Below, one piece after another: positions 1 to 32,393 of a stretch of 32,393 nt of DNA. This DNA is from a virus. Location of the stretch: positions 1-32,393 of IMG/VR virus record IMGVR_UViG_3300048029_000178; one strand, 5' to 3'. The translations under genes were made by a program, and so were the position numbers. Below the pieces are notes generated by a model. It had not been told where the DNA came from and ran no database searches. It was given only the letters and a program-made list of their open reading frames with translations. Position 1 is the first letter of the stretch, and every line of letters begins with the position of its first letter.

Positions 1-14
1 ACAATCCATCCTGA
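1..14 (+). CDS. 3' end of the small lipoprotein gene (partial, continues across the join)
   Basis: The codons for Asn-Pro-Ser and the TGA stop at 12-14 are in the same frame as the end of the lipoprotein gene at 31986-32234. The single difference here (position 11, TCC against TCT) is a synonymous serine change. It is not a separate gene; it is the other edge of the circular join. Confidence 0.85.
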
Positions 15-173
15 TATGTCATTGTCGCGATATGGAAGTAGAATTTTTTGAAGAAGATGTTATCTGTCATCATTGCGAGGAACTTACACGCGGAATCGTG
101 GAACAGCATTCAGCGCAAATCATTTGTTCGGTTTGCGCTGATGTTATTTTCGATGCTAGGGGCATCGGCGGTG
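1..173. repeat. Terminal direct repeat, left copy (circular join of the phage map)
   Basis: These 173 bases match 32221-32393 in direct orientation with 8 substitutions (left-copy positions 11, 24, 31, 76, 148, 164, 166, 169) and no gaps. The left edge cuts into the last codons of the lipoprotein gene whose full copy lies at 31986-32234. The right copy cuts into the zinc miniprotein whose full copy starts at 32. The simplest reading is a circularly permuted or terminally redundant genome, or a circular assembly not trimmed. Five of the six coding differences are synonymous, which argues for natural variants rather than read errors. Confidence 0.93.
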
Positions 174-217
174 GCAGTGTCTTTATGCTAACTTTAGAGG
201 ACGAGAGCATTCACTAA
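32..217 (+). CDS. Small CxxC...CxxC zinc-binding protein (61 aa)
   Basis: This 61-residue acidic protein has two CxxC pairs, Cys12/Cys15 and Cys32/Cys35, sixteen residues apart. That is the pattern of a zinc ribbon or zinc knuckle. It is not a recognised family member and its function is unknown. It ends TAA at 215-217 and shares the final A with the ATG of the next gene (TAATG), so the two are probably translationally coupled. The gene is present again, incomplete, at 32252-32393 because of the terminal repeat; that copy differs by one conservative change (Ile45 to Val) and four silent bases. Its place just before the tail-completion-like gene suggests a virion assembly or late regulatory role, but this is only positional. 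Confidence 0.75.
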   Translation: MEVEFFEEDVICHHCEELTRGIVEQHSAQIICSVCADVIFDARGIGGGSVFMLTLEDESIH

Positions 218-831
218 TGCAAATCAATGTTACAAGTAACGCAAGCGCAGTTGCAAAAGCTATGGATGGTTTGGGTCGCAACCAACTGCCATTTGCAATG
301 CATCGTGCGATCAACGATGCGGCTTTTGCGGTTAGAAAAGAAATAGTTGAACGCACATATCCACAATCTTTTGTGGTTAAGAATAGGTCGTTTGCTAAAG
401 CAATGTTTAGGGTAGAGAAGTCGCCAAACAAGCGCAAACTATTCGCGCGGGTTTATGATAGGTTTGGCAAAGACTATATGGTTAATCAGGCAGAGGGCGG
501 CATTAAGTCGGTGCGCGGTCAGTATTTAGCTATCCCCGCGCAAGACCGTCCAGTTGTTAAAAGCAAAGCCAGCTATAATCGCAATGCGCCTAGAACATTG
601 TTGCAAAAGCCTAAAGTGTTTGCACAAGATGTGAATGGTCAACCGATGATACTTGAGCGTAGAACTAAAAAGCCATATCCATTAAAGAGATTATATTTAT
701 TAGAAGAACAGAATGCTAGAATCCCGAAGCGGTTTCCATTCTATGAGCGAGGTCAAGCAGTGGCGCGGAAATCATTTGCTGATAACTTCACAAAGCGTTT
801 TCAACAAGCAAAAAGAACAGCGCGCAGATAA
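217..831 (+). CDS. Minor tail protein Z-like / tail-completion protein (204 aa)
   Basis: This is a basic 204-residue protein. Its N-terminus (an INVTSNA-type start, then a helix with LPFAMHRAINDAAFAVRK at about 23-40) and its C-terminal FPFYERGQAVARKSFADNF segment resemble the lambda minor tail protein Z / tail completion family, which acts at the top of the tail during head-tail joining. The match is by pattern only, and an HK97 gp10-like neck protein is the main alternative. The position is odd: in lambda, Z lies between FII and U, but here it sits upstream of the terminase genes, and the expected slot (between 8612 and 8614) is empty. It is coupled to the zinc miniprotein by TAATG. The C-terminal tail is very Arg/Lys rich. 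Confidence 0.5.
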   Translation: MQINVTSNASAVAKAMDGLGRNQLPFAMHRAINDAAFAVRKEIVERTYPQSFVVKNRSFAKAMFRVEKSPNKRKLFARVYDRFGKDYMVNQAEGGIKSVRGQYLAIPAQDRPVVKSKASYNRNAPRTLLQKPKVFAQDVNGQPMILERRTKKPYPLKRLYLLEEQNARIPKRFPFYERGQAVARKSFADNFTKRFQQAKRTARR

Positions 832-926
832 AAAGGTACTGGCAAAAACTGACCGCCGTGGGTAACGCGCGACCCCGATATTTATCTAGCGACAGAATTT
901 GAACAAAAAATAGGCAGTTTAAAAAT
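832..926. other. Non-coding GC-rich spacer upstream of methyltransferase/terminase; candidate packaging site
   Basis: This is one of only a few non-coding gaps in the late region. Its middle (about 851-876) is much richer in G and C than the surroundings and holds GGGT-AACGCGCG-ACCC, a short dyad around alternating CG, followed by an AT-rich stretch. In lambdoid phages cos lies just upstream of the small terminase gene, so this is the best cos or pac candidate by position. No known cos sequence is recognised. No good start codon with a ribosome site is visible inside it. Confidence 0.3.
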
Positions 927-1472
927 ATGACGCAAGCGCAAAGAATGAACGGCGATAATATTCGGGGGGATAGAGAAAAGGATGATTATTATTCTACACC
1001 AGAAACAGCGACAAATGCGCTTTTAAATGTAGAAAAATTTGATGGTCAAATATGGGAATGCTGTTGCGGTGAGGGTGCTATATCTAATGTTTTTTTAAAA
1101 CATGGATACAATGTTTATTCATCTGATTTGGTTAATAGAAATTATGGCGATACTGGTGTTGATTTTTTAATGGCGAGCAAAACGGCTGATAACATAGTCA
1201 CGAATCCGCCATATAAAAACGGATTGGATTTTATAAAAAAAGCTAACGAACTATCATTAAATAAAATGGCGATGATATTTCCCTTGCGATATTTAGAGGG
1301 TAAATCGAGAGGCGAATATTATGGATTAAATCCACCAGCGCGCATTTGGGTTTTCAAAAGTCGCGTTTCGATGTTAAAAGGCGGCGTTGAAATTCAAGCT
1401 GGTCTAATGGCGTTTGCTTGGTTCGTCTGGGATAAAAAACACAATGGCAAAACAGAACTAGGGTGGATTTAA
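927..1472 (+). CDS. Phage DNA adenine-type methyltransferase (181 aa)
   Basis: This is a SAM-dependent DNA methyltransferase of the small phage type. A DYYSTPE segment (20-26) precedes motif I, WECCCGEGAIS (43-53), which binds AdoMet, then SSDL (65-68). The catalytic NPPY tetrad is at 93-96, which in this superfamily methylates an exocyclic amino group, most often N6 of adenine. The LRYLEGKSRGEYY region matches the usual phage homologues. No restriction endonuclease gene is adjacent, so it is probably a solitary enzyme for protection, regulation or packaging. Its stop overlaps the TerS start (TAATG), so it is expressed with the packaging genes. The ATG at 927 has only a weak ribosome site; ATG 945 is an alternative start. 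The recognition sequence cannot be read from the protein. Confidence 0.85.
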   Translation: MTQAQRMNGDNIRGDREKDDYYSTPETATNALLNVEKFDGQIWECCCGEGAISNVFLKHGYNVYSSDLVNRNYGDTGVDFLMASKTADNIVTNPPYKNGLDFIKKANELSLNKMAMIFPLRYLEGKSRGEYYGLNPPARIWVFKSRVSMLKGGVEIQAGLMAFAWFVWDKKHNGKTELGWI

Positions 1473-1915
1473 TGACAAAGCCAACTGGCAATCCTAGAGG
1501 CAGACCAGCAATTCAAGACGCAGATTATAACGCGGCAAGGGCGCGCAAAATGGAAGCGGATGCCCAGCTTGCAGAACTGGAACTGCTAAAAGCAAAGCGC
1601 GAACTTGTTTCATCAGGCGATGTCTTGTCAGCGTGGGTTGATGTGTTGGGCGCAATGCGCGGCAAGCTGTTATCACTGCCGACAAAAGTTGCGCCGCTGG
1701 TTGCAACAGAAACAGAAATAGGTTTAATTCAACATATTGTAGAACAACAGGTTCGTGAGGCACTAGATGAACTATCAGCTTATCAACCATCAGAACACGC
1801 TGGACGTTCAAACGTCACTGAAAGCGGTGGTGACGGAAGCGATGGCGGTTCTGAAACCGCCAGCAAGGTTAAAAGTAAGCGAGTGGGCAGACCTCGAAAG
1901 GCGTCTCTCATCTGA
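1472..1915 (+). CDS. terS: Terminase small subunit, Nu1-like (147 aa)
   Basis: This is the DNA-recognition subunit of the packaging motor. The pattern RKMEADAQLAELELLKAKRELVS followed by a helix with W, MRGKLLSLP and K is typical of phage Nu1/TerS proteins, which bind near cos/pac and recruit TerL. ATG 1472 is preferred over GTG 1463 because AGGGTGG lies five bases upstream and it overlaps the methyltransferase stop. GRP motifs, the core of AT-hooks, appear near both ends (residues 10-12 and about 139-141). The last 49 codons overlap the start of terL in another frame. This tail is rich in Gly, Ser and Lys, as expected for an overprinted extension. TerS identity rests on the pattern and the position directly before terL. 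Confidence 0.8.
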   Translation: MTKPTGNPRGRPAIQDADYNAARARKMEADAQLAELELLKAKRELVSSGDVLSAWVDVLGAMRGKLLSLPTKVAPLVATETEIGLIQHIVEQQVREALDELSAYQPSEHAGRSNVTESGGDGSDGGSETASKVKSKRVGRPRKASLI

Positions 1916-3632
1916 AAGTAGCGCGGAAGCTGGCAAGTGGCACACCAGTCGAGCGGAATATCAGCGCGGAATTATGGACGCTATTAGCGATCCCAAAATA
2001 AAAGACGTTGTTGTTATGGCTGGCGCGCAAGTCGGCAAAACAGAAATGCTTTTAAACTGCATTGGATTTCACATTGGACACGATCCAGCACCCATTCTTT
2101 TAGTTCAACCCACGTTAGAAATGGCGCAAGCATTCAGCAAGGATAGACTAGCCCCGATGTTGAGAGACACGCCATTGTTACGCGGCAAGGTTAAAGACCC
2201 TAGAAGCCGTGATGCAAATAACACAACAACGCACAAAGTTTTTGCTGGCGGTCATATTAGCCTAGTCGGTAGTAATTCTGCATCAGGTCTTGCCAGCCGA
2301 CCCATCAGAATAGTGCTTTGCGATGAAACAGATAGATATCCCGCGAGTGCTGGTTCAGAGGGCGACCCCATACAACTAGCGCGCAAAAGGTCAGCGACTT
2401 TTTGGAACAGAAAAATCGTGATGGTATCAACGCCAACCAACAAGGGCGCATCCAGAATTGAATCGTCTTTCGAAGAAAGTGACCAGCGGAAATTTTACGT
2501 TCCATGTGAAGATTGTGGACATGAACAGATTTTAAAATGGTCACAAGTTCGCTGGGATAAAGACCAGCCAGAAACAGCGCATTATGTTTGCGAAGATTGC
2601 GGCAGTATTTGGAACGATGCGGCTAGATATAGAGCAGTTAGAAAAGGCAGTTGGCAGTCAACAGAAGAATTTAAAGGCATAGCTGGCTTTCATATTAACG
2701 GCATTTATTCGCCGTGGACGCCCCTTGCTGATGCGGTGCGCGACTTTTTATCAGCAAAAAGAATGCCAGAAACATTGCGCGTATGGACAAACGTATATTT
2801 AGCGGAAAGCTGGGAAGATCAAGGCGAGAGGGTTGACGATTATGCTGTTGCAGAACGCGCTGAAGTTTTCGGCGATAGGCTAGATAGCCGAATCCAGATA
2901 ATAACCGCTGGCATTGATACGCAAGATGACAGGCTAGCCATTGAGGTTGTTGGACATGGACGCGACGAAGAAACGTGGAGTTTAGGTTTTAAAGAACTCT
3001 ACGGCGACCCATCCACGCCGCAACTATGGCAAGATTTAGACAACGAATTAAAAGCTACGTTTATGACAGAAGATAATCGCAAGCTGGATATCAGAGCCGC
3101 TTGCATAGATTCGGGCGGTCACTATACGCAAGCTGTTTATAATTTTGTAAGAAGTCGCGAAGGTCGCCGCATTTTTGCTATAAAAGGGATGGCTGGTGAA
3201 AGCCGCCCGATTGTTTCCAGACCCAGCCGAAACAACATCGGCAAGATAAGGTTGTTCACTTTGGGGGTTGACAACATCAAGGAATTGATTTTTTCGCGAT
3301 TAAAGATTACAATAGAGGGGGCTGGCTATTGTCACTTTCCAGATGATAGACCAGATGAATATTTTAAACAGCTTGCGGCATCAGAGAAGATCGTCACAAA
3401 GTTTCATAAAGGATTTCCACGGCGGGAGTTCGTAAAAACTAGGACTAGAAACGAGGCACTAGACTGCCGCGTTTATGCGATAGGGGCGTTAGCCATTTTG
3501 AATTTGAATTTAAATGCATTGGCTGACCGAAACGACAAGCGTAAAGCTGAACAGTCGGGCGATGAACAACCGTCTGTAAATAGAAAATATCAACAAAGAA
3601 GAAATAGCAATTTTGTTAATGGGTGGCGTTAA
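1767..3632 (+). CDS. terL: Terminase large subunit, GpA family (621 aa)
   Basis: This is the ATP-driven DNA packaging motor and nuclease. The ATPase half has Walker A GAQVGKTE (86-93, Lys91) and Walker B LCDETD (Asp186, Glu187). A four-cysteine zinc ribbon follows (two CEDCG motifs near 246 and 277). The nuclease half has acidic residues in GIDTQDD (Asp384), CIDSGGHY (Asp448) and LDCRVY (Asp566). Start 1767 is chosen because GAGG lies seven bases upstream and because it puts the EWAD motif at residue 39, close to its place in lambda gpA. ATG 1842 would give 596 residues. The chosen start overlaps terS by 149 bases. The stop is coupled to the next gene by TAATG. Confidence 0.95.
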   Translation: MNYQLINHQNTLDVQTSLKAVVTEAMAVLKPPARLKVSEWADLERRLSSESSAEAGKWHTSRAEYQRGIMDAISDPKIKDVVVMAGAQVGKTEMLLNCIGFHIGHDPAPILLVQPTLEMAQAFSKDRLAPMLRDTPLLRGKVKDPRSRDANNTTTHKVFAGGHISLVGSNSASGLASRPIRIVLCDETDRYPASAGSEGDPIQLARKRSATFWNRKIVMVSTPTNKGASRIESSFEESDQRKFYVPCEDCGHEQILKWSQVRWDKDQPETAHYVCEDCGSIWNDAARYRAVRKGSWQSTEEFKGIAGFHINGIYSPWTPLADAVRDFLSAKRMPETLRVWTNVYLAESWEDQGERVDDYAVAERAEVFGDRLDSRIQIITAGIDTQDDRLAIEVVGHGRDEETWSLGFKELYGDPSTPQLWQDLDNELKATFMTEDNRKLDIRAACIDSGGHYTQAVYNFVRSREGRRIFAIKGMAGESRPIVSRPSRNNIGKIRLFTLGVDNIKELIFSRLKITIEGAGYCHFPDDRPDEYFKQLAASEKIVTKFHKGFPRREFVKTRTRNEALDCRVYAIGALAILNLNLNALADRNDKRKAEQSGDEQPSVNRKYQQRRNSNFVNGWR

Positions 3633-4219
3633 TGGTTAATTTGTTTGACAACACTAATGCCCTTAAATTAGAGCCAGACCTAATTGTCGTCGGTGATAGG
3701 TCTGTTTGGCGTAAAACAAATTTAGCTTCAACATATCCATCTGATACTTATTCAGTAACTTATATATCGCGAGTTAGTAGCGGCGGCGGCACACATGAAT
3801 TTAGTGTTTCGGGTGTTGCAGATGGGAATGATTATTTATTTACGATTTTATCGTCTAATTCAGATGTGTATGATGTTGGCAAACACCGCTGGCAATTAGA
3901 AGTAACAAGATCTTCAGATTCAGAGCGAATTATTTTACAAACTGGATTTTGGGATATTATAACTGATCTAGATAATAATATAGACCCGCGTTCTCATGCT
4001 GAAGTAATGCTAGAGAAAATCGAATCAGTTTTGCAAGGACGCGCTGATGCTGACATTGCCAGTTATAGCATTTCAGGGCGGTCTTTGACTAAGATTGCGC
4101 CTAATGAATTAATCGAATGGCGCAATTTTTATCGTGCTGAACTAACGATGGAACGCCGAAAAGATTTAATAAAAAACGGTAAGGCAACATCAGCAACCAT
4201 AAAGTATAGGTTCACATAA
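3632..4219 (+). CDS. gpW-like head-tail connector with extra N-terminal beta domain (195 aa)
   Basis: This sits exactly where lambda has W, between terL and the portal gene. The last 75 residues or so (an AEVMLEKIESVLQG helix, then SISGRSLTKIAPNEL and a basic helix) look like the gpW fold, which plugs the portal and allows tail joining; lambda gpW is only 68 residues. The first 120 residues are beta-rich and begin with a GDRSVWRKT motif like the N-terminal domain of baseplate upper (BppU) type proteins, also seen in the protein at 17248-17595. A fusion of the two is inferred. Start ATG 3632 overlaps the terL stop and is preferred over GTG 3623. Its stop overlaps the portal start (TAATG). Confidence 0.6.
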   Translation: MVNLFDNTNALKLEPDLIVVGDRSVWRKTNLASTYPSDTYSVTYISRVSSGGGTHEFSVSGVADGNDYLFTILSSNSDVYDVGKHRWQLEVTRSSDSERIILQTGFWDIITDLDNNIDPRSHAEVMLEKIESVLQGRADADIASYSISGRSLTKIAPNELIEWRNFYRAELTMERRKDLIKNGKATSATIKYRFT

Positions 4220-5697
4220 TGGGTTTTTTTGATTTTCTAAAAAGACAAGAACCGAAAGTTGCTAGCAAACGCAACTACGCGGCGGCTAGGGGCGGCAGAT
4301 TATTCGGTGATTTTCTGGGGGCAGACAATTCAGCCGATGGCGAGTTAAGATTTAATCTGGAAACATTACGCAATAGGTCGCGTGAATTAGTGCGCGATAA
4401 CGAATTTGCGCGGCGTTATATGACTTTGCTTAAGACAAATGTCGTTGGGGATAGTGGTTTTCATTTGCAAGTCAAAGCGCGCAACGAAGATGGCAAACTG
4501 GATGCCTCTGGTAACACTATAATAGAGAATGCATGGAAACGCTGGGGGCGTTTAGGTTTTCCGACGGTTGACGGTAAGATGTCATGGTACGATTGCCAGC
4601 GATACGCCATTGAATCGCTTGCGCGTGATGGTGAGTGCTTTATTAAGTTAATACAAAATTCGAGATATCGCGACGGATTTGCTATCCAGTTTTTAGAAGC
4701 TGATATGATCGATGAAAAAAAGAACGATGTTTTAGACAATGGCAACCAAATTCGCATGGGCATTGAAATGGACAAAGCCCATAAGCCGATTGCTTATTGG
4801 GTTTTGACAGCGCATCCTAATGACAAATATTATTTGCAACATCAAGAGCGCAAGCATCAGAGAGTGCCAGCATCAGAGATAATTCATCTTTATATGCCGA
4901 ACCGAATGCACCAATCGCGCGGCGAACCGTTTATGGTTTCGGCAATGTCAGCGATGAAAATGTTGGGCGCATATCGTGAAGCTGAAGTTATTGCGGCGCG
5001 TTTAGGCGCAAGCCAGATGGGTATGATTACAACGCCATCTGGTGACGATTACATGGGAGATGGGCTAGAGAACGACTTTACACCAGTCATAAATGTAGAA
5101 CCAGCCGCTATGCATCAGTTACCCGCTGGTTACGATTTTAAAATGTTTAGCCCAGAACATCCAAACACTGGTTATGCAGAATTTGAAAGCGCAATGTTGC
5201 GGGGCATTTCATCGGGGCTTGGCGTATCTTATGCCAGCCTATCTAACGATTTATCTAGCGTGAATTATTCTAGCATTCGTCAGGGCGCGCTTGATGAACG
5301 CGATGGATACCGTGCATTGCATCAATTTATTATTCAGCATTTCTGCGAACCTATTTTTAGACACTGGCTTGAATCAGCTATGGATTTCGGCGGCATACCA
5401 TTGCCAGCGTCAAAGTTTGATAAATTTAGCGATAATTCTAATTTCAGGGGTAGGGGTTGGAATTGGGTTGATCCGCTTAAAGAAATAAATGCGGCAGTTG
5501 TTGGCTTAAATAATGGCATAATGTCGATGCAAGATGTAGCTGGTCATTATGGTCGCGACGTTGAGGAAACATTTAGCGCAATTAATCGCGATAAAGAATT
5601 AGCCGAACAGTTTGGTTTATCAATGGCATTTGAACCATTTGGCACGAAATTGCCTGTTGAAGCCGATATCGCTGGGGGTGATGATGGCGACCTATAA
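4219..5697 (+). CDS. Portal protein, lambda family (492 aa)
   Basis: This forms the dodecameric channel at the head vertex through which DNA enters and leaves. The N-terminus (FLKRQEPK...YAAARGGRLFGDF), the RNRSRELVRDNEFARRYMTLLKTNVVGDSGFHLQ block at about 52-85 and the LGASQMGMIT to SSVNYSSIRQGALDERDGYR segment follow the lambda gpB / Phage_portal_2 pattern closely. The length is typical of the family. It lacks the C-terminal scaffold or protease domain found in some relatives; protease functions are instead in the next gene, whose start overlaps its last 14 bases. The C-terminus is acidic (Gly/Asp-rich). Confidence 0.92.
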   Translation: MGFFDFLKRQEPKVASKRNYAAARGGRLFGDFLGADNSADGELRFNLETLRNRSRELVRDNEFARRYMTLLKTNVVGDSGFHLQVKARNEDGKLDASGNTIIENAWKRWGRLGFPTVDGKMSWYDCQRYAIESLARDGECFIKLIQNSRYRDGFAIQFLEADMIDEKKNDVLDNGNQIRMGIEMDKAHKPIAYWVLTAHPNDKYYLQHQERKHQRVPASEIIHLYMPNRMHQSRGEPFMVSAMSAMKMLGAYREAEVIAARLGASQMGMITTPSGDDYMGDGLENDFTPVINVEPAAMHQLPAGYDFKMFSPEHPNTGYAEFESAMLRGISSGLGVSYASLSNDLSSVNYSSIRQGALDERDGYRALHQFIIQHFCEPIFRHWLESAMDFGGIPLPASKFDKFSDNSNFRGRGWNWVDPLKEINAAVVGLNNGIMSMQDVAGHYGRDVEETFSAINRDKELAEQFGLSMAFEPFGTKLPVEADIAGGDDGDL

Positions 5698-8059
5698 GGG
5701 CGAAGATATAGACTTGAAGCCAACAGAAGCGATGGCAAACGAGGCACAACGCGGGTTAGATTGGCGCAAGGAACATGGTCGCGGCGGGACAGAAGTCGGC
5801 GTTGCTAGGGCTAGACAGTTAGTTAATAGACAAGAATTATCTGCTGATACTGTCAGGCGTATGCATAGCTATTTTAGCCGCCATGAAGTTGACAAACAGG
5901 GCGAAGGGTATAAACCAGATCAAGATGGTTATCCTAGTGCTGGGCGGATTGCGTGGGCGTTATGGGGCGGAAATTCTGGGCAAAGTTGGGCGCGTAGTAA
6001 AGACCGCCAGCTAGATAACATTGACGAAGAACGTGGAATATCAGATAATGTGGAAACAGAAAAGATAGGTGATGAAATGGAAAAGCGGCATATTGTGGAT
6101 GTGCAAGAATTAGAAGATGCTTATGTCATCACTTTTGCAAAGCCACGCCAAGAAGAATTAGAAACATCTGGAAACGATGAAATCGAAACAAGTTCTTATC
6201 ACGAAGAAGAACGGATTAGCCGCGCAGATTTGACTTTGCGCGCTATGGAACTAGAAGAAAAAACAATAGATATGGACAAAAGAACTGTGTCGGTTGGCGT
6301 TTCATCAGAAACACCAGTTGAGCGCAGTTTTGGTCAAGAAGTTATTGACCATAGTCGAGAGAATATGAACCTTGATTTCCTAAATTCAGGTCGTGCGCCA
6401 TTATTAATGAACCACGATATGGAACAGCAAATCGGGGTGGTTGAATCTGTTGAACTTGATGAAAATGCGCGTAGACTGCGCGCTAGGGTTCGCTTTGGAA
6501 AAGGCGAACGTGCTTCTGAAGTGTTCGACGATGTTGCCGATGGCATTCGGCAGAATATCAGCGTTGGTTATCGAATAGATAAACGCGTTGAACGTGAAAA
6601 CGACCCAGAAAATTATTATCGGGTCGCTACTACGCCCATGGAAATAAGCATCGTTGGGATACCCGCAGATCAGTCCAATCAGGTTGGGGTCGGGCGTGCG
6701 CTTTCCGAAACTTTAAAAGCAACCCCTATCGATGAAAGGAATGACAAAATGTCAGAAAATATCGATTTAGAGGCAGTTAAAGCGGAAGCCGCCAAGACTG
6801 CACAGCGCAACGCAAAGGACATTATGACCCTTGCGCGCAAACACAATAAAGCTGATTTAGGTGAAGAAGCACTTGGTCGCGGATTGTCAATAGACGAATT
6901 TCGCGGTGAATTGCTAGAATCAATCGGCAACCAGCCACTAGAAACACCAGCAAGTGTTGTAGACGCACCAGTTAAAGATCAACGCGCTTACAGCCTATCT
7001 AAAATGTTAAGGGCGCAAGTTACGCAAGATTGGTCAGGCGCAAAGCTCGAACAGGAAATGCATCAAGAGATCGTAAAGAACACAGGCAAAGAAGGGCGCG
7101 GAATTTATGTGCCAGATTTTGCATGGGGCGCACGTTCTGGTGTAATGACAACAGCCGCTACTGGTGCAATCTCTGGTGAGAATGTCACAGATAACTTTGT
7201 TCCAACAATTCAGCGTGGCGACTTGTTTATTGAGGCGTTAAGAGCAAGACAAATCATGTCTGGTTTGGGTGTCACATATATGTCAGGTCTAACAAACCGC
7301 GTTAGAATACCAAAGTTTTCTGCTGGTGCGACTGCCGCATTTGTTGAAGAATCTGGCGACGTTTCAGACCAATCACAGACAGATGCCGCTGTAACTTTAC
7401 AGCCTAGAACTTTAGGCGCAAACGCTACAATGTCACGTTTGTTAATGCTTGAATCAGTGCCGTCGATCGAACAAGTTGTTCAAAATGATTTGTTGCGTTC
7501 ATTAGCTGATGCGATTGAATATTATGCAATTCAGGGTTCAGGTTCTTCTGGTCAGCCAACAGGATTGCTAAATACATCAAACGTTGGAAATGTTGACATT
7601 TCTGTTGGAACTGATGTGGCGGCGTTGACTTGGGCAGATATTACTGACCTTGTGAAAACGGTTGAAGATTCTAATGGCATAATCAATCAAAATGCGCTTG
7701 GCTGGTTGTCTAATCCGAAGGTAAAAGCAAAGTTAGCAAACACTGTTAAAGTCGCAACAACTGATTCAATCATGTTGTTAAACGACCCGTGGAATAACAT
7801 TTATGGTTATCGTGCAGAGTTTACAACAAATGTTCCATCTAACCTAGATTCAGGAGATGGCGGAGCAGATGCGTCAGCATTTATTTTTGGTGATTTCTCA
7901 CAATTGATGGTTGGTCTATTTGGCGCGCCATCAATTCTTGTTGACCCTTACACAGCATCCGCATCTGGTGACGTTACTATCAACGTACATCAAGAAGTCG
8001 ATGTTGCTGTCAGAAATGCGGAATCATTCGCAATCACTGATGAAGTTTCAACAGCTTAA
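5684..8059 (+). CDS. Fused prohead protease and HK97-type major capsid protein (791 aa)
   Basis: One uninterrupted frame holds three parts. Residues 12-104 form a domain with RKEHGRGGTEVG, MHSYFSRHEVDK and SAGRIAWALWGG, seen in other phage structural genes but without a name I can give. Residues 195-335 look like an S78 prohead protease: His244 in LMNHD, Ser293 in NISVGY, and MEISIVGIPAD near 318-329. Residues 356-791 look like an HK97-fold capsid protein, with an N-terminal delta-like helical region, then RARQIMSGLG and the QGSGSSGQPTGLL motif. Start 5684 follows GGGGGTG at a normal distance; ATG 5681 is equivalent. A strong internal ribosome site before ATG 6749 could make the 436-residue capsid subunit separately. 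No separate protease, scaffold or decoration gene is seen. Confidence 0.88.
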   Translation: MATYKGEDIDLKPTEAMANEAQRGLDWRKEHGRGGTEVGVARARQLVNRQELSADTVRRMHSYFSRHEVDKQGEGYKPDQDGYPSAGRIAWALWGGNSGQSWARSKDRQLDNIDEERGISDNVETEKIGDEMEKRHIVDVQELEDAYVITFAKPRQEELETSGNDEIETSSYHEEERISRADLTLRAMELEEKTIDMDKRTVSVGVSSETPVERSFGQEVIDHSRENMNLDFLNSGRAPLLMNHDMEQQIGVVESVELDENARRLRARVRFGKGERASEVFDDVADGIRQNISVGYRIDKRVERENDPENYYRVATTPMEISIVGIPADQSNQVGVGRALSETLKATPIDERNDKMSENIDLEAVKAEAAKTAQRNAKDIMTLARKHNKADLGEEALGRGLSIDEFRGELLESIGNQPLETPASVVDAPVKDQRAYSLSKMLRAQVTQDWSGAKLEQEMHQEIVKNTGKEGRGIYVPDFAWGARSGVMTTAATGAISGENVTDNFVPTIQRGDLFIEALRARQIMSGLGVTYMSGLTNRVRIPKFSAGATAAFVEESGDVSDQSQTDAAVTLQPRTLGANATMSRLLMLESVPSIEQVVQNDLLRSLADAIEYYAIQGSGSSGQPTGLLNTSNVGNVDISVGTDVAALTWADITDLVKTVEDSNGIINQNALGWLSNPKVKAKLANTVKVATTDSIMLLNDPWNNIYGYRAEFTTNVPSNLDSGDGGADASAFIFGDFSQLMVGLFGAPSILVDPYTASASGDVTINVHQEVDVAVRNAESFAITDEVSTA
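6735..6751 (+). promoter_or_regulatory. Internal ribosome binding site and start codon for free major capsid protein
   Basis: AAAGGA at 6735-6740 lies eight bases before an in-frame ATG (6749) inside the protease-capsid fusion. Initiation here gives a 436-residue protein beginning MSENIDLEAVKAEAAK, a normal length and start for an HK97-fold capsid subunit. The site lies at the domain boundary, about 20 residues past the end of the protease core. Together these suggest two products from one gene, the fusion in low copy and the capsid subunit in high copy. Expression itself cannot be seen in sequence. Confidence 0.6.
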
Positions 8060-8074
8060 TTTAACATTGTTGAG

Positions 8075-8092
8075 GGGCGGCGATCGCCGCCC
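8075..8092. terminator. GC-rich perfect palindrome after the capsid gene; hairpin or attenuator
   Basis: An 18-base perfect palindrome of G and C with GATC at its centre lies 15 bases after the capsid stop and 20 bases before the next gene. As RNA it folds into a seven-pair all-GC stem with a four-base loop. There is no T-run after it, so it is not a classical intrinsic terminator. It could partly stop transcripts or protect the 3' end of the capsid message. Confidence 0.5.
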
Positions 8093-8112
8093 TGAAACAT
8101 TAAGGAAATAAA

Positions 8113-8301
8113 ATGAAAATACAAATTTTAGAAAAATGTTACACTGGTACATCTGGCAATATGTTTGCTGGTGAACAGCATGACCTAAATGACGAAATAG
8201 CAGAAAAATTAATTGCGCGAGGTTTTGCCGAAAAAGTAAAATCTACTAAAACAAAATCTGACCGCGCAGTAAAAAAATTATCTTTTCCAGAAAGTGAATA
8301 A
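8113..8301 (+). CDS. Small conserved-type phage head-region protein (62 aa)
   Basis: This is a 62-residue basic protein with a short beta-like start (KIQILEKCY...) and an NDEIAEKLIARGFAEKV helix, followed by a Lys/Ser-rich tail. Short proteins of this shape (a G-D-x-x-D-L then A-x-x-L-I-x-x-G-x-A-E pattern) often lie directly after capsid genes and take the position of lambda FI. The function is not known. The start has a clear AAGGAAA ribosome site. The gene is separated from the capsid gene by the GC palindrome and overlaps the next gene by TAATG. Confidence 0.65.
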   Translation: MKIQILEKCYTGTSGNMFAGEQHDLNDEIAEKLIARGFAEKVKSTKTKSDRAVKKLSFPESE

Positions 8302-8612
8302 TGGCTGTTGAATCTGACATTGACCGCGCTGTTTTTTTAAGCGTTAATGACTTTGGAATTGCGGCTAAATTTACGCCGCAAAATTCATTTGCGCGCGACA
8401 TTGTTGGGATATTTGATAATGATTTTGTTGAGGTTGACGCTGGTGGCGGGGTAGGGTTTGCGCTACAGCAACCAAGATTTGTTTGCAGAACATCAGATGT
8501 ATCAACTGCGACGCAAGGCGATAAATTAAGGTTAAATAATACAAATTACACAGTTCAAATTGTGCAAGACGATGGCACTGGCATGACTACGCTGGTTATG
8601 GAAAAACAATAG
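8301..8612 (+). CDS. Head-tail joining protein, FII-like (103 aa)
   Basis: The protein is 103 residues and beta-rich, with the pattern of lambda gpFII-type head completion proteins. DIVGIFDNDF (around 30-40) is followed by a VCRTSDV stretch near 62, then GDKLRLNNTNYTVQIVQDDGTGMTTL in which the strands end in a GxGxTxL-like turn. These proteins form the ring between the connector and the tail. The position after the capsid gene and before the tail terminator agrees. The start is coupled to the previous gene by TAATG. Confidence 0.7.
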   Translation: MAVESDIDRAVFLSVNDFGIAAKFTPQNSFARDIVGIFDNDFVEVDAGGGVGFALQQPRFVCRTSDVSTATQGDKLRLNNTNYTVQIVQDDGTGMTTLVMEKQ

Positions 8613-8613
8613 A

Positions 8614-9057
8614 ATGGCGCACGTTAGAAAACAAATCAGGGACGCGATAAAAACCGCACTCACTGGCTTAACAACAACTGGATCGAACTGTTTTCAAAGC
8701 CGCGTTTTCCCATTTGAATCTGCAAAATTGCCAGCACTTTTAATTTACACCAAATCAGAAACAACTGAATTTGACACGATAACACTGCCTAGAAGCACTA
8801 TGCGCGTTTTAGAAATAAACGTTGAAGCGTACTGTCAAGGGACTGCGAATTATGATAATACTTTAGACACGATTGCGGTTGAGGTTGAAGAAGCCATAGC
8901 CGCAGATGTAACTCTTGGTGGTTTGACAAAAGACTTGCAGACCGTCGGGTTTGAAGCTGATTTTAGTGGTGATGGTGAACAAACTGTTGCTGTTGGTCGC
9001 TTCTCAATATCGGCAACCTATCGGACAGCCGAAAATGATGTAGAAACAGCCGCGTAG
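8614..9057 (+). CDS. Tail terminator protein, gpU-like (147 aa)
   Basis: The beginning VRKQIRDAIKTALTGL, then VFPFESAKLPALLIYT and a REIN-like VLEINVEAYC strand, match tail terminator proteins of the lambda U type, which cap the finished tail tube and set its join to the head. The C-terminal GRFSISATYRT strand is also typical. At 147 residues it is near the size of gpU (131). It lies directly between the FII-like protein and the tail tube protein. In lambda, Z would lie in between, but the Z-like gene here is at 217-831. Confidence 0.7.
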   Translation: MAHVRKQIRDAIKTALTGLTTTGSNCFQSRVFPFESAKLPALLIYTKSETTEFDTITLPRSTMRVLEINVEAYCQGTANYDNTLDTIAVEVEEAIAADVTLGGLTKDLQTVGFEADFSGDGEQTVAVGRFSISATYRTAENDVETAA

Positions 9058-9070
9058 AAAGGAAAACGAC

Positions 9071-9457
9071 ATGGCGACTTTTGCTGGTAAAGATGGGATT
9101 GTTAAGATTGGAAGCAATACCGTCGGTGAAATAAGAAGTTATTCGATTGAACAAACTATGGACACTATAGAAGATTCAAGCATGGGTGATGGAGACAGAA
9201 CCTATGTGGCATCTTTAAAATCATTTAGTGGTTCATTAGATTGTTATTTTGATGAGGCAGATTCTGGTCAAACCGACTTTCAAGTTGGCGACACTGGAAC
9301 TATTAGCGTTTTAATGGAAGGCGACACAAGTGGCGACCATTCTTTATCAGGCTCAATTTTAGTAACAGGCAGAACAATTACAGCGTCTTTTGATGGAATG
9401 GTAGAGGCTTCTCTAACATTTCAGGGAACAGGCGCATTGACTGAAGGAACTGTCTAA
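9071..9457 (+). CDS. Major tail tube protein (128 aa)
   Basis: This is a 128-residue beta-rich protein of the small tail tube type (TP901-1-like). It has the sequence GKDGIVKIGSNTVGEIRSYSIEQTMDTIEDSSMGD, then FSGSLDCYFDEAD, and a GSILVTGRTITASFDGMVEASLTFQGTG-like C-terminal beta hairpin. The EI.S.S.......D.S.MG... pattern is well known for tube proteins that polymerise round the tape measure. It follows a GAAAGGA ribosome site and precedes the tail chaperone gene by one base, as expected. No separate Ig-like domain is fused to it. Confidence 0.8.
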   Translation: MATFAGKDGIVKIGSNTVGEIRSYSIEQTMDTIEDSSMGDGDRTYVASLKSFSGSLDCYFDEADSGQTDFQVGDTGTISVLMEGDTSGDHSLSGSILVTGRTITASFDGMVEASLTFQGTGALTEGTV

Positions 9458-9805
9458 ATGAGTTTAGCCAAGACGATAAAAAGCCGTCTGGATGCAAAGC
9501 CAAGGCGCGTTATTGAAGTCCCTGAATGGGGTGAAGATGGCGCGCCATTGCTTTTATATGTTTCTGATATAACGGCTGGTGATATCCACAAATTACAGCG
9601 CAAGCACAAAGATTTTTTAAATAATCAAACTATGGATGCGATGGTTGATTTAATTATTCAAAAAGCTGAATTAAAGGATGGCAATAAAGCGTTTTCTTTA
9701 GAAGATAAGCCTGTTCTGATGAGTTTTAATTTATCTGAAATAGCAAGCGTCGCTGGTAATATGTTTGGCGATATTGATAGCATTGAAGAAATTGAAAAAA
9801 ACTAA
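9458..9805 (+). CDS. Tail assembly chaperone, gpG-like (115 aa)
   Basis: This is the 0-frame product, 115 residues, in the G position between the tail tube and the tape measure. Such chaperones bind the tape measure protein and bring tube subunits to it; they are not in the mature virion. It has a basic N-terminus, a WGEDGAPLLLYVSDITAGD segment as in phage tail chaperones, and an acidic end. The last codons before the stop form a canonical -1 frameshift site (9796-9802), which gives the longer product listed separately. Confidence 0.75.
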   Translation: MSLAKTIKSRLDAKPRRVIEVPEWGEDGAPLLLYVSDITAGDIHKLQRKHKDFLNNQTMDAMVDLIIQKAELKDGNKAFSLEDKPVLMSFNLSEIASVAGNMFGDIDSIEEIEKN

Positions 9806-9951
9806 AAGACTATCCGTTTAGAATGAATGTTCTGGCACTTGCGGATAGGTTACATAAGACCCAGCCAGAAATTGAAGAATTAACGCTATCAGAACTGAAT
9901 GAATGGTTCGCATATTTCAAGGTTGTAGAAGATGGCAGACCAAAAACTTAA
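9458..9951 (+). CDS. Frameshifted tail chaperone, gpGT-like (about 164 aa)
   Basis: If ribosomes slip one base back on A AAA AAC at 9796-9802, translation avoids the TAA at 9803 and continues in the -1 frame to TAA 9949-9951. This adds 49 residues beginning LKDYPFRMNVLALADRL and ending with the acidic-aromatic motif NEWFAYFKVVEDG. The added part resembles the T part of other G/GT chaperones (a helical region with P-E-x-x-x-L and E-x-x-x-W-x-A-Y). It overlaps the tape measure start at 9932. The ratio of products cannot be judged from sequence. Confidence 0.75.
9796..9802 (+). promoter_or_regulatory. -1 programmed frameshift slippery heptamer
   Basis: The heptamer A AAA AAC stands in the right reading frame (codons GAA-AAA-AAC), directly before the TAA stop of the chaperone gene. 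It is a canonical X XXY YYZ slippery site, the class used by many tailed phages between G and GT type genes. No strong downstream pseudoknot was recognised by eye. Confidence 0.75.
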
Positions 9952-11599
9952 TATTAGAATAGCCGCCATCGATAAAACGCAAAGGGCTTTTGCAACAGTA
10001 GGGCGCGGGTTAAAAACTGTTGGTCGTCAGATAACCAGCGTCAAAGGGTTATTGGTTGGATTAGGGGCTAGTTTAGCCCTAAAAGAATTTGCAAAGCAGA
10101 TAGATGATTTAGCAAAGCAATCAGCGCGGATTGGACTAACAGTTAATCAATTACAATCTTTACAATTTGCGGCTGGTCAGACAGGTGCAGAAGCTGTAAC
10201 GCTGAACAAGGCGTTGGATAGATTTAGCCGCGTTATATCAGAAACTAATTTAGGAACTGGAATTGCTAAAAGGTCTTTTGATGAATTAGGCATAACACTT
10301 AAAAACAATGATGGCTCTCTCAAAGATACTAATCAATTATTAATGGAAGTGTCAGACGGATTATCAGCTGTTCCAAACCAAGCTGACAGAGTTCGCATCG
10401 CGTTTGATTTATTTGGACGTTCTGGAACTAACTTAGTTAATTTGTTGCAAGGTGGAAGCGGTGAAATCAAAAATTTAACAAAAGAATTTAATGGTCTGTC
10501 GATAGAATTAACTGGTGACCAAGCAAAAGCTGTTGAGCAAGCTAATGATCTTTTTGATAAGTTAGGCAAAACATTTTCATCATTAGGTCAGCAAATTACG
10601 GCGGCTGTTTTGCCAGCTTTATCTAAAGTAACCAGATTTATCACTACAATCATGCTGGATGCGTTTGCCAGCGTGACAAAGGCAATAAGGACGACATTTA
10701 ATTCTATTTTGCAATTAGCGAATGAAACATTAGGAACTAATAATCCAATGTTGTCTTTTGGTGAGGAAATAGAAAGAAACCTAGAACGAATATCATTTAA
10801 TCTTAAAAATTATAGCAATGGGATTAGAATGGTTGAGCAAGATGGGAAAAATGTCAAGAAAGTTATTATATCACAAACAAATGCGACAAACGCGAATGCA
10901 AACGCAGTAACAAAAGCCACAACCAAAATAAACGAATATTCTGACGCAATCCGCGGCGCAAGAACTGAGTTTGAAGATTTTCCGAATTTTGATTTCTTAT
11001 TACCGCCAGAAACAATACAGCCATTCGATATGGCATTAGATACATTTGGCGAATATCCTAGTGCAATTTCTCAAGCAAAAGACGCAGTTGATAAATTTGG
11101 ATTGACTATGCAAGACGTAGCACAACGCGGCGTAAGGTCATTAGAAGATGCGATGGTTGATTTAATATCTGGAACTAGGTCTGCTAAAGATGCGTTTGCA
11201 GATATGGCAAGATCCATCATTCGCGATATTATTCGGATGCAAGTTCAGCAAAATATCACCCAGCCATTAAATACAGCTATCAGCGGGTTTTTTAATCCTA
11301 CTGCCCCAGCTAAAGGTTTAGCGATAGGCGGGTCGGTGCAAGCTGGTCGCCCTTATATGGTCGGAGAGCGAGGGACAGAAATGTTCGTGCCAAATCAGTC
11401 AGGCGCGATAGTTCCTAATAATAGACTAGGTGGCGTAAATGGTGTTACAATAAATCAAACTATCAATGTTCAAACAGGCGTCCAACAAACTGTTCGCGCA
11501 GAAATAAGCCAGCTTATGCCGCAAATTTCTGAAGCTACAAAAGCGGCGGTCATGGATGCTAGACGGCGGGGTGGTTCATTTAGTGCGGCATTTGGGTGA
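9932..11599 (+). CDS. Tail tape measure protein (555 aa)
   Basis: This sets tail length and is released into the host envelope during DNA entry. The N-terminal part (GRGLKTVGRQITSVKGLLVGLGASLALKEFAKQIDDLAKQSARIGLTVNQLQ) and the LFGRSGTNLVNLLQGG motif at about 163-178 are typical of short lambda-type tape measures. A hydrophobic stretch at about 220-245 could cross a membrane. The C-terminus has the usual GLAIGGSV..GRPYMVGERGTEMFVPN motif (about 465-492). By the rule of about 0.15 nm per residue, 555 residues predict a tail near 80 nm, short for a siphovirus. The start overlaps the frameshift extension of the chaperone. Confidence 0.92.
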   Translation: MADQKLNIRIAAIDKTQRAFATVGRGLKTVGRQITSVKGLLVGLGASLALKEFAKQIDDLAKQSARIGLTVNQLQSLQFAAGQTGAEAVTLNKALDRFSRVISETNLGTGIAKRSFDELGITLKNNDGSLKDTNQLLMEVSDGLSAVPNQADRVRIAFDLFGRSGTNLVNLLQGGSGEIKNLTKEFNGLSIELTGDQAKAVEQANDLFDKLGKTFSSLGQQITAAVLPALSKVTRFITTIMLDAFASVTKAIRTTFNSILQLANETLGTNNPMLSFGEEIERNLERISFNLKNYSNGIRMVEQDGKNVKKVIISQTNATNANANAVTKATTKINEYSDAIRGARTEFEDFPNFDFLLPPETIQPFDMALDTFGEYPSAISQAKDAVDKFGLTMQDVAQRGVRSLEDAMVDLISGTRSAKDAFADMARSIIRDIIRMQVQQNITQPLNTAISGFFNPTAPAKGLAIGGSVQAGRPYMVGERGTEMFVPNQSGAIVPNNRLGGVNGVTINQTINVQTGVQQTVRAEISQLMPQISEATKAAVMDARRRGGSFSAAFG

Positions 11600-11605
11600 T
11601 AAATT

Positions 11606-12238
11606 ATGACGATTACATATCCGCTAACCTTGCCAACACAAACAGGAATTGCATCTGTTCAATTAGAAACACTAAACGCAGTTGCGATCAGTCAATCGCC
11701 GTTCAGTTTTAAGCAACAAGTCGTTGCTTTTTCTGGTCAGAGACTTAGCGCAAATGTAACCTTGCCGCCCATGAAACGCGCAGATGCTGAAGTCTGGATA
11801 GCTTTTTTAATATCGCTAAAAGGTCAAATCGGCACTTTTTTGATGGGCGACCCTAACTGCGCCACGCCGCAAGGGTCTGCATCTACAAACGCTGGAACGC
11901 CATTAGTTAATGGTAGCAACCAGTCAGGCGCGACTTTATCGATTGATGGATTGCCAGCCAGCGCAACAGGTTATTTAAAAGCTGGCGATTATATACAACT
12001 AGGATCTGGGACAGGGGCGCAGTTATATAAGATTTTGGCTGATGTTGATTCAACCGCTGGCGGCAATGCTACGATAGATATATATCCAAATTTGCGTAGT
12101 TCACCAGTTGATGACGCAACTGTTGTTGTTAGCAATGCAAAAGGTTTATTTAGGTTAGCAACACCGCAAACTAACTGGTCAATCAATAACGCATCTTTTT
12201 ATGGAATAACCTTTTCGGCAATCGAGGTGCTAACATGA
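11606..12238 (+). CDS. Distal tail / tail-tip protein (210 aa)
   Basis: This is a beta-rich 210-residue protein just after the tape measure, in the place of lambda M or the distal tail protein. The motif SQSPFSFKQQVVAFSGQRLSANVTLPPMKRADAEVWIAFLISLKGQIGTFLMGDP is a common pattern of small tail-tip proteins in alphaproteobacterial phages, where a QxYxxxG and W...L.sL.G..GtF..gdP pattern recurs. The middle (about 90-175) is a Gly/Ser/Thr-rich beta domain. It probably forms the ring that joins the tube to the hub. The assignment comes from position and recalled pattern, not from a catalytic motif. Confidence 0.65.
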   Translation: MTITYPLTLPTQTGIASVQLETLNAVAISQSPFSFKQQVVAFSGQRLSANVTLPPMKRADAEVWIAFLISLKGQIGTFLMGDPNCATPQGSASTNAGTPLVNGSNQSGATLSIDGLPASATGYLKAGDYIQLGSGTGAQLYKILADVDSTAGGNATIDIYPNLRSSPVDDATVVVSNAKGLFRLATPQTNWSINNASFYGITFSAIEVLT

Positions 12239-12864
12239 GCCGCGATTTGATTTCAGGATTATCAGCACTTACAACAGCCGCAAAGATAGAACCATTTTTT
12301 GCGGTTCGTATTTTTTTTGACACGCAAACGCTGAATTTTTGGTCAGGTCTAGGCGATATGAATTTAGACGGCGTTTCTTATGTTGGCACTGGTAAGATGC
12401 TACAAATATCAGACATAGGTGAAACAGCCGAAATAGCCGCCAAAGGCGCGGTGATAACATTGTCTGGCATACCATCTGACTTGCTATCATTGGCGATTTC
12501 AGAGCCGTATCAAGGGCGGGAATGCCGCATCTTTTTCGGTGCAAAAGATGTTAGCGTTGATTTACTAGACGCTGAAAATGCTGATGATGTTACAACAGAG
12601 GATGGCTTTAGAATACGCTTAACGCAAGATGATGGTCTTGGAATGTCAGAGATATTCACAGGATATATTGACACTATGAATATTGACGAGGGCGCAGAGA
12701 CTAGCACTATTGCGCTAACGGTTGAAAGCAAGCTAATTGACTTAGAACGCGCTAGAATTTTTAGATATACAGACCAATCCCACAAAGCAAGGTATCCAAC
12801 AGATAAAGGTTTCGAGTTTGTTGAAGATTTACAAGATAAAGTCTTTAGCTGGGGGCGTCGATGA
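12235..12864 (+). CDS. Tail-tip hub N-terminal protein, gpL position (209 aa)
   Basis: The N-terminus SRDLISGLSALTTAAKIEPFFAVRIFF and the FWSGLGDMNLDGVSYVGTGKMLQISDIGET segment (about 38-68) match a phage protein family that lies before NlpC/P60-like genes. The later block SKLIDLERARIFRYT..HKARYPTDKGFEFVEDLQD is equally characteristic. This family is the counterpart of lambda L and of the gene-transfer-agent hub proteins in gene order. The protein is likely part of the hub that holds the tip protein. It overlaps both neighbours by ATGA. No cysteine cluster for an iron-sulfur site is visible, unlike lambda gpL. Confidence 0.7.
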   Translation: MSRDLISGLSALTTAAKIEPFFAVRIFFDTQTLNFWSGLGDMNLDGVSYVGTGKMLQISDIGETAEIAAKGAVITLSGIPSDLLSLAISEPYQGRECRIFFGAKDVSVDLLDAENADDVTTEDGFRIRLTQDDGLGMSEIFTGYIDTMNIDEGAETSTIALTVESKLIDLERARIFRYTDQSHKARYPTDKGFEFVEDLQDKVFSWGRR

Positions 12865-13280
12865 GCGATTGGGTATCAAAAACTGATGAATATATTTTTT
12901 CAATTACGCATCAGCCGTTTGAATGGGGCGAACATGATTGCTTGCGTTTTGCGGATAATATAGTCGAATGCAGAACTGGCAAAAAAATTTTTACAGATTG
13001 GTATGGCAAACATACAACTGCCTATGGCTGTTTTTACAATTATAAAAAGAAGCTAAAAGAAACTGGCTTTAAAGATTTGGTAGACGCAATAGACAGCCGT
13101 TTAAAGCGCGCCAACAGCACTATCGCTAATCGATATAGTATCATCGGCAGAAGGTCGGAAGGCGGCGCAACAGGGCTTTATCTGGGCGTTTCTCTAGGCA
13201 AATGGTTTGCTTTTGTTGGCTATGATGGACTGGAATTTGTGAAGCCGCAAGGCGACGATATAGAATGGCTGGTGTCGTGA
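12861..13280 (+). CDS. NlpC/P60-like tail peptidase, DUF6950 type (139 aa)
   Basis: The motif PFEWGEHDCLRFADNIVECRTGKKIF has the catalytic Cys27 in an HDC context and matches DUF6950, an NlpC/P60-related family found in siphovirus tail-tip clusters in the place of lambda K. Such proteins are thought to cut cell-wall peptides during DNA entry, or to serve in tail assembly. The typical region after the cysteine (D-W-Y-...-T-x-x-G) is present at about 48-60. The usual downstream histidine is not obvious, so activity is uncertain. The start overlaps the hub gene by ATGA and the end overlaps the tip gene by 16 bases. Confidence 0.75.
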   Translation: MSDWVSKTDEYIFSITHQPFEWGEHDCLRFADNIVECRTGKKIFTDWYGKHTTAYGCFYNYKKKLKETGFKDLVDAIDSRLKRANSTIANRYSIIGRRSEGGATGLYLGVSLGKWFAFVGYDGLEFVKPQGDDIEWLVS

Positions 13281-15904
13281 AAAAATTATTATCAGGAACA
13301 TTTCTAGCATCGATGGGGATATTAGCGGCAAGTGCGGTGCAAGCTGACCCGATTACCATTGGGGCGGCTGTTAGCGCGGCATCAGCAACATACGGCGCGG
13401 CGGCGGCGGCGGGTAGTTTTGCGGCTATCGCTGGCGGCGCATTTGTATATTTCGCGAAGTCTTTTCTAGTTTCAGCTACGCTAGGTTTAGCTTTGAACTC
13501 ACTAACGCCAAAACCCAAAAATCAAAATATAGCTGGCACTGGAATATCTGGTTATCAGGTTTCAGGTATATCACCAGCCGCAGATCAAGCCGTTATTTAT
13601 GGTCAAACAAGGGTTGGCGGCGTTATTGTTTTTAGAGAAACAACCAGCAACAATAAATTCTTGCATTCTGTTATCGCGCTTGCGGGGCATGAGGTTGAAG
13701 AAATAACAACCATTTTTTTAAACGATGAGGCTTTGACGCTAGATGGTTTCGGAAATGCAACCGCACCATCTAAATATGGCGGTTATGTTCGCGTTATCAA
13801 GCATCTTGGTGAAGCAAACCAAGTGGCAGACGCAACCTTAATTTCCGAATCAGATGGCAAATGGACGGCTGACCATCGACTGCGTGGGATAGCTTATATT
13901 TATATCAGGTTGCAATTTAATGGGGATGCGTTTCCAAATGGCGAACCGCAAATTACTGCGCTTGTTAAAGGTAAAAAAATATTCAATCCGAATACATCGA
14001 CCACGGCTTGGTCTGAAAATTCAGCTTTATGCTTGCGCGATTATCTTGTTAGCAATTATGGTTTAAATGTGGCAAGTGGCGATATAGATGATACAAGTTT
14101 TGGGTCTGCAATAAATGTTTGCGATGAAAACGTAACGCTAGCTGTCGGCGGTACGCAGTCCAGATATACAACCAATGGCACTTTCTCGCTGGGGCAACAG
14201 CCAAAAGATATTATTGATGGTTTATTGCGATCAATGGGCGGGATTTTGTGGTATGCACAAGGGAAATGGCGCGTAAAAGCGGCAGAATACACAACCCCAG
14301 CAATATCATTTGATGAGGATGATTTGCGTAGCGGTTTAGCCATTCAAACGCGGCATAGTCGGCGGGATAATTTCAACATCGTGCGGGGCAAGTTTAGAGG
14401 CGCAGAAAGTAATTATCAGGTAAGTGACTTTCCAGAAATTAAATCAGCGGCTTTTATAACTGTTGACGGCGGCGAAGAAAGCGCGATTGATCTAGATCTA
14501 ACATTTACTGATACGGCGTCGATGGCGCAACGGATTGCAAAAATAGCTTTATATCGCAACCGCGAACAACTTACTTTATCAGGTTCATTTGGGCTAAAAG
14601 GATTACAAGTTCAGGTTGGTGATATTGTCTCGCTTACTAATACGCGCATGGGTTTTTCTAGTAAACCTTTCGAGGTTTCAGAATGGTCTTTTAAGCCGTC
14701 AAGCGAGGGTGATTTGCTTGTGGATATGACACTGCGTGAAATATCAAGCGGCGTTTTTGATTGGAACGCAGAAGAAACAGCATTCGAGCAAAACAACACA
14801 ACCTTGCCAAATCCATTTGACGTCCCGTCTGTTGGTATTTCGCTATCGCCAACGACTAGAATAATTAATGAGGATTTAACAAACGTGGTTACAGTTGATG
14901 TAACTAGCGATTCACCAGAAAGAGTAGACCTTGTTGAAGTTCAGTATAAAAAAACAACAGAAACAAATTATATATCAAGCGGGTTTGGTGAATTGGGTGT
15001 CTTTGAGGTTATAGACTTAGAGGATGCAAACTATGATATTCGCGCAAGGGCTATAAATACATTGGGGCTAAAAGGCGATTTCACAACAAAAGTGGATTTT
15101 GCAGTTCAAGGTTTGGCAGACCCGCCAGCTAATGTAAGTAATTTTAGATTCGACGTTAATTCTGGTGGCATTGTTCTTGAATGGGATGCAGTCCCCGATT
15201 TAGATTTATCTTTTTATCGACTAAGATATGCACAGCAAGAGGCTGGTGCGACGTTTGCTAACGCTACAACTGCAATAGATAAAGTGGCAAGACCCGCAAA
15301 TAGCGTGACAGTGCCAGCGCGTTCAGGCACTTATCTTATCAAGGCTTATGACAAATCAGGAAATCAAAGCGTCGCCGCATCTAGTGTTGTTATCCGCGCA
15401 GAAGATTTGGCGGTATTTACGAACAACTTAACGCAAGCTGAAGCCACTAGCTTTTCTGGCACAAAAACAGGTTGTTCAGTGGTATCTAATCAGCTTAGAA
15501 TTACAGATCCATCATCCGCGCCATCGACTGCAACTTATGAATTTAGCAACTATATAGACACTGGTTCAGTCAGGCTTGTTCGATCCACTATGAATATTGA
15601 AGTCGTGCGGATTAATGATGCGGCAACCGTTACTTTTGACACACTGACAGGCAATTTTGATTCGCTGGCTGGTAATTTTGACGATTTGTCTGGGGGCAGT
15701 AGTTTTGCAGATACAGACATTTTGATGTATATTGCAACGACGGATGACGACCCTAGCGGAACGCCAACATGGTCAGATTTTAAAAGATTTAAAGCTGGTG
15801 ACTTCAGTGGACGCGCTTTTAAATTTAAGATAGAATTAAACAGCGATTCAGATGATGTAACACCAGCCGTGGACACGCTAACAGCAAAAGTGAGTTATAA
15901 TTAA
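13265..15904 (+). CDS. Tail tip / host specificity protein, J-like (879 aa)
   Basis: This is the central tip protein. After a hydrophobic Ala/Gly-rich N-terminus (about 1-80) comes NSLTPKPKNQNIAGTGISGYQVSGISPAADQAVIYGQTRVGGVIVF, the usual start of gpJ-like and GTA gp15-like proteins. The hub domains follow (RDYLVSNYGL, DIIDGLLRSMGGILWYAQGKWRV). A fibronectin type III-like domain (about 618-712, PPANVSNFRFD to SVAASSVVI) precedes a C-terminal beta domain with repeated TFDTLTGNFDSLAGNFD. The beginning, VKKLLSGTFLASMGILAASAVQA followed by DP, looks like a Sec signal peptide, which is unusual here. The end couples to the fibre gene by TAATG. Confidence 0.88.
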   Translation: MAGVVKKLLSGTFLASMGILAASAVQADPITIGAAVSAASATYGAAAAAGSFAAIAGGAFVYFAKSFLVSATLGLALNSLTPKPKNQNIAGTGISGYQVSGISPAADQAVIYGQTRVGGVIVFRETTSNNKFLHSVIALAGHEVEEITTIFLNDEALTLDGFGNATAPSKYGGYVRVIKHLGEANQVADATLISESDGKWTADHRLRGIAYIYIRLQFNGDAFPNGEPQITALVKGKKIFNPNTSTTAWSENSALCLRDYLVSNYGLNVASGDIDDTSFGSAINVCDENVTLAVGGTQSRYTTNGTFSLGQQPKDIIDGLLRSMGGILWYAQGKWRVKAAEYTTPAISFDEDDLRSGLAIQTRHSRRDNFNIVRGKFRGAESNYQVSDFPEIKSAAFITVDGGEESAIDLDLTFTDTASMAQRIAKIALYRNREQLTLSGSFGLKGLQVQVGDIVSLTNTRMGFSSKPFEVSEWSFKPSSEGDLLVDMTLREISSGVFDWNAEETAFEQNNTTLPNPFDVPSVGISLSPTTRIINEDLTNVVTVDVTSDSPERVDLVEVQYKKTTETNYISSGFGELGVFEVIDLEDANYDIRARAINTLGLKGDFTTKVDFAVQGLADPPANVSNFRFDVNSGGIVLEWDAVPDLDLSFYRLRYAQQEAGATFANATTAIDKVARPANSVTVPARSGTYLIKAYDKSGNQSVAASSVVIRAEDLAVFTNNLTQAEATSFSGTKTGCSVVSNQLRITDPSSAPSTATYEFSNYIDTGSVRLVRSTMNIEVVRINDAATVTFDTLTGNFDSLAGNFDDLSGGSSFADTDILMYIATTDDDPSGTPTWSDFKRFKAGDFSGRAFKFKIELNSDSDDVTPAVDTLTAKVSYN

Positions 15905-16803
15905 TGGCTACGCATGACTATGTAATTGATGACCAAACTACACCCCAATTTCGGGCGGATTTAAACAATGCTTTATCAGCTATTGTATCCAACAACAGTA
16001 GCGCAACCGAACCATCAGACACGTTTGCAAATATGTGGTGGGTTGATACAGTCAACAATTATTTAAAAATCCGCGATGAAAATGATTCGGCTTGGATTAT
16101 TGTTGCAGAATTAGACGCAACAAATAGCCGTGTTGAATTAATAACCAATAGCATAAAAGCCGCAACAGCGGCTGGCATAGATGTTTTTAATTCATCAGGC
16201 ACTAAAATTATTGACTTGCAAGTTGCAACACAAGCAACCGCAGAGGCTGGCACGAATAACACTGAACTAATGACACCGCTTAGAACAAAGCAAGCAATAG
16301 CAACCAACCCATCTTACCCATCAAATATTATAAGATTAGACCCCGCCGACACTAGCTACACCTTGCCAGCGGGAACATCTGCAATATTAATAAAAGCATC
16401 TGGCGGTGGTGGCGGTGGTGCAAGGCGCGTTTATTCACCTAATCAATCGTTTTCTGGTTCTGACGGAGTAGACACCACAGTAACTTGCGCTAATTTATCA
16501 ATAGCAATTACAGCAAAGCATGGGCAAGCAGGGGTTAATTCGGGTTCTGGTTTGCAACCAATAAATACAACTGATGTTGGTGGAGACTTTACGCATAGAG
16601 GGGGCGGGGCAATAGGTGGTTTTGCTGATAATGACAATTGGGATGTTGCCGCTTTCGATGGGAAACCAGCTAATTTGGTTGTGAAATATTTAACTGGTGA
16701 TTTAGGTGGTGAGGTTTTGACCTTATCGATTGGTGCTGGCGGTGCTGGTGGTTCATCTGCGGAAGCTGGACAAGATGGTTATGTAGAATTGTGGATGTGG
16801 TGA
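15904..16803 (+). CDS. Tail fibre / adhesin with glycine-rich tip (299 aa)
   Basis: The N-terminus ATHDYVIDDQTTPQFRADLNNALSAIVSNNSS, followed by a WWVDTVNNYLKIRDENDSAWI segment (about 48-68), is a common attachment module of marine phage tail fibres. A middle motif (VATQATAEAGTNNTELMTPLRTKQAI) is the frequent fibre spacer. The C-terminal half (about 150-299) is very rich in glycine, with GGGGGGA, GGG and GAGGAGG runs. This resembles adhesin tips such as those in T4-like gp38 proteins that carry the receptor loops, and it ends VELWMW. It probably attaches to the tip protein and binds the host surface. The receptor is unknown. Confidence 0.75.
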   Translation: MATHDYVIDDQTTPQFRADLNNALSAIVSNNSSATEPSDTFANMWWVDTVNNYLKIRDENDSAWIIVAELDATNSRVELITNSIKAATAAGIDVFNSSGTKIIDLQVATQATAEAGTNNTELMTPLRTKQAIATNPSYPSNIIRLDPADTSYTLPAGTSAILIKASGGGGGGARRVYSPNQSFSGSDGVDTTVTCANLSIAITAKHGQAGVNSGSGLQPINTTDVGGDFTHRGGGAIGGFADNDNWDVAAFDGKPANLVVKYLTGDLGGEVLTLSIGAGGAGGSSAEAGQDGYVELWMW

Positions 16804-16804
16804 T

Positions 16805-17248
16805 ATGGCAGAGAAAAAAATATCAGAATTAACTGCTATAACAGGCAATGAATTATCGGACGATGATAATTTTATAGTTGTAGACACTAGCGCGACACAA
16901 ACAAAAAAATTGTCTAAAACGCAGTTGTTTCAGCAAATATTAAGTGAGCCAAATTTTTACACAGTAACGCAAGAAACTGGAACAAGTTTTACATTCGATA
17001 TCGACGATGCTAACTATTTTACTACATTCAACAATTCTTCTGCGATAGCTGTAACAATACCAACTGAAGCTGATGTTGCATTATCTATTGGCACAAAAAA
17101 TTATATTTGCCAAACTGGTTCTGGCGCAGTGACAGTTTCTGGCGCGGTTGGTGTAACAGTCACAGCGCATCGCTCAACATCGACCGCTGGCGTTGGAGAT
17201 GTAATCACAATAATTAAAATTAACGATAATGAATGGGTGGCGTTCTAA
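16805..17248 (+). CDS. Tail-associated structural protein with fibre-like start (147 aa)
   Basis: The start KKISELTAITGNELSDDDNFIVVDTSATQTKKLSKTQL is a common beginning of phage fibre and appendage proteins. The remaining 90 residues or so form a predicted beta sandwich with the pattern TFDIDDANYFTTFNNSSAIAVTIP...GSGAVTVSGAVGVTV, like capsid and tail decoration domains that bind glycans or polymer surfaces. It is likely a short fibre or an adaptor between fibres. It begins one base after the previous stop and overlaps the next gene by TAATG. No catalytic motif is visible. Confidence 0.6.
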   Translation: MAEKKISELTAITGNELSDDDNFIVVDTSATQTKKLSKTQLFQQILSEPNFYTVTQETGTSFTFDIDDANYFTTFNNSSAIAVTIPTEADVALSIGTKNYICQTGSGAVTVSGAVGVTVTAHRSTSTAGVGDVITIIKINDNEWVAF

Positions 17249-17595
17249 TGACGGCTGGTGCATACGATTTTATAATTGAGCAAGGTTCAACTTTCACAAG
17301 AACAATAACTTGGAAAGATGCCAATGATAGTTTGGTAGACTTAACATCTTACACTGCGCGGATGCATTTGCGGCGCAGTGCTGACGAGCCAAAAACCCTT
17401 ATTGAATTAACAACTGAAAATGGTCGCATTACTTTGGGCGGTTCTGACGGTACTATTGTTTTATCTATTTCTGCAAGCGATACAGCATCTTTAAGCCCTA
17501 TAACTGGCGTTTATGACCTTGAAATGGTAAATGGTGCAAATGTATCGAAAATTATTGCTGGTTCTTTTACTGTTAAAAAAGAGGTGACAAGATGA
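17248..17595 (+). CDS. BppU N-terminal-domain-like baseplate/fibre adaptor (115 aa)
   Basis: The pattern AYDFIIEQGSTFTRTITWKDANDSLVDLTSYTARMHLR, then IELTTENGRITLGGSDGTIVLSISASDTASL and GVYDLEMVN, is the small beta-barrel domain found at the N-terminus of baseplate upper protein BppU and in many free-standing phage proteins. It normally docks a receptor-binding fibre on the tail. The gene lies directly before the long fibre and overlaps it by ATGA. ATG 17248 is preferred over ATG 17233 because it overlaps the previous stop and starts at the conserved domain. A related start motif is seen in the gpW-like protein at 3632-4219. Confidence 0.7.
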   Translation: MTAGAYDFIIEQGSTFTRTITWKDANDSLVDLTSYTARMHLRRSADEPKTLIELTTENGRITLGGSDGTIVLSISASDTASLSPITGVYDLEMVNGANVSKIIAGSFTVKKEVTR

Positions 17596-20500
17596 CAACC
17601 GTAACAATCACAGAAGATGGCAACATTGAGGTTGTAGATATTAAAGTTGTTAATTTAGCAACAACAACAGATTCTGGATTAATGTCATCTAGTGATAAAA
17701 GCAAACTAGATGGAATTGAATCAAGCGCAGATGTTACAGACGCGACAAATGTTGAAGCGGCTGGCGCGGTCATGGAAACAGACACCAGCACAACAGATAT
17801 GCAGTTTGTTGTCGATGAAGATAATATGGTTTCTGATAGCGCAACCAAAATACCGACCCAGCAATCAGTTAAAGCATACGTTGATAGTCAGATTTCTAGC
17901 AAAGATGAATTATCTGAATTATCTGGTGATTTAGACGATATTTCTGATGGCACTAATCATGTAAAAATGACAAATGCAGAACGCACTAAATTAACTGGAA
18001 TAGAGACAGGTGCAACTGCTGACCAAACAAATACAGAAATTAAGTCCCTTTATGAAAGTAATGCTGACACAAACGCATTTACAGATTCATTACAAACTAA
18101 ATTAACAAACATCGAAGCAAACGCTACTGCCGACCAAACAGACGCTGAAATTAAAACTGCGTATGAGAACAACAGTGACACAAATGCTTTCACTGATGCG
18201 GAAAAAACAAAATTATCTGGCGTTGAAGCTGGCGCAACGGCTGACCAATCTGCCAGCGAGATATTAACAGCCATAAAAACGGTCGATGGCACAACAAGCG
18301 GTTTAGATGCTGACTTGCTAGATGGTCAAGAGGGTTCTTATTATCAACAAGCAAGCACCGCGCTAAACACAACAACAAGTTTTGGCGGCGATGTTTCTGG
18401 CACTTATAACGCTATTGTTGTTGCTGACGATAGCCATAATCACATTATAAGCAACGTGGATGGATTGCAGACTTCTTTAGATACAAAAGCACCATTGGCA
18501 TCACCAGCCCTAACAGGGACGCCAACAGCACCAACAGCGGCGGCAGATGATAGCACCACGCAAGTTGCTACAACCGCATTCGTTCAGCAAGAATTAGCGC
18601 AGTTAGTAGACAGCGCACCATCAACATTGGACACGCTAAACGAAATTGCGGCGGCTATAAATGACGACGCTAACTTTAACACAACGGTCACTAATTCACT
18701 TGCGAATAGATTGCGGGTTGATACTGCGTCACAAGGTCTTACTAGCACCCAGCAAAACAACGCTAAAACAAATTTAGCTTTAGATGATGTTGCAACCAGC
18801 GGCGCGTATTCTGATTTATCTGGTACGCCAACCAATGCGACCACAACAACAGATGGTTTAATGTCATCATCTGATAAAGCAAAGCTAGACGCAGTTGAAG
18901 CCAGTGCCACCGCTGACCAGACGGACGCAGAAATTAAAACTGCCTATGAAAATAACGCCAACACTAATGCTTTTACGGATGCAGAACAAACTAAACTAAC
19001 TGGCATCGAAGCAAACGCTACTGCCGACCAAACTGCATCAGAAATACGGACATTAGTAGAAACTGCAACAGACAGCAATGTATTCACAGACGCTGACCAT
19101 ACAAAGTTATCGGGCATCGAATCTAATGCTACGGCTGACCAAAGCGCGGCAGAAATATTGACTGCAATCAAAACCGTAGATGGAACGACTTCAGGCTTAG
19201 ATGCTGATTTGCTGGACGGTCAAGAGGGATCGCATTACCTAGATTATAACAATTTCACCAACACGCCATCTGCTACGTCACCTAATAATTCCACTATAAC
19301 GCTACAAGCTGGTTCTGATTTAACTGGCGGTGGAAATTTCACTTTAAATCAAGCAACAAATCAAACAATTACTTTTGACCATGCTGACACTAGCTCTTTA
19401 TCGGGAACTTATGGAGACACATTAAGTAAAAGCAAAATTAATGAAATTACTCTAGATTCTAATGGTCATGTCACAGCAATCACCGTGGGTTCAACTGGCG
19501 ATGTAGATGCTGTTTATTCTGGTGTTGGTTTGTCTGGTGGGGGTGATTTTGGATCACTTACGCTGAATCTAGACTTCTCTGAATTGACCGACATGACCGC
19601 AGATATCTCTGGAACAACGGAGTTTATCTTACAAGATGGCTCAACTGAATCACGTAAGGCGGCTAGTGAAATAAAACTTTCTGCATTTAATAACGATAGT
19701 GGTTTTATAACTTCTGCGGATGGGGGCAATGCAGACAGAGTGGATGGATTGCACGCTTATCAATTTTTACGTAGTGACGTGGGAGATAGTGCCGCCGCTG
19801 GTATAACTTTTTATAACAATATGACTGGTACAAATTATGGAAGCGGAAATAATTTATCCATTTTCTTTGATGGCACTACTGGTCGTATGTCTGGGGCTGG
19901 TTCAGAACCAATTGCAATACAAACAGATAGCGACTTAAAAATCACAAAAAGAAATTCCGCTGAAACAATGGCTGTTTTTAACGCTGATGGCGCAGTAGAA
20001 CTACACCACGACAATAGCAAAAAGTTTGAGACTACAAGCACTGGTGCGACAGTAACAGGCACGTTAGTAGCTGATGGTATTAGCGTTGGCGATAACGAAG
20101 ATATATCTGTTGGCGGGAATGATGATTTAGCTATTACCCACAATGGCACTAATTCCTACATTTCTAATAAAACTGGGGATCTTTACATAGGTGGCAATAA
20201 TTCAGGTGACGTTGGTGGAGATTTATACCTACGAGCAAAGATAGGGGAGACTGATACACAAATCAGATTACAAGATGACCAAGGAATTTCATTTTATTCT
20301 AATGGTCAACTTGTAATAGATATGGGGAGCACTGTTTTATGGTTCTATAAAGACACTACTGTGCAAAGTGGTGCTTCTTTAACAATGAATGGTGGTGATT
20401 TCATATTTGATACTGGAACTTATGATATTACTGTAACACCTACGACTGCCACCGCAGACCGCACCATTACATTACCCGATGAGACTGGTACATTGGCTCT

Positions 20501-20630
20501 TACAAGCAGTGATATAACTGGCAATGCCGCCACAGCTACAAACGCAGACACAGTTGACAACAAGCATATAGCTGTTGTTTCAGCCCTACCAGCCAGCCCT
20601 GATAGCAACACAATTTACTTTATTACTTAG
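17592..20630 (+). CDS. Long repetitive tail fibre (1012 aa)
   Basis: This is a long Asp/Thr/Ser/Ala-rich protein with repeats of about 36 residues of the form KLxGIExxATADQTxxEIxxxYENNxxTNAFTDAE. Two blocks of exactly 126 codons (17967-18344 and 18861-19238) each end in GTTSGLDADLLDGQEGS. Between them is the common fibre module SPALTGTPTAPTA...DSTTQVATTAFV. The C-terminal third holds a LAITHNGTNSYIS motif and a TITLPDETGTLA motif, and the end VVSALPASPDSNTIYFIT is frequent in marine fibres. It is a trimeric fibre by analogy. No self-cleaving peptidase domain was recognised. Repeats make it prone to recombination. Confidence 0.85.
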   Translation: MTTVTITEDGNIEVVDIKVVNLATTTDSGLMSSSDKSKLDGIESSADVTDATNVEAAGAVMETDTSTTDMQFVVDEDNMVSDSATKIPTQQSVKAYVDSQISSKDELSELSGDLDDISDGTNHVKMTNAERTKLTGIETGATADQTNTEIKSLYESNADTNAFTDSLQTKLTNIEANATADQTDAEIKTAYENNSDTNAFTDAEKTKLSGVEAGATADQSASEILTAIKTVDGTTSGLDADLLDGQEGSYYQQASTALNTTTSFGGDVSGTYNAIVVADDSHNHIISNVDGLQTSLDTKAPLASPALTGTPTAPTAAADDSTTQVATTAFVQQELAQLVDSAPSTLDTLNEIAAAINDDANFNTTVTNSLANRLRVDTASQGLTSTQQNNAKTNLALDDVATSGAYSDLSGTPTNATTTTDGLMSSSDKAKLDAVEASATADQTDAEIKTAYENNANTNAFTDAEQTKLTGIEANATADQTASEIRTLVETATDSNVFTDADHTKLSGIESNATADQSAAEILTAIKTVDGTTSGLDADLLDGQEGSHYLDYNNFTNTPSATSPNNSTITLQAGSDLTGGGNFTLNQATNQTITFDHADTSSLSGTYGDTLSKSKINEITLDSNGHVTAITVGSTGDVDAVYSGVGLSGGGDFGSLTLNLDFSELTDMTADISGTTEFILQDGSTESRKAASEIKLSAFNNDSGFITSADGGNADRVDGLHAYQFLRSDVGDSAAAGITFYNNMTGTNYGSGNNLSIFFDGTTGRMSGAGSEPIAIQTDSDLKITKRNSAETMAVFNADGAVELHHDNSKKFETTSTGATVTGTLVADGISVGDNEDISVGGNDDLAITHNGTNSYISNKTGDLYIGGNNSGDVGGDLYLRAKIGETDTQIRLQDDQGISFYSNGQLVIDMGSTVLWFYKDTTVQSGASLTMNGGDFIFDTGTYDITVTPTTATADRTITLPDETGTLALTSSDITGNAATATNADTVDNKHIAVVSALPASPDSNTIYFIT
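17967..18344 (+). repeat. Fibre-gene internal repeat block, copy 1 (378 bp)
   Basis: This block is 126 codons long and holds three KLxGIE...ATADQ units ending with GLDADLLDGQEGS. It is homologous to 18861-19238, which has exactly the same length. Within each block the first units differ more from each other than from the corresponding unit in the other block, which points to duplication of the whole block. Confidence 0.8.
18861..19238 (+). repeat. Fibre-gene internal repeat block, copy 2 (378 bp)
   Basis: This is the second copy of the 126-codon block of the long fibre, 894 bases downstream of copy 1. The protein is similar throughout, with synonymous drift at the DNA level (for example GATGGTCAAGAGGGT in copy 1 against GACGGTCAAGAGGGA here). 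It is coding repeat, not a CRISPR or intergenic repeat. Confidence 0.8.
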
Positions 20631-20638
20631 GTGAAAAA

Positions 20639-20812
20639 ATGTTTGAAAATTTTGAAATATTACACGTTGATGCGCCACAATTAAAAATTTCGGCTTGGTT
20701 TGAAGAACATTCAAAAGAAATTATAGTTACAGATAATTACTCTAATATTCCTTTTGCTGTTTGCTTAGATATGTGCAAAGACAAATTTGACGAATGGGTG
20801 GGAGAACTTTAG
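20639..20812 (+). CDS. Small protein between two fibre genes (57 aa)
   Basis: An ATG at 20639, preceded by AGGTG, opens a 57-codon frame that ends TAG at 20812, directly before the next ATG at 20813. The protein begins MFENFEILHVDAPQLK and ends FDEWVGEL; it is acidic and rich in aromatic residues. It has two cysteines (in VCLDMCKD) and no membrane segment. It is not recognised. Position suggests a fibre chaperone or small fibre partner, but that is a guess. The exact fit between its neighbours supports it as a real gene. Confidence 0.7.
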   Translation: MFENFEILHVDAPQLKISAWFEEHSKEIIVTDNYSNIPFAVCLDMCKDKFDEWVGEL

Positions 20813-22984
20813 ATGGCTATTTATTGGATTGACCCTTATTTAGAGGCGACAACACAAGGCAATGGGACAACAACGACCAGCAATCAAGATGGATCTTATT
20901 CTGCCCCTTGGTCATGGGTTGAAGCTGATGTTATGCAAAATAATAACAATCCTACAAACATCACATCAATTGATGGGAACACACTTAACGACGATGATGA
21001 GATTAGAATAAAAGGCTTGCCATTTAACACTTTATTTGAAGATCTTGGAGAAGTTTATTTTACAAGCACCAGTTATAATAATGGGAATATAAAGCCAACT
21101 AGCTCTAATACAACTATGGCGACTAATTTTGACACAACAAGCAAAATTTTTGCTTATGATTCAACATTTAGTGGTTATTTTATGCCCGACGCCGCTGGAA
21201 CTCAAAACATTTTTTTTACTACTTTTAATGGCACAAACACTGCCGCATCACTAGCAACGCCGTGGCAAGGCACACATGAGCGTTTTTATTTTCAGTGCGG
21301 GTTTGATAGCTCATCTGGCGGCACTGCTACTGGGGGATATAACTATCCAACTTTGAAACAACTAAAATCTGAATATTTGAATAATATTGCATTTAATACT
21401 ACTGGGACAGGAGAGTACAACTATTTTTTGAACATATTACAAACAAGAATAAAAATAAGTTCTGGATGGACTAGCGAAACTACTAGAGGTGGTTTAAGCA
21501 TACTTAAATGGAGCAATAGCGGTTATTTTTATAGAAACAATAATTTTTTTGGGGCAAGTTTTCCCAGTGATTCTGGTGTAAATACTGAACTTCATATAGA
21601 TTGCCCAGAATTACTGTTATTTACTGAAGATTTTGGATATACCAGAGTTGGTGTAAATTGTCATACTAACTCAACAGCAACAGCGACAGCATCTGTTGGC
21701 GGTCATTTTGGTTATGGTTATTTTTGCCATTGGGGTTTGGGATATTTTAATGACAATATAAATAAAAGTTATATTGTTCATCAGGTGCAAGCTAGATACA
21801 ATAACTTTTATTATGGGAATTATCAAAATTCACAAGGTGGGGCAACCAAATGCACAGCTACTGTATATTTCTCTCAAACAAATGACTTTAGTAGGCACTA
21901 TAACAATCGAGTTTCTGGAATTAATCTTCAAATTGGGACTGTGTTAGGGTTTCAACAAGACACTGACCCTAATGCATTAGGGTTTTTTAGAATGATGTAT
22001 GCGGCTGGCGGTTCAAGCGGTTGGTTAAACAATTTTGAATCAATAACTTGCTTGCCATCTAGTTGCTATACTGTGAGTTATTGGAATAATTATTATAGTA
22101 CAGCCAATCAGAGTTTAGCCCCATATACACACGCCGAAGGCATTCATCTTGAAATACCAGTTACAGTTCCGCAAGCCCCAGACACTGTTTATAGGGCGGA
22201 GGTTGCTGGCTCACCATTACAAAACCATACTTCAATGGCTTATGCTGGCGGACATCCACCAAGAAAAGGTTCGCCGTTGGGAACGACATCCGCAATAGCA
22301 AGTTTTACCGCACCTTTATCTGGGAATAGATGGTTTGATCCAGCGTTAGACATTCCTAGAACGCACTTATTAAACAACATCAGTTGTGGTGTTTTGAAAT
22401 GTGGCGGGAATGATTATAGAACATCTACTATAGACCTTGCAACGATTAATGGATATGGGACTAGCAACAACCTTTATGTTTTTGAATCAAATGATTATGA
22501 TGACAAACCAATTATAATATTGCCGCCATATCAATACAACACCCCAGCTTTGTTATATAACGATACTATAAGTTCTGTTGATTGCTTGGTTATTAAACAT
22601 CCTAGAGTTAGCAATGGTAATGCATTTTTTGGATTTCCATTTGTTTTAAATTTTCCTGATGATTATGATGGGACTGGTCAATTGAGAGTGACAGTTGCGT
22701 GTGCAAAAAACAGCACCGCAATTAATAGCCCTCAAACATTGCGAATTTATTGGAGAGATGGTGGGGCAGATTCTGGTCATGAAGATTACGCTCAAGGCGG
22801 GACTATAAACAGCACTGATATCACTAGCCCCGCTAACGTTTCTACAGATTTCACACCAGCATCAGGGACAGACACTTCACCGTTTCCAACTTCTGCTTTT
22901 TGTATGTTTGAAGCTAGATTTCCAACTAGCACAACAGCAGACTTAAAAATATACATTACAAATATATCAATAGAGACTATATAA
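20813..22984 (+). CDS. Large unrecognised surface protein, likely tail spike/adhesin (723 aa)
   Basis: This 723-residue protein is rich in Asn, Thr, Ser, Gly and Tyr and low in charged residues, which is typical of beta-helix or beta-sandwich phage surface proteins. It begins MAIYWIDPYLEATTQGNG, a start I associate with marine phage appendage proteins, and has no signal peptide. The last 180 residues or so (after RTHLLNNISCGVLKCGGN) look like a separate beta sandwich ending in LKIYITNISIETI. No lyase, sialidase or peptidase motif is seen. It lies between the fibre gene and the lysis cassette, so a receptor-binding or polysaccharide-binding role is the likely one. Its end is coupled to the next gene by TAATG. 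Confidence 0.6.
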   Translation: MAIYWIDPYLEATTQGNGTTTTSNQDGSYSAPWSWVEADVMQNNNNPTNITSIDGNTLNDDDEIRIKGLPFNTLFEDLGEVYFTSTSYNNGNIKPTSSNTTMATNFDTTSKIFAYDSTFSGYFMPDAAGTQNIFFTTFNGTNTAASLATPWQGTHERFYFQCGFDSSSGGTATGGYNYPTLKQLKSEYLNNIAFNTTGTGEYNYFLNILQTRIKISSGWTSETTRGGLSILKWSNSGYFYRNNNFFGASFPSDSGVNTELHIDCPELLLFTEDFGYTRVGVNCHTNSTATATASVGGHFGYGYFCHWGLGYFNDNINKSYIVHQVQARYNNFYYGNYQNSQGGATKCTATVYFSQTNDFSRHYNNRVSGINLQIGTVLGFQQDTDPNALGFFRMMYAAGGSSGWLNNFESITCLPSSCYTVSYWNNYYSTANQSLAPYTHAEGIHLEIPVTVPQAPDTVYRAEVAGSPLQNHTSMAYAGGHPPRKGSPLGTTSAIASFTAPLSGNRWFDPALDIPRTHLLNNISCGVLKCGGNDYRTSTIDLATINGYGTSNNLYVFESNDYDDKPIIILPPYQYNTPALLYNDTISSVDCLVIKHPRVSNGNAFFGFPFVLNFPDDYDGTGQLRVTVACAKNSTAINSPQTLRIYWRDGGADSGHEDYAQGGTINSTDITSPANVSTDFTPASGTDTSPFPTSAFCMFEARFPTSTTADLKIYITNISIETI

Positions 22985-23205
22985 TGTCTAAATTTACAAT
23001 ATCTGGGCATAGTGGTTTTGTTAAAAACTTTACAATGACTGGACATCAAGGTTTTAGCAATTCGTCTGATAATGTTAATAACTTTTTAGCCGCTAGTGCC
23101 GCTACGGTTAATATTAGCATAGGATCAACAGCACCATCGGCAATTTATGTGGGTAGTGCATTGGTAACTGAAGTTTATGTTGGTAGTACAAAGGTTTATG
23201 GATAA
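22984..23205 (+). CDS. Small beta-rich tail-associated protein (73 aa)
   Basis: This is a 73-residue Ser/Gly/Val-rich protein with internal near-repeats: FTISGHSGFVKNF against FTMTGHQGFSNSS, and IYVGSALV against VYVGSTKVYG. The repeated YVGS strand resembles short C-terminal tips of phage structural proteins. No family is recognised. It starts inside the stop of the large surface protein (TAATG) and is followed in the same way by the small membrane protein gene. It is likely the last virion gene before the lysis cassette. Confidence 0.6.
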   Translation: MSKFTISGHSGFVKNFTMTGHQGFSNSSDNVNNFLAASAATVNISIGSTAPSAIYVGSALVTEVYVGSTKVYG

Positions 23206-23375
23206 TGTCAGATGATTTACACGCACATGAAGAATTATGCTTGGAACGCTATCGCGGCATTCGGTTGCAATTAGATAATTTAGAAAAACGAATGTGGCGA
23301 CTTGAAGGTTTGATTATGATTAGCACCATTACTGTTATTGGCGCGACAGTTGCTGTCATAACTATGGTGGTATAA
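23205..23375 (+). CDS. XhlA-like small membrane protein (56 aa)
   Basis: This reads ATG 23205 to TAA 23375 and overlaps both neighbours by TAATG. The first 35 residues are a charged, coiled-coil-like helix (ERYRGIRLQLDNLEKRMWRLEG). Residues 36-56 are one hydrophobic membrane helix ending in VITMVV. This is the shape of hemolysin XhlA-type proteins, which help holins in several phages and prophages. The family call is by architecture only. It is likely part of the lysis cassette with the M15 peptidase and the holin downstream. Confidence 0.65.
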   Translation: MSDDLHAHEELCLERYRGIRLQLDNLEKRMWRLEGLIMISTITVIGATVAVITMVV

Positions 23376-23833
23376 TGGTAGTAGCTGAAGCATTAGCGGG
23401 CATAGCATTAGTTAAAGCTGGTGTCGATGGTATTAAGTCAGCTATTGCAACCGCTAATGATATAGGCGATATAGCGCATCATATCGACAGCCTATTTAAG
23501 GGCGAACAAGAAATCCAAAAGAAACGCAATAAAGCGCAAAAAGATCCATTTAGCGTTAATTCGGTTGCAGAAGAAACTATTAATGCAAAGTTGGCGCAAG
23601 AACACATGACCGAAATGAAAAATCTGGTTAATATGCGTTTTGGGGCGGGGGTCTGGGAAGGCATCATTGCGGAACGCGCAAAAAGGATCGCAGAAGCAAA
23701 AGAGGCGGAAAGGAAAGCAAAGGCGGCAAAACTAAAGGCTCGAAAAGAATTTATCCATAATGCAGAAATATTTGGTGCGGTTATGTTAGGTGCTGTTGTA
23801 TTAGTCGTTATGGCGATTATTCTGGTTTTATGA
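23375..23833 (+). CDS. Coiled-coil membrane-anchored phage protein (152 aa)
   Basis: The N-terminus has a moderately hydrophobic stretch. A conserved segment, EIQKKRNKAQKDPFSVNSVAEETINAKLAQEHMTEMKNL, follows at about 48-86. Next comes a Lys/Ala/Glu coiled coil (about 100-130) and a C-terminal membrane helix (132-152, VMLGAVVLVVMAIILVL). I recognise the KDPFxVNSVAEETIxAKLAQE segment as widespread in marine phages, but its function is not established. The topology (long cytoplasmic or periplasmic coil plus an anchor) and the location in a lysis cassette would fit a spanin or holin-like role. The end overlaps the nuclease gene by ATGA. Confidence 0.6.
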   Translation: MVVAEALAGIALVKAGVDGIKSAIATANDIGDIAHHIDSLFKGEQEIQKKRNKAQKDPFSVNSVAEETINAKLAQEHMTEMKNLVNMRFGAGVWEGIIAERAKRIAEAKEAERKAKAAKLKARKEFIHNAEIFGAVMLGAVVLVVMAIILVL

Positions 23834-24249
23834 CCAGCGCAACGAAAACAGGATTAATTGGAGAACATATAGCTTTATCAAGCATTTTATTGATTGACGG
23901 ATTTAGCGCGGCGCATACGCCTATGGATTCGGTAGATATTATTGCGTGGGATAATGTTGGCAGTTTAAGGGTGCAAGTTAAAGCTAGTTCATTCAGGTTT
24001 GCGAAAAATAATTCTAGTCATAAGCAGTTTTGTTATAATATAGGCGTCGGCGGCAAAAAAAGAATGCCAACCAAAGAAGATTTCGACATAATAGCGTTTG
24101 TTGCAATAGATGAAAGAAAATGCTTTTTTAGATCGGTTCAATGTTTAAAGAAAATCAGCTATAGAATCGATAGAGGTTTTTTTTATACGCCCGATATTGA
24201 GTATGATTCATGGCAAAAGGCAGTTTCTATTTTTAGAGGTGAAATATGA
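23830..24249 (+). CDS. PD-(D/E)XK-fold nuclease-like protein (139 aa)
   Basis: The start TGLIGEHIALSSILLIDGFSA is followed by DSVDIIAWDNVGSLRVQVKAS. It gives Glu12, Asp36 and Gln49-Val-Lys51, a full PD-(D/E)XK active-site pattern, as in the PDDEXK_5 group that includes homing-type and Holliday-junction-like endonucleases. It overlaps the membrane protein before it and the M15 peptidase after it by ATGA, so it is translated with lysis genes. Whether it degrades host DNA, defends against rival phages, or resolves DNA cannot be read from the sequence. It is not next to the recombination genes. Confidence 0.7.
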   Translation: MTSATKTGLIGEHIALSSILLIDGFSAAHTPMDSVDIIAWDNVGSLRVQVKASSFRFAKNNSSHKQFCYNIGVGGKKRMPTKEDFDIIAFVAIDERKCFFRSVQCLKKISYRIDRGFFYTPDIEYDSWQKAVSIFRGEI

Positions 24250-24638
24250 TAGATTGGTTGAAATACAGCTATTTTAAAGAATACGAATTCAAATGTTCGC
24301 ATACTGGCAAAGCCGACGTGAAGGTTGAATTGTTGGATAAGTTATCAGAAGTTCGCACTATGCTTAATAAGCCAATGGTCATAACCAGCGGATTTAGAGA
24401 CGTTACGCATCCGATTGAGGCGGCAAAAATTGAAGCTGGCAGACCACGCGGCGTTCACACTATGGGGATCGCGGTTGATGTGGCTTGCAATGGTCAACTT
24501 TGTTATGAGATGATTCGATATGCAACAATGGTTGGATTTACTGGCATCGGGGTTAGTCAGAGCGGCAGTTCTAGATTTCTGCATTTAGACTTGTTAGAGG
24601 GCGAACACACGCCTCGCCCGAATATATGGAGCTATTGA
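24246..24638 (+). CDS. M15 family peptidase endolysin (130 aa)
   Basis: This is a short zinc peptidase of the D-Ala-D-Ala carboxypeptidase / L-Ala-D-Glu endopeptidase type. GVHTMGIAVDV gives His71 and Asp78, and FLHLDL gives His113, the usual three zinc ligands. SGFRDVTHP at about 48-56 is the typical preceding region. It would cut peptidoglycan peptides and so free the virions. It has no signal peptide or membrane anchor, so it needs a holin. It overlaps the nuclease gene before and the mini membrane protein after by ATGA. A second wall hydrolase gene lies at 30809-31234. Confidence 0.85.
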   Translation: MIDWLKYSYFKEYEFKCSHTGKADVKVELLDKLSEVRTMLNKPMVITSGFRDVTHPIEAAKIEAGRPRGVHTMGIAVDVACNGQLCYEMIRYATMVGFTGIGVSQSGSSRFLHLDLLEGEHTPRPNIWSY

Positions 24639-24757
24639 TGCCTGAATGGTGGGAAGCATTGCTGGTGGGGCTTATAGGGCTAAACACGGCGGTTAATTTA
24701 TACAGATGGCGCGCAGATGTGGTGCGGCGTGAAAAGCAGTGTAGGTGCGGGAAATGA
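24638..24757 (+). CDS. Mini membrane protein in the lysis cassette (39 aa)
   Basis: ATG 24638 overlaps the peptidase stop (TGA), and its own TGA overlaps the holin ATG at 24754. One membrane helix spans about residues 5-22 (WEALLVGLIGLNTAVNLY), followed by a strongly basic tail with two cysteines in CRC. It is too short for a family call. The exact ATGA coupling at both ends and the membrane helix support a real lysis protein, such as a pinholin-like or holin regulator protein. Confidence 0.65.
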   Translation: MPEWWEALLVGLIGLNTAVNLYRWRADVVRREKQCRCGK

Positions 24758-25140
24758 TAACAAGTTTATTGCCAATATTACAGCCAGCGTTAGGCAAAGT
24801 TCTGGATATGATACCAGATCCCGAAGCTAAAGAAAAAGCCAGAAAACAGATTGAATTAGAAGTTCAAAACGCGGAAGGCAGTTTTCGCGATTTCGTTGTA
24901 GCTTATGAAGGTCGCGGGGAAGATGTACATCCGATTATACAGATACTGCGCGGATCGGTTAGACCAGTTTTAACCTATGCGCTGGCGGGGGCGTTTATTT
25001 ATGGCTTTCTAACGCGCAATATTGATAAAGATGCAATGGAAATGCTATGGCAGTTAAACTTGTTATCGCTTGGTTTTTGGTATGGTGAACGTGCGCTGAA
25101 GAATCTGGGGCTGGATATGGGCAAAAAGAAACCAGACTAA
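24754..25140 (+). CDS. Holin, three-helix GTA-type (128 aa)
   Basis: The protein begins MITSLLPILQPALGKVLDMIPD and has EKARKQIELEVQ and VHPIIQILRGSVRPVLTYALAGAFIYGFL at about 60-95, with later helices. This is the pattern of the holin family first named for gene-transfer-agent release (Holin_3TMs). The segment RGSVRPVLTY is its signature. It makes inner-membrane holes that let the endolysin reach the wall. ATG 24754 is preferred over GTG 24745 because of the ATGA overlap. Its last bases form the stem of a terminator for the opposite strand, and the stop overlaps the last gene of the leftward operon tail to tail. Confidence 0.85.
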   Translation: MITSLLPILQPALGKVLDMIPDPEAKEKARKQIELEVQNAEGSFRDFVVAYEGRGEDVHPIIQILRGSVRPVLTYALAGAFIYGFLTRNIDKDAMEMLWQLNLLSLGFWYGERALKNLGLDMGKKKPD

Positions 25141-25149
25141 TCGTCTGAT
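25122..25149 (-). terminator. Intrinsic terminator of the leftward recombination operon
   Basis: Read on the minus strand, ATCAGAC-gatta-GTCTGGT forms a seven-pair stem (one U-G pair, bases 25149 down to 25131) with a five-base loop, followed by TTCTTTTTG (25130 down to 25122). It includes the stop codon of the last leftward gene and lies inside the 3' end of the holin gene. No matching T-run exists on the plus strand, so it should act only on leftward transcripts. Confidence 0.6.
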
Positions 25150-25349
25150 ATCCGCCAGATACGCCAGCCGCCATTTTGTTTGCGGCACATAGGTTTTAAG
25201 CCGCGATATCGCATAGCGTGGCGGATGCTGTCTTTTTCCTGTTCATCTTCTATAAAAATAGAATCGCCAACTTTCATATTTTGTAATATGCTTCTTTTGC
25301 CATAAATCGAATATTTTGGCATCGGAATATTTTTTTCAATCTTTACCAT
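25137..25349 (-). CDS. Small basic phage protein, last gene of leftward operon (70 aa)
   Basis: This 70-residue basic protein has the pattern NMKVGDSIFIEDEQEKDSIRHAMRYRGLKPMCRKQNGGWRIWRI. Short proteins with a MKxGDSFxI strand, a helix and a final RVWRI strand are common in early regions of phages and may bind nucleic acid, but no function is established. The start overlaps the zinc miniprotein upstream by 14 bases. The gene ends TAG at the terminator and overlaps the holin stop by one to two bases. Confidence 0.65.
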   Translation of the reverse strand: MVKIEKNIPMPKYSIYGKRSILQNMKVGDSIFIEDEQEKDSIRHAMRYRGLKPMCRKQNGGWRIWRISDD

Positions 25350-25506
25350 TTTTTAACGCCCATCGCTGGTTGAAGCACTTATCGTGCAACAATTTGCCGC
25401 CGCCATCTACTACATAATCAAAGCCATTTAAATCGAATTGCTTTTCGCACCAAACACAAGTTGCCCAGCGCGGTAGGATCGGGGCTTTAATCTTTTTTTT
25501 CGGCAT
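25336..25506 (-). CDS. Zinc-finger miniprotein (56 aa)
   Basis: On the minus strand, ATG at 25506-25504 opens a 56-codon frame ending TGA at 25338-25336. The protein starts MPKKKIKAPILPRW and has CVWCEKQF and HDKCF, so Cys17, Cys20, His41 and Cys44 form a likely treble-clef zinc finger, with a basic N-terminus. Such proteins are common as small regulators or DNA-binding partners. It overlaps the genes on both sides by 14 to 20 bases, consistent with coupled translation in a compact operon. No function is known. Confidence 0.65.
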   Translation of the reverse strand: MPKKKIKAPILPRWATCVWCEKQFDLNGFDYVVDGGGKLLHDKCFNQRWALKNGKD

Positions 25507-25654
25507 CTTCAAGCGACCTTAATAAATGCATAGCCAGTTCGTGCTTTTCTTGACGGCTAAAATCTACTTGGATCAGCTTTTCCCCAATAGCGACAACTAA
25601 TCCATCGCTATCGAGAGTTAATGCTATTTGTTCAAAATCAGAATGGAATTTCAT
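25487..25654 (-). CDS. Small acidic protein (55 aa)
   Basis: This runs from ATG at 25654-25652 on the minus strand to TAA at 25489-25487. It begins MKFHSDFEQIALTL and ends HLLRSLEDAEKKD. It looks like a short beta hairpin followed by a helix (SRQEKHELAMHLLRSL). It overlaps the SSB-like gene before it by 17 bases and the zinc miniprotein after it by 20 bases. Unbroken overlaps on both sides support expression. The function is unknown. Confidence 0.6.
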   Translation of the reverse strand: MKFHSDFEQIALTLDSDGLVVAIGEKLIQVDFSRQEKHELAMHLLRSLEDAEKKD

Positions 25655-25877
25655 CATCGAGTTTTTTTACCGCTGGTTCAATTGCTGGCTGGGTGTCTTT
25701 TGGCTGAACTGATACGCTGAAATAATCGCCAGTTTTTGGACTATTAGCATTCCAGATAGAAAGCCAATAATCCTTACCATCGACATTCAGATTGCCGCGA
25801 AAATCTGGCTGGGTGTCTTTTTCTTTACGATTGTTTAGAAACGCCGCCCCGCGATTAGTGTTATCATATTGTGACAT
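25638..25877 (-). CDS. Small ssDNA-binding-like protein with SSB-type C-terminal tip (79 aa)
   Basis: The sequence SQYDNTNRGAAFLNNRKEKDTQPDFRGNLNVDGKDYWLSIW is related in pattern to phage proteins annotated as DUF736-like or OB-fold-like. The last residues LDDEIPF match the acidic DDDIPF tip by which bacterial SSB proteins recruit repair partners. An SSB-like or SSB-mimic role next to the annealing protein and exonuclease is therefore inferred. At 79 residues it is much shorter than E. coli SSB (about 178), so either the fold is minimal or only the tail is used. It overlaps the ERF gene by 14 bases. Confidence 0.6.
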   Translation of the reverse strand: MSQYDNTNRGAAFLNNRKEKDTQPDFRGNLNVDGKDYWLSIWNANSPKTGDYFSVSVQPKDTQPAIEPAVKKLDDEIPF

Positions 25878-26487
25878 TGTTTAACCCTTTCACTTTTTCT
25901 TTTTTCATTTTAAATAATTCAATTTGGTCATCTGTTGGTTTAATGTTTTTGCTGGAAAACAGCCGTTTATAAACATCGTTTATTTCCTGTTCATTAGCAC
26001 AAGCAATCAACGCATCTGCTAATGTTTTATCAGTAATTTTAGGTGCGGGCGATGAGGTAGGGAGGACAACCCCATCACCCGCTTTTTGCCTATCGCCGCT
26101 AGAAGGAGAGACAGCGCGACCAGCAAAACTTGTCGCAGAATTAGCATCATCATCGTCAGCATTTAATCCAAACATAGTCATCAAACTAGCGCGACGCAAA
26201 TAAGTGACGCAAGACATGAATGCTTGCGGGGTGTCTTTTTCTGGCTTGATGATTATTCTACTGGAAAATAATTCGCCACTTTCCAGATGCATTACATCAG
26301 TTATCAGCGCGTCATTGTCGAAATATTGGTCAAATGTTAATCCGTATTCGTGAACGCCAGCTAACGCGTTTAAAACGTCGCCCAGCGTGGTATATTCCGA
26401 TCTAAACATCGGGTTGCGTCCTGATTTGCCCACCGATGCTTCTGCGCGGAATTTTGATAAAGACCGCATTAATTCTACATTTCCCAT
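25864..26487 (-). CDS. erf: ERF-family single-strand annealing protein (207 aa)
   Basis: The sequence contains the ERF core: KSGRNPMFRSEYTTLGDVLNALAGVHEYGLTFDQ at about 21-54, LESGELFSSRI, then MSCVTYLRRASLMTMFGLNADDDDAN at about 90-115. ERF proteins coat single strands and anneal complementary strands in recombination and in making circles or concatemers from linear ends. The C-terminal half (about 116-207) is Ser/Pro-rich, then helical and basic, typical of a partner-binding region. It overlaps the exonuclease upstream by 13 bases, giving the usual exonuclease-annealase pair. Confidence 0.88.
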   Translation of the reverse strand: MGNVELMRSLSKFRAEASVGKSGRNPMFRSEYTTLGDVLNALAGVHEYGLTFDQYFDNDALITDVMHLESGELFSSRIIIKPEKDTPQAFMSCVTYLRRASLMTMFGLNADDDDANSATSFAGRAVSPSSGDRQKAGDGVVLPTSSPAPKITDKTLADALIACANEQEINDVYKRLFSSKNIKPTDDQIELFKMKKEKVKGLNNVTI

Positions 26488-27332
26488 AATTCTTTAGCCC
26501 TTTTTAAATATTCTGGTTGTAATTTCCATTGATAATTGTGACCCCAATCGGGATCGGTGATAGATGCTAAAAACTTAACATCATCGCTTAAACATACTAA
26601 ATTTTGCCGCAGTAAGGCGCGCTGACGCGCTTCATCGAGATAATGCAACATGGCGTCGTGTTTAAGTTCATCGCAGTTGAACGGCGTATAAAGAACCGCA
26701 TCATCCGCTGATATATAACAAATCGACGGCGTAGTTTTCAGCGCGTGATAATAAATGCTGGTCTGGATTAAATGGGCATGGTCTGGCTTTTTGGGCAAGG
26801 TAGCTTTTGCCCAGCCCTGTTCGCCCGATTTCAGCACTTTAGTTTTCCGCGCCGCTTTAGTTTTCATTTCACAAAACATGGTATCTGGAACGACCAAATC
26901 AACATAGCCAATAACATCAATATGAATATCAGGGATGCGAGTTAAAATCTTTTCTTCAGGCAAACCGCCTATAAAACCATCTTCAGCTAATATTTGGACA
27001 CCGTTATTTATTGCGTTAGGCAAGTCGTCTTTATATTTTGCCAGCATTACATCATCAGGTTCTGGGACGTTTTGAAACGCTAGATTAATCTGTTGTTGTT
27101 TAATTTCGTCAGCTATATCTGCACCATTAGATATTATATTTTGGATTCCAGTATGCGTAGCTGTTCCGAAATGGGCATTATATCCGACCATCAATTCTTG
27201 GCGTTCTTCACTGGTTAAAAAACCATACTTAAATAGCCAACTACTAACAGATGACGTTAATCTGCTAGGGCTAATATAGGGCTGGTTGAAGCGTTTCCAT
27301 GCCGATTCTATTTGTTCTATTGTTAATTCCAT
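26475..27332 (-). CDS. RecB-like PD-(D/E)XK exonuclease (285 aa)
   Basis: This nuclease has the RecB/Cas4-like layout: an early GTATH (56-60), then GYVDLVV with Asp145, FCEMKTK with Glu155 and Lys157, and QTSIYYHAL with Gln190 and Tyr194. These form the PD-(D/E)XK core with the QxxxY motif. It would resect DNA ends to give the single strands used by the ERF protein. ATG 27332 is preceded on the minus strand by AAGG at a good distance, and it is the first gene of the operon, next to the divergent control region. It was not matched to lambda Exo; a YqaJ-like or RecB-like group is likely. Confidence 0.8.
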   Translation of the reverse strand: MELTIEQIESAWKRFNQPYISPSRLTSSVSSWLFKYGFLTSEERQELMVGYNAHFGTATHTGIQNIISNGADIADEIKQQQINLAFQNVPEPDDVMLAKYKDDLPNAINNGVQILAEDGFIGGLPEEKILTRIPDIHIDVIGYVDLVVPDTMFCEMKTKAARKTKVLKSGEQGWAKATLPKKPDHAHLIQTSIYYHALKTTPSICYISADDAVLYTPFNCDELKHDAMLHYLDEARQRALLRQNLVCLSDDVKFLASITDPDWGHNYQWKLQPEYLKRAKELWEM

Positions 27333-27404
27333 AAAGAACCTTACAATTAAACTATTTGACTTTTCAACATTTATTTATCATGTTTTTAAAAAAAAGGAGT
27401 GCAA
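27333..27404. promoter_or_regulatory. Divergent control region between leftward recombination and rightward early genes
   Basis: This 72-base AT-rich gap separates two operons that run away from each other. The right side has AAGGAG five bases before ATG 27405, and the left side has AAGG before ATG 27332. TTGACT at 27356-27361 is a good -35 hexamer reading right, but its possible -10 (TATCAT at 27376) lies at a short 14-base spacing, so the exact promoter is uncertain. TTGA-CTTT-TCAA at 27356-27367 is a small dyad that could be an operator. No other promoter-like gap exists nearby. Confidence 0.45.
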
Positions 27405-27710
27405 ATGCCAAATCGTCAAAAAGAAAAGGGATCACGTTTCGAACGTGAACTGGTTGAAACAGCTAAAAAGCATGGTTTGGAAAGTTATCGCGTTCCGTTA
27501 TCTGGAGCGGGTAGTATTAAGAACGACGTCCATATAAAGGTCGGGCGCACCCTTTGGGAAATTGAAGCTAAGAAACGCGCTAATGGGTTTAAATTCATTT
27601 ATGACAACATCGAGGGCGCGGACATATTGGTGATAGGGGCGGATCGTAAAAAGCCGCTTGCAGTTTTAGATTATGAAGATTTATGCGATTTGTTGGCGGG
27701 TAAAATATGA
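27405..27710 (+). CDS. Holliday junction resolvase-like nuclease, Hjc type (101 aa)
   Basis: The sequence KGSRFERELVETAKKHGLESYRVPLSGAG, then NDVHIKVGRTLWEIEAKKRA, has the Hjc-type core of the PD-(D/E)XK fold: an early Glu, Asp41, and Glu53-Ala-Lys55. Archaeal Hjc and its phage relatives are dimers that cut four-way DNA junctions; in phages they clear branches before packaging. ATG 27405 is preferred over GTG 27399 because AAGGAG lies five bases upstream. It is the first rightward early gene, coupled to the next one by ATGA. There is no RuvC-type motif. Confidence 0.75.
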   Translation: MPNRQKEKGSRFERELVETAKKHGLESYRVPLSGAGSIKNDVHIKVGRTLWEIEAKKRANGFKFIYDNIEGADILVIGADRKKPLAVLDYEDLCDLLAGKI

Positions 27711-28123
27711 ATAGACCTATATATGAAACGGCTGATCATTTGCAGACCGAATTAATCATCGCTGGCATTGTTAGCAAGAAATGGAAATGCGAGGCAAAGA
27801 AATTGCCGATGAGTAATTATTTAGATTTTGCTTTATGTCGCAGAAACAAAATCCATGCACTAATAGAAATCAGATCCCGAACTGTTCCTGAAAGCGAATA
27901 TAAAACAATTTTTTGCAGTTTGCAGAAAGCATTAGCCGCGAGACAATTGGCAAAGGCGTGTAAAGTTCCAGCTTTTTTTGTGGTTCAATATACCAACAAA
28001 ATAAAATATATTAATTTCGATGCAGATTTTATTGCGACTTATGGCGGCAGAAATCAGATGCGCGATTGGCAAGATAAAGGGCTATTGGCTGAATTTTCGG
28101 TGGCGGACATGGTGGATCTTTGA
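27707..28123 (+). CDS. Nuclease-fold protein with altered active site (138 aa)
   Basis: The sequence YLDFALCRRNKIHALIEIRSR looks like the PD-(D/E)XK core, with Asp40 and Glu54. The usual lysine of E-x-K is replaced by Arg56 (EIR); related phage proteins I recall have EIKCR here. The rest (SLQKALAARQLAKACKVPAFFVVQY) is the helix and strand after the core. It may be a weak or inactive nuclease, or a DNA-binding protein. It overlaps the Hjc-like gene before it by ATGA, so two nuclease-fold proteins are made side by side. Confidence 0.6.
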   Translation: MNRPIYETADHLQTELIIAGIVSKKWKCEAKKLPMSNYLDFALCRRNKIHALIEIRSRTVPESEYKTIFCSLQKALAARQLAKACKVPAFFVVQYTNKIKYINFDADFIATYGGRNQMRDWQDKGLLAEFSVADMVDL

Positions 28124-28506
28124 AAAGCTGGAAAGTAGTTTATACAACGCCCGATAAAGAATTGCCTGATGGCTGGCGGTATGAACATTTTTATGGACAC
28201 CACGGCGCGAATGGTTATGGAATGAGGATTAAAGAAGTGCAAGACGAATTTTTAGAAGAAATTGCGGAAATAACAAAAGAGAGGGGACAGGATTATGACA
28301 CGCCTATCAAAAACCATGAACGAATTGCGGCTGGCTGGTCGCAGATTCTTGGAAAAAAAATATCGCCAGATGAAGTGGTGCTATGCATGGTCTGGACTAA
28401 AATTGCCAGACTTATCGCAACGCCCGATCATCAGGACAGTATCAAAGACATCGCTGGATATGCGTGGTGTCTCGACCAGATCCGAAAATCAATGCAAAAA
28501 CTGTAA
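28120..28506 (+). CDS. DUF6378-like phage protein (128 aa)
   Basis: The C-terminal 75 residues (EITKERGQDYDTPIKNHERIAAGWSQILGKKISPDEVVLCMVWTKIARLIATPDHQDSIKDIAGYAWC) match the phage DUF6378 pattern, an all-helical domain with no established activity. The proposed start is TTG 28120, with GGTGG upstream and a TTGA overlap with the previous stop. If that is wrong, ATG 28222 is the next good start and would remove 34 residues. The small zinc protein overlaps its 3' end in another frame. Confidence 0.75.
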   Translation: MKSWKVVYTTPDKELPDGWRYEHFYGHHGANGYGMRIKEVQDEFLEEIAEITKERGQDYDTPIKNHERIAAGWSQILGKKISPDEVVLCMVWTKIARLIATPDHQDSIKDIAGYAWCLDQIRKSMQKL

Positions 28507-28597
28507 TGGCAAAGGGTTCATTTATGTTCAAAGCTACACTGGCGGCGAGGGTGATGTAATGCCCGAAGATTGCTGGGTGTGTAACGATGAGCGTTAA
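28460..28597 (+). CDS. Zinc-finger miniprotein, CxxCxGxG type (45 aa)
   Basis: The frame carries CKNCNGKGF and, 20 residues later, CWVC, as in the zinc module of DnaJ-like and other small phage proteins. ATG 28460 gives 45 residues; the frame stays open upstream to 28295, but that part lies inside the DUF6378-like gene and looks non-coding. It overlaps the previous gene by 47 bases and the replication gene by 11 bases. The ribosome site is weak, so coupled translation is likely. The function is unknown. Confidence 0.55.
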   Translation: MRGVSTRSENQCKNCNGKGFIYVQSYTGGEGDVMPEDCWVCNDER

Positions 28598-29264
28598 GAA
28601 AGTCGCGGCGGTCTTATATGACCTAAAAATTAAGGACGCATCTGCAAAGCTGGTTCTTTTGGTTCTTGCAGACCATTTTAACGAAAGCACTGGCGAGTGT
28701 TTTCCCAGCCAGCAACGTATTATGGATGCGACCAGTTTAAGCCGCGCGACAGTTATTAGAAAGCTAAAATGGTTAGAAGAAGCTGGTCTGATATCCCGCG
28801 TCAAACGCTATAATAATTCCGATATTTATAGCTTGGTATTTGAAAAGTCGCAGATTGAGACGTCTCAAATTGATACTTTTGGGGTCTCACGGTGCGACAC
28901 TAACCAGAAAGAACCATTACCCATAAATAAAAAGAAAAAATATTTGGTTGAAGATTTGCAGTTAGATGATGAATTAGTCGATTATGCCAAAGAAAAAGGC
29001 GTTGACCCTTACAAGCTATTAGAGACTTTGCATTTATGGTCGGAGCAAAACGGCGGCAAGAAATATCATAACTTAAAAGCATTCTTCAAGAACTGCGTCA
29101 TAAAAGAAGCTAACAATCCAAAGAAGCTACAAAGCAAAACCAATTCGCTAGTCGGTGGCGGCAAGAAAATGCTGACCATAGATGAATGGAACGCGTTATC
29201 AGATACCATGCGCGATTATTACAGAAGAATGCGCCCAGATGTTATTAAACAACTAGGTCTGTAA
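28587..29264 (+). CDS. Winged-helix replication initiator-like protein (225 aa)
   Basis: The N-terminal 75 residues (ASAKLVLLVLADHFNESTGECFPSQQRIMDATSLSRATVIRKLKWLEEAGLI) form a winged helix of the phage O / HTH_36 type. A middle linker with repeated SQIETSQIDT and SRCDT motifs and KKKK follows, then a helical C-terminal part (DDELVDYAKEKGVDP...LKAFFKNCV) like those that bind the host helicase or loader. No polymerase or helicase is in the genome, so it should recruit host machinery. Its linker DNA carries a palindrome and AT-rich tract, a likely origin. It was not matched to a named gene. Confidence 0.75.
   Translation: MSVKKVAAVLYDLKIKDASAKLVLLVLADHFNESTGECFPSQQRIMDATSLSRATVIRKLKWLEEAGLISRVKRYNNSDIYSLVFEKSQIETSQIDTFGVSRCDTNQKEPLPINKKKKYLVEDLQLDDELVDYAKEKGVDPYKLLETLHLWSEQNGGKKYHNLKAFFKNCVIKEANNPKKLQSKTNSLVGGGKKMLTIDEWNALSDTMRDYYRRMRPDVIKQLGL
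28849..28945. other. Candidate replication origin inside the initiator gene
   Basis: A perfect 14-base palindrome, TTGAGACGTCTCAA, spans 28855-28868. GTCTCA or its complement occurs three times (28856-28861, 28862-28867, 28884-28889), and two 15-base units (CAGATTGAGAC- and CAAATTGATAC-like) are adjacent. Downstream, 28922-28945 is almost all A and T. Iterons followed by an AT-rich unwinding region inside the initiator gene is the lambda ori layout. It codes for the linker of the protein, so constraint from coding is possible. Confidence 0.4.
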
Positions 29265-29358
29265 AAAAAGTTTAAAAAAAGTTAAATTAGTTGTTGACCC
29301 TATTATCATTATGGTGGTAGGGTGGGGGTGTACCACATTTTAATTAGGAGAGACTAAA
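29265..29358. promoter_or_regulatory. Intergenic control region with dyad before the third rightward gene block
   Basis: This is the largest non-coding gap of the rightward side, 94 bases. It holds A-runs, TTGACC at 29294-29299, and an inverted repeat GTGGTA (29314-29319) / TACCAC (29331-29336) with an 11-base G-rich loop. AGGAGA lies before ATG 29359. A promoter plus operator or a hairpin leader is likely, but no good -10 at 17 bases is seen. As transcription from here could run through the join to the head genes, it might be the late promoter. Confidence 0.4.
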
Positions 29359-29559
29359 ATGGAAAACATGACAGAAACTTTAAATAACATCAAAAAAATT
29401 GAAGCAATGCAAAATCAAATTATCAAAATAAATACTAGCCCAAACGATAAATTGGATAACGATTGCAGAGAGGCTTATCTAGCTTTAGAGAAAGCAAGCC
29501 AAAAATTAACAAATGTTTTTTTTCAACTATCTAAAGAAAAAGAAATGGGCGCGGCGTAA
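29359..29559 (+). CDS. Small helical protein (66 aa)
   Basis: This 66-residue protein, MENMTETLNNIKKIEAMQNQ to KEKEMGAA, has two long amphipathic helices separated by an NTSPNDKLDND loop. It is a coiled-coil-like protein with no recognised family. It has a strong AGGAGA ribosome site and is first in its block, directly after the dyad region. It is coupled to the HNH-like gene by TAATG. A regulatory role is possible on position alone. Confidence 0.6.
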   Translation: MENMTETLNNIKKIEAMQNQIIKINTSPNDKLDNDCREAYLALEKASQKLTNVFFQLSKEKEMGAA

Positions 29560-29927
29560 TGAACGAAGCATCTAAAGAAAAGCTGGATGCGGTGGAATTA
29601 TATTTATCTGAACGCCGCCGCATCAAAGCTGAAAAAACGCAAGCTAAATGGCGTAGGGCTAATGCTAAAAAAAGGGCTAAATATAAACGCCGTCAGCATC
29701 ACTTAGCCAGATATAAATTGGCAAAGGGTTGCCATCGATGCGGGTATAACCAGCATCCCAGCGCGTTATATTTTTATCATGTTCACGGAAAAAATATGAA
29801 GATTGTCAAAGCTGTAGAATATAGCTTGGCAACTTTATTTAAAGAATTGCGTAAGACAATAGTGTGTTGCGCGAACTGTGTTGCAATCGCAACCAGTAAA
29901 ACTAACAAGTCAAAAGGAGATAATTAA
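29559..29927 (+). CDS. Degenerate HNH-like zinc protein (122 aa)
   Basis: A Lys/Arg-rich N-terminal helix (about 18-50) is followed by CHRCGYNQHPSALYFYHVHG (58-77) and CCANCVAIAT (103-112). The framework is that of small phage HNH proteins (C-x2-C ... HH ... C-A-N-C-H). Cys58, Cys61, Cys104 and Cys107 can hold the structural zinc. The catalytic pair is altered (YHVH in place of a paired HH), and the His after CANC is Val108. It is therefore likely a binding protein, not an active nuclease. It ends three bases before the ParB-like gene, which has its own GGAG site. Confidence 0.6.
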   Translation: MNEASKEKLDAVELYLSERRRIKAEKTQAKWRRANAKKRAKYKRRQHHLARYKLAKGCHRCGYNQHPSALYFYHVHGKNMKIVKAVEYSLATLFKELRKTIVCCANCVAIATSKTNKSKGDN

Positions 29928-30794
29928 ATGAAACTTGTTAAAAACAATAAAAACGATCTAACCAACTTAAACGATTATATAAAGACCCCGCCAAAAAATA
30001 GTGTGGTTTTAACATTTACACCAAAATTAGCGGAATACGTTTTGACTAATCTTAACTTGCATAACAGACCAAGAAAAACTGCAAAAATAGTGCAATATTC
30101 TAAAGATATGACTAATCATAATTGGCTTATAACAGGCGAAACAATAGCGTTTGGATCTGATGGTTTGCTTAAAGATGGTCAAAATAGATTAGCCGCTTGC
30201 ATAAGGGCTAACACATCGTTTGATACGCACGTTATATTCGGAATAGATCCACGCGCTTTCGTGGTTATGGATACTGGGGCAAATAGATCTCATTCTGATG
30301 TTTTAGCAATTATGGGCGTCAAAAATGCTAAACGCATAAGCGCAACGATTAGGCTTATATCTGCTTGGCAAGTTGGGAAAACAAACACTGGCGCGCTAAA
30401 AATGACTAATGAGGAAATAAAAGATTGCTATTTAAATAATATGGATCAAGAACTATTGCAAAGATCTGTTTTAGCTTCAAAAAGTGTTTATACAGTTACA
30501 AGTATAAATGTTACAGCATTAGCATCAATCTATTATTTAGCTTCTATTGGTGGTTGTGAAGAAAAAGTTGCTAGATTTTTAGAACATCTGCGCGATGGTT
30601 ATGGCGGGGCTAGGTCGCCTCAGAAGATGTTTATGAAGCGATTAAATGAATTAAAAACTAATCCATCTTATAAGATCACATCGCATGACATAGCGATATT
30701 ACTGACTAGAACTTGGTATAATTACAAACATAATAAACAATCGACTAAATCTGACATGACTGTTCTGTTGTCAGATAAAATCCCAGCGATATAA
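29928..30794 (+). CDS. ParB-like protein with DGQNRLAA motif (288 aa)
   Basis: Residues 50-120 hold NRPRKTAKIVQYSKDMTNHNWLITGETIAFGSDGLLKDGQNRLAACIRA, the conserved core of phage ParB/Srx-like proteins (the usual motif is DGQHRLAA), then IDPRAFVVMDTGANRSHSDVLAIMG. The rest is helical, with no separate HTH recognised. Such free phage members are frequent near small regulators; some act as nucleases or nucleotide hydrolases, but the function here is unknown. It has no ParA partner in the genome and no integrase, so plasmid-like partition is unlikely to be its role. Confidence 0.7.
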   Translation: MKLVKNNKNDLTNLNDYIKTPPKNSVVLTFTPKLAEYVLTNLNLHNRPRKTAKIVQYSKDMTNHNWLITGETIAFGSDGLLKDGQNRLAACIRANTSFDTHVIFGIDPRAFVVMDTGANRSHSDVLAIMGVKNAKRISATIRLISAWQVGKTNTGALKMTNEEIKDCYLNNMDQELLQRSVLASKSVYTVTSINVTALASIYYLASIGGCEEKVARFLEHLRDGYGGARSPQKMFMKRLNELKTNPSYKITSHDIAILLTRTWYNYKHNKQSTKSDMTVLLSDKIPAI

Positions 30795-30808
30795 GAGAGG
30801 ATCGACCG

Positions 30809-31234
30809 ATGTTTGAAGCGGCACTTGTATGTCTGGCAATGAATATTTACCACGAAGCCAAGAACCAACCAAGCATCGGTCAAATCGCTGTTGCACAAGT
30901 GGTTATGAATCGCGTTATGGATAGCCGATATCCTGATGATGTTTGTTCTGTTGTAACGCAAGGGCAAACTTATTCGTGGAATCCTAGCCAGCCCATTCGT
31001 CATAAATGCCAGTTTAGCTGGTATTGTGACGGAAAGTCAGACCAGCCGAAGGATGGCGAAGCATGGCAGAACGCTATGCTTTTAGCTGGCGGGGTGTTGC
31101 TAGGTCGCATAGATGATATGGTTGAAGGTTCGACGCATTATCATGCAACTTATGTTCAGCCCGATTGGGCGCAAACAAAAACCTATGTGGTCAGGATAGA
31201 TGACCATATTTTTTACAGATGGGAGAAAAGATGA
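30809..31234 (+). CDS. SleB-like cell-wall hydrolase (141 aa)
   Basis: The protein has the Hydrolase_2/SleB pattern: ALVCLAMNIYHEAKNQPSIGQIAVAQVVMNRV with Glu16 as the likely catalytic acid, then SRYPDDVCSVVTQG, QFSWYCDGK and GSTHYHATYVQPDW. Such enzymes cut the glycan chain (lytic transglycosylase type) and include spore cortex enzymes and phage endolysins. It has no signal peptide. It lies in a second lysis cluster with a small membrane protein (31392-31538) and a lipoprotein (31986-32234). GAGAGG precedes the start. It overlaps the next gene by ATGA. Confidence 0.85.
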   Translation: MFEAALVCLAMNIYHEAKNQPSIGQIAVAQVVMNRVMDSRYPDDVCSVVTQGQTYSWNPSQPIRHKCQFSWYCDGKSDQPKDGEAWQNAMLLAGGVLLGRIDDMVEGSTHYHATYVQPDWAQTKTYVVRIDDHIFYRWEKR

Positions 31235-31395
31235 AAGCTACAGAAATGACTGTTGAACAGTTTAAAGCAGAATTAAAAGAAATAAAAAGGCGTTCTTTAC
31301 AAATTAATAAGGTCGATTGGTCAGGCAATAGAGCCAAATCAACAAAATATGTTGGCAAGCAAAAGCCACTTAAAACGCATTGGAAAATGATATGA
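31231..31395 (+). CDS. Small basic protein (54 aa)
   Basis: This runs from ATG 31231, inside the end of the SleB-like gene, to TGA 31395. It begins MKATEMTVEQFKAELKEIKRR and ends with a Lys-rich part (KYVGKQKPLKTHWKMI). It is soluble, basic and has no cysteine cluster. The ATGA overlaps at both ends support a real gene. No family is recognised. Confidence 0.65.
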   Translation: MKATEMTVEQFKAELKEIKRRSLQINKVDWSGNRAKSTKYVGKQKPLKTHWKMI

Positions 31396-31538
31396 TTAGA
31401 TTATTAAGTAATATGTTTATGTTTATTTTGCTGGGGCTGGTTGGTCTTAGCTTTATAGATTGGCTATGGATTATAGGCGTCCCAGATAGCCAACATTATA
31501 CAGTGTGGGGCGCGATACAACATTTCGGAAGGAATTAA
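31392..31538 (+). CDS. Small membrane protein, holin-like position (48 aa)
   Basis: ATG 31392 overlaps the previous stop by four bases and the frame ends TAA 31538. A single hydrophobic helix (about residues 8-30, MFMFILLGLVGLSFIDWLWIIGV) is followed by a short polar tail. This is the shape of small holins and holin regulators, but the size is too small for a family call. The location between a wall hydrolase and a lipoprotein supports a lysis role. Confidence 0.6.
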   Translation: MIRLLSNMFMFILLGLVGLSFIDWLWIIGVPDSQHYTVWGAIQHFGRN

Positions 31539-31542
31539 AAAG

Positions 31543-32016
31543 ATGGTTTATGATAAAGAACATGATGACATTATTATGAAAATACATTTTTTGTTATCAC
31601 AAGCAAATGAAGCGGAAAATGACCTCAAACACAAGTTAAGATATTTTGAAAAGCCAATTAAAAAAGAAAATGAATTAGATGAAAAATATAATGAAAGGGT
31701 TGAGTATTGGGAAAATTTTAAAAACAATTTTGAAATCAAGCCTAATTTAAAAAAAATGTGGTTTGAATTTATGTCTATAAAAAATGTTTATAAAGGCGTG
31801 ATTAGGATGTCATCAGAAAACGGGTTAGCAAATTTTGCCGTGTGGTCTAATGATATGTTAGAAGACATAGATGATTGTTATAATTTTTTGGTGGATTATG
31901 AACGCAAAGAAAAATTGTCTATGACCAATCATGAAGAAATTTATAAATATATTAAAGAACAAACAGAATATGATTGGAATGTATTATGCGATTACCTATA
32001 TCCATATCATTCATAA
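31543..32016 (+). CDS. Unrecognised acidic helical protein (157 aa)
   Basis: This is a 157-residue protein rich in Glu, Lys, Asn and Tyr, mainly helical, with no signal peptide, membrane segment, or metal-binding cysteine pattern. The C-terminal part (KYIKEQTEYDWNVLCDYLYPYHS) is aromatic-rich. Its DNA is more AT-rich than its neighbours, so it may be a recent gain. It overlaps the lipoprotein start by 31 bases. Position between lysis genes is the only clue to its role. Confidence 0.55.
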   Translation: MVYDKEHDDIIMKIHFLLSQANEAENDLKHKLRYFEKPIKKENELDEKYNERVEYWENFKNNFEIKPNLKKMWFEFMSIKNVYKGVIRMSSENGLANFAVWSNDMLEDIDDCYNFLVDYERKEKLSMTNHEEIYKYIKEQTEYDWNVLCDYLYPYHS

Positions 32017-32234
32017 TTATATTTGTTATAACAGGATGCGCTAAGTTTGAACCTGTTGTTGATTTAAGAGCCAGCGAAGATAAGGCGCATCTATATCAGC
32101 GTGACTTAACAGAATGTCGTATGTTGGCATCGATGGCAAGGGGCTGGATAGATAAGGCATTGATAAGCGACAGCCCTATGGTAACTAAGTGTTTAGAGGG
32201 GCGAGGGCATAACGTCTTGAACAATCCATCTTGA
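31986..32234 (+). CDS. Small lipoprotein, outer-membrane spanin candidate (82 aa)
   Basis: The N-terminus MRLPISISFIIIFVITGCAKF is a signal peptide with a lipobox ITGC, so Cys18 would carry the lipid. The rest (YQRDLTECRMLASMARGWIDKAL...TKCLEGRGHNVLN) is a pattern I recall from small phage and bacterial lipoproteins. A C-terminal partner for outer-membrane disruption, as in an o-spanin, is the likely role, but no inner-membrane spanin is clearly assigned. ATG 31986 is chosen over TTG 31974 because it places the signal peptide at the start. Its last codons recur at 1-14. Confidence 0.7.
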   Translation: MRLPISISFIIIFVITGCAKFEPVVDLRASEDKAHLYQRDLTECRMLASMARGWIDKALISDSPMVTKCLEGRGHNVLNNPS

Positions 32235-32393
32235 TATGTCATTCTCGCGACATGGAAGTAGAATTTTTTGAAGAAGATGTTATCTGTCATCATTGTGAGG
32301 AACTTACACGCGGAATCGTGGAACAGCATTCAGCGCAAATCATTTGTTCGGTTTGCGCTGATGTTATATTCGATGCTAGGGGCGTTGGTGGTG
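32221..32393. repeat. Terminal direct repeat, right copy
   Basis: This is the second copy of the first 173 bases, 165 of 173 identical and without gaps. The offset is exactly 32220, which is the genome unit length. Of the eight differences, six lie in coding sequence; five are silent and one is Ile45 to Val in the zinc miniprotein. Two lie in the 17-base spacer before its start codon. Confidence 0.93.
32252..32393 (+). CDS. 5' part of the zinc miniprotein gene, variant copy (partial)
   Basis: This is the start of the gene that is complete at 32-217, cut by the window edge after codon 47. Both CxxC pairs are kept, and Ile45 is replaced by Val. It is the same gene seen across the circular join, not a second gene, unless the genome really carries two variant copies. 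Confidence 0.85.
   Translation, partial: MEVEFFEEDVICHHCEELTRGIVEQHSAQIICSVCADVIFDARGVGG

Follow-up and report, generated by a model that had tools for sequence, protein, structure and literature searches.

A phage gene joining prohead protease and major capsid protein in one frame carries a conserved internal start that may yield a separate capsid subunit

How phages load the right number of proteases into a head is generally attributed to distinct proteins that meet in assembly. The DNA analyzed here, a 32,393-nucleotide stretch of virus record IMGVR_UViG_3300048029_000178 (positions 1 to 32,393; hereafter the window), raises the question of how a head is built and matured when protease and capsid share a single gene, and what an apparent translation start between the two would be for. 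A preliminary description had proposed one uninterrupted frame joining an N-terminal domain, an S78 protease, and an HK97-fold capsid, and this is correct to the base: 791 codons run without interruption from 5684 to 8059, within a mechanically called ORF that opens at 5612. The genes run in the order small terminase, large terminase, head-tail joining, portal, and fusion, followed by a small ORF and then head closure, tail terminator, and tail tube; the fusion start overlaps the 3' end of the portal gene (stop at 5697) by 14 nt. The layout is as follows.

4219..5697, + strand: lambda-family portal protein, context (PF05136, TIGR01539)
5684..8059, + strand: whole fusion ORF, 791 aa; N-terminal module, S78 prohead protease, delta domain, and HK97-fold major capsid protein
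5684..6040, + strand: N-terminal module A, residues 1 to about 119, a compact helical domain of phrog_2859 (PHROGs)
6266..6703, + strand: S78 (HK97-type) prohead protease domain, residues 195-340 (Pfam PF04586, invariant columns, AlphaFold2)
6749..7135, + strand: delta (scaffold) domain, residues 356-484, alpha-helical (AlphaFold2)
7136..7219, + strand: disordered segment, residues 485-512, predicted maturation cleavage zone and capsid N-arm (AlphaFold2)
7220..8056, + strand: HK97-fold major capsid domain, residues 513-791 (Pfam PF05065)

The protease region matches Peptidase_S78 (PF04586) at residues 236-336 with 36.4 bits against a cutoff of 21, and its triad is intact in invariant columns (H244 at 6413, S293 at 6560, and E320 at 6641); it falls below the cutoff of NCBIfam TIGR01543 (48.3 versus 59). 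The score above the Pfam gathering threshold, together with the conserved His, Ser, and acidic residues, supports its assignment as an S78 prohead protease. The C-terminal domain is a major capsid protein of the HK97 fold by both profile scores and structural matches: Phage_capsid (PF05065) covers residues 513-784 with 108.5 bits against a cutoff of 24.2, TIGR01554 scores 78.4 bits, also above its cutoff, and the best fold match is 8gta_A, the capsid protein of phage R4C, with HK97 structures also found. Between the two, AlphaFold2 models delta helices at residues 362-484, at the same position as the 103-residue scaffold domain of HK97 and of similar size (PMC10275583); the predicted helices, and the absence of this segment from the mature R4C chain, are those expected of an HK97-type delta (scaffold) domain. 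The order of S78 protease, delta domain, and HK97 fold is that of gp4 protease and gp5 capsid in HK97, which are two genes there, whereas the window has a single frame with an internal ribosome-binding site. As the preliminary description had stated, a PHROGs scan of the 30 ORFs in the window turned up neither a scaffold nor a protease gene apart from the fusion.

The fusion of protease and capsid is itself already known, from PHROG 617, from the NCBIfam family "prohead protease/major capsid protein fusion," and from cultured phages (R4C, S-CBS1/3, VP882, ep3, and CRP-831). The PHROG 617 profile covers residues 186-788 (E=1.9e-106), a full-length protease-capsid match, and NCBIfam NF045541 covers only residues 195-429, with 139.4 bits against a cutoff of 525, so that the window protein is a relative rather than a member of the latter. 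NF045541, PHROG 617, and PHROG 4523 all describe the same joined domains, and their model names are silent on internal starts. The search for the same fusion in marine phages, suggested in the preliminary description, was productive. The major capsid protein of the Dinoroseobacter phage R4C (vBDshSR4C_006, PDB 8gta) belongs to the same protease-delta-capsid fusion family with the same gene order but, unlike the window protein, lacks module A. On the other hand, Roseobacter phages CRP-831, -821, -823, -406, and -811 and Synechococcus phages S-CBS1 and S-CBS3 carry the same fusion with module A, at 32-64% identity to the window over 98-100% of the protein; some have additional modules, and they are annotated merely as major capsid or head protein. 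No description of such a fusion with an internal start was found in the open-access literature searched, and the R4C papers mention neither a protease nor an internal start. The same search did bring up a related fusion, that of MD8, and internal starts of the Mu-like kind.

Within the fusion, the signals for a separate start of the capsid part are the following.

6735-6740, + strand: Shine-Dalgarno sequence AAAGGA, exactly 8 nt 5' of the internal ATG
6749..6751, + strand: internal start codon ATG (Met356), from which 436 residues remain

Both the spacing and the length of the product had been given exactly in the preliminary description, as had the position at a domain boundary: in the AlphaFold2 model, Met356 sits within a disordered linker (residues 342-360) that separates the folded protease (195-340) from the delta helices (362-484). 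In the window, the AAAGGA site is of moderate strength (duplex energy, -5.6 kcal/mol). Conservation was assessed in 78 nonredundant relatives (85%), which form 24 strongly diverged clusters at 50% identity. The fusion is in frame in 78/78, and all 78 have an in-frame ATG 6-35 codons past the protease-end motif. A Shine-Dalgarno sequence (duplex energy ≤ -4) precedes this linker ATG in 91% of them, and the mean duplex energy is -7.15 kcal/mol. At the 1371 other in-frame ATGs, these values are 17% (p=5e-39) and -2.21 kcal/mol; the starts of the next downstream genes are weaker (mean -4.55, 54%). The site is weak in 7 of the 78 relatives (e.g. L164, L041, and L073). The many Glu, Lys, and Arg residues of the linker make the null of synonymous-codon shuffles, which keep the protein, itself fairly rich in Shine-Dalgarno sequences; even so, 0/200 shuffles reached the observed mean energy for all 78 relatives, and the result was the same (0/200) when the 24 clusters, 24 members from prophages or genomes, or 9 cultured phages were taken by themselves. 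The signal is confined to about -18 to -6 nt relative to the linker ATG. It persists as the linker changes length, shifting its codon register and with it the residues encoded (e.g. GAA AGG AAT in the window, ACA GGA GAA in L008, and AAG GAG GAT in L018). This conservation of ribosome-binding site and start codon beyond the constraint of the protein indicates, at the level of sequence, selection for separate synthesis of the capsid subunit. The separate capsid genes of two more distant relatives (L157 and L158) start with a similar delta-like N-terminal segment.

A conserved Shine-Dalgarno sequence and in-frame start at the boundary of the inner domain is the arrangement expected of a nested-start gene of the lambda C/Nu3 kind, in which an in-frame start inside the head-protease gene yields the C-terminal product separately; judged from the gene, the window would be similar. 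The lambda protease is of a ClpP-like type, not S78. Mu-like protease/scaffold genes also have an in-frame internal start from which the C-terminal product is made separately (PMC4378225). In both lambda C/Nu3 and the Mu-like genes the inner product is the scaffold, whereas in the window it would be the capsid; the logic is thus known, and what appears new in the literature searched, relative to the known fusion, is the conserved internal starts with capsid as the inner product. Phages MD8, F10, and Fels-1 also carry protease, scaffold, and capsid in a single gene, but with a ClpP-like protease from a family unrelated to the S78 protease of the window; the parts of the source consulted describe this fusion, with no discussion of an internal start found there (PMC8508860). 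No ClpP-like protease domain was matched in the window fusion by Pfam, NCBIfam, or PHROG at the thresholds used. In F10 relatives, an ATG at codon 220 near the protease boundary is preceded by a Shine-Dalgarno sequence in 14/14; it was set aside as independent proof, these being close sequences in which the conserved Met codons 146 and 185 score similarly.

What becomes of the protease is suggested by R4C, whose mature shell, as resolved by cryo-EM (PDB 8gta), contains 415 copies of a chain comprising only residues 362-629 of the 629-aa fusion ORF; protease and delta domain have therefore been removed. We consider it very probable that the gene in the window encodes head proteins nested within a single frame, with a full-length form from 5684 and a plain pre-capsid subunit from 6749 that co-assemble and are matured by release of the protease. 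Initiation at 5684 would give module A, protease, delta, and capsid; initiation at 6749 would give an ordinary HK97-like pre-capsid subunit of 436 aa, delta plus capsid. Protease-bearing and plain subunits could co-assemble via their common delta and capsid domains. As the N-terminus of the capsid protein faces inward, this would place a controlled number of proteases, and module A with them, within the prohead. During maturation, cleavage by the protease near residues 485-512, a zone placed by alignment with the N-terminus of the mature R4C protein, would release the protease itself and the delta domains, so that the shell would consist of the C-terminal ~300 residues. The preliminary description had envisaged few protease-tagged and many plain subunits and a protease that cuts itself off. 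The existence of two products gains strong support from the start and ribosome-binding site kept in the 78 relatives and the 24 representatives, and removal of the protease is borne out by the R4C structure; few versus many, and release by the protease itself, are what we infer. Its proposal that protease-tagged subunits scaffold the shell needs qualifying: the scaffold is most likely not the protease part but the delta domain, which belongs to the 436-residue product, as in HK97.

The mature R4C shell would be equally consistent with cutting of a single precursor, and protease and capsid always share one frame, so that all capsid might come from the full-length fusion, cut by the protease in every chain, with the internal Shine-Dalgarno sequence and ATG as a relic of two ancestral genes. 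We regard this as improbable: a relic would decay, yet the site is kept beyond protein constraint across the 24 clusters, in shifting registers and at greater strength than those of neighboring genes, and a 1:1 ratio of protease to capsid would put 415 proteases and their N-terminal modules in each prohead. Conversely, the 436-aa product alone is laid out as a complete HK97-type pre-capsid protein, and the fusion could be a functionless readthrough product of a lost stop codon. This is very unlikely, because stops and frameshifts would appear without selection, yet the frame continues at least 250 residues downstream in 144/145 loci containing the protease-end motif while linker length and sequence vary, and the head module of the window yielded no second gene for a head protease. 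The same count disposes of the hidden stop in related genomes that the preliminary description had named as its refuter. An artifact of sequencing or assembly can be dismissed almost entirely, since both cultured phages and prophages that were sequenced independently carry the same fusion. In CRP-823, compared with CRP-831, one extra T in a homopolymer separates the N-terminal modules from the protease.

If the relative use of two starts within a single gene sets the protease dose, then altering one ribosome-binding site would test dosage directly. For annotation, database entries name just the full-length protein, as "major capsid protein," whereas the abundant product is probably, as read from the gene, about half that size.

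Two features of the gene were absent from the preliminary description, namely a candidate second internal start and the exchangeable nature of the N-terminal domain.

6067..6079, + strand: candidate second internal start at the protease module, AGGTGA at 6067-6072 and ATG at 6077 (Met132)

The surrounding residues 120-135 are modeled by AlphaFold2 as a disordered linker, and a Shine-Dalgarno sequence precedes the protease-module ATG in 82% of 28 relatives, versus 17% of other in-frame ATGs. These relatives represent three lineages at 50% identity, and the start at 6077 remains a candidate with less independent support than that at 6749. Initiation there would probably give protease-delta-capsid without module A. 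Residues 1-355, treated in the preliminary description as one unit for structure prediction, do contain the protease at 195-340, but their interpretation as one protease was rejected, residues 1 to about 119 forming a separate and mobile module. This N-terminal region is an exchangeable head-associated module, not protease. In other proteins, module A is joined to a portal protein, a prohead protease, XkdF, or a minor head protein, and at the N-terminus of the fusion it is shuffled with DUF5824, a TUDOR-like domain, and a PYPNEH module; about half of the relatives lack these modules. A fold search of the PDB gave no match to module A, and no catalytic signature was seen in it.

Module A may, somewhat doubtfully, be packaged cargo that is anchored in the prohead via the protease fusion, cut loose when the head matures, and perhaps ejected along with the DNA, comparable with T4 internal proteins and phage polyvalent proteins. 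This reading concerns the N-terminal part only and is compatible with the nested starts. The swapping and frequent absence of the modules, the difference of one whole module between near-identical phages (the window and L001 versus L028), and the joining of module A to portal and minor head proteins speak for it, and effectors fused to head proteins have been described (PMC5512222); the lack of a catalytic signature or known fold speaks against it, and module A may rather serve in assembly or in DNA packaging. More speculative still, and rather unlikely as a whole, is that three nested starts (5684, 6077, and 6749) give three head proteins with a common capsid C-terminus, the outermost bringing exchangeable modules into the prohead and the fused protease freeing them, as a single-gene system for capsid-anchored cargo loading and maturation. 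The exchangeable modules do suggest a general route for bringing proteins into phage heads.

The frame at 5684–8059 (plus strand) encodes 791 residues without interruption, with Peptidase_S78 (residues 236–336) and Phage_capsid (residues 513–784) both matching above the curated Pfam cutoffs. The preliminary description had read it as a prohead protease fused to the major capsid protein, with an internal start at the domain boundary; its coordinates were all borne out on the window, a virus record of 32,393 bases from IMG/VR, and the observation as a whole is confirmed. The sites concerned are as follows.

6077, plus strand: ATG of Met132, candidate second start, a conserved Met before the protease module with AGGTGA upstream
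6735–6740, plus strand: putative Shine-Dalgarno AAAGGA, 8-nt spacer to the ATG
6749, plus strand: internal ATG, Met356, with 436 residues remaining downstream

The start of the fusion gene lies inside a portal gene of the lambda family, at its 3′ end, and the fusion holds the position that C-Nu3-D-E occupy in lambda. PHROGs scans found no second head protease or scaffold gene among the 30 window ORFs, as the preliminary description had stated. The protease-capsid fusion as such is already known. PHROG 617 ("major head protein") covers residues 186–788 of the window protein, which also resembles NF045541 (NCBIfam "prohead protease/major capsid protein fusion protein") with a score far below cutoff. 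In a protein search of phage records, 17 match at least 80% of the query, and the best of these include Roseobacter CRP phages and Synechococcus S-CBS1 and S-CBS3. Many further records match over protease and capsid only (e.g. ep3, VP882, phiHAP-1, RcRhea, FoX phages, and R4C), and a single gene deposited for Rhodobacter phage RcKai carries the name "major capsid and protease fusion protein". Undescribed, as far as the literature was searched, are the conserved internal capsid start and the nested, modular build.

Relatives were collected from viral contigs (35 close and 80 more distant) and from bacterial and archaeal genome contigs (35 loci). The same frame continues at least 250 residues past the protease-end motif in 144 of the 145 loci where this motif was recognised; the stop codon hidden by a sequencing error, named beforehand as grounds for rejecting the fusion, is absent from these 144. 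Because the linker after the protease varies in length and composition while the frame stays open, the frame must be kept by selection. Met356 is invariant in close relatives and the surrounding residues vary; each has a Shine-Dalgarno core upstream of the equivalent Met, in differing codon registers, as in the window and three relatives (L008, L012, and L018).

Linker codons up to the internal ATG
Window: GAT GAA AGG AAT GAC AAA ATG
L008: ACA GGA GAA ATC AAA ATG
L012: GTA AAG GAG AAA CCT ATG
L018: AAG GAG GAT GTT ACT ATG

All 78 representatives at 85% identity have an in-frame ATG 6–35 codons from the protease-end motif. For this ATG the duplex energy with the 16S tail averages −7.15 kcal/mol (−4 kcal/mol or lower in 91%), compared with −2.21 (17%) for 1371 other in-frame ATGs (p = 5e-39) and −4.55 (54%) for the starts of the next downstream genes, used as positive control. 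The signal is restricted to about −18 to −6 nt, and 7 members have weak sites. As Glu, Lys, and Arg are abundant in the linker, synonymous codons were shuffled with each protein unchanged; the observed mean was not attained in any of 200 shuffles, whether for all 78 representatives, 24 clusters at 50% identity, 24 genome/prophage members, or 9 cultured phages. We conclude that the putative internal ribosome-binding site is under nucleotide-level selection and that a free capsid subunit would be made from it. The earlier internal-start interpretation is thus largely supported: site and ATG are conserved beyond protein constraint, and from this we infer use of the start. At Met132, 82% of 28 relatives have a Shine-Dalgarno (17% elsewhere, p = 2e-13), with a mean of −6.08 against a synonymous null of −4.43 ± 0.47; because these relatives collapse to three lineages at 50% identity, the evidence for a second internal start there is weaker. 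Met132 corresponds to the normal gene start in relatives without N-terminal modules.

An AlphaFold2 model from a 54-sequence alignment (mean pLDDT 77.7; pTM 0.46, domain arrangement unreliable) gives these segments.

Residues 1–119: module A
Before the protease: disordered linker containing Met132
Residues 195–340: protease
Residues 342–360: disordered linker containing Met356
Residues 362–484: delta helices
Residues 485–512: disordered stretch
Residues 513–791: HK97 fold

Met356 accordingly lies at a predicted domain boundary, between protease and delta helices; the region upstream of it, for which structure prediction had been suggested, holds the protease domain, with residues 1–119 as a separate module. 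Among solved structures, PDB 8gta, the roseophage R4C capsid, comes closest in both sequence and fold, and its chain spans residues 362–629 of the 629-residue R4C fusion ORF; since the chain begins at residue 362, the mature shell of this cultured member is without the protease and delta parts. The R4C shell has 415 capsid copies (PMC10276861), and the two R4C papers, this one among them, make no mention of a protease. The HK97 capsid protein carries an inward-projecting N-terminal scaffold domain of 103 residues (PMC10275583); by analogy, the upstream-fused parts would lie inside the prohead.

Most likely, one frame would yield plain subunits in the majority, plus a few that are full-length or carry the protease; both kinds would co-assemble, and the protease would then cut itself loose along with the delta domains and the modules. 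The same nesting logic is found in lambda C/Nu3 and in Mu-like protease-scaffold genes (PMC4378225), where the inner product is the scaffold, whereas in the window family it is the capsid. A single-gene parallel with a ClpP-like protease is reported for MD8 phages (PMC8508860). In gp5 of phage F10, which belongs to that group and whose protease-capsid fusion is unrelated to that of the window, a Shine-Dalgarno-preceded in-frame ATG at codon 220 (residue 219 from 0), close to where the ClpP-like protease region ends, is conserved in 14 of 14 relatives, possibly a hint of convergence.

Module A, a confidently predicted helical domain for which no solved structural relative was found, lies outside the protease and is assigned to phrog_2859, elsewhere fused to portal, prohead protease, XkdF-type, and minor head proteins; its carriers are phages of marine bacteria and cyanobacteria and tailed haloviruses. 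The N-terminal region of relatives also shows DUF5824, a TUDOR-like domain, and an unnamed PYPNEH module, variously combined; module A and these three are all lacking in about half of the representatives. The window and two relatives (L001 and L028) are >90% identical elsewhere yet differ by one whole module. Both a cargo role and an assembly role are possible for these modules. In CRP-823, one extra homopolymer T relative to CRP-831 (~3690–3720 of the locus) splits the modules from the protease-capsid; it is either a sequencing error or natural proof that the covalent link is dispensable. Two further relatives (L025 and L026) carry, ahead of the protease, an additional inserted segment (~residues 230–330 of the ORF; HALRFSTTPDGTHNDGEEYT...NHPGMG), unlike modules A–D.

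Elsewhere in the window, a DNA methyltransferase-like gene (927–1472) lies immediately 5′ of the small terminase gene, and the large terminase (1767–3632; gpA type) has a TFIIS-like zinc-ribbon match at residues 246–282, where ATPase and nuclease domains join. The ORF at 20813–22984 (723 residues), which follows the tail fibre genes, had no match in the PHROGs scan. At 25864–27332 (minus strand), opposite to the structural genes, an Erf-like annealing protein gene adjoins one of a "CRISPR/Cas system associated" PHROG. The tail assembly chaperone ORF (9458–9932) ends GAAAAAAAC TAA and the −1 frame runs on for ~50 residues, which makes it a typical candidate for programmed −1 frameshifting.
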